The position numbers and the translations under genes were made by a program. Below, in pieces: positions 1 to 35,072 of a stretch of 35,072 bases of DNA. Each line of letters begins with the position of its first letter. The first letter of the stretch is position 1. This DNA is from Marinilabiliaceae bacterium. GTDB lineage: Bacteria; Bacteroidota; Bacteroidia; Bacteroidales; Marinilabiliaceae. The notes under the pieces were generated by a model. It ran no database searches. It was not told where the DNA came from and saw only the letters and a list, made by a program, of their open reading frames with translations. The stretch spans positions 1 to 35,072 of the forward strand of contig JABUTU010000089.1 in NCBI GenBank assembly GCA_021443545.1, read 5' to 3'.

Positions 1-11
1 AGTCTCTTCAT
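1..11 (-). CDS. 5' end of a minus-strand gene running off the left edge
   Basis: A minus-strand ATG at 11-9 opens a frame reading M-K-R-L before the window ends. It is supported by a good upstream promoter (96-127) and by the A-rich leader just before the ATG, which resembles the leaders of the GH105 gene and the ubiquitin-like gene. Only four codons are visible, so the product is unknown. It lies downstream of the histidine kinase on the same strand. Confidence 0.4.
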
Positions 12-95
12 GATAATTGTTTTTTATAGTTGTTGAGTTCAGTAAACATACTCTCATCGTCCGAACCCATTATACGAGGAGAGCTTTAGGTGCCA

Positions 96-127
96 CAAAG
101 ATAGTAAGAGGAAGTTATAAAAAACAA
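96..127 (-). promoter_or_regulatory. Bacteroidetes-type promoter for the gene starting at position 11
   Basis: On the minus strand a TTG (127-125), a 21-base spacer and TATCTTTG (103-96) fit the Bacteroidetes -33/-7 pattern TTTG...TAnnTTTG. Transcription would begin near 89, giving a 5' leader of about 80 bases. It lies between the octamer array and the start codon, so the array would be upstream of this promoter, not in its leader. Confidence 0.5.
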
Positions 128-182
128 GAGGTGGGTATCATTTTTGGGGAGAAAAGCAGTATTGTTGATTTTTGTTATATTA

Positions 183-310
183 TATTACGGTATTACGGTA
201 TTACGGTATTATGGTATTACGGTATTACGGTATTACGGTATTTCGGTATTTCGATATTACGGTATTACGGTATTACGGTATTACGGTATTACGATATTTT
301 GATATTATCG
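183..310. repeat. Octamer tandem repeat array 1 (TATTACGG, about 16 copies)
   Basis: Sixteen head-to-tail 8-base units fill 128 bases. The consensus is TATTACGG, with variants such as TATTATGG, TATTTCGG, TATTTCGA and TATTTTGA, the last units being the most diverged. The array ends nine bases from the histidine-kinase stop codon. Read in the direction of the next gene (minus strand) the unit is CCGTAATA. It belongs to the same loose family as the arrays near 6.7, 26.5 and 29.1 kb. Confidence 0.95.
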
Positions 311-318
311 TTAAGTTT

Positions 319-3300
319 TTACCCTTGTGGGAGGGTGATGGTGAATGATGTGCCTTCGTTCTCCTTGCTGGTGAAGGAGATATGACCGCCAGCGTCGAGG
401 ATTATCTTATTGACGATGGCGAGACCGAGTCCCATACCAGTTGACTTGGTGGTGAAGTTTGGCTTGAAGATATTCTCCTTTATATCGTTTGGGATTCCCT
501 TTCCATTGTCGCTGATGACGATTACAATCACGTTGTCGTTGGTTGAGATATGCGTCATGATGTCGACCACCTCCTGGTCGTTGCGACGTGCCTGCTGGGC
601 GTTCTTGAGAAGGTTATTGAAGACACTGGTCAGCTGGTCAGCATTTATCATTGCGTAGGCGTCATTGGTCTCTCTACGGAGGCGAATGTTGAGGTCGGGC
701 TCGCGCGAGAAGAGCGATACGGATGTCTCGAGGCGGTCGACGACATTGACGCGCGAAGCCTCGCCGTTGGGAGTCTTGGCGAGGGCGGAGAACTGCGTTG
801 CGGTGTGAGCCAACTGGTCGATTTGGTCGATGAGAGTCTTGCTGATACGGCGTATGAAGGCATCGAAGTCCTCACGCCGCTCGTCCCACGACTTAAGGAG
901 GTATTGGACGCTGAGTTTCATAGGCGTCAGAGGGTTTTTGATTTCGTGAGCTATCTGACGTGCCATATTACGCCATGTTGACTCGCGTTCGGATGCAGCC
1001 AGCTTTTGGGCGCTACTCTCCAGCTCATCGAGCATTCTGTTGTATTCGCCGACGAGCTGACCAATCTCGTCGTTATGGGGGTATGACAGTTTCTCGTTTC
1101 GTTTACGTAGGTCGACATGTTGCAATCCGCTTCGCAGGCGCATGAGAGGTTTGGTGATGCTTGAGGCGAGGAAGTAAGAGGCGAGGATGGAGAGGAGGAT
1201 GATAATCATATAGAGGTTAGTCATAGGTCGGAGAGTCGATATGATCTCGATTCTCTGAGCCTTGAGGTCCTCGAAATAGGGAATATTGATATATGCGGCC
1301 ACCTCGTCGCTACCGGGTTGTCGTATGGGTGCATATATGGAGTAGAATGAGAGTTTTCCGATTTGTTCTTGTTGGAATACCTCGTCGGTATTGTTCTGTT
1401 GGAGAGTTGTGAGAGCCATATCGTCGATGAGAGGCGACTTGATGCTATTGATGAATAGTTCGCGGCGAGAAGTCCCGATGAGAGTTCCCTTTGGAGAGTA
1501 GAGATGAGCGTCTTCGGTATAGTGGTCAGCCAGCTGTTGCATGAGGTTATCCATATCCGTCGGGCTTGTATTGGCGTAGAAAGCGCGGCTGAGCTCCTTG
1601 GTCATGCTTGAGAGCGTTGATGCCATGCGGGAGCGGCTTGCCGTCTCGAGGCGGTTGACCGACTGGAAGCTGGCTATGATGCAGAAAAGTATGAAGAGGA
1701 CGAGCGAGAGAGTGATGAAGGCGCTCTGCATACGTTCGTGAATGGACATATCGACGTATATGATGCGCATAGCATGACGGCCGATGTAGAGCAGGGTTGT
1801 CATGATGGTCAGCATAGCGATTAAGAGATATGAGTAGTTGGCTAAGAGTTGGTTAGGGGTCATGGTGGGGTAGGAGAGGAGGATAGTCTGACCGTTCTGA
1901 ACGCGGTTGATGAGGTGGCAATGGTTGTTTTGCAGAACCTCGAAGCGTGCTATGCTGTCGGGCTCTATTCCTTCGTTTGTGGGCAGGTCGGCGGAGCGTC
2001 GTGGATACTGATATGAGCCGAAGTGAGTTGACAGGATATTATCGTAATACTTAGCATACGAATATCCCTTGAGTTGCTTATGGTTGTTGATTCGGTCGCG
2101 TTTATTGACGAGCAGTTCGGGGTAACCGGTCTCGGCAGAGTTTTCATGAGCATTGAGTTCGAGGTAGAGACGTTCAGCCTGTTGTGTCATGGGGTTGAAG
2201 AAACGGAGCAGACCGAAATAGCTTGCCAGTCCGTCGTTGTCGTAGAGACAATAGAAGTTACTGCCGTGAGCGATGCGTGAGCCGTAGGTCTCAATCATCC
2301 CGTTGAAGTATTCATAGCAGTTATACTCCAGTCCGTCGTTAGTCAGCTGAATGAAGCTGTTAGGTCCGTGGCAGGGAATAATCTGCAGGTCGTAGCGCGA
2401 GAAATAGCCATCGAAATACTGTGTGCGCAGGTAGGTGTAGAGCTCTGTTTCGCTCTCGAGCGAGAGAGTTCCGGAGAGAACCATACGAGATAGGAGGCTA
2501 TCGACGCGGAGTTGAGGCTCCATCTTGACGATGAGTTGTTCGGCGATGGGGTCGTCTTCGCGCATCAGTTCGAATGTGAGGTTATTCATCAGCAGTTCTC
2601 TGTTCTGATGCTCCTTATCGTTATTGAGCATAGTGAGACGGAAGAGAATGAAGAGAGCCGATGCGAACATAAACCATACGTAGCTACTGAAGTGCATGCC
2701 GTGTTCGTGGTGGCGCTTGGAGTAGAAGACGATGATATTAGAGAAGAGGAAACCGATTGTCAGCGAGTGGGAGAAGATATCGGAGAAGATATCGATGGGA
2801 AGAATGAGGAGCGCTGTGAGGGGCAAGAGGACGTTGAGGAAGACTCTCCATGATATGGCATTATAAGTTCGTCGATAGACACCTTCGAGGGCGATGATGT
2901 AGCACATCCAGAGCAGCGTTATGATGATAGTCTTGATGAGAGATGTGGCGGAGACATCGATGCTATCGACGTAGAGCATCAGGTCGGCTGAGTGGTAGAC
3001 CATGATGTTAATCACCCAGTTGATGGCGATGAAGATGGCCGTTAGGATGAAGATTCCGAGAAGCAGGTAGTATCTGTCGTTTTGGAATATGGGGAGGCGT
3101 TGGCGGAGCGTTGTGCTATCGACATATTGGCATGCCATGATGCACCAAAGCATAAAGAGAATTATGCCGAGACCGAGGAATGCGAGCGACGGGACGAGGG
3201 AGCTGTAGGCGAAGGTCTGAGGAGAGAAGAGAGATAGTTGATTGCTTCCGAGGGGAATGGTGCTCATTGACGCCCATACATAGACGAGGAGGCATATAGG

Positions 3301-4047
3301 CAGAGCGATGAGGACAGCCCTGTTGCCTCCGATGGAAGTTGCTATATGACGAGTCGTAAGCCATATCATGACAAGCGCAGCCATAAGCCATGCCGAGAGG
3401 CATATGAGCTGCAGGAAAGAGGTCAGGGCAAGAGTCTCGCTTGAGAGAGTGGGGAGGTTATTGCGTATGCTGAAGAGACGATGGCCGTTGCTGTCGTTGA
3501 CATCCGTCAGAGTTGTATCATTAGGCGAGGCGTTGAGGATGATACTGCAACGACTCGACATGTCGAATGATTCATGCCATTCGTTCTGCAGATACTCATT
3601 GTCGAAGGGATAGTGTTGTTTGATTCTGAGGAGCACGAAGAGGTGGTCGCCGAGGTGAGGAGCGTCAGCCGACTGCTTATAGTACCACCCGTTATCGCTT
3701 CGGAAGATAGAGCTTTGTCGCTGTAGATAACGATAATCCGTCTTGGGAAGTTCGGCATTTGTCCATGCCACGAGCTGATTGCCGCGGAAGAAGTATATTT
3801 CGTATGGTGAGTGGTTAGTCCGAGAGTATTCCGAGAGGAGAAGTTGAATGCTGTCGGTGGGAGTTGGCTCCAAGAGACATGTCAGGTCGTCGATGGTGTT
3901 GCTGATAGCCTTTTCGTGATGATTCATGATGAGCTCAACATGGCTGACGCTGACCTTAGCCATATTATCGGGAGCGAATCGCGCGAGCCATTCGTTTAGG
4001 CTCCATGCTATCAGGGCGAATATAAACAGACCGACGATTTTTTTCAT
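319..4047 (-). CDS. Large multi-pass sensor histidine kinase
   Basis: This is a 1242-residue membrane sensor kinase. The C-terminal part is canonical: a membrane helix ending in LASSITKPL, a HAMP linker, an H-box [11 protein letters not shown] with the phospho-acceptor His near residue 1033, an N-box [10 protein letters not shown], then [16 protein letters not shown] and [11 protein letters not shown]-lid motifs. The H-box and N-box resemble the NtrY branch. The N-terminal two thirds hold one helix at residues 4-22, an extracytoplasmic segment, a cluster of about seven helices (roughly 210-430), a second extracytoplasmic region and further helices near 740-805. No response regulator is visible, though one could lie to the left. 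It starts five bases after the FAH gene, so it is probably co-transcribed with it. The ligand is unknown. The kinase assignment is firm; the helix positions are estimates. Confidence 0.93.
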
Positions 4048-4052
4048 AATAT

Positions 4053-4670
4053 TCAGCGCACTTTGACGTTCAGAATCTCTTCGTCCTTGAGAAACCCTTT
4101 CAGGTTATCACCAATCCTAACCTGCCCTACGCCAGCTGGAGTTCCGGTGAAGATGAGGTCGCCCGTCTTAAGGGTGAAGAAACGAGATACATACTCAATA
4201 ATCTCATCGACGCTCCATAGCATATCGGCGGTGTGACCGTTCTGACGTGTTTCGCCGTTAATCTCCAGTCGGAAATGAAGATTTTGGATATCGCCTAATG
4301 AATCTTTGTTGAGCCATCTGTCGCATATAGCTGCTGAGCCGTCGAAAGCCTTGCAGCACTCCCAGGGCTTACCCTCAGCTGAGAGTCGACGCTGCAGGTC
4401 GCGAGCTGTGAAGTCGATTCCGAGCCCCACCTCCTGGTAGTAGCGATGGGCGAACTTACGGTCGATGTAGCGTCCGAGCTTACAAATCTTGACCACCAGC
4501 TCAGTCTCGTACTCCCACTCATTAGCCCAGTCAGCCGGGAAGAAGGGGTTACCCCCGCGGAGCAGAGCCGAGTCGGGTTTCATAAAGATGACGGGCTCGG
4601 CAGGGCGTTCGATGAGTTGCAGTTCGTCGGTATGTTTACCGTAGTTAAAACCAATGCAGATAATTTTCAT
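4053..4670 (-). CDS. Fumarylacetoacetate hydrolase (FAH) family protein
   Basis: A 205-residue single-domain FAH-fold protein. The family (FAHD1-like acylpyruvases, oxaloacetate decarboxylases, 2-hydroxyhepta-diene-dioate isomerases) cleaves or isomerises 2-oxo acids using a bound divalent metal. Visible signatures are the N-terminal ICIGFNYGKH, FMKPDSALL, the metal-ligand pair Glu55/Glu57 in YETELVV, GIDFTARDLQ, and the C-terminal LKTGDLIFTGTPAGVG. The length fits FAHD1-type proteins. The ATG overlaps the end of the upstream exonuclease by four bases (ATGA type), indicating translational coupling, and the histidine kinase follows five bases later. The exact substrate cannot be read from sequence. 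Nothing ties it firmly to the pectin genes. Confidence 0.88.
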   Translation of the reverse strand: MKIICIGFNYGKHTDELQLIERPAEPVIFMKPDSALLRGGNPFFPADWANEWEYETELVVKICKLGRYIDRKFAHRYYQEVGLGIDFTARDLQRRLSAEGKPWECCKAFDGSAAICDRWLNKDSLGDIQNLHFRLEINGETRQNGHTADMLWSVDEIIEYVSRFFTLKTGDLIFTGTPAGVGQVRIGDNLKGFLKDEEILNVKVR

Positions 4671-5428
4671 CTCTTCATGCTCAGTTTGATATTCGTCAAG
4701 ACGCGTTTTGTATCGCTTGGGAAGTCATTATTCATCATCCAACCGTAGAAGCCTGGAGCCTCCTTGAGAATATCGGTGACGAGGCGACCCTTGTATTGAC
4801 CGAAGTTGAAGATAATCTCATCCTTATCGTTGTAGACGAAACGTCCGGCGTAGTCGACGACCCTTTTCATCTGAGAGAATTCGGCTAATTCCCTTATGTT
4901 AAGATATTTGAGTTGGTCGTAGCGTTTGATCTGAGCCATCAGCACGTCGCATGTAGCGGATGCATCAGCGAGAGCAGTGTGGGCATCTTCGAGGTCCCTA
5001 CCGCAGTAGAAACGGTAGGCAGCGCTGAGGGTGCGTGGTTCCATCTTATGGTAGATATTCTGGGCATCGATATGGTATATCTTATGCAGGTCGATATCCG
5101 CTTCGGCGCGTGCCAGCTCTTCGGCAAGCATAGGGACGTCGAAATGGCTACTGTTGTAACCGCATACATCGCATCCCGACATGATTTCGACGATGCGGTG
5201 CGACATTTCGCGGAATGTCGGTTTATCCTTGACGTCGTCATCGTTTATATGATGAATAGCAGTGACGTCGTCAGGGATATGAATCTCTGGGTTAAAGAGG
5301 AATCGGAACTCCTCGCGCTTGTCGTCGGGGTGGAGTTTGACGATGGCAAGCTCCACGATGCGGTCTTTGATAGGGTTGAGACCAGTCGACTCGATGTCGA
5401 AGAATACAAGAGGTCGGTTTAGAATCAT
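4667..5428 (-). CDS. DnaQ-like 3'-5' exonuclease (DEDDh)
   Basis: A 253-residue RNase-T/DnaQ superfamily exonuclease. Exo I is FFDIESTGL with Asp11 and Glu13; Exo II is GYNSSHFDVPML with the catalytic Asp; Exo III is DAHTALADA, giving His and Asp and placing it in the DEDDh class. The exonuclease domain covers about residues 5-170; the remaining 80 or so residues (FNFGQYKGR, FYGWMMNNDF) resemble the short C-terminal module often seen on Bacteroidetes DnaQ-like proteins. It could act in repair or as a proofreading-type nuclease; the substrate is not determinable. It starts nine bases after the GH105 gene ends, so it is likely in the same transcript. Confidence 0.88.
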   Translation of the reverse strand: MILNRPLVFFDIESTGLNPIKDRIVELAIVKLHPDDKREEFRFLFNPEIHIPDDVTAIHHINDDDVKDKPTFREMSHRIVEIMSGCDVCGYNSSHFDVPMLAEELARAEADIDLHKIYHIDAQNIYHKMEPRTLSAAYRFYCGRDLEDAHTALADASATCDVLMAQIKRYDQLKYLNIRELAEFSQMKRVVDYAGRFVYNDKDEIIFNFGQYKGRLVTDILKEAPGFYGWMMNNDFPSDTKRVLTNIKLSMKR

Positions 5429-5437
5429 TGTTATTTA

Positions 5438-6607
5438 TTATTTAGCCAGATCCATCTCGAGAGATGCGAGGATGAATGGTCCGATGACCTTAGGGTCGTT
5501 ATTACGTATTGGTTCGCTTATGTAGTATTCGAACGAGCCATCGCGCATGTTCTTACCGCCGAGACCGGCCACAGAGCAGCAGTCGGTGATGGTTGTCATT
5601 CCGCCCTCATCCTCTTCGATGAATTTATTGAGGAATTGTTGGTAAGCCTCTTTGCCTATGGTAGCGAAGCTCTCAGGAAGTAGTCCGAGTCGAGCTCCCT
5701 TGAGGAAAGCGTATATGAACATAGCGGAGCATGACGACTCGATGTAGTTGCCGTCGTAACCTGGGCAGTCGAGCACCTGATACCACAGGCCAGTCTCTTC
5801 GTCGCGAACGGAGAGTAGAGCCTCTGCGAGGTTATTGAAGATGGTGAGGACATCCGCGCGGCCCTGCACTGTGTCGTTGACAATTTCGAGGACATCTGCC
5901 ATTGCCATCATATACCATCCGTTTGCGCGGCCCCATGCGTGTTGGCTCTGACCGGTGATGCTATCGGCCCAGCACATTGAGCGGCTCTCATCCCAGCCGT
6001 GACGGTAGAGACTGGTACCGGTGTCGTAGGTATGGTTACCGACGATGATGAACTGACGCATGATATCCCATCCGACATTCTCGTTGTTGCGTTCAGCCCA
6101 CTGAGCCACGAATGGTGCGCCCATATATAGGCCATCGAGCCACATTTGGTGTTCGTAGACCTTCTTATGCCACCATCCGCCCTCGGCAGTGCGAGGATGC
6201 GAGCGCATCTGCGAGCGAAGCGTGTCGGCAGCGATGCGGAAGCGCTCCTCACCCGTCTCGTCATACAGGTCGAAGAGGAGTTTGCCGGCATTGACATTAT
6301 CGATGTTGTACTCGTCGAGTTCGTATCCGTAGATGATGCCCTTCTCGTCGATGAGCGAGTCGGCATAGGCATAGACATAATCAGCCATTTCGCGGTCGCC
6401 CGTATAGTGAGCAAGCTTCAGCATGGCATAGAGCTGGAGTCCAGAACTGTAGTTCCAGCGAGGGACAGGGCGGAAGTCGAGGTTGACGGAGTTAGGAGTG
6501 CGTATCATCTCGCATTTAGCAAGCTGCGAGGCCACTTTGATCTCCTCACTCTGAGAGCACCCCGTGAGAAAAAGGGCTGTAAGAAGTATTAATGATATGA
6601 GTCTCAT
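5438..6607 (-). CDS. GH105 unsaturated rhamnogalacturonyl/galacturonyl hydrolase, lipoprotein
   Basis: A 389-residue glycoside hydrolase of the YteR/YesR type. These enzymes hydrate the 4,5-double bond that pectate or rhamnogalacturonan lyases leave on the non-reducing end and so release 5-keto-4-deoxyuronate. The expected (alpha/alpha)6-barrel signatures are present: LDEYNIDNVNAGK, HQMWLDGLYMGAPF with the candidate catalytic Asp158, HGWDES, and WGRANGWY. The N-terminus is a lipoprotein signal with lipobox LTGC (Cys17), which places the enzyme in a membrane facing the periplasm or surface. It follows the pectin methylesterase but is separated from it by a 294-base repeat array. Its product would feed KduI and KduD encoded 15 kb away. 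The family call is strong; the precise oligosaccharide is uncertain. Confidence 0.9.
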   Translation of the reverse strand: MRLISLILLTALFLTGCSQSEEIKVASQLAKCEMIRTPNSVNLDFRPVPRWNYSSGLQLYAMLKLAHYTGDREMADYVYAYADSLIDEKGIIYGYELDEYNIDNVNAGKLLFDLYDETGEERFRIAADTLRSQMRSHPRTAEGGWWHKKVYEHQMWLDGLYMGAPFVAQWAERNNENVGWDIMRQFIIVGNHTYDTGTSLYRHGWDESRSMCWADSITGQSQHAWGRANGWYMMAMADVLEIVNDTVQGRADVLTIFNNLAEALLSVRDEETGLWYQVLDCPGYDGNYIESSCSAMFIYAFLKGARLGLLPESFATIGKEAYQQFLNKFIEEDEGGMTTITDCCSVAGLGGKNMRDGSFEYYISEPIRNNDPKVIGPFILASLEMDLAK

Positions 6608-6628
6608 GATTGTATAGATAATTGTTTT

Positions 6629-6892
6629 TTATATCGTTATTCGTTATTCGTTATATCGTTATTCGTTATTCGTTATTCGTTATTCGTTATATCGTTATTC
6701 GTTATATCGTTATATCGTTATATCGTTATTCGTTATATCGTTATATCGTTATTCGTTATATCGTTATTCGTTATTCGTTATTCGTTATATCGTTATTCGT
6801 TATTCGTTATATCGTTATTCGTTATTCGTTATATCGTTATTCTTTATTCGGTATATCGGTATATCGGTATATCGGTATATCGGTATTCGTTA
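6629..6892. repeat. Mixed 7/8-base tandem repeat array 2 (TTATTCG and TTATATCG)
   Basis: Nearly the whole spacer between the methylesterase stop and the GH105 start is a tandem array. From 6629 to about 6840 it alternates irregularly between the heptamer TTATTCG and the octamer TTATATCG (roughly 28 units). It then changes to about four GTATATCG octamers and a GTATTCG. Read with the genes (minus strand) it is A-rich, built of CGAATAA and CGATATAA. It has no coding potential beyond spurious open frames. Confidence 0.96.
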
Positions 6893-6901
6893 TTGTTATG
6901 G

Positions 6902-7855
6902 TTAATATGCTGGTGACCAAGAAGAGCCCTTGACCATAATCGAGTCGAGTATGATGGAGGCAGCCTCTTGTTCGGAGAGCGTTCTTGACCACTCGACGCG
7001 GAGGGTACGGTCGGCCCCCTCGCCAGTGCAGTTATACTCAGCGAAACGTGATGTCTTCTGGTTCTCGACACGTCCCCAGTTGTGCCATCCCTCGCCCGTG
7101 ATGCCCAAAGGCAGTTCGCAGTTCATGAAGATGACGGCGGCGTACTCGCGCCATGGACGACCGAGGTATACCTTATGAACGCCGTTGTCGACAGTGATAC
7201 GGCACTTGTTGAAGATATACCCGAAAGGCTCATGGGCTGGCGTTGAAGCAGCCGTTATGTAGGAGTCTGCCTTGCAGTGGATATGACACTCCTCCATCCA
7301 GACAGTGGCTGGGCCGAAGATGAAGTCGGTCGTTCCCTCGATATAGCACTTTTTGAAGTAGTGACGCACGCCGTTGGTGCCACCGTTGAAGAGCGTATCT
7401 TGATTACCGAGCAGACGCAGGTTGGCGAATTCGCATTTGTCGCCCTCGACATGTAGAGCGACGGCTTGTCCGATGCGACCGGCGGTGTTTTCTATTGTGA
7501 GGTTTTCCATTCGTATGCCGTCACCATCGATGCGGACGGTCGAAGTCTTGAATGTTCCCATATCGTTAAGAGAGGCGAAATCGCCGTATGAGATACGGAC
7601 GCCGTTTTTGCTCTCACCGATGATGGTGATGTCGCATTTATTGGCTGGGATGAGTAGCTTCTCGTTGTATGTGCCGTTACGGATGAAGATGGTTGTACGG
7701 GTCGGCTTATAGTCGCGCACAGCGTTGATGGCGTCCTGAATGGTTCGGAAGTCAGCCTTGCCGGACTGAGCTACCACGATATCGGGAGCGTTAGGCTGAG
7801 CCACGATGATGAGTTGGGAGAGAGAGAATAGGAGTAGTGTCGAGAGAAATCGCAT
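6902..7855 (-). CDS. Pectin methylesterase (CE8)
   Basis: A 317-residue right-handed beta-helix carbohydrate esterase that removes methyl groups from homogalacturonan, making it accessible to lyases. Family motifs are all present: GQAVALHVEGDKC with Gln130, GNQDTLF with Asp153 (acid/base), GTTDFIFG with Asp177 (nucleophile), and YLGRPWRE with Arg233 and Trp235. An N-terminal signal peptide (about residues 1-19, ending near VAQ) indicates export. The length is normal for a secreted single-domain bacterial enzyme. It begins 27 bases after the MORN-repeat gene and precedes the GH105 gene on the same strand. The two pectin enzymes sit inside a cluster that otherwise looks like housekeeping and DNA-metabolism genes. 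Confidence 0.94.
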   Translation of the reverse strand: MRFLSTLLLFSLSQLIIVAQPNAPDIVVAQSGKADFRTIQDAINAVRDYKPTRTTIFIRNGTYNEKLLIPANKCDITIIGESKNGVRISYGDFASLNDMGTFKTSTVRIDGDGIRMENLTIENTAGRIGQAVALHVEGDKCEFANLRLLGNQDTLFNGGTNGVRHYFKKCYIEGTTDFIFGPATVWMEECHIHCKADSYITAASTPAHEPFGYIFNKCRITVDNGVHKVYLGRPWREYAAVIFMNCELPLGITGEGWHNWGRVENQKTSRFAEYNCTGEGADRTLRVEWSRTLSEQEAASIILDSIMVKGSSWSPAY

Positions 7856-7882
7856 GGTTTAGATAGAGTTATTGTTGTATTA

Positions 7883-8743
7883 TTATTGTATGATTGTAGT
7901 TGCTGGGTCCTGGAGAGATCCTTTATGCTCTTCGTAGTATTGCATCTTGCGTTCCATTCGTTTCTGCACCTCGTCGGGGTTTGTCATATTTCCGTTATTG
8001 TCGAACGAGACGAAGAATGTCTCCTTAGCGAATTCGTCCCACATCTGCCATTTACCCACCTGATGGTCGTCAGCGTACTTACCGCATGCTGCGATCTTGC
8101 CCGTATCCTCGTTCCATACAGTGAATTTGCCGTCGAGTTTGCCATTCTTGTAGGTAGCCTCAGTATGTTTCTTGCCATTATGGAAGAATTCGTTCCATGC
8201 ACCATGAGCGATGCCATTCTGGTAGTTTATCGTCTCGCGTAGCTTGCCGTCGGAAAAGTAGTAGAACTGAGTTCCGTGGTATTCGCCGTTGACGTATGAT
8301 TCGTTGCCTATGACGACATCTTTATCGTTGTATATAATCCATTTGCCGACCTTTTTTTCGTTGACATACTGTCCCTTAGCCTCGATATTGCCCTTTTCGC
8401 CGTATAGGATAGCCTTGCAAGTGTCGTTGCCCTCGACATAGATTATTTCAGCCTCCTTCTTGCCGTTTTCAGCGAAGCGAGTGACCGTTCCGTGAGGCTT
8501 TCCATCGACGAAGAAGGCAGTGTAGGCGTAGTTGCCATTGGCGTATTTACGGCCCCATTCGCCTTGGCGGCGCCCCTGAGCATCGACCTTATTGGGTTTG
8601 TTGGGCTTATTGATGGTTGGGTTGGACAGCTTCTTTTGCTGGTCCTGAGGCGCTTTATTGCCAAAGAAATCGGTCTGAGCCTCGACTGACAGGGAGCAGC
8701 CGATGAGGAAGAGAAGAGAGATGATATGCAGAGAACGATTCAT
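7883..8743 (-). CDS. Secreted MORN-repeat (YwqK-type) protein
   Basis: A 286-residue exported protein with an N-terminal signal. A lipobox-like LIGC precedes a possible signal-peptidase-I site after VEA, so either lipoprotein or soluble processing is possible. From about residue 55 it consists of successive MORN-variant repeats of the form G(K/R)xxGxWxxYxxxGx, such as GRRQGEWGRKYANG, GKPHGTVTRF, KKVGKWIIYN, GEYHGTQFYY, GIAHGAWNEF, GKLDGKFTVW and HQVGKWQMWD. Such repeats form beta-hairpin surfaces and have no catalytic residues; the function in Bacteroidetes is not established. It begins five bases after xseA ends, so it is probably co-expressed with xseA. Confidence 0.85.
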   Translation of the reverse strand: MNRSLHIISLLFLIGCSLSVEAQTDFFGNKAPQDQQKKLSNPTINKPNKPNKVDAQGRRQGEWGRKYANGNYAYTAFFVDGKPHGTVTRFAENGKKEAEIIYVEGNDTCKAILYGEKGNIEAKGQYVNEKKVGKWIIYNDKDVVIGNESYVNGEYHGTQFYYFSDGKLRETINYQNGIAHGAWNEFFHNGKKHTEATYKNGKLDGKFTVWNEDTGKIAACGKYADDHQVGKWQMWDEFAKETFFVSFDNNGNMTNPDEVQKRMERKMQYYEEHKGSLQDPATTIIQ

Positions 8744-8748
8744 AATGA

Positions 8749-10083
8749 TTAATTATTATTAGTGACCATAGATGTAATATTACCATCGGCGAGCATCGTT
8801 GTCATTGACTCACCTTGATGGATATCATGGATGCTTTTGATGAGATGCCCTTTAGCGTTGTACGAGAGAGAGAAACCGCGGTCGATGATGCTCTTAGGGT
8901 TGAGCGCTTCGATTTGTCGGAGGAGCATATCGGTACGTTGTCGCTCTGCATTGGTGCGTGCGGCTATGACATTTTCGAGGGAGCGATAAAGAGTTGCCAC
9001 TTGCTGACGGGTAGTGTTGATGTTGTTAAAGAGAGCCTGCGAGAGCATTTGGCGCATAGAGGAGCTCCTCATGGCGAGGCGGTCGACATACGACATGGCT
9101 GTCTGTCGCAACATCTGTTGCATACCTGCTGTGTAGTTCAGTTCATTATTGATTCGCAGCATAGCTATTTGACGCAGAGAGGTTCTCAGCTCCTCGATGA
9201 GCATCTGTTGTTTATGGTTATGACTGATTATGAAGTCGGCTGCAGCCGTTGGAGTCTTGGCACGTTGGAACGCCACGTAGTCGGCCACCGATGTATCCTG
9301 TTCGTGTCCGATGCCCGTTATGACGGGGAGCGGGAGCGTTGCGATGTATGTTGCGAGTGAGTAGTCGTCGAAGTACGTCAGGTCGTTTCCGGAGCCACCG
9401 CCACGGATGATGACGACGGCGTCGTAAGCCTCATCATCGTTGTCGAGGAGTGCCATCTCATCCATGATACGGCCGAGAGCGTTGATGACGGATTGTGGGG
9501 CGTTAGAGCCCTGCATGAGCGAGGGGAAGAGAGTTATTCTGATGTGCAGGCCGTATGGGTTATTCTCGATATGGTTGCAGAAGTCGCCATAGCCAGCAGC
9601 CGACTCGCTTGATATGACGGCGATATGGCGGATGACAGAGGGCAGAGAGAGGCGTTTCTGCATCTCCGTATAGCCCTCATTCTGCAGGCGTTTGATGGTT
9701 TCGCGTCGGATGCGTTCCTTCTCGCCAAGGGTGAAAGAGGCATCAATCATATCGACGACACCAGAGAGACCGTATAGCTCGTGGAACGACAGGTTGATGT
9801 GGACGAGCACCTTCATTCCTGAGACGAGATGCGTGCTGGTTTGCGCCTCAAAGAGAGGAATGATAAAGGAGGCTTGTTGGGCCCATATCATGCAGCGTAG
9901 GGAGGCTCGTGGGGCAGAGGCACCCTCATCGGTATCGGTCAGAGAGAAGTAGACGTGGTTGCGACATTTAAGGTCCTGTACCTCGCCAATGACCCACTCC
10001 GAGAAGTGCTGGCTATCAATCGCTTGCTTGACGCGAGCGAGAAACGCACTGAGACGAATGCCACTATTTTGCTGAGTAAACAT
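8749..10083 (-). CDS. xseA: Exodeoxyribonuclease VII large subunit
   Basis: The catalytic large subunit of exonuclease VII, which degrades single-stranded DNA together with XseB. The order of domains is normal: an N-terminal OB-fold (LSAFLARVKQAI, WVIGEV, about residues 8-105), the catalytic core with SSESAAGYGDF, VIIRGGGSGNDL and PVITGIGHEQDTSVADYVA then KTPTAAADF, a long coiled coil (about 300-400), and a C-terminal segment containing RGFSLS. I start at the ATG at 10083-10081; a TTG two codons upstream (10089) is also in frame. No xseB is recognisable downstream, where a MORN-repeat gene follows instead. It is the first gene of the long minus-strand cluster. Confidence 0.95.
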   Translation of the reverse strand: MFTQQNSGIRLSAFLARVKQAIDSQHFSEWVIGEVQDLKCRNHVYFSLTDTDEGASAPRASLRCMIWAQQASFIIPLFEAQTSTHLVSGMKVLVHINLSFHELYGLSGVVDMIDASFTLGEKERIRRETIKRLQNEGYTEMQKRLSLPSVIRHIAVISSESAAGYGDFCNHIENNPYGLHIRITLFPSLMQGSNAPQSVINALGRIMDEMALLDNDDEAYDAVVIIRGGGSGNDLTYFDDYSLATYIATLPLPVITGIGHEQDTSVADYVAFQRAKTPTAAADFIISHNHKQQMLIEELRTSLRQIAMLRINNELNYTAGMQQMLRQTAMSYVDRLAMRSSSMRQMLSQALFNNINTTRQQVATLYRSLENVIAARTNAERQRTDMLLRQIEALNPKSIIDRGFSLSYNAKGHLIKSIHDIHQGESMTTMLADGNITSMVTNNN

Positions 10084-10137
10084 TTCCAAATATTGAGATC
10101 ACAACCGACGAAGCATGAAACCACACCTAATCATGAG

Positions 10138-10168
10138 CGAAGTTACGATATTTAGGAAAAGAAAACAA
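10138..10168 (-). promoter_or_regulatory. Possible promoter of the xseA cluster
   Basis: On the minus strand a TTG at 10168-10166 is followed by a 20-base spacer and TAACTTCG at 10145-10138, one base from the TAnnTTTG -7 consensus. The distance to the xseA start codon is about 55 bases. It is the only candidate seen in the 123-base gap in front of the cluster. Confidence 0.35.
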
Positions 10169-10212
10169 CGAAAAAAGTTATATGACTTGAATGTTTGAAA
10201 ACGAAAAATTAC

Positions 10213-10847
10213 TTACACATACTCAGGCAATCGCCAGATCATATAGAGCGGAAGAGTGTATGTGTGAGTTTGCGCAACTAAGTTAAATCCAACGTTTTTC
10301 ATCGACACTTTGAAACCAAGTTCCGACTTGAATTTTTGACAAAACGACAAATAGGATTTTGCCTTAGTGTTCTCCTTGGCTTTTGCTTCAAGAGGAATTA
10401 TACGAGATCCATGCTGGAAAGGGAAATCCAATTCTGCAGAATTTTGTGAACGCCAAAAGTAGGGAGAGATTCCTAATTTCACCAATTCGTTCATCACGTA
10501 GTTTTCAGTGACCGCCCCTTTAAAGGTATGGTACATTCCAGATTCATTCCAAATTGCATCGATAGGAAGTCCAATTTTTGCACGCATAAGTCCAATGTCA
10601 GCCATATAAACCTTGAAATAGGAGTCGTCGGTGAAGCATGACAAAGGGATTCCGATATTAGTGGTTAATGTCAAACGATATATCATTCCTGCTCAAAGTT
10701 GATGTAGGCAGTGTTCTTGTAGTGAAGCCGTCCAAACTCATGTAATATTTATGTTTTCCCACATTGACGCACGCCTTTCACCATAAGCGGCTGTCGGTGT
10801 GACGATGTTTTCCATTCGAGAAGAAGCTTGATTATGTCGCGTTTCAT
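10213..10847 (-). pseudogene. Decayed AAA ATPase / DUF4143 gene
   Basis: Two pieces of one ATPase gene remain. The 5' piece starts at the ATG at 10847 and reads MKRDIIKLLLEW, then GVRQCGKT, a Walker A loop. An in-frame TAA interrupts it directly after the loop. The frame continues as LHEFGRLHYKNTAYINFEQE and ends in TGA near 10685. The 3' piece (10686-10213, 157 residues, in another frame) is the DUF4143 C-terminal half: CFTDDSYFKVYMADIGLM, AVTENYVMNEL, SAELDF and PLEAKAKEN, ending LPLYMIWRLPEYV. The roughly 200 residues between, including Walker B, are absent. The intact copy at 33168-34469 aligns with both ends (MKRDL, GARQVGKT, YVNFER; PLYLIWRLENI). So this copy carries a nonsense change, an internal deletion and a frame change. 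The 3' piece could still be translated from its own ATG, but would lack the ATPase. Confidence 0.85.
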
Positions 10848-10877
10848 ATTTGCCATACATCGCTTTGCTATATGGAG

Positions 10878-10938
10878 CAAATGCAATTATTCCCACCGAA
10901 AAATGCAAGTGTATTTGCATTTTACCCACCGAATAATG
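10878..10938 (-). promoter_or_regulatory. Promoter with 33-base-spaced direct repeats in front of the ATPase pseudogene
   Basis: Two copies of a motif reading CGGTGGG(T/A)A on the minus strand (plus-strand CCCACCG at 10892 and 10925) are exactly 33 bases apart. The copy nearer the gene lies between a TTG (10908-10906) and a TGCATTTG -7-like box (10885-10878), spaced 20 bases. The box is about 30 bases from the pseudogene ATG. The layout parallels those of the intact ATPases at 12.3 and 34.5 kb. Confidence 0.6.
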
Positions 10939-11023
10939 TAAAATGTCAATATAAAAATATAGTAGGTTATACGCAATTTTAGGAGAGTTCATGTAGGGAG
11001 GGGCGTTGTTAAGTAAAAATAAT

Positions 11024-11031
11024 TATCTTTG
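11024..11031 (+). promoter_or_regulatory. Possible -7 box for the NlpC/P60 gene
   Basis: TATCTTTG fits the Bacteroidetes -7 element TAnnTTTG and lies 33 bases before the TTG start codon. No convincing -33 element is seen at the usual distance; the nearest upstream TTG (11006) is only 15 bases away. Confidence 0.35.
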
Positions 11032-11063
11032 TTTTTCAGAGATTATAGGCAAAACGAACAGAC

Positions 11064-11669
11064 TTGGTTCTACGATACATCATACTGCTACTTTTTCTCT
11101 TGGGCTTAGTGCTCACCTCCTCGTGCAGGTCGCACAGAAGGAGCGGGCGCGTCACCACTGTTGACGTCAGAGATCTGGATAGGCTCAAGAGCACATCGGG
11201 GAAGAGCACATCGCAGAAGGGTGGGAGTGGCACAAAGAGTGCCACGACGGCTGATGCAGCTAAGAAGCTGGGTGTGGCGGTGACTTCGAGTGACAACCAG
11301 AAGCTCTATGCGACGGTAGCGGGGTGGATAGGGACGCCCTATAAGTATGGAGGAGCGAGCAAGAGTGGAGTCGACTGTTCGGGATTTGTGTATAGCGTCT
11401 ATAAGGAGGTTTATGGCAAGAGCTTGTCTCGACAGTCAAGTGCCATACTGGCGAATAACTGCACCTCCATATCCAAGTCGAAGCTACGTGAGGGCGATTT
11501 GGTATTCTTCCGCACCGACGGCAAGAAGAGCTCGACTCCCAATCATGTCGGCATATATCTGAAGAACGGCAAATTCGTACACGCCTCCACCTCTAATGGA
11601 GTCGTCGTGAATGACCTGGGACAGAACTACTACGTCAAGTCATTTCTGACAGGAGGAAGAGTCAAGTAG
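11064..11669 (+). CDS. NlpC/P60 (C40) cell-wall peptidase lipoprotein, TTG start
   Basis: A 201-residue putative gamma-D-glutamyl-L-diamino acid endopeptidase acting on peptidoglycan stem peptides. The catalytic domain occupies about residues 80-198 with Cys105 in GVDCSGFVY, His161 in NHVGIYLK and His173 in FVHAS. Before it are a lipoprotein signal (lipobox LTSSC, Cys21) and a Ser/Thr/Lys-rich low-complexity linker (about 40-75). The only possible start giving the whole signal peptide is TTG at 11064, because an in-frame TAG lies at 11046-11048 and no in-frame ATG precedes the catalytic domain. It is a monocistronic plus-strand gene between two ATPase loci. Confidence 0.92.
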   Translation: MVLRYIILLLFLLGLVLTSSCRSHRRSGRVTTVDVRDLDRLKSTSGKSTSQKGGSGTKSATTADAAKKLGVAVTSSDNQKLYATVAGWIGTPYKYGGASKSGVDCSGFVYSVYKEVYGKSLSRQSSAILANNCTSISKSKLREGDLVFFRTDGKKSSTPNHVGIYLKNGKFVHASTSNGVVVNDLGQNYYVKSFLTGGRVK

Positions 11670-11689
11670 GGGGGGAAATAAGAGTAAAT

Positions 11690-11752
11690 TTTGTCAATTT
11701 CTACCAAATTTTTTTTGCCGTTTTTGTCAATTTCCACCAAATTTTTGCCCAT
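11690..11752. repeat. Orphan direct repeat, 33-base period
   Basis: TTTTGTCAATTTC(T/C)ACCAAATTTTT occurs twice, with the GTCAATTT cores starting at 11693 and 11726, exactly 33 bases apart. The same spacing occurs in front of two of the DUF4143 ATPase loci in this window, but no ATPase gene is next to this copy. Confidence 0.85.
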
Positions 11753-12189
11753 TTGTATTATGTCGGTGAGATAAATGAGAAACTTGAAAAGGAGTGGTGA
11801 TTTATTGGAAGAGTGCAGCTAAATAGCTATGAATGTTTTGAAGTTTTGTATTTACATATAATGAAACTTATTGATTTTCAATAGCCTCTAATAGCAAGCT
11901 GACAGGTCGAAAACCGTCGTTGCATGAAATCATTGCAGATTTAGGATTTTTAATCTAGCTGTCGTAGAGATTTTCGGCGCCATTAGCGAGCGCAAAGACA
12001 AAGGGCTTAATTGAGCTTCACGCACTTTTAAATCGGTATGTTCAGTTTTTTTTACAACCGTGATTCTGATTTGATTCGTAGATTTTTGTTTTTACAAAAG
12101 TACTAAACATCTTAAATTCAAAATTTACAAAAACAGAGAAACCCTTGTTTTCCCATTTTTTATTGCCGTAATCCTTAGACTAAGCGATG

Positions 12190-12271
12190 GAGATTTGAGT
12201 AAAATTGCTTTGAGATTTGAGTAAAATTACTTTGAGATTTGAGTAAAATTACTTTGAGATTTGAGTAAAAT
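12190..12271 (+). repeat. 22-base tandem repeat (3.7 copies) at the ATPase promoter
   Basis: The unit GAGATTTGAGTAAAATTACTTT (given here as GAGATTTGAG then TAAAATTACTTT) begins at 12190, 12212, 12234 and 12256; the last copy is partial. The only variation is one A/G in copy 1. The final copy starts exactly within the -33 TTTG of the ATPase promoter, so the array would place identical sites on the same DNA face at two-turn intervals. Confidence 0.95.
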
Positions 12272-12283
12272 GTCTTAAATTTG
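12253..12283 (+). promoter_or_regulatory. Consensus Bacteroidetes promoter overlapping the 22-base repeats
   Basis: TTTG (12253-12256), a spacer of exactly 19 bases and TAAATTTG (12276-12283) match the -33/-7 consensus perfectly. The start codon of the ATPase is 27 bases downstream. The last repeat copy fills the -33 to -7 interval, so anything binding the repeats would probably interfere with RNA polymerase. Confidence 0.7.
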
Positions 12284-12310
12284 CGATGAAGTTAATGGGT
12301 TGAAAGAGAT

Positions 12311-13504
12311 ATGTTTAAACGTAAGTATTACGACATAATAAAGGCTCGGATAGAGGAAGAGCGCCTCAGCATTCAGGTGATTGCGGGACCGCGACAAGTG
12401 GGCAAGTCGACCGTGGTGTCGCAGGTATTGGAGGATTTAAAAATACCTTACCTGTCGGAGAGTGCAGATGCTGTTGACCCCGACAGGCCGGAATGGCTTT
12501 CCGACACTTGGGAAAATGCGCGAAACATCATGAAGCTGCGCAGGTACAATGAGTTTCTGATTGTCATAGATGAGGTACAGAAGTTGAATAACTGGAGCGA
12601 GTTTGTCAAAAGAGAATGGGATGCCGACACGCGCAACAAAACGAACATCAAGGTGGTTTTACTTGGTTCATCGCGTCTGCTGATAAAAAAGGGGCTGACC
12701 GAGTCGTTGGCGGGCCGATACGAGCTGATTAGGATGGGCCACTGGTCGTTTGAGGAGATGCGAGACGCATTTGGTTTTGACATCAACCAATATATCTACT
12801 TTGGAGGTTACCCGCAGGGAGCAAAATACAAGGGGAATGAAAAGCGATGGCGCGACTATATCAAATATTCCATCATAGAGCCGGTGGTCGCCAAGGATAT
12901 CCTTATGACCACAACCATATACAAACCTGCGTTGCTGAAACAGCTCTTTGAGCTTTCGTGCGACTATTCTGGGGAGATACTGTCGCTGACCAAGATGTTG
13001 GGGCAGCTCACCGATGCGGGCAATGTGACGACGCTATCGACCTACATAGAGCTGCTGAACGACAGTCAGGTGGTGACAAAGCTTCATAAGTATGCCAACG
13101 ACAATGCTCGGCGATTCAACTCCATCCCCAAGTACCAGGTGTATAACACAGCCTTGATGAGTGCCAATGCAGGAAGAGGCTTTGAGAAGGAGTTTACCGA
13201 CTCGAAACGTTGGGGGCGCTGGGTGGAGTCGGCTGTGGGAGCCTATTTGGTGAGCAATGCCGATGAATATGGGTATAAAGTTTATTATTGGAGGGAGAAT
13301 GACTATGAGGTTGATTTTGTCCTTGAGCGCAAGGGCGTGACGGTTGCCATAGAGGTGAAGAGTGGCAGGAGAAAAAGCAATGAGGGCATATCGGTTTTCA
13401 GCAAAAAATTTTCGCCCCGCATAGCTCTTGTCGTAGGCTCTGAGGCTTTGAGTGTGGAGGATTTTCTCACGACGAACTTAGGGGATTTGTTTGAGGATTT
13501 TTAG
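12311..13504 (+). CDS. AAA ATPase with DUF4143 C-terminal domain
   Basis: A 397-residue protein of the widespread P-loop ATPase family with an AAA_14 N-terminal domain and a DUF4143 C-terminal domain. Walker A is GPRQVGKS (26-33), Walker B is FLIVIDEVQ (82-90), and VVLLGSS is the sensor-1-like strand. The C-terminal domain contains YEVDFVLERKGVTVAIEVKSG, a D...ExK arrangement like PD-(D/E)XK nucleases, though activity for this family is not established. The length is near full size, and no frameshift is seen. The 22-base repeats lie directly upstream. Its sequence is clearly a different subfamily from the other two ATPase copies in the window. The cellular role is unknown; mobile or addiction-like behaviour is an inference. 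Confidence 0.9.
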   Translation: MFKRKYYDIIKARIEEERLSIQVIAGPRQVGKSTVVSQVLEDLKIPYLSESADAVDPDRPEWLSDTWENARNIMKLRRYNEFLIVIDEVQKLNNWSEFVKREWDADTRNKTNIKVVLLGSSRLLIKKGLTESLAGRYELIRMGHWSFEEMRDAFGFDINQYIYFGGYPQGAKYKGNEKRWRDYIKYSIIEPVVAKDILMTTTIYKPALLKQLFELSCDYSGEILSLTKMLGQLTDAGNVTTLSTYIELLNDSQVVTKLHKYANDNARRFNSIPKYQVYNTALMSANAGRGFEKEFTDSKRWGRWVESAVGAYLVSNADEYGYKVYYWRENDYEVDFVLERKGVTVAIEVKSGRRKSNEGISVFSKKFSPRIALVVGSEALSVEDFLTTNLGDLFEDF

Positions 13505-13806
13505 AGAAGCAAGCCATATTTTAAGCGAATGCGAATAGGTCAGACAAAGTGCCTGGCCAATCTTTTCCGTTACTCCCAATAAGAGTTGTATGCAAATGCA
13601 GAGGATAGTTTTAGTCTTGAGTTTTTGCGAAAAGTGGTAAAAAAGATGAGATTTCGCTAAAACTCGGGATGAAAAAAATGCTCAGTTGAGTTGTAATGAT
13701 ATAGCTTTATATTATTAGTGGATATAGCCCATATGGGAAAAAACAACTCAGGGTGCCCTCCTTTGCGGGGGGGCACCCTGTTTGGTTATGTGGGGGGAAA
13801 CTATCT
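13505..13806. other. 302-base spacer between convergent genes
   Basis: This spacer lies between the ATPase (plus) and uxaB (minus) stop codons. Apart from the terminator at 13749-13780 I see only AT-rich sequence without coding signs or recognisable RNA. Confidence 0.7.
13738..13780 (-). terminator. Rho-independent terminator of the uxaC-uxaB operon
   Basis: A perfect 10-base inverted repeat, CAGGGTGCCC (13749-13758) and GGGCACCCTG (13771-13780), encloses a 12-base loop. Read on the minus strand the stem is followed by GTTGTTTTTT, a proper U-tract. It lies 27 bases beyond the uxaB stop codon. It may also work weakly for the convergent ATPase gene. Confidence 0.88.
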
Positions 13807-15294
13807 TTAGAGTATGCTCTTGACGGTCTCGACCATCCCTTTGGTTGCAATTGAGTCGAGGAAGCCCTTGACCATAGCGGTGAGGCCTGGGATCTTGTTG
13901 AGGTCCTGTTTGCTCTCTTTCCAGATGATGTTGGTGGCACCGAGGACGCCCTCAGCGACCTTCTGCGTGTCGCCTGTTGCCCAGAGCTTCTTGAGGAGCT
14001 CCATAATATCCTGTGCGTCGTTAGGAACGATTTCGACACCGTCGGCGCGCTTACCACCCTTATAGTAGGTGATGATGGCAGCCAGACCGAGGACAAGTCC
14101 CTTAGGCAGTTCGCCCTTACGCTCGAGGTAGACCTTCAGACCGGGGAGGTCGCGCGTCTCGAACTTAGGGAATGAGTTGAGCATGATGCTGGTCACCTGG
14201 TGGTCGACATACGGGTTATTGAAACGTTCGAGGACGTCGGCGCCGAACTGACGGAGCTCAGCCATAGGCAGGTTGAGAGTCTCCATGAGCTCCTCGAACT
14301 GCACCTTATGGATGTACTTACCGATGACCTTATCGTTGCATGCGTCGCGTACTATGTTGATTCCCGAGAGGAATGCGACAGGCGAGAGGACGGTATGAGG
14401 GCCGTTGAGGAGAGTCACCTTACGTTCGTGGTAAGGCTTTTCGCTCTCGGCGATGAGGACATGCAGCCCGGCCTTGTCGGCAGGGAACTCCTTACGGAGA
14501 GCTGCGATGCTCATATTCTCAGGCTTCTCGATGACCCACAGGTGGAAGATCTCAGCTTGTACGACGAGGTTATCGGCATAGCCTACGCTCTTCTGGATGT
14601 TAGCGATATCCTTACGAGGGAAGCCCGGTACGATGCGGTCGACGAGAGTAGCGCAGACGTAGTTGTACTTAGTAAACCAGTTCTTGAAACCCTCGTAGTC
14701 CTTGCCGAAGTCGTTCTTCCAGAGTTCGATATACTTATAGATGCACTCCTTGAGGTGGTGACCGTTGAGGAAGATCAGCTCGCAGGGCATGATGATGAGG
14801 CCCTTCTTAGGGTTGCCGTTGAAGGTCTTATAGCGGCGGAAGAGGAGCTGGGTCAGCTTGCCTGGGTAGGAAGAGGCGGGAGCATCGGAGAACTTACATG
14901 AGTCGTCGAAAGTGATACCAGCCTCCGTCGTGTTGGAGATGACGAAGCGTATCTCTGGCTGGTCAGCGAGAGCCATGAAGGCAGCGTTCTGGCTGTAGGG
15001 GTTGAGAGCGCGGCTGATGACGTCGATACGGTCGAGAGAGTTGACAGCCTTACCGTTTTGGCGACCCTGAAGGTTGACGTGGTAGAGACAGTCCTGACCG
15101 TTGAGCCAGTCGACCATACCCTTCTCGATAGGCTGGCATACGACAACAGAGCCGTTGAAATTGGTGCTCTTGTTCATATTCCAGATAATCCAGTCGACGA
15201 AAGCGCGAAGGAAGTTACCCTCGCCGAATTGAATGATTTTCTCAGGAGCAACGCTCTTGGGAGCAGTACGCTTATTTAATGCGGGTAGTGCCAT
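13807..15294 (-). CDS. uxaB: Tagaturonate reductase (altronate oxidoreductase)
   Basis: A 495-residue NAD-dependent polyol-type dehydrogenase of the mannitol dehydrogenase family that reduces D-tagaturonate to D-altronate. Family marks are the N-terminal KIIQFGEGNFLRAFVDW, characteristic of UxaB; VISNTTEAGI; MPCELIFLNG; and the catalytic-region KVTLLNGPHT with the conserved Lys, Asn and His. The length agrees with UxaB. It is the last gene of the leftward hexuronate operon, just before the terminator. The next enzyme of the route, altronate dehydratase UxaA, is not encoded nearby. UxuB (fructuronate reductase) is a related alternative, but the N-terminal motif favours UxaB. Confidence 0.9.
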   Translation of the reverse strand: MALPALNKRTAPKSVAPEKIIQFGEGNFLRAFVDWIIWNMNKSTNFNGSVVVCQPIEKGMVDWLNGQDCLYHVNLQGRQNGKAVNSLDRIDVISRALNPYSQNAAFMALADQPEIRFVISNTTEAGITFDDSCKFSDAPASSYPGKLTQLLFRRYKTFNGNPKKGLIIMPCELIFLNGHHLKECIYKYIELWKNDFGKDYEGFKNWFTKYNYVCATLVDRIVPGFPRKDIANIQKSVGYADNLVVQAEIFHLWVIEKPENMSIAALRKEFPADKAGLHVLIAESEKPYHERKVTLLNGPHTVLSPVAFLSGINIVRDACNDKVIGKYIHKVQFEELMETLNLPMAELRQFGADVLERFNNPYVDHQVTSIMLNSFPKFETRDLPGLKVYLERKGELPKGLVLGLAAIITYYKGGKRADGVEIVPNDAQDIMELLKKLWATGDTQKVAEGVLGATNIIWKESKQDLNKIPGLTAMVKGFLDSIATKGMVETVKSIL

Positions 15295-15353
15295 TTTTTT
15301 GAAAAGAATTGGTGATAATAATTTTATTGTGATTATTGAAAGATATAAACATC

Positions 15354-15824
15354 TTACAGTTTGACCTTAAAGACGATTTTCTTGACATGCTTCTTCTCAG
15401 CCAGAGCTGTGCAAGGTGCGTGGAGGTCGCATGGCTCGAGGATAGCGGCTTCGCCCTTAGCGAGGTAGACGAACGACATCTGGCTGGACTTACAGAAGAA
15501 GATATCCTTCTCGTCGCTGTAGTCGATATCGCCCTCAGCCTTATTGAGGTCGCAGTAGCCGATATACTCACCGCCCTCGTGTATATACTGAACGTCAGCG
15601 TATTTACGATGACCCTCGAGGCGGGCGTCCTGGTGGAATTTGGTGTCGTACTCCTGGAAGATAGCCTTGATGCCGTCGGCTACGACGACCTCCTTCTTCT
15701 TGCCGGGAGCCACATCAGCGAAATGTTTGTCGAGGTCTTCGTTCTTGAGGAATTCGAAGACCTTGCCATATCTCTTAGGGCAACCCTGAGCTGCGAGGGT
15801 TGCAACAGATCCGAATATAGCCAT
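15354..15824 (-). CDS. YhcH/YjgK/YiaL (DUF386) family sugar-associated protein
   Basis: A 156-residue cupin-like protein of the YhcH/YiaL/EbgC family, typically coded within sugar-acid or sialic-acid catabolic operons. Signatures are FHQDARLEGHRKYADVQYIHEGGEYIGY, shown here only as the block from about residue 62 to 90, and the C-terminal LHAPC...VKKIVFKVKL. The His and Asp/Glu residues around EGHRKYADVQ are likely metal ligands. The family has been proposed to act as sugar mutarotases or isomerases, but the activity is not well defined. It lies between the transporter (12 bases) and uxaB (59 bases), so a role in uronate handling, such as anomer or epimer conversion, is a reasonable inference. 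Confidence 0.88.
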   Translation of the reverse strand: MAIFGSVATLAAQGCPKRYGKVFEFLKNEDLDKHFADVAPGKKKEVVVADGIKAIFQEYDTKFHQDARLEGHRKYADVQYIHEGGEYIGYCDLNKAEGDIDYSDEKDIFFCKSSQMSFVYLAKGEAAILEPCDLHAPCTALAEKKHVKKIVFKVKL

Positions 15825-15836
15825 TGATTGATATTA

Positions 15837-17273
15837 TTATAGTTCTATTTTCTTATACTTAGGGACGAGCGACTTCATGATGCACCAGGCGAGGATGTAA
15901 GCCACTGCGCAGATGCAGAAAACAATCATGTAGGCGGCTGGTTTGCCCTCGAAACCCATGAATGAGAATGCGGCGCCCTGACCGTCAGCATAGTCGAAGA
16001 GCTGACCCGAGTATTTATTGATGATGAATGATCCTATTCCGCCAGCCATGCCGCCGACGCCTGTGATGGTTGCGATGGCCGACTTAGGGAACATATCGCC
16101 GATTGTAGAGAAGAGATTAGCCGACCATGACTGGTGACCAGCGCCGACGAGACCTATGATGATGGCAGGCCACCATGCTGAGTAGGCACCGAGAGGCTGA
16201 GCCAAGAGGCATAGCAGAGGCAGGAGAGCGTAGAGGAACATCGACTTCATACGGCCAGAGTAGGGTTCCATGCCCATCTTATCGACGTAATATGTTGGCA
16301 GTTTGCAAGCGTAAATTGATACGACCGTCACGATGAGGTAGAGCGTCATGATGAGCATCATACCTGTGCCTGACGATGCCGTATAGCCATATACATCTTG
16401 GAAGTAACCGGGAGCCCAAAATAGGAAGAACCACCACACACCATCGGTGAAGAACTTACCGGTGATGAAAGCCCATGTCTGTTTGTAGCGGAAGCTCTCG
16501 AGGAGCGACACCTGTTTCTCGGCATGAGCTTCAGAGGTCTTAGCCTGACTCTCCTCCATATAGTCCTGATTGATATACTCCAGCTCCTCCTTGTTGACAT
16601 GACTTGATGCCTCTGGTTTGTCGTACCATTGAACGAAGAAGGCCATCCAGAGGAAGCCGAGGGCGCCGATGATGATGAACGACCATTCCCAGCCGAAAGA
16701 GGCAGCGAGAGGAGGTATGATGAGAGGAGCGGCGAGAGCGCCCACTGAGGCACCTGAGTTGAAGATTGATGTAGCGTAGGCGCGGTCCTTCTTAGGGAAG
16801 TATTCAGCAGTCACCTTGATGGCAGCAGGGAAGTTACCAGCCTCGCCGAGAGCGAGCAGGGCGCGGCAGACGAGGAACATGAGCACACCCGTTGATGCCA
16901 CGGCGATGGCGATGTCGCTACCCGTCTCGAGGGCACGCATAGCCTCGAGCGAGTCGAGACCATGGATATACTGTGTTCCGACAGCGCATGCGGCATGCAG
17001 ACAGGCAGCACCGCTCCAGATGCCTATGGCCCATAGATAGCCCTTCTTTGTGCCCATCCAGTCGACGAACTTACCAGCGAAGAGCATGCAGATAGCGTAG
17101 AAGATCGAGAAGTAGGCAGTGATATTGCCGTAGTCGGCATCTGTCCAGTGGAAGTCAGGGTATATAAACTCCTTCGCTGTGAGCGAGAGCACCTGACGGT
17201 CGAGGTAGTTAACGGTCGTAGCCACAAAGAGCAGACCGCATATCCACCATCGCCAATTTGTCATTTTTTTCAT
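15837..17273 (-). CDS. exuT: MFS hexuronate transporter (ExuT-like)
   Basis: A 478-residue major-facilitator permease of the anion:cation symporter family that includes ExuT. Twelve membrane segments can be drawn. Family signatures are the N-terminal NWRWWICGLLFVATTVNYLDRQVLS and, after helices 2-3, the ALGEAGNFPAAIKVTAEYFPKKDR block, which is typical of ExuT/GudP/D-galactonate transporters. I begin at the ATG at 17273 (MKKMTNWRWW); an upstream frame start at 17327 would add 18 hydrophilic residues that are not homologous, and an ATG at 17264 is also possible. It probably imports free galacturonate, glucuronate or small uronates across the inner membrane. It is placed between eda and the yhcH-like gene in the hexuronate operon. 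Confidence 0.9.
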   Translation of the reverse strand: MKKMTNWRWWICGLLFVATTVNYLDRQVLSLTAKEFIYPDFHWTDADYGNITAYFSIFYAICMLFAGKFVDWMGTKKGYLWAIGIWSGAACLHAACAVGTQYIHGLDSLEAMRALETGSDIAIAVASTGVLMFLVCRALLALGEAGNFPAAIKVTAEYFPKKDRAYATSIFNSGASVGALAAPLIIPPLAASFGWEWSFIIIGALGFLWMAFFVQWYDKPEASSHVNKEELEYINQDYMEESQAKTSEAHAEKQVSLLESFRYKQTWAFITGKFFTDGVWWFFLFWAPGYFQDVYGYTASSGTGMMLIMTLYLIVTVVSIYACKLPTYYVDKMGMEPYSGRMKSMFLYALLPLLCLLAQPLGAYSAWWPAIIIGLVGAGHQSWSANLFSTIGDMFPKSAIATITGVGGMAGGIGSFIINKYSGQLFDYADGQGAAFSFMGFEGKPAAYMIVFCICAVAYILAWCIMKSLVPKYKKIEL

Positions 17274-17380
17274 CTTATATCCTGATTTAGAGAGGGTAGT
17301 GTGCCATGACTCATCATCCAGGCACACCGACCTCGTTGTTAACTATAGGAGAGTTTCCGGAAATACTGACAGGGAGAGCG

Positions 17381-18049
17381 TTAGCCTTTAATCTCCTTGA
17401 TCCATGCGATGCAATCCCTGCTGATATTGGTGATATATGCCCAGTCGTTGGCAGCAATCTTATCCTTAGGGAAGAGCTTAGAGCCCATTCCGACGCAGAA
17501 GACGCCAGCCTTGAACCACTTCTCGAGGTTCTCCTTTTCAGGAGCGACGCCACCCGTCACCATAATCTTCGACCATGGCATGGGAGCCAAAACGCCCTTG
17601 ATGAGGTTAGCACCGACGACATCGCCAGGGAATACCTTCGTGAAGTCGCAACCCAGCTCCTGAGCCTTACCTATCTCAGATGGTGTGAGACAACCCGGAC
17701 AGTAGGTCACGCAGCGGCGGTTACATACGGGAGCTATATCCTCGTTGAAGAGAGGACCGACGACGAAGTTAGCACCGAGCTGGAGATACATAGCAGCTGT
17801 CGGAGCGTCGACGATAGAGCCGATGCCGAGAGCCAGCTCTGGGCACTCCTTATCGGCCCATTTCACGAGCTCGGCGAAGACCTCCTGCGCGAAGTCGCCA
17901 CGATTAGTGAATTCGAAAGCGCGTACACCTCCATCGTAACAAGCCTTGACAACCTTCTTGGCTATCTCAACATCCTTGTGATAGAAGACTGGCACCATAC
18001 CTGTGGCACCGATTTTATTCATGACCGCCGTCTTATCAAACTTTGCCAT
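17381..18049 (-). CDS. eda: KDPG aldolase (2-dehydro-3-deoxy-phosphogluconate aldolase)
   Basis: A 222-residue class I aldolase, (beta/alpha)8 fold, that cleaves KDPG to pyruvate and glyceraldehyde-3-phosphate. Visible motifs are GVRAFEFTNRGD with the catalytic Glu, LGIGSIVDAPTA, CPGCLTPSEI, the Schiff-base Lys in CDFTKVFPGD, and KIMVTGGVAPE as phosphate-binding loop. Length is typical for bacterial Eda, with a short extension at the end. It lies downstream of kdgK after a 164-base gap, the longest gap in the operon, so a second promoter or internal processing is possible. KHG aldolase activity may also be present, as in the family. Confidence 0.94.
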   Translation of the reverse strand: MAKFDKTAVMNKIGATGMVPVFYHKDVEIAKKVVKACYDGGVRAFEFTNRGDFAQEVFAELVKWADKECPELALGIGSIVDAPTAAMYLQLGANFVVGPLFNEDIAPVCNRRCVTYCPGCLTPSEIGKAQELGCDFTKVFPGDVVGANLIKGVLAPMPWSKIMVTGGVAPEKENLEKWFKAGVFCVGMGSKLFPKDKIAANDWAYITNISRDCIAWIKEIKG

Positions 18050-18213
18050 TTCTATTTCTTTATTAGAGGTTTCTTAGCAAGCTCAATCGCCTTTTGTTTA
18101 TGAGACTTCTTGAAAACCCCATTTTTTAAAATTTATGAATATTATATATCTCCGTAATTTTTTGAGGAGATTCCTAAACCACTCGTTGTTTTGTGGAAAT
18201 TATAAAAAATATA

Positions 18214-19236
18214 TTATCTCTGCACGCGACCGTTAGCACTACCACCGGCGAGAGCCTCGACCTCTTCAGCCGAGACGAGGTTGAAGTCGCCCGGAACAGT
18301 ATGCTTCAGAGCTGAAGCAGCGACAGCGAATTCGAGAGCTTCGCCCTGGTTTTTCTTTGTGAGCAGGCCATGGATGAGACCGCCCGAGAACGAGTCGCCG
18401 CCACCGACGCGGTCGATGATTGGATTGATCTCGTAGCGCTTGCTCTGGTAGAACTCCTTGCCGTCGTATATCATAGCCTTCCAGCCGTTGAAGGTAGCCG
18501 AGAAGGACTCGCGGAGAGTCGATACGACATATTTGAAACCGAACTCCTTCATCATAGCCTCGAAGATACCCTTGTAACCCTCAGCATTTGTCTCGCCACC
18601 CTCGACATCGGCATCAGGCTTGAAACCGAGGCAGAGCTCAGCATCCTCCTCGTTACCGATGCACACATCGACATATTTCATGAGAGGGCGCATGACAGAG
18701 ATAGCTTTTTCCGAGGTCCATAGCTTCTTACGGAAGTTCAGGTCGACCGAGACAGTCACGCCATGACGCTTAGCAGCCTCGCACGCCAAACGGGTCAGTT
18801 CGGCGCTCTTGTCGGAGATGGCAGGTGTGATACCCGACCAATGGAACCACTGAGCGCCCTCCATGATAGCATCGAAGTCGAAGTCGGAAGGGTCAGCCTC
18901 AGCAATCGACGAGTTAGCGCGGTCGTAGATGACCTTAGAAGGGCGCATTGAGGCACCCGTCTCGCAGTAGTAGAGGCCCACACGGTTGCCGCCGCGAGCG
19001 ATGAAATTGGTGTTGACGCCGTAGCGACGGAGAGCGTTGAGAGCTATCTGACCGATCTCGTGCTTAGGCAACTTAGAAACGAAGTAAGCATCGTGACCGT
19101 AGTTAGCGCAGCTGACAGCCACGTTGGCCTCGCCACCGCCTGGTATAATCTTGAATGAGTCGGTCTCTACGAAACGGTAGTTACCCTCAGGAGAAAGGCG
19201 GAGCATAATCTCGCCCAATGTTACAATCTTTGCCAT
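18214..19236 (-). CDS. kdgK: 2-dehydro-3-deoxygluconokinase (KDG kinase)
   Basis: A 340-residue PfkB/ribokinase-family kinase that phosphorylates KDG to KDPG with ATP. It starts with the sugar-binding strand VTLGEIMLRLSPEG, has the first PfkB signature region GGGEANVAVSCANYG, and ends with the second signature DRVGGGDSFSGGLIHGLL containing the catalytic Asp and anion hole. SVDLNFRKKLW and VCIGNEEDAEL are typical for KDG kinases. It lies 57 bases downstream of uxaC in the operon and supplies the substrate of Eda. Fructokinase and other PfkB sugars are less likely given the neighbours. Confidence 0.93.
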   Translation of the reverse strand: MAKIVTLGEIMLRLSPEGNYRFVETDSFKIIPGGGEANVAVSCANYGHDAYFVSKLPKHEIGQIALNALRRYGVNTNFIARGGNRVGLYYCETGASMRPSKVIYDRANSSIAEADPSDFDFDAIMEGAQWFHWSGITPAISDKSAELTRLACEAAKRHGVTVSVDLNFRKKLWTSEKAISVMRPLMKYVDVCIGNEEDAELCLGFKPDADVEGGETNAEGYKGIFEAMMKEFGFKYVVSTLRESFSATFNGWKAMIYDGKEFYQSKRYEINPIIDRVGGGDSFSGGLIHGLLTKKNQGEALEFAVAASALKHTVPGDFNLVSAEEVEALAGGSANGRVQR

Positions 19237-19293
19237 TGTTATGAGTTGTATTTATTGGTTATGGGGGAGTTTCAGCCCCCCCTTGTTTATATA

Positions 19294-20712
19294 TCAGAAA
19301 TTAAAATAGTTCTTAGCGTTGTTATAGCTGATATCCTCGACCATCTTATTGACGCGTTCAGCCTCGTAGCCGCTGTAAGGAATCTCACCGTTCTCGATGT
19401 CGGTACCGAGGAGATTACAGAGTGTGCGGCGGAAGTACTCGTGACGTGGGTATGAGAGGAACGAGCGCGAGTCGGTGAGCATACCGACGAAACGTGAGAG
19501 GAGGCCGAGCACCGAGAGCGCGTTCATCTGCTTCTGCATGCCATCCTTCTGATCGAGGAACCACCATCCTGAGCCGAGCTGAATCTTACCAGCCACCGAG
19601 CCATCTTGGAAGTTGCCGAGCATGGTCGCGAGCACCTCGTTGGCACATGGGTTGAGGTTATAGAGAATGGTCTTAGTCAGCTTACCCTCGCTGTTGAGGC
19701 GGTCGAGGAATTTAGCGCATGCCTTAGCTGTGTTGAACTCGCCGATTGAGTCGAAGCCCGTGTCGGGACCGAGGAGCTTGAACATCTTGGTATTGTTATT
19801 ACGTATCGCGCCGTAGTGGAATTGCTGAGTCCACCCCTTGTTGTAGTCCATCTCGGCGAATATAACCATCATAGCGCTCTTGAACTTAAGAATCTCCTCC
19901 TGCGAGAGCTCCTTTCCACCGTATACCTTATTGAATATAGCATCGATCTCAGCGTCGGTATAGTCCTCAGCGTAGAACTCCTCGATGCCGTGGTCGGAGA
20001 GCTTGCAACCCATCGATGCGAAGAAGTCCTGGCGTCTCTTAAGAGCATCGATCATATCGGCGAACTTACTAATCTTGACGCCGCTCACCTCAGCGAGTTT
20101 CTCGACGTATGTGCGGAAGTCGGCAGGGACCTCGACAGCCATAGCCTTGTCGGGGCGCCATGTAGGTAGCATCTTTATTTCGAAGCCGCTCTCTCTGACC
20201 TGTTTGTGGTATTCGAGCGAGTCGATGGGGTCGTCGGTTGTGCAGACAGTCTCGACATGATAGCGGCGCATGAAACCGCGAGCCGTATAGTTAGGGTCGT
20301 TCTGCAGCTTATCGTTACACTCGTCGAAGATCTCGCGAGCGGTCTGTGGGTTCAGGAGTTTATCGATGCCGAAAGCCGTTTTGAGCTCGAGGTGAGTCCA
20401 GTGGTAGAGAGGGTTTCGGAATGTGTAAGGCACTGTCTCAGCCCATTTCTCGAATTTCTCCCAGTCGGAGGTATCCTTGCCAGTGCAGAAACGTTCGGCG
20501 ATACCATTAGAACGCATAGCGCGCCACTTGTAGTGGTCGCCACCGAGCCATATCTCAGTGATAGAGCTGAACTTGTGGTCGTCAGCCACCATCTTAGGGA
20601 TTAGGTGACAGTGGTAGTCGATGATAGGCATGTTCTCGGCATGCTCATGGTAGAGTTTCTTGGCAGTCTCATTTGTCAAGATGAAATCCGGATGGATGAA
20701 AGTTTTTGCCAT
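19294..20712 (-). CDS. uxaC: Uronate isomerase
   Basis: A 472-residue amidohydrolase-superfamily uronate isomerase converting D-galacturonate to D-tagaturonate (and glucuronate to fructuronate). The metal-binding HxH is in IIDYHCHLIPK (His34, His36). Other family blocks are DHYKWRAMRSNGI, FRNPLYHWTHLEL, VCTTDDPIDSLEYH, WTQQFHYGAIRNNN and the C-terminal GMLTDSRSFLSYPRHEYFRR. The length equals that of known UxaC proteins. It is the first gene of the leftward operon, right beside the shared control region. The product would go to UxaB coded at the other end of the same operon. Confidence 0.96.
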   Translation of the reverse strand: MAKTFIHPDFILTNETAKKLYHEHAENMPIIDYHCHLIPKMVADDHKFSSITEIWLGGDHYKWRAMRSNGIAERFCTGKDTSDWEKFEKWAETVPYTFRNPLYHWTHLELKTAFGIDKLLNPQTAREIFDECNDKLQNDPNYTARGFMRRYHVETVCTTDDPIDSLEYHKQVRESGFEIKMLPTWRPDKAMAVEVPADFRTYVEKLAEVSGVKISKFADMIDALKRRQDFFASMGCKLSDHGIEEFYAEDYTDAEIDAIFNKVYGGKELSQEEILKFKSAMMVIFAEMDYNKGWTQQFHYGAIRNNNTKMFKLLGPDTGFDSIGEFNTAKACAKFLDRLNSEGKLTKTILYNLNPCANEVLATMLGNFQDGSVAGKIQLGSGWWFLDQKDGMQKQMNALSVLGLLSRFVGMLTDSRSFLSYPRHEYFRRTLCNLLGTDIENGEIPYSGYEAERVNKMVEDISYNNAKNYFNF

Positions 20713-20771
20713 ACTACTATATATATATGTTATGTTGTTTTATTGGCGAGTTTTGGACAAAAAGTTGCACT

Positions 20772-20788
20772 ATTGCGCAATCGTTTGC
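20772..20788. promoter_or_regulatory. Overlapping palindromes upstream of uxaC (operator candidate)
   Basis: ATTGCGCAAT (20772-20781) is a perfect 10-base palindrome and overlaps GCAATCGTTTGC (20777-20788), a LacI-family-like site with central CG and one mismatched pair. The site lies 60-75 bases upstream of the uxaC start. A near-identical ATTGTGCAAT lies at 20824-20833. Confidence 0.6.
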
Positions 20789-20890
20789 CACTTATGAATG
20801 GCGAAAGTATAAACTTTTGAAATATTGTGCAATAGCTTACGACTAAAAATCGCTATAAATGAATAAAAGTGAAATTTTTTTGCCAAAATA

Positions 20891-20921
20891 TTTGCAATAT
20901 GTGCAAACGTTTGTATTTTTG
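20891..20921 (+). promoter_or_regulatory. Perfect promoter of the LacI-type regulator with internal operator
   Basis: TTTG (20891-20894), a 19-base spacer and TATTTTTG (20914-20921) match the Bacteroidetes promoter consensus. The palindrome TGCAAACGTTTGTA (20902-20915) sits in the spacer and touches the -7 box. It fits the classic LacI/GalR-family operator shape with a central CG. Repressor binding here would block the promoter, so autoregulation and control of the downstream kdu genes are likely. Confidence 0.75.
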
Positions 20922-20943
20922 CAACCGAATAAATGAATGACAA

Positions 20944-21948
20944 GTGGCAAAGACTACGATAAGTGACATAGCGAAGGCATTAGGGATAACCCCCTCAACG
21001 GTGTCGCGTGCGTTGGCAGGTAACAGCCGTGTCAGCGAGGCGACGCGCATGATGATTGAGCGCAAGGCGTCGGAGATGGGGTATGAGCGTAATCTCTTGG
21101 CCTCATCGCTTCGTAAGGGCTTCACCGACACGGTGGGTATGATTGTGCCACGCATCAACCGGCAGTTCTTCAGCAACGTGATAAGTGGTGCTGAGGCCAT
21201 ACTGAACCCTGCGGGCTTCAACCTGATCATCTGTCAGAGTCATGAGCGTCGTGAGGATGAGCGACGTGCCATTGCGACACTCATCCGCAACCAGGTGGCG
21301 GGAATGCTGGTGAGTCACTCCCTCGAGTCAACGAGCTCCGAGTCTCTTCGCGAGGTTGTCGACCAGGGTGTTGTCCTGGTGCAGTTCGATCGTATCTTTG
21401 ACGATTTGGAGAGTTCGACAGTTGTCAACGACAATTTCTCGGGGGCATACGAGGCTACGAAGCATCTCATAGAAGCTGGCTATCACCGCATCGGACATCT
21501 CGGAGGTGACGACCAGTCGAATGTCTACATCGAGCGAAGGAGAGGCTATATAAAAGCCCTGACGGATGCAGGAATGGCGGTTGATGAGGATATAATATTT
21601 GGCGACAGCATAACACGTGATAAGGGCTTCTATAATATGGCGAAAGCCCTCGACAAGGGGTGCGATGCCCTCTACTGCGCCGGTGATTATGCCGCGTTAG
21701 GCGTCATGGAGTATGCACGTCATAACCACATCGACATACCAGGTCAGTTCGGAGTTGTCGGGACAGCGAATGAGAATTTTGCAGAGCTCCTCGTGCCATC
21801 GCTGACCACACTTGAGCAGAACGCCACCGAGATAGGGCAGAGGGCAGCACAGGCCTTCCTCGACATGCGCTTCAATGGTGTCGTCTCCAACATCGTTGTA
21901 TCGATGAAGCTCATTGTCAGGGATAGTGCCTCCCGTCAGCATAAATAG
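20944..21948 (+). CDS. LacI-family transcriptional regulator of the uronate genes, GTG start
   Basis: A 334-residue LacI/GalR-type regulator. The N-terminal helix-turn-helix (TTISDIAKALGITPSTVSRALAG, cited as residues 4-26) is followed by the hinge helix region SLRKGFTDTVGMIVP and a periplasmic-binding-protein-like effector domain (about 62-330). The frame starts with GTG at 20944: an in-frame TGA lies at 20938-20940 and the two nearby ATGs (20933, 20937) are out of frame, so GTG is the start that keeps the conserved AKTTISDIA N-terminus. It is the first gene of the rightward operon, ahead of kduI by 30 bases. The probable ligand is a KDG-route intermediate, which is inference. The operator within its own promoter suggests autorepression. 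Confidence 0.92.
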   Translation: MAKTTISDIAKALGITPSTVSRALAGNSRVSEATRMMIERKASEMGYERNLLASSLRKGFTDTVGMIVPRINRQFFSNVISGAEAILNPAGFNLIICQSHERREDERRAIATLIRNQVAGMLVSHSLESTSSESLREVVDQGVVLVQFDRIFDDLESSTVVNDNFSGAYEATKHLIEAGYHRIGHLGGDDQSNVYIERRRGYIKALTDAGMAVDEDIIFGDSITRDKGFYNMAKALDKGCDALYCAGDYAALGVMEYARHNHIDIPGQFGVVGTANENFAELLVPSLTTLEQNATEIGQRAAQAFLDMRFNGVVSNIVVSMKLIVRDSASRQHK

Positions 21949-21978
21949 TATATACAAGAACCATATAATCTATACGAT

Positions 21979-22821
21979 ATGAATTACGAACTTCGCTATG
22001 CGTCACATCCGGATGATGCAAAACACTACGACACAGCTCGTCTGCGCAAGGAATTTCTCATAGAGAATCTCTTCATGGAGGATGATATCACGATGGTCTA
22101 TTCGCTCTATGACCGTTATATCGTCGGTGGTATGATGCCAGCATGGAAGGTGATGCGACTGAACGATGCCAATGTGAGTGACCTGAAGGCCGAATACTTC
22201 CTTGAACGTCGCGAGCTGGGCATCATCAATGTCGGAGGCAAGTGTCGGGTAGTGGCTGACGATGAGGTGTTTGAGATTGATTATAAGGAGATGCTCTATA
22301 TTGGGCGAGGCAAGCGAGAGGTGACCTTCCAGGCCATTGACCCACATAAGCCAGCAAAGCTCTACTTCAATTCGGCACCTGCGCATAAGGAGTATCCGTC
22401 GCGTAAGGTGACTAAGAGCGAGGCCGACGTGCTTGCACTGGGGTCGCTTGAGGGGTCAAACGACCGCATCATCAATCGTATGATCATCAATTCAGTTGTG
22501 CCGACATGTCAGCTTCAGATGGGCATGACGGAGCTTAAGCCAGGTTCGGTGTGGAATACCATGCCAGCTCATGTTCATAACCGTCGTATGGAGGCTTATT
22601 TCTATTTCGAGGTTCCAGAGGATCAGGCAGTATGCCATTTCATGGGACCTATTGATGAGACACGCCACATCTGGATGCATAACGAACAGGCAGTCCTCTC
22701 ACCATCATGGTCGATACATGCCGCAGCAGCAACGAGTAACTACACCTTCATCTGGGGTATGGCAGGCGAGAATCTCGACTATGGCGACCAAGATTTCTCG
22801 AAGATAACCGACTTGAAATAG
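21979..22821 (+). CDS. kduI: 5-keto-4-deoxyuronate isomerase
   Basis: A 280-residue cupin-fold, zinc-dependent isomerase converting 5-keto-4-deoxyuronate (the product of unsaturated uronyl hydrolases such as the GH105 enzyme at 5.4 kb) to 2,5-diketo-3-deoxygluconate. The metal ligands known from E. coli KduI are matched by His198, His200 and Glu205 in MPAHVHNRRMEAYFYF and by His247 in WSIHAAA. Other conserved blocks are LFMEDDITMVYSLYDR and GMAGENLDYGDQD. The length matches KduI. It precedes kduD by 49 bases, the usual kduI-kduD order. Confidence 0.96.
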   Translation: MNYELRYASHPDDAKHYDTARLRKEFLIENLFMEDDITMVYSLYDRYIVGGMMPAWKVMRLNDANVSDLKAEYFLERRELGIINVGGKCRVVADDEVFEIDYKEMLYIGRGKREVTFQAIDPHKPAKLYFNSAPAHKEYPSRKVTKSEADVLALGSLEGSNDRIINRMIINSVVPTCQLQMGMTELKPGSVWNTMPAHVHNRRMEAYFYFEVPEDQAVCHFMGPIDETRHIWMHNEQAVLSPSWSIHAAAATSNYTFIWGMAGENLDYGDQDFSKITDLK

Positions 22822-22870
22822 TATTAATAGCGTGCTGCCACAAAAGACAGCCGACAAAAATCATCACATA

Positions 22871-23677
22871 ATGGCAAAGAATCTCTTTTCACTGGAAGGT
22901 AAGAACGCCTGGATCACAGGAGCCTCTTACGGTATTGGTTTCAACATAGCAAAGGCCTTTGCAGAGGCAGGATTGCAGAATGTCATATTCAACGATATCA
23001 ATCAAGACCTTGTCGATAAAGGCATAGCAGCCTACAAGGCAGCAGGCGTCAGCAATGTGCATGGTTACGTATGTGACGTGACCAATGAGGAGCAGGTGAA
23101 GGCACTCGTGGCACAGATTCATAAAGAGGTGGGTCAGATTGATATCCTCGTGAACAATGCGGGTATCATCAAGCGCATCCCTATGCACGAGATGAAACGC
23201 TCGGAATTTCAGCAGGTCATCGACATCGACCTTGTCGGACCATTCATCTGTTCGTCGGCTGTTCTGCCCGAGATGATGGAGCGTCGCGAGGGTAAGATTA
23301 TCAATATATGCTCTATGATGTCGGAGCTTGGACGTGAGACCGTCTCGGCATATGCAGCAGCCAAGGGCGGCTTGAAGATGCTCACGCGTAATATCTGTTC
23401 CGAGTATGGCGAGTACAACATACAGTGCAACGGCATTGGTCCGGGTTATATCGCAACACCACAGACAGCCCCTCTGCGTGAGAAGCAGGCTGATGGGTCG
23501 CGCCATCCCTTCGACTCATTTATATGTGCCAAGACACCCGCAGGACGCTGGCTCGACCCGTCGGAACTCGGTGGGCCGGCAGTCTTCCTCGCTTCGAAAG
23601 CCTCAGACGCTGTGAACGGTCATATCCTCTATGTCGATGGCGGTATCCTCGCATATATCGGAAAACAACCTAAGTGA
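22871..23677 (+). CDS. kduD: 2-deoxy-D-gluconate 3-dehydrogenase (KDG-forming)
   Basis: A 268-residue short-chain dehydrogenase reducing 2,5-diketo-3-deoxygluconate to KDG with NAD(P)H. The nucleotide-binding TGASYGIG, the NNAGI strand, and the catalytic Ser...Tyr-x-x-x-Lys (YAAAKGG) are present, and the C-terminus PAVFLASKASDAVNGHILYVDGG is typical. The start is taken at the ATG at 22871 (MAKNLFSLEGK), where homology begins; an upstream GTG at 22832 would add 13 unrelated residues. Together with KduI it joins the lyase route to KdgK and Eda. It ends one base before the next gene's ATG. Confidence 0.94.
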   Translation: MAKNLFSLEGKNAWITGASYGIGFNIAKAFAEAGLQNVIFNDINQDLVDKGIAAYKAAGVSNVHGYVCDVTNEEQVKALVAQIHKEVGQIDILVNNAGIIKRIPMHEMKRSEFQQVIDIDLVGPFICSSAVLPEMMERREGKIINICSMMSELGRETVSAYAAAKGGLKMLTRNICSEYGEYNIQCNGIGPGYIATPQTAPLREKQADGSRHPFDSFICAKTPAGRWLDPSELGGPAVFLASKASDAVNGHILYVDGGILAYIGKQPK

Positions 23678-23678
23678 T

Positions 23679-24893
23679 ATGAAGAATATATTTTTATCCA
23701 TAATAACTCTCATGACCCTTGCCTCGTGCAGGGAGACGGTCAGAACCATCACGGTCAGCAACACCCTCGACTTCGCCCGTCAGGAGATGGTAGAGGTGGT
23801 TTTGGATGATTCGTTATGCAGCGTCGTTGAACCAATGGTTCTGCTCGATGCTGCGGGCAAAGAGGTAGCCTATCAGAAGACCTACGACGGCAAGATGGTC
23901 TTTGTAGCAGATGTGCCAGCGAATGGTTCATCGGACTACACACTTCACTTCGGGAAGACACCATCGCCAATAGCTACTGTTGCCACGGGCGCAGTCTATC
24001 CCAATAGAGTTGACGACATAGCGTGGGAGAACGACCGCATAGCGTTTCGTGCCTATGGCCCAGCCCTGCAGGCAAGTGGCGAGAAGGCCTATGGCTACGA
24101 CGTGTGGGTGAAGCGCGTCGAGGAGCCTGTTGTCGATGTCCGTTATGCGCAAGAGCTCAACACCGTGACGCTCGCCCAGATAGCACAGCTCAGGGAGGAG
24201 GGAAAGGCTGATGAGGCAGATGCACTATACCAGTCGGTCAGCTATCATGTCGACCATGGCAATGGCCTCGACTGTTATAAGGTAGGTCCGACACTTGGCG
24301 GTGGTGCGACGGCACTCCTCGTCGATGGTAAGATTATATATCCCTATTGCTATAAGAGCTGCGATATACTGGATAACGGACCACTTCGCTTCACGGTGCG
24401 ACTGGTCTATAATCCGACAGAGATAGCTGGGAAACAGGTGACGGAGACGCGTCTTATCACACTTGACAAGGGTTCGCAGCTCAACAGAACTATTGTCAGC
24501 TACGAGGGAGTCGACGATACGATGGTGGTAGTGGCCGGACCAGTTGTTCATCATGCTGGTGGCGGTAACTATATTGTCAATGATGAGGTTGGCTATGTGG
24601 CATATCAGGACCCAACGGACAATCCCGCCAATGGCAATGGTGATATCTTTGTTGGAGCGGCCTTTCCGATGCAGCTCACCTCGGCACAGCTTGAACTCTA
24701 CGACGAAGAGGAGGCAGCCGCAAGAGGAGCATACGGACATGTGCTTGGCTATATGAGCTACAAGCCCGGCGACCAGCTGACCTACTATTGGGGAGCGGGC
24801 TGGAGCAAGTGGGGATTTGCAGACTTTGCCACATGGGCCGACTATATGTGCAGAGCAGCACAGTCGGCAAGAACCCCTCTGACAATAGAATGA
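23679..24893 (+). CDS. DUF4861 lipoprotein
   Basis: A 404-residue exported lipoprotein with lipobox LASC near residue 17 and matches to the DUF4861 family as I recall it (NTLDFARQEMVEV, VVHHAGGG, YVAYQDPTDN, GHVLGYMSYKPGDQLTYYWGAGWSKWGF). The family commonly occurs beside kduI/kduD and unsaturated uronyl hydrolases in Bacteroidetes polysaccharide loci; its biochemical role is not settled to my knowledge. A beta-rich carbohydrate-binding or esterase/lyase-like role is speculation. The ATG at 23679 lies one base after the kduD stop, so the two are translationally coupled. An alternative upstream in-frame start would run into kduD. It is the last gene before the terminator. Confidence 0.85.
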   Translation: MKNIFLSIITLMTLASCRETVRTITVSNTLDFARQEMVEVVLDDSLCSVVEPMVLLDAAGKEVAYQKTYDGKMVFVADVPANGSSDYTLHFGKTPSPIATVATGAVYPNRVDDIAWENDRIAFRAYGPALQASGEKAYGYDVWVKRVEEPVVDVRYAQELNTVTLAQIAQLREEGKADEADALYQSVSYHVDHGNGLDCYKVGPTLGGGATALLVDGKIIYPYCYKSCDILDNGPLRFTVRLVYNPTEIAGKQVTETRLITLDKGSQLNRTIVSYEGVDDTMVVVAGPVVHHAGGGNYIVNDEVGYVAYQDPTDNPANGNGDIFVGAAFPMQLTSAQLELYDEEEAAARGAYGHVLGYMSYKPGDQLTYYWGAGWSKWGFADFATWADYMCRAAQSARTPLTIE

Positions 24894-24921
24894 TTTGAAG
24901 ATGTTTTGTGTTTTGTGTTAG

Positions 24922-24940
24922 GTGCATCTGGCAGATGCAC
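24922..24940 (+). other. Perfect hairpin 3' of the DUF4861 gene
   Basis: GTGCATCTGGCAGATGCAC forms an 8-base perfect stem with a three-base loop. No U-tract follows; it is nine bases ahead of the terminator and may protect the 3' end of the mRNA or be a protein site. Confidence 0.6.
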
Positions 24941-24949
24941 AATGAAAAG

Positions 24950-24979
24950 ACGAGTTTCCATGCGTGGGAACTCGTTTTT
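24950..24979 (+). terminator. Rho-independent terminator of the rightward uronate operon
   Basis: ACGAGTTTCC (24950-24959) pairs with GGGAACTCGT around a six-base loop (one G-T pair) and is followed by TTTTTA. It lies 57 bases past the DUF4861 stop codon on the same strand. Confidence 0.88.
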
Positions 24980-25103
24980 AGTTATCGAGGGGGGAAAAAT
25001 ATACAGGCAATTTGAACGTTATGTTATCAAAATTTGTTACTATTGCAACACATATGGAATAAAAATCGATCTCCGCTTATTATAGAAGTTTCAGAATACC
25101 CTG

Positions 25104-26462
25104 TTATTTATCCTCCTCTGTCTCGTCTGTGATGTCGGGGGTGTTGAGGAGCATCTGCGACTCTGGGATGGAGAGTGTCTCGACGGTTCTGAGTTTTCGC
25201 TGGATGGCTCTTGTGCGTGTCCCGACAAGTGCGTCGATGTCGTTGCCTGCCTGGTCTATCTTCTTCTTAGCTGCATCGAGGGCCTTGCCGAAGGTGTCGA
25301 ACTCTGTCTTGACGGCTCCGAGGATCTTCCACACGTCGTTGCTTGCCTTCTGGATCTGCAGGGTGCGGAATCCCATTTGGAGCGAGAAGAGCATGGCTGC
25401 CATTGTTGAGGGACCAGCGATGGTGACGTGGTAGGCTGTCTGAATCTTTTCGATGATATTATGGCGTGCCACCTCAGCGTAGAGTCCTTCAAAGGGCAGG
25501 AACATAATGGCAAAATTGGTTGTGTGGGGAACACAGATGTATTTCTGGCTTATCGACTTAGCCTCCTGCTCAATGCGTTTCTCCAGCTCTTTCCAAGCAG
25601 TATCTATCAGATCCTTATTGCCTGTGTCGTACGCCTCCTGAAGCTTAGCATAGGTGTCGCCAGGGAACTTCGAGTCGATGGGCAGGTATACGCATTCGCC
25701 CTTCTCGCCAGGCATCTTGACAGCGCAATCGACCTTCTCGTCCTTTCGGCTTTCGGGGTTAATAATGAACTGCTTACGGTACTGCTCAGGCGTAAGGATG
25801 TCAGCAAGGATATTCTCGAGTTGTATCTCGCCCAATATGCCTCGGTTCTTGACGTTGGAGAGGACATTCTTCAAATCGCCCACGTTAGATGCCAGTTTCT
25901 TCATCTCGCCGAGACCCTCGTAGACCGATTTGAGTTGTTCCGAGACCTGTTTGAACGATTCTGACAGGCGGTTTTCGAGGGTCGTCTGCAGCTTCTCATC
26001 GACTGTCTTCTGCATCTCGCCCAGCTTCTTCTCGTTCGTCTCCTGGATGCTCTTGAGCTGGCGGTCGACAGTGTCGCGCACGCTCTCCAATCGCTGGTTG
26101 TTGTTCTCCTGTAGCGTTTTGAAGCTCTCCTGCAGTTGCTTCATCTGAGTCTCGATGTTCTTCGTCAGGAGGTCCTGCTTGTCGTTTAGCGAGGTGTTGA
26201 GGGTGTCGATGCTTTTGCTCTGACTCTCCGATGAGATGCGTTGGTTCTGTCCAAGAGTGTCGCTGAGGGTCTTAATCTGTCCCTGCAGTGTCGAGTTAAT
26301 CTCGATACGTTGCGACGATAGCTTCTGGTCGATGGAGAGTTTCAAATCGTCAAAAAGCTTTGTCGTGTCAGACGTCGAACTCTTTTTTATTTTCAGCAAG
26401 ATATAGATAGGAATTCCTACCGTAATGAGAAGTCCAACTAATGCTAATAATTTTAGTTCCAT
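25104..26462 (-). CDS. rmuC: RmuC-family DNA recombination protein
   Basis: A 452-residue RmuC homologue. An N-terminal membrane helix (about residues 5-25) is followed by a long coiled coil (roughly 30-195) and the RmuC nuclease-like core, with GILGEIQLENILADILTPEQY, VYLPIDSKFPGDTY, the phrase FLPFEGLYAEVA, and the GPSTMAAMLFSLQMGFRTLQIQK block. RmuC is thought to limit recombination at inverted repeats, and the core is PD-(D/E)XK-like. I choose the ATG at 26462; a TTG six codons upstream is in frame. It is single-gene and divergent from the 807-residue secreted protein, with octamer array 3 in between. Confidence 0.93.
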   Translation of the reverse strand: MELKLLALVGLLITVGIPIYILLKIKKSSTSDTTKLFDDLKLSIDQKLSSQRIEINSTLQGQIKTLSDTLGQNQRISSESQSKSIDTLNTSLNDKQDLLTKNIETQMKQLQESFKTLQENNNQRLESVRDTVDRQLKSIQETNEKKLGEMQKTVDEKLQTTLENRLSESFKQVSEQLKSVYEGLGEMKKLASNVGDLKNVLSNVKNRGILGEIQLENILADILTPEQYRKQFIINPESRKDEKVDCAVKMPGEKGECVYLPIDSKFPGDTYAKLQEAYDTGNKDLIDTAWKELEKRIEQEAKSISQKYICVPHTTNFAIMFLPFEGLYAEVARHNIIEKIQTAYHVTIAGPSTMAAMLFSLQMGFRTLQIQKASNDVWKILGAVKTEFDTFGKALDAAKKKIDQAGNDIDALVGTRTRAIQRKLRTVETLSIPESQMLLNTPDITDETEEDK

Positions 26463-26484
26463 GGTCTTGAGGTTTAACAATATA

Positions 26485-26590
26485 GAAATTACGAAATTAC
26501 GAAATTACGAAATAACGAAATAACGAAATAACGAAATTAACTAAATAACCAATTATCGAAATTAACAAAAATATCGAAGTAACGAAAAAA
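26485..26590. repeat. Octamer tandem repeat array 3 (GAAATTAC / GAAATAAC)
   Basis: Octamers GAAATTAC and GAAATAAC repeat head to tail from 26485 (six to seven near-perfect units), then degrade into CTAAATAA, CCAATTAT, CGAAATTA and related units until about 26590. The array fills most of the region between divergent rmuC and the 807-residue gene. In the direction of the rightward gene it is A-rich, the same polarity as array 4. A TATTTTTG box for rmuC (minus strand, 26573-26566) lies inside its degenerate end. Confidence 0.93.
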
Positions 26591-26622
26591 TACGCCACCC
26601 TTTTTTATTTAGTAAATTTTAA

Positions 26623-26630
26623 TAACTTTG
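26623..26630 (+). promoter_or_regulatory. -7 box of the promoter for the 807-residue gene
   Basis: TAACTTTG matches TAnnTTTG exactly and is 44 bases before the ATG. The -33 region is T-rich without a clear TTTG. The following bases GCATCG are the same as those after a second TAACCTTG box at 30461, so the two promoters are alike. Confidence 0.55.
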
Positions 26631-26673
26631 CATCGATGACAATATAATATGTAGTAGCAAAAAGTTTAATACT

Positions 26674-29097
26674 ATGATATTCAGATTTGATTTCTTCGCG
26701 ATTCTATTGCTTTTCGTAATGTTTGGTATGCGAGCTGAGGCTCAGGAGACCGATGACAACTGGTTGGATAATTTGGAGTCCTATGGTTTGCAGATGTGGA
26801 TTAGTGGTTCTTCCTATTCATTCACGTTGCTCGATGAGGATGACCCAAACTATAAGCCAACGGCAGAGATCCCAGATTGCAGTCAGGATGCGACACCAGC
26901 AAGCACTATTAAAGGAGCCACATCCATATCGTTCGGCCCAGGTATTACCAGAATCGGAAATTATGCCTTCAAGGGCTTAGAGAATATACAAGCGATTATT
27001 TTTGATGACCCATTCACGAAGGTTGAGTTGGGAACATCGTGTTTATACCATGTATCAAACAGCAAAATACAACTCAAGGCGCATAATGCTTTGCTTAGCG
27101 ATTATTTAATTGAGGTTTATTTAGCTATGAGCACGAGTTACATACCGGAAATGGTCTCTTTGTGTAAGGAGCATGTTGATAGCGATGGATTCTGCATGGG
27201 ATGTTATGCGATGGCGGGGGAAGATGATGACGATTTGAAACTTAAAGCGAATTCGACAAACCCAGAAGAGAATAAGGTTTTTATTGATTACACCGCTTCT
27301 GAGCCTGACGAAGATGGCTTCGTGACGTGTGATGTTGATTTGAAGAATAACAATCAAAGTAGCCCTACGGGAGCTTACTTCGTGGGCTTTTTCTACACAA
27401 GTTCTGACGCCGTTGCAGGCACAGTGACGATAAAGGATATTGTATGGACATCTTCACAGGATGGAATTGTTCAGATTGAGAATAGTGAAGAGCTCTTCCC
27501 ATCTTCGTGTGATTACATAAAACTGCCCAATGACCAGAAGGTGTGGAGTTGTGATGGTCCCATGCTCATTGCAAAGGGTGTTGACGCTTCGGGGCAGAGA
27601 CATACCACAGCATCGCAAGTTAGTAGTGCCATGATAGACCTAACAAAATATTCAGCTTTGAAATTAAGTTTCAAGATAAAGATTGAAGAATGCGATTCAA
27701 AGGATATGAGGTTTTTCATGGAGAGTGCTATAACCTCGTCCGAAAGCGGTGGTGGTGCTACAGGAGGCGGTATCGGCGAGCAGAAGCAGAATATTCGAGA
27801 GATTTCAGTCACGACGGGTGCTGGTCTGCTCAAGGCTTCCAACCAATTGAAGAGTCCATCGACTGCAATTTACAAAATCGACTCTGACGTCATGATTAAT
27901 CTCAAGAACAATGTTTCGCTCAAAGGTACTATCGACCGTCTCGGAGCATCGTTTGATTACGACGATGTGGATATGAAGACACTCAATGTGTGGAACAACC
28001 TCCAGGTAGGTCCTAATGCCTTCGGTGGTACGTTGAAGGGTAACAATAACGTCGTTAGCAACATGTCGTGCAAGATGACGGTTCTCTTTGGTGATATATC
28101 AGCAAATGGCAAGGTTGAAAATGTTGAATTCAATGGCCGCTTCTTCATCGACAGTCCAGTGCTGACCAGTGATGCCGACGATGAGGATAAGAAGATAGTC
28201 CTCCTCTCGAAGAACCTCAATGGCAAGGTGCGCAATGCAGTCATCAAGGGCGATGTAATCATCCCACGCGAATATGCTAAACGAGGAATCTGTTTGGTTG
28301 ATAATACGACATCAAGTGAGCCAGTTCTTGACCACGTTGTGGTTGATATCGACCTCTATAACCTCGGAGAGGATGCGAGCAAGGCCACCTATATTGTGAA
28401 GCAGACCGTCGGCGTGAACCGCTCGCAGGGCAAGGCTAAGAAGGTGGCAACAGTCAAGGCAAAGGCCTCGAACAAAGCCATCTCGACAATCCTCTATAAG
28501 TACACCGACGAGGAGCTCAACAAGGAGATGCGTGAGTTCGATGAGAATGAGATGCAGAGCGGAGCAGCAGCCTTCTGGCTTAACTTCGACGATGAGGGCT
28601 ACACAGGCGCATTCAATCAGGAGTGGACGTGCGATGATAATGGCACCCGTCTGCGTCAGGAGGGCGAAGGGGCAGTCGTACAGCTGCGATATGTCGACAT
28701 AGAGGGTAACGAACTGGAAGAAGTCGACTACTCATTTGCCAAGATAGGGGAGAGCATCAAGGTCTATAAGGGCATTGTTGCAAAAGCAACGACGACATAT
28801 TACGGCAATGAGCAGACAGTGACAATCACGGATAATGGATTTGTCGTGCCACAGACCAGCACAGGATTCATATACGTCACGCTTAGCAGTGTTGTCAACA
28901 TACCGCTCTCGTTGGATGAGAAGATGGAGGTAAAGCCGACTTGTACGGTCAGAGGTGGACTCATTGAGTGCAGCGAGGCCTTCCGCATCTATACGCTGTC
29001 GGGACAGGATGTGACGGCGCTGAACGGCGCTTTGACGAGAGGATTGTACATCGTCAAGTCAGAACATCTCCAGAAGAAGGTGATTGTCAGGAGGTGA
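26674..29097 (+). CDS. Secreted surface-type protein with BspA-like LRR start and C-terminal sorting-like tail
   Basis: An 807-residue exported protein of unknown function. A signal peptide (about 1-23, ending AEA) is followed by one BspA/LRR_5-type unit (ISFGPGITRIGNYAFKGLENI, cited by its residues 86-106), a possibly Ca-binding acidic middle, a beta-helix-like stretch with GTLKGNNNVVSNM (about 450-470), a segment resembling bacterial Ig/MucBP modules (VVQLRYVDIEGNELEEVDY) and a C-terminal tail FRIYTLSGQDV...GLYIV...KKVIVRR. The tail has the form of Bacteroidetes type IX secretion (Por) sorting domains, so surface display or release is likely. It is followed, on the same strand and without promoter or terminator, by octamer array 4 and the ubiquitin-like gene, so the two are probably one transcript. 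I recognise no catalytic motif. Confidence 0.8.
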   Translation: MIFRFDFFAILLLFVMFGMRAEAQETDDNWLDNLESYGLQMWISGSSYSFTLLDEDDPNYKPTAEIPDCSQDATPASTIKGATSISFGPGITRIGNYAFKGLENIQAIIFDDPFTKVELGTSCLYHVSNSKIQLKAHNALLSDYLIEVYLAMSTSYIPEMVSLCKEHVDSDGFCMGCYAMAGEDDDDLKLKANSTNPEENKVFIDYTASEPDEDGFVTCDVDLKNNNQSSPTGAYFVGFFYTSSDAVAGTVTIKDIVWTSSQDGIVQIENSEELFPSSCDYIKLPNDQKVWSCDGPMLIAKGVDASGQRHTTASQVSSAMIDLTKYSALKLSFKIKIEECDSKDMRFFMESAITSSESGGGATGGGIGEQKQNIREISVTTGAGLLKASNQLKSPSTAIYKIDSDVMINLKNNVSLKGTIDRLGASFDYDDVDMKTLNVWNNLQVGPNAFGGTLKGNNNVVSNMSCKMTVLFGDISANGKVENVEFNGRFFIDSPVLTSDADDEDKKIVLLSKNLNGKVRNAVIKGDVIIPREYAKRGICLVDNTTSSEPVLDHVVVDIDLYNLGEDASKATYIVKQTVGVNRSQGKAKKVATVKAKASNKAISTILYKYTDEELNKEMREFDENEMQSGAAAFWLNFDDEGYTGAFNQEWTCDDNGTRLRQEGEGAVVQLRYVDIEGNELEEVDYSFAKIGESIKVYKGIVAKATTTYYGNEQTVTITDNGFVVPQTSTGFIYVTLSSVVNIPLSLDEKMEVKPTCTVRGGLIECSEAFRIYTLSGQDVTALNGALTRGLYIVKSEHLQKKVIVRR

Positions 29098-29110
29098 TAT
29101 TTGAAATAAT

Positions 29111-29197
29111 AGAATAACGAAATAACGAAATATCAAAATATCAAAATATCGAAATATCGAAATATCAAAATGTCGAAATAACGAAATAACGAAAAAA
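29111..29197 (+). repeat. Octamer tandem repeat array 4 in front of the ubiquitin-like gene
   Basis: About eleven 8-base units: GAAATAAC at both ends, GAAATATC, AAAATATC and AAAATGTC in the middle. The array is followed by a run of about twelve A and the leader ACAATAATC directly before the ATG at 29212. It fills nearly the whole 114-base spacer. Confidence 0.95.
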
Positions 29198-29211
29198 AAA
29201 AAACAATAATC

Positions 29212-30321
29212 ATGAAAAAGTATCTACTAACTTTGTTGAGCGCATTCTTGTTGCCTCTGTTCTCGGCTTCAGCGATGACTATTTTTGTAGGGGTTATTGA
29301 TCCATTCACTAATGAAAAATTAAGGACTATTACCCTCGATGTTGAGCCTTCAGACACCATTGAAAACGTCAAGTCTAAGATTCAGGATCAAGAGGGTATA
29401 TCACAAGAGTACCAGAGGTTGATTTTCGCTGGAAAACAGCTTGAAGACAATCGCACACTTGCCGATTACAATATTCAGAAAGAGTCGACACTTCACGTCG
29501 TGGATGGTTCGTTTCAGATCTCAGTAGTCATTGAGAATGATCAAGATCAGGAGCCCAAGACGATTACTCTTGTTTGTTTGTCAAATAAGACAATAGGAGA
29601 AGTCAAGGCGAGGATTGAGCAAATTGAGAGCATACCAGTCGCATTTCAGAAGTTGTCTTTTGCTGGCGAAGTGCTTAAAGACGAAAATACACTTGCCTCT
29701 TATGAGATGAGAAGGGGAGACCAGCTTAAACTCGAAATATTGCCGATTAAGATTACTGTCAAGACACTGAATAACGACACGTATGACATTGATTGTGAGA
29801 TAACCAACACAGTCAAGGAGATCAAGCAGAAGGTACAAGAGAAAACTGGTATAGAGTCAGACCGGCAGGAGTTGGAGTTTGCAGGTAAAACGCTTGAAAA
29901 TGGCATGACACTTGCCTATTATGATGTTACAGATGAGTCGACGATTAATCTCATAATATCGTATCCAGAGAGGCAGATTTTTGTTAAGAGTCTGACAGGG
30001 AAAACCATTACTCTTGATGTCAAGCAGTCTGACAAAATCTTAGATGTAAAGGATAAGATTACCGACAAAGAGGGGATACCTGCAGATGAGCAGAAGTTGA
30101 CTCTCACCATGGGAGGAGAGGAACTTGATGACAGTAAGACGCTTGATGACTACCAGATTAAGAAAGAGTCGACACTATATCTCGTGCTAAAAAATTCAAC
30201 GGCGATTCGCAATGTTGAGGGCAATGTTCCGGCAGGAAAAGTCGTTAAGACCATTGAGAATGGCAAGATAGTCATAATCCTCGATGGCGTCAAGTACGAC
30301 CTAACGGGCCGAGAACTGTAA
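29212..30321 (+). CDS. Secreted protein of four tandem ubiquitin-like domains
   Basis: A 369-residue protein. Residues 1-21 are a signal peptide ending ASA; cleavage there would leave Met22 as the first residue, equivalent to Met1 of ubiquitin. Four ubiquitin-like domains follow: D1 22-99, D2 100-178, D3 179-252, D4 253-329, then a 40-residue tail (330-369). D1 is strikingly close to eukaryotic ubiquitin: by eye 49 of 59 positions are identical from TITL to the end of the fold, including [21 protein letters not shown] and [11 protein letters not shown], so the equivalents of Ile44, Lys48 and Lys63 are kept. D4 is also close ([34 protein letters not shown]), D2 and D3 much less so. No domain ends in LRLRGG, so conjugation is not expected. 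The tail ([26 protein letters not shown], cited as residues 344-369) resembles tails of secreted Bacteroidales proteins. It is probably co-transcribed with the 807-residue secreted protein. B. fragilis encodes a single-domain secreted ubiquitin (BfUbb); this is a tandem relative. Function is unknown. Confidence 0.92.
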
Positions 30322-30383
30322 GGACGTAGTAGAGAGAAGAGATACTACTCCCTCGGAAGAGAATAGATTATTAATGGAATTGA

Positions 30384-30420
30384 CGATGGATGTTCGCAAG
30401 GATGTCCATCGTTTTTGTTT
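30384..30420 (+). terminator. Terminator of the ubiquitin-like gene
   Basis: CGATGGA (30384-30390) pairs with TCCATCG (30405-30411) around a partly paired loop and is followed directly by TTTTTGTTT. It lies 63 bases beyond the stop codon. Confidence 0.85.
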
Positions 30421-30439
30421 GGCTTGCAAGAGGATTGTA

Positions 30440-30468
30440 TTTGTTTTTGTTTGACTTTTGTAACCTTG
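30440..30468 (+). promoter_or_regulatory. Orphan promoter, possible small RNA start
   Basis: TTTG (30440-30443) is followed after 17 bases by TAACCTTG (30461-30468), close to TAnnTTTG, and then GCATCG-like sequence as in the promoter at 26623. It points into about 250 bases of non-coding sequence that ends at the strong hairpin at 30722-30763. Confidence 0.35.
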
Positions 30469-30721
30469 CATCGTATTTTCTCGTTCAAAATATATAGTCT
30501 TATTTGTATAGAGTCGAATGATGAGTTATTTGATTCCGCAAAAGGTTTTTTTTTGATGATTTATATTAGTATTTTATGACTCCTGGCAATTGTCGTTCCT
30601 ATCGAGAAGGAATGTCATTTGATTAGTGGTCAAGTGATACGAAATAGTTGAAAAATTTTGTAACAGCATAGTTGTTTATTCTACTGATAATAAGATACTT
30701 GCGTATTTGAATCTTAAAAAT

Positions 30722-30763
30722 AAACTCGCCAAATCGATAAAAAAACGTCGATTTGGCGAGTTT
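30722..30763 (-). terminator. Long-stem bidirectional terminator
   Basis: AAACTCGCCAAATCGA (30722-30737) and TCGATTTGGCGAGTTT (30748-30763) form a perfect 16-base stem around a ten-base loop. On the minus strand it follows the lipoprotein gene stop by 29 bases and is trailed by ATTTTTAAG. On the plus strand it would end any transcript from the promoter at 30440. Confidence 0.85.
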
Positions 30764-30792
30764 GTTTGAAAATCCTATTCTGTTTTGTGCTT

Positions 30793-32343
30793 CTATTTCC
30801 AGCCGTTGCCAGTCCAGTAGAAGTTTATCGATGCGGCGCCGCGTTCCTCGTCCTCCTCGAGTTCAAGCATGCCCTTGGCCTCGCTGAAGAGCACAGAGAC
30901 ATGGTTCTCGGCGAACTCATATAAGCCGACTGGGTCGTATTCGTCCTCGCCAGTCGGAATGTCGTCGAGGCTCGGCTTGGGAAGGTCGCACTCGGTCGGG
31001 GTGAGCGTCTTGCCGTCGTAGATGTAGGCTCCCATGGCGAAGCGTTCCTTGTGTCCGTAATTACCATATCTCTCCTCGGTATAGCCGTCATAAACTTTGG
31101 TGCTTACAAAATAGACCTTGTATTTGTCGCCGTCAGTCTTGTAGAAAGCAAAATCCACTTGGTATTGATCCCAGTAATCCGCATCTGTATCCTCGTCAAA
31201 ACATATTGATGCGTGGTTTTCGCCGAAAGATTCGAGAAGTGTTGAATTTTTGAAATCGGGCAATTTGAACGGATTTATTTCAACCAAAAGGTTAAGAATG
31301 GTCTGAGCCTGCGCACAGAGTCCAGGGTCGGAAAATTTGAAATATTCGGCAAAAGATTTTGCGTCAGTGTATTCGATGTGGATTTCGGAAATCTTTCCAT
31401 CTAATATTGGGCATGTTATAATTTTATCGTCTAACTCAAACTCCAGTCTCTTACCGTCTTCGGAGCGTTGCAAGGCGTTGGGATTTGCCGACATAGCCCA
31501 CATTCCAACCGCCACGCTGTCGACGGCGTATCTTGGCGAGAGAATTGTTATTGCCTTAATTTTACTAAAGTCGCTTGTGTATTCCACAAGGAATGCGTCT
31601 TTGCCTTTATCCTTAATAATGTTGATGTTACCCTTGCGCTTTATGAAATCGGCTTCGTATTCGGGGCCGTAATCGACGGCGGAAGTTGGGAAGCCAGATA
31701 AGTTGTAGTAGCAGACAATTAAGGGCTTTTGGTCGGGGAGTTGCTCAACGAATCGTGTGCCGTCCCACGAGTAGAAGAGTCCAGGGTGCTTGGCGTAACG
31801 AATTGCCCTGACGGTCAGTCCGGTCTCGCAAAACTCAGCGTAGAGGAAATTGTCGTAGCTGAATGCGTGGTTGTCGAACTCGAAGAATGCGGTGTCGATT
31901 TGGAATATCCCGCTGGCCTGTTCGTCCGAAAGTCTTTCCAACTTGTCGGTGCTTAGGTCGTAAATGTGAAAACTAAAATATGGATCTTGACACAGCGGGT
32001 TGTCGTTGAGGTGTTGGATAATATCCTGACGAACAACGAGAATACGGTTGTCGCTCATTGGGTAGCATCCCATTGACGAGAAGTTGCCGCCGTATGCGAG
32101 CGACTCGCCGGTGTATGCGCATGAGGTTCTGGAGAATTCGTACCACTCCCTATTTTCGAGCATTTGGGTTTGCTGGTCGTTCATAACGCGGTCGAACATG
32201 ATTGAGACGAAGGCGTCGCTAATCGGCGTTAGGGGGGCGATGCTGTCGGTGGAAAGAGAGCTGTTTTGCGAGACGTTAGAACCACCGCAAGAGGTCAGGA
32301 GCAAGGCTGCAGATGCGATGGTTAATAGAGATAATATTTTCAT
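30793..32343 (-). CDS. Lipoprotein of unknown function
   Basis: A 516-residue lipoprotein with signal MKILSLLTIASAALLLTSC (lipobox LTSC, Cys19), then a Ser/Asn-rich linker and a globular acidic body without a family I recognise. Two segments read alike: the SMGCYPMSDNRILVVRQD and FSFHIYDL region near residue 95-130, and a later part with FAFYKTDGDKYKVYFVS and GAYIYDGKTL, both suggestive of beta-propeller or beta-sandwich strands. Two parts, SDAFVSIMF near 42 and ENHVSVLFSEAKG near 485, resemble each other weakly, as does ENHASICFDED near 380, which hints at a repeated structural unit. No catalytic motif was found. It is transcribed alone and ends at the 16-base-stem terminator. Confidence 0.75.
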   Translation of the reverse strand: MKILSLLTIASAALLLTSCGGSNVSQNSSLSTDSIAPLTPISDAFVSIMFDRVMNDQQTQMLENREWYEFSRTSCAYTGESLAYGGNFSSMGCYPMSDNRILVVRQDIIQHLNDNPLCQDPYFSFHIYDLSTDKLERLSDEQASGIFQIDTAFFEFDNHAFSYDNFLYAEFCETGLTVRAIRYAKHPGLFYSWDGTRFVEQLPDQKPLIVCYYNLSGFPTSAVDYGPEYEADFIKRKGNINIIKDKGKDAFLVEYTSDFSKIKAITILSPRYAVDSVAVGMWAMSANPNALQRSEDGKRLEFELDDKIITCPILDGKISEIHIEYTDAKSFAEYFKFSDPGLCAQAQTILNLLVEINPFKLPDFKNSTLLESFGENHASICFDEDTDADYWDQYQVDFAFYKTDGDKYKVYFVSTKVYDGYTEERYGNYGHKERFAMGAYIYDGKTLTPTECDLPKPSLDDIPTGEDEYDPVGLYEFAENHVSVLFSEAKGMLELEEDEERGAASINFYWTGNGWK

Positions 32344-32491
32344 ATATAGTGTAAATTTTATTGCTTTATGGATTTTTCTCGTACTGATTCGGACTTTTAC
32401 AATGCGAATATAATGATATATTTTTGAAAAGAGGCGTTTTTAGGCAAATTGAAATAGAATATACTTTATGAAAAGTTTTGCCATAACCCTC

Positions 32492-33016
32492 TCAGTACGT
32501 AGGCACCTCTGAATAGATCAGGTCGTCATCGCCTGTGTGACAGTTCATTGCCTGCTCGAAGAGAGTAGTTCTGTTTTCATTATAGAAATCCCACCATAAG
32601 AGGTTGAGTTTCTCTGCATAGCTATCGGTTAGGACCACTCCAGAATGACCGCCAGTGAAGTCGAAATCGGGCATTTCGGCCTGCAATCGTTCGGTTGAGA
32701 GGATAGGCAAAGCGTCGGGATTGAGCATGACGTATGGATCGAGATTGACGTAATGGATAATTTGTTTTTTACCTCGCCAGTCACTGCCGGTGTAGGGGTT
32801 GGAGCTTATAAATCCGAATGCGATGATTCCGGTTTGACCATACTGGCCTACTTTCAAGAGATAAAACCTATCGTCCTTATGTATTTTCTCATAGTCCCAG
32901 ACGCTCCAGTTCATCTCGTGGTAGCCAATGCGGTTAAGATTCATGATGTCGGTTAGGTAGTGCTGCATCGAATAGGAAGATATTGCAGGGTTCCATTTCA
33001 GGATTACGGAGTTCAT
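32492..33016 (-). CDS. Stand-alone EVE/PUA-like domain protein
   Basis: A 174-residue cytoplasmic protein. From memory it matches the domain that usually forms the N-terminal part of some predicted HNH-type nucleases: it opens with VILKWNPAISSY, then WSVWDYEKIHKDDRFYLLKVG, GIIAFGFISSNPY, a Trp-containing loop GSDWRGKK, a YVNLDPYVML strand, LPILSTERLQ, and SGVVLTDSYAEKLNLLWWDFY. This is the order of the EVE/PUA-like fold, which can bind modified bases or nucleic acid. Here no nuclease domain follows; the protein ends about 20 residues later. So it is either a stand-alone reader or a partner of something outside the window. It is not clearly in an operon. The fold assignment is tentative. Confidence 0.55.
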   Translation of the reverse strand: MNSVILKWNPAISSYSMQHYLTDIMNLNRIGYHEMNWSVWDYEKIHKDDRFYLLKVGQYGQTGIIAFGFISSNPYTGSDWRGKKQIIHYVNLDPYVMLNPDALPILSTERLQAEMPDFDFTGGHSGVVLTDSYAEKLNLLWWDFYNENRTTLFEQAMNCHTGDDDLIYSEVPTY

Positions 33017-33110
33017 AATGGGTTCAGGATTGTAAGGTTATAGATTATGATTGCTGCTATTTCGACGCGTCAAGAGATGTACTAAAAGCAAAAGCCGACA
33101 CCGAATATAG

Positions 33111-33163
33111 TCATATCCCGTAGACAAAACAAATTTATTTATTGTTTTCAGTACGGGATACGA
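33111..33163. terminator. Inverted repeat downstream of the third ATPase
   Basis: TATCCCGTA (33114-33122) and TACGGGATA (33152-33160) are perfect 9-base arms, extended inside by AACAA and TTGTT near the loop. The element begins five bases past the stop codon of the minus-strand ATPase. No long U-tract follows on either strand, so it may be a weak terminator or an mRNA-stabilising hairpin. Confidence 0.55.
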
Positions 33164-33167
33164 CTGT

Positions 33168-34469
33168 TTATCTGAGTATAATATTTTCCAGACGCCAAAT
33201 CAGGTAGAGCGGAATATTTACGAGACTGTCGTCCTCCTTAAAGGGTAGTAAGCTTGTGCGGACTGCCTTGCGCGGAGAGTAGCGACTGCGATAAACTTTC
33301 AGGCTTTGTGAGTGGACATTTGTTCCTGATTTGCATTCGAGCGGAAAAACATCGTAGCCGTCGGTAATCAGGAAATCAATCTCTGCATTTGATTTGGATG
33401 TCCAATAATAGGAGGCTTTGATATTTTTTTGAGAGGACAATTCCTGTATGACAAATTGTTCGGCAAGCACCCCTTTGAATTCTTCAAGCAAACGATTTCC
33501 TATGATAACAGACCTTGGTGAAATTCCGCTCATACGTCGTAACAAGCCCACATCGAGCAAAAAAATCTTGAAAGCACTTCGGTTAATGTAGTTGTTGAGA
33601 GGAATTCCTGGCTTTTCAACCAAATACGAAATGCGTGTCATTCCGGCATCGCCAAGCCACATGAGCGCATCTTCGTACTCCCTTGCACGTGCGCCATCAC
33701 GAATTACACCATATATGAACTTTCTGTTTTCCTTAGAAAGTTGTTTGGGAATCGATTGCCAGACCGCTCTGATCTTTGCTGCAAGTTGTTTGGGAGTATG
33801 CTTTGAGAAATCTTGTTCATAAGAGTTGATCAGCCTGTCCTGCGCAATGTCAACTTGATTAAAATCCTTATCATTTAGCCATACATTAACAACTCCCGGC
33901 ATGCCACCCACGACAATATATTGTTTGAACAGGTCAAAAAGTTTGGTTTGAAAAGGCGTGGCATCCGAGTCGTTTTCCAAATACTCAACAAGCAACTCTT
34001 CGTTGTTTGCCCAAAGAAACTCTTTAAAAGTCAATGGTTCGAGTCGTAAAAAATCCACCTTGCCAACGGGAAAAGATGTCCCTTCGTGAAGAGCAATTCC
34101 CAAAAGAGAGCCTGCTGCGCAGATGAAATACTCTTGAGCCTCTTCGGCAAAATATTTTAATGATGTTAGGGCGCGTGGTTGCTCCTGAATCTCGTCAAAA
34201 ATAATCAACGTATTTTCGGGAGTGATTTTTATTTTTGAAAATACTTCAAGAATAGAGATTAGCCTTGTCGGATTGATTTCACCATCGAAATATGAGCGCA
34301 ATTCTTCGGCACGTTCAAAATTGACGTAAACAACGTTTTTAAAGCATTGATTGCCAAATTCTTTCAAAAGCCAGGTTTTTCCGACCTGCCTTGCCCCGAG
34401 AAGAATGAGTGGCAAACGATTGTTCTTATTCTTCCAGTCGATTAAATCCGACATTAAATCTCTTTTCAT
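33168..34469 (-). CDS. AAA ATPase with DUF4143 C-terminal domain
   Basis: A 433-residue full-length member. Walker A is LLGARQVGKT (23-32), Walker B NTLIIFDEIQE (about 86-96), with the AGSLLG and LEPLTFKEFL blocks of the family, an arginine-rich helical middle (KHTPKQLAAKIRAVWQSIPKQL), and the DUF4143 domain with NRSAFKIFLLDVGLL, GVLAEQFVIQEL, YYWTSKSNAEIDFLI and PLECKSG. The last block has the D...ExK order of PD-(D/E)XK folds. It is the closest relative of the pseudogene at 10.2-10.8 kb: both start MKRD and end with PLYLIWRL or PLYMIWRL. 33-base-spaced repeats and a promoter box precede it. The role is unknown; the family is frequently gained and lost in Bacteroidetes. Confidence 0.92.
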   Translation of the reverse strand: MKRDLMSDLIDWKNKNNRLPLILLGARQVGKTWLLKEFGNQCFKNVVYVNFERAEELRSYFDGEINPTRLISILEVFSKIKITPENTLIIFDEIQEQPRALTSLKYFAEEAQEYFICAAGSLLGIALHEGTSFPVGKVDFLRLEPLTFKEFLWANNEELLVEYLENDSDATPFQTKLFDLFKQYIVVGGMPGVVNVWLNDKDFNQVDIAQDRLINSYEQDFSKHTPKQLAAKIRAVWQSIPKQLSKENRKFIYGVIRDGARAREYEDALMWLGDAGMTRISYLVEKPGIPLNNYINRSAFKIFLLDVGLLRRMSGISPRSVIIGNRLLEEFKGVLAEQFVIQELSSQKNIKASYYWTSKSNAEIDFLITDGYDVFPLECKSGTNVHSQSLKVYRSRYSPRKAVRTSLLPFKEDDSLVNIPLYLIWRLENIILR

Positions 34470-34489
34470 AACTCATTATATTTCAAGAG

Positions 34490-34497
34490 CAAATATA
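34490..34497 (-). promoter_or_regulatory. -7 box of the third ATPase
   Basis: On the minus strand TATATTTG (34497-34490) matches TAnnTTTG exactly and is 20 bases before the ATG. The -33 position falls inside the first 33-base repeat copy (TGGGTCG), which has no TTTG, so the repeat replaces the -33 element. Confidence 0.6.
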
Positions 34498-34506
34498 ATG
34501 CATTTT

Positions 34507-34593
34507 CACATTTTTCGACCCATGAAATGAAAATTCTTACACATTTTTCGACCCATGAAATGATATTTTTTACACATTTTTCGACCCATGAAA
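34507..34593 (-). repeat. Three direct repeats with 33-base period at the ATPase promoter
   Basis: CACATTTTTCGACCCATGAA occurs at 34507, 34540 and 34573, each exactly 33 bases apart, with diverged linkers. On the gene strand the core is TTTCATGGGTCGAAAAATG. The nearest copy is 37 bases from the start codon. Confidence 0.95.
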
Positions 34594-34622
34594 AGGGTTC
34601 ATTGTACTGCTTGCAGAAAGTA

Positions 34623-34672
34623 GACGATTTTAGTATATTAGAATTGGTGATTTCGGACGATTTTAGTATATT
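34623..34672. repeat. Second pair of 33-base-spaced repeats
   Basis: GACGATTTTAGTATATT occurs at 34623-34639 and 34656-34672, exactly 33 bases apart. It differs in sequence from the neighbouring 34507-34593 set but has identical spacing. A short plus-strand frame starts 16 bases after the second copy. Confidence 0.9.
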
Positions 34673-34688
34673 GCATGCGATTTAAGAG

Positions 34689-34778
34689 ATGAATATGGAC
34701 GGGAATAGATTAAAGCAAATCCTTTTGGATCAGATAGATGAGCTTAATCTGACAACTGAATATTACAATAATATGTAA
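34689..34778 (+). pseudogene. 29-codon frame, possible remnant of an ATPase-type gene
   Basis: The frame reads MNMDGNRLKQILLDQIDEL and stops after TEYYNNM. The amphipathic start looks like the first helix of Bacteroidetes ATPases of this kind, and it follows a 33-base repeat pair as the true ATPase genes do. There is no Walker motif and nothing recognisable after the stop. It could also be chance. Confidence 0.25.
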
Positions 34779-34971
34779 ATACCTATCCCTGTGACAGTTA
34801 GAAATAAAAATTCTGTCATGGTGACGTAATCGAAATTGAAGCATGTACCCCCTTGCGAGACAGATGACATCATGACTTTTTTTTCAAAAGGTGACGCAAT
34901 GTCAAAGTCAGAAAATATGAAGACAAAAAAGTAAATTTCGGACAACATTGAGACTTCTTAGTAAATAATGC

Positions 34972-35001
34972 TTGATATTGAAAATCAAACGAGTAACTTT
35001 G
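34972..35001 (+). promoter_or_regulatory. Strong outgoing promoter at the right edge
   Basis: TTG (34972-34974), a 19-base spacer and TAACTTTG (34994-35001) fit the Bacteroidetes consensus. Transcription would start near 35008 and proceed out of the window. The -7 box lies within a 15-base inverted repeat (34991-35005 and 35011-35025, one mismatch), and the early leader holds CCAAACTTCGTTTGG (35039-35053), a hairpin. Confidence 0.6.
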
Positions 35002-35072
35002 CAAATAAAGTTTGCGAAGTTACTCACGCTCGGGATAGCCAAACTTCGTTTGGTTCTCCTCTCGCTTAATCG

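Follow-up and report, generated by a model that had tools for sequence, protein, structure and literature searches.

Four tandem ubiquitin domains behind a predicted signal peptide in a bacterial protein, and a wider set of prokaryotic single-ubiquitin proteins

Here we describe a bacterial gene whose product carries four head-to-tail ubiquitin domains (D1-D4) behind a signal peptide. The protein fits the layout of a wider set of prokaryotic proteins, namely signal peptide, ubiquitin and other sequence, but it has four ubiquitins. The wider class of single-ubiquitin proteins is a larger finding than the four-unit array. We consider it possible, though somewhat short of probable, that prokaryotes of many phyla display ubiquitin outside the cell with at least five kinds of anchor or docking and with the ubiquitin surface under selection, the array being a polymerised, diverging member. 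For the protein itself we favour, at close to an even chance, a head-and-stalk reading: on the surface or secreted, it would present D1 as its head, a non-covalent ligand, on a stalk of the diverged D2-D4.

The window, which means the whole stretch of DNA analysed, was an entire contig (C28) of 35,072 bases. It belongs to a genome of 2.85 Mb that was 88.28% complete with 0.35% contamination. An ATG-started open reading frame at 29212-30321 on the plus strand gave a translation of 369 amino acids in the ORF list. A signal peptide, four ubiquitin-like domains and a tail of about 40 residues had been proposed in a preliminary description, and the same order was found here with a tail of 42 residues. 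The signal peptide, residues 1-21 (29212..29274, plus strand), was read by eye from a hydrophobic core and an A-x-A type cleavage site, which adjoined Met1 of the ubiquitin (M22). The domain borders were also drawn by eye. On the plus strand, D1 (residues 22-100, 29275..29511) was identical to human ubiquitin at 54 of 73 positions, D2 (101-178, 29512..29745) at 29 of 73, D3 (179-251, 29746..29964) at 31 of 73 and D4 (254-327, 29971..30192) at 46 of 74. The first loop of D1 carried about six extra residues, and D4 had two residues inserted after position 45. With these by-eye borders, the unit spacing was 79, 78 and 75 residues, and that of polyubiquitin is 76. Inside the gene, the longest listed ORF on the opposite strand was 85 aa, and another frame checked across the gene was full of stops. 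A terminator-like hairpin of 14 pairs followed by a T-rich stretch lay at 30382..30413 (plus strand, a consensus match only). Directly before the start codon, at 29113..29194, an 8-bp unit (AATATCGA) was repeated about ten times, and this array may affect expression of the ubiquitin gene. Tandem Repeats Finder gave further intergenic arrays of short units (7-25 bp) at 26485-26587, 6629-6899 and 183-298. One short-unit array lay upstream of a gene for an 807-aa protein and another right before the ubiquitin gene start.

The domains were identified as ubiquitin by profile and structure database searches. The Pfam ubiquitin family PF00240 matched the protein in four stretches with 256.2 bits (E 1.1e-77), and its curated cut-off of 25.4 bits was exceeded by the protein and by each domain singly. 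The E values in the search of the own genome were 6.8e-24 for D1, 5.5e-14 for D2, 1.1e-19 for D3 and 2.1e-20 for D4. When the whole protein was searched against the PDB, D1 led the matches. The homology claimed for D2-D4 was confirmed with each of these domains alone, where the best single-ubiquitin chain was matched at E of about 1e-8 (D2), 1e-15 (D3) and 1e-23 (D4). These matches to solved ubiquitins predicted a beta-grasp-type ubiquitin fold. The likeness had been ascribed to true ubiquitin rather than to ThiS or MoaD; this held, and neither family appeared in the Pfam matches at E 0.01. Identity of D1 at 49 of 59 core positions had been estimated, and 49 of 60 were counted over residues 38-97 in the alignment of the PDB search. 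Each domain was closer to human ubiquitin than to any other domain, the inter-domain maximum being 36 of 72 (D1-D4).

The surface residues were then read in each domain. D1 retained I44, H68, V70, K48 and K63 of ubiquitin. The Ile44 patch (L8/I44/H68/V70) read IIHV in D1, QSKE in D2, LENI in D3 and LTYV in D4. Three of the four patch residues were retained in D1 only, and the core positions were hydrophobic in D1-D4. The domain ends were VVDGS, LEILP, IISY and VLKNST, with Gly-Gly at none. Ubiquitin without Gly-Gly cannot be conjugated or processed. Because Gly-Gly was absent from every domain end, conjugation or polyubiquitin-style cutting of this protein would be impossible. Cys122 and Cys195 were the only cysteines, and there was no C-terminal Cys. 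The sole D-[ST]-[AILVMT] triplet, which we take to be the exact residue set for glycosylation, was D-T-I at residue 48, within D1. Triplets of this type are described as the glycosylation sites of BfUbb, the ubiquitin of Bacteroides fragilis (PMC3352274).

Export of the protein is predicted from the signal peptide. The 42-residue tail (30193..30318, plus strand) is a possible sorting or anchoring signal. It resembled the C-termini of two further proteins encoded in the genome, at E 2.8e-5 for one and, weakly, at 0.0149 for the other; by eye one of the two looked like an alpha-amylase. The genome encodes SprA of the type IX secretion system (T9SS), with 618.8 bits. The tail gave no match to the T9SS sorting models TIGR04183 and PF18962 (NCBIfam at E 0.1, Pfam at 0.01). 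Since it matched no known T9SS tail model, we infer the route across the outer membrane only conditionally.

PF00240 searches were made in related genomes, in sets that overlap and with counts that all include the own genome (G000). Matches were found in 4 of 15 genomes of the genus, 5 of 61 relatives, 6 of 71 genomes of the family, 5 of 393 of the order sample (three above the cut-off), 3 of 395 of the class sample (two above the cut-off) and 6 of 395 of the phylum sample. None of the 14 control genomes was matched. Several matches in one open frame were found in the own genome only, and G771 had two matches in two separate short ORFs. Single-ubiquitin proteins with a signal peptide, read by eye, occurred in G002, G003 and G011 of the same genus. 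In G002 and G003, a divergent InlB-type repeat came after the signal peptide and one ubiquitin. Two ubiquitin proteins were encoded by G011: a repeat protein of 1963 aa that had ubiquitin at its N-terminus and ended in a T9SS tail (L013, 9607-15498, minus strand), and a 567-aa protein with ubiquitin at an internal position (L012, 12386-14089, minus strand). G022 and G068 had the layout of signal peptide, single ubiquitin and T9SS tail. The patch was lost in the G002/G003 ubiquitin, where the alignment gave Y44, Q68 and A70. This pair had dN 0.036 and dS 0, and therefore no constraint on the patch surface was demonstrable in the own genus. A genome-contig scan with the full-length protein, which finds close relatives only and may omit the own or very near genomes, gave no match.

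A profile scan of genome contigs found at least 445 relatives among 587 stretches. The set analysed (L027-L106) was the best 80 of these at least 445, all prokaryote-titled loci with 84 ubiquitin-bearing ORFs, and because of this choice it is biased to the most ubiquitin-like. In the best 80 of at least 445, a signal-peptide-like segment adjoined ubiquitin in 71 of 84 ORFs by our own simple rule, and residue -1 of these 71 was Ala in 58 and Gly in 8. The other 13 ORFs of this same best-80 selection had no such segment; three of them ran off the contig end (L067, L077, L082), and five (L083, L104, L106) began at the ubiquitin or within three residues of it. One ubiquitin per ORF was found in 83 of the 84; the exception was L070, without signal peptide, whose ORF was a four-unit polyubiquitin in a prokaryotic bin. 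Of the 80 loci, again the best of at least 445, only 7 had a domain ending in Arg-Gly-Gly. L044, L052, L070 and L104, which kept Arg-Gly-Gly and lacked a signal peptide, look like eukaryotic contamination of bins. In Dyella sp. OK004 (L049, 4905-5231), a signal peptide was followed by a full ubiquitin ending in Arg-Gly-Gly, and therefore this would be an exported ubiquitin retaining the conjugation end. L083 (titled Acidimicrobiales) and L106 (titled Bifidobacterium breve) each had an adjoining pair of similar ubiquitin-fusion ORFs. A four-domain array with a signal peptide was encountered a single time, in the own genome.

The single-ubiquitin proteins of the set had the same start, a signal-peptide-like segment and then ubiquitin, and varied C-terminal parts. 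Thirteen proteins were scanned for domains. Seven of them had a module for anchoring, sorting or docking, and five kinds of module were represented. These were an autotransporter barrel (L034, L059), IPTL-CTERM (L045, L095), a T9SS tail (L069), dockerin (L072) and S-layer homology (L092). Since the modules stand behind ubiquitin in these seven, ubiquitin sits at the end far from the anchor. Other domains were SdrD_B repeats (L050), an MBG domain (L101) and a choice-of-anchor U domain (L047), and the domain scan found nothing beyond ubiquitin-type matches in L031, L037 and L079. Among the matches listed, the record titles named Bacteroidota, Verrucomicrobia, Proteobacteria, Clostridia and other Gram-positives, and cyanobacteria, and archaeal titles belonged to assembled bins only. 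For some records contamination is hard to invoke, since they come from isolates or stand on very long contigs (Dyella OK004, Saccharibacillus sacchari, Verrucomicrobia IMCC26134). Many of the remaining records, with the archaeal ones among them, are bins whose assignment could be wrong. A recheck of 18 genomes gave one match in 16 and two matches in two. In the sample of the Ruminococcus albus family, 11 of 297 genomes had one match each. These counts suggested that the genes are widespread yet rare within groups. On the Ruminococcus albus 7 plasmid NC_014824.1, the matched protein was annotated 'ubiquitin family protein'.

Selection was estimated from dN/dS in 16 chosen gene pairs, which are not independent because some share a member. 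The ratio of the ubiquitin part was below 0.1 in nine pairs, 0.16-0.56 in four and undefined in three. Examples of the lowest type were L031/L066 (0.021), L035/L048 (0.021) and L049/L056 (0.031). Both parts had a ratio in 10 pairs, and ubiquitin was the more constrained part in seven and the less constrained in three (L036/L062, L059/L088 and the two L102 genes). Over 82 ORFs from the best 80 of at least 445 loci, the number with the residue retained was 77 for I44, 77 for H68, 77 for L8 and 68 for V70. Compared with human ubiquitin at 72 positions, these ORFs had a median of 6 differences. E16D was present in 56 and S57A in 32 of these 82 ORFs.

The origin of the array was considered over 71 ubiquitin columns. 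Apart from E16D and S57A, no derived state was common to D1 and D2, D3 or D4. Because D1 and D2-D4 share almost no derived states, we infer that the array arose when its units were still near ubiquitin, whether a polyubiquitin was imported or an early duplication took place. Five derived states, read as V7, D16, E39, Y40 and A57, were common to D1 and the G003 ubiquitin, and V7, E39 and Y40 were absent from D2-D4. The five common states are weak evidence for orthology of D1 with the N-terminal ubiquitin of the genus. A phylogeny of the domains had been proposed in the preliminary description, and it was answered in part. In a tree made by a quick method (111 rows, 71 columns), 80 of 108 inner branches were open and D1-D4 were not firmly placed. 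A single clade of D1-D4 was compatible with the data (p-AU 0.67), and the best such tree had the higher likelihood.

Ubiquitin is taught as an intracellular tag of eukaryotes. A later paper on BfUbb is reportedly that of Jiang et al. in Nature Microbiology. BfUbb (Ubb) is described as a eukaryotic-like ubiquitin without the terminal glycine, whose signal peptide ends at ubiquitin residue 1 (PMC5705921, PMC3352274). The signal peptide directly before residue 1 is common to BfUbb and the tandem-ubiquitin protein. B. fragilis was called one of a few bacteria with eukaryotic-like ubiquitin in the 2017 paper on BfUbb (PMC5705921). BfUbb, the known comparison offered for this protein, was too narrow as the lone case, since many phyla appear in the record titles of single-ubiquitin proteins with a signal-peptide-like start. 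Bacterial PolyUbl operons and BilA (ISG15-like) have tandem ubiquitin-fold domains in one protein, and these systems are described with E1, E2 and JAB genes (PMC11354881). Unlike these, the tandem-ubiquitin protein has a signal peptide, and no E1, E2 or JAB gene was found among the six flanking proteins scanned. Eukaryotic polyubiquitin consists of linker-free head-to-tail repeats. Unlike it, the present protein has a signal peptide and diverged repeats, lacks Gly-Gly and would not be processable. An exported chain of four ubiquitins had been called undescribed, and among the papers listed by the literature searches none was seen to describe such a chain or exported ubiquitin across phyla, although a description may exist in subscription papers. 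If the class is real, its members would share a ubiquitin-binding partner outside the cell, for example in grazing protists or competing bacteria. The BfUbb oddity would then become a recurrent system of 'ubiquitin display', testable in the isolates Dyella, Ruminococcus albus 8 and Saccharibacillus sacchari. The four-unit array would mean that exported ubiquitin domains can multiply and diverge inside one protein.

In the explanation that we favour, a eukaryotic-type ubiquitin would have been gained horizontally, come to follow a bacterial signal peptide and been multiplied to four units. Export would run via Sec and signal peptidase, and the protein would probably reach the surface or the medium; its tail would then be a sorting signal, of the T9SS type or similar. 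Lacking Gly-Gly, it would be neither conjugated nor processed. D1, at the free N-terminus with most of its recognition face retained, may act as a non-covalent ligand head, and its putative partner would lie outside the producing cell and belong to another microbe, a protist or a host. D2-D4, with the hydrophobic core kept and much of the recognition face lost, would mainly form an elongating stalk. We favour this reading because the core is kept in D1-D4 with the patch mostly kept only in D1, because the signal-peptide-then-ubiquitin layout recurs in 71 of the 84 ORFs (best 80 of at least 445) and in the single-ubiquitin proteins of G002, G003 and G011, and because anchor-type modules stand behind ubiquitin in 7 of 13 scanned proteins. 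It also draws on the low dN/dS (below 0.1) of the ubiquitin part in 9 of 16 pairs, on the similar tails and SprA of the genome, and on six flanking proteins without E1, E2 or deubiquitinase. Against it, the extra residues of D1 lie in the loop bearing patch L8, the patch is lost in G002/G003, 4 of 13 defined dN/dS values were 0.16-0.56, ubiquitin was less constrained in 3 of 10 pairs, and the tail had no T9SS model match.

Other functions were weighed against this reading. A diffusible antibacterial like BfUbb would reach related strains and block an essential target, and BfUbb is an exported bacterial ubiquitin inhibiting growth of some B. fragilis strains (PMC5705921). The patchy distribution in 4 of 15 genus genomes fits a competition gene. 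However, BfUbb is one 76-residue domain with a C-terminal Cys, whereas the tandem-ubiquitin protein has four domains and a tail. The BfUbb-type mechanism is doubtful because the C-terminal Cys is absent, and we regard the suggested role in competition between bacteria as unlikely. Imitation of linear chains had also been suggested: acting on a protist or animal host, the protein would titrate ubiquitin receptors or deubiquitinases there. The near-polyubiquitin spacing and the identity of D1 fit this, but the Ile44 patch is lost in D2 and D3 and Gly-Gly stands at no joint. Prochlorococcus and Dyella are free-living taxa, and related exported ubiquitins are also found in records titled with these names. 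Linear-chain mimicry is weakened by the lost recognition surfaces of D2 and D3, and we hold it to be quite improbable. The ubiquitin folds might instead do no more than serve a surface protein as stable spacers, the ubiquitin surface itself being unused. Surfaces diverge while the core stays in D2-D4 and in G002/G003, and ubiquitin is internal in the 567-aa protein of G011. This is hardly to be expected of D1, which is still 54/73 identical to ubiquitin with I44, H68, V70, K48 and K63, nor of the ubiquitin domains elsewhere that had dN/dS below 0.1 in 9 of 16 pairs, and the spacer reading seems unlikely.

An artefact, either a chimeric contig or eukaryotic contamination, is very improbable. 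The gene has a G+C of 0.417 versus 0.478 for the window, and its codon usage was the fourth most distant among 25 window genes. However, codon-usage deviation was equal or greater in other window genes, bacterial genes flank the ubiquitin gene on both sides, and the gene has a signal peptide. In addition, other proteins encoded in the genome end in sequences similar to the tail, and ubiquitin genes were also found in 3 of 14 sister genomes.

The ubiquitin gene was the only one of the genome with a PF00240 match at E 0.001, and the contig ended 4.7 kb downstream of it. The six flanking proteins scanned with Pfam were DUF4861, RmuC, the 807-aa protein with a weak LRR_5 match, a DUF4143 ATPase and two without a match; E1, E2 and deubiquitinase families gave no match among them, and the neighbouring E1, E2 and JAB genes of PolyUbl/Bil operons were not found there. 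The Bil models of PADLOC matched neither five flanking proteins nor the tandem-ubiquitin protein (P0001), and P0001 was matched by nothing else in PADLOC at E 0.01 or in PHROGs at E 0.001. PF00179 (E2) had no match in the own genome, which is 88% complete, and none in the control genomes either. An operon with the upstream 807-aa gene was rejected. Genes of about 800 aa precede the G002/G003 ubiquitin genes, and no conserved gene pair was found because BLASTP showed no similarity of these to the 807-aa gene. Phage origin was rejected with 0 matches in 50,697 phage records, and plasmid origin with parts of the protein matched by 3 of 72,556 plasmid records. Viral contigs gave no match to the full-length protein, and the ubiquitin profile gave 21 ubiquitin loci in them. 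Two of these contigs had three (L132, 2011-2748) and two (L133, 2944-3489) ubiquitins per ORF, with the signal peptide absent by eye, and they are perhaps of eukaryotic virus origin. The DUF4143 AAA ATPase of the window (33168-34469, minus strand) had a strong match, of 572 bits, to the candidate defence models PDC-S01 in PADLOC.
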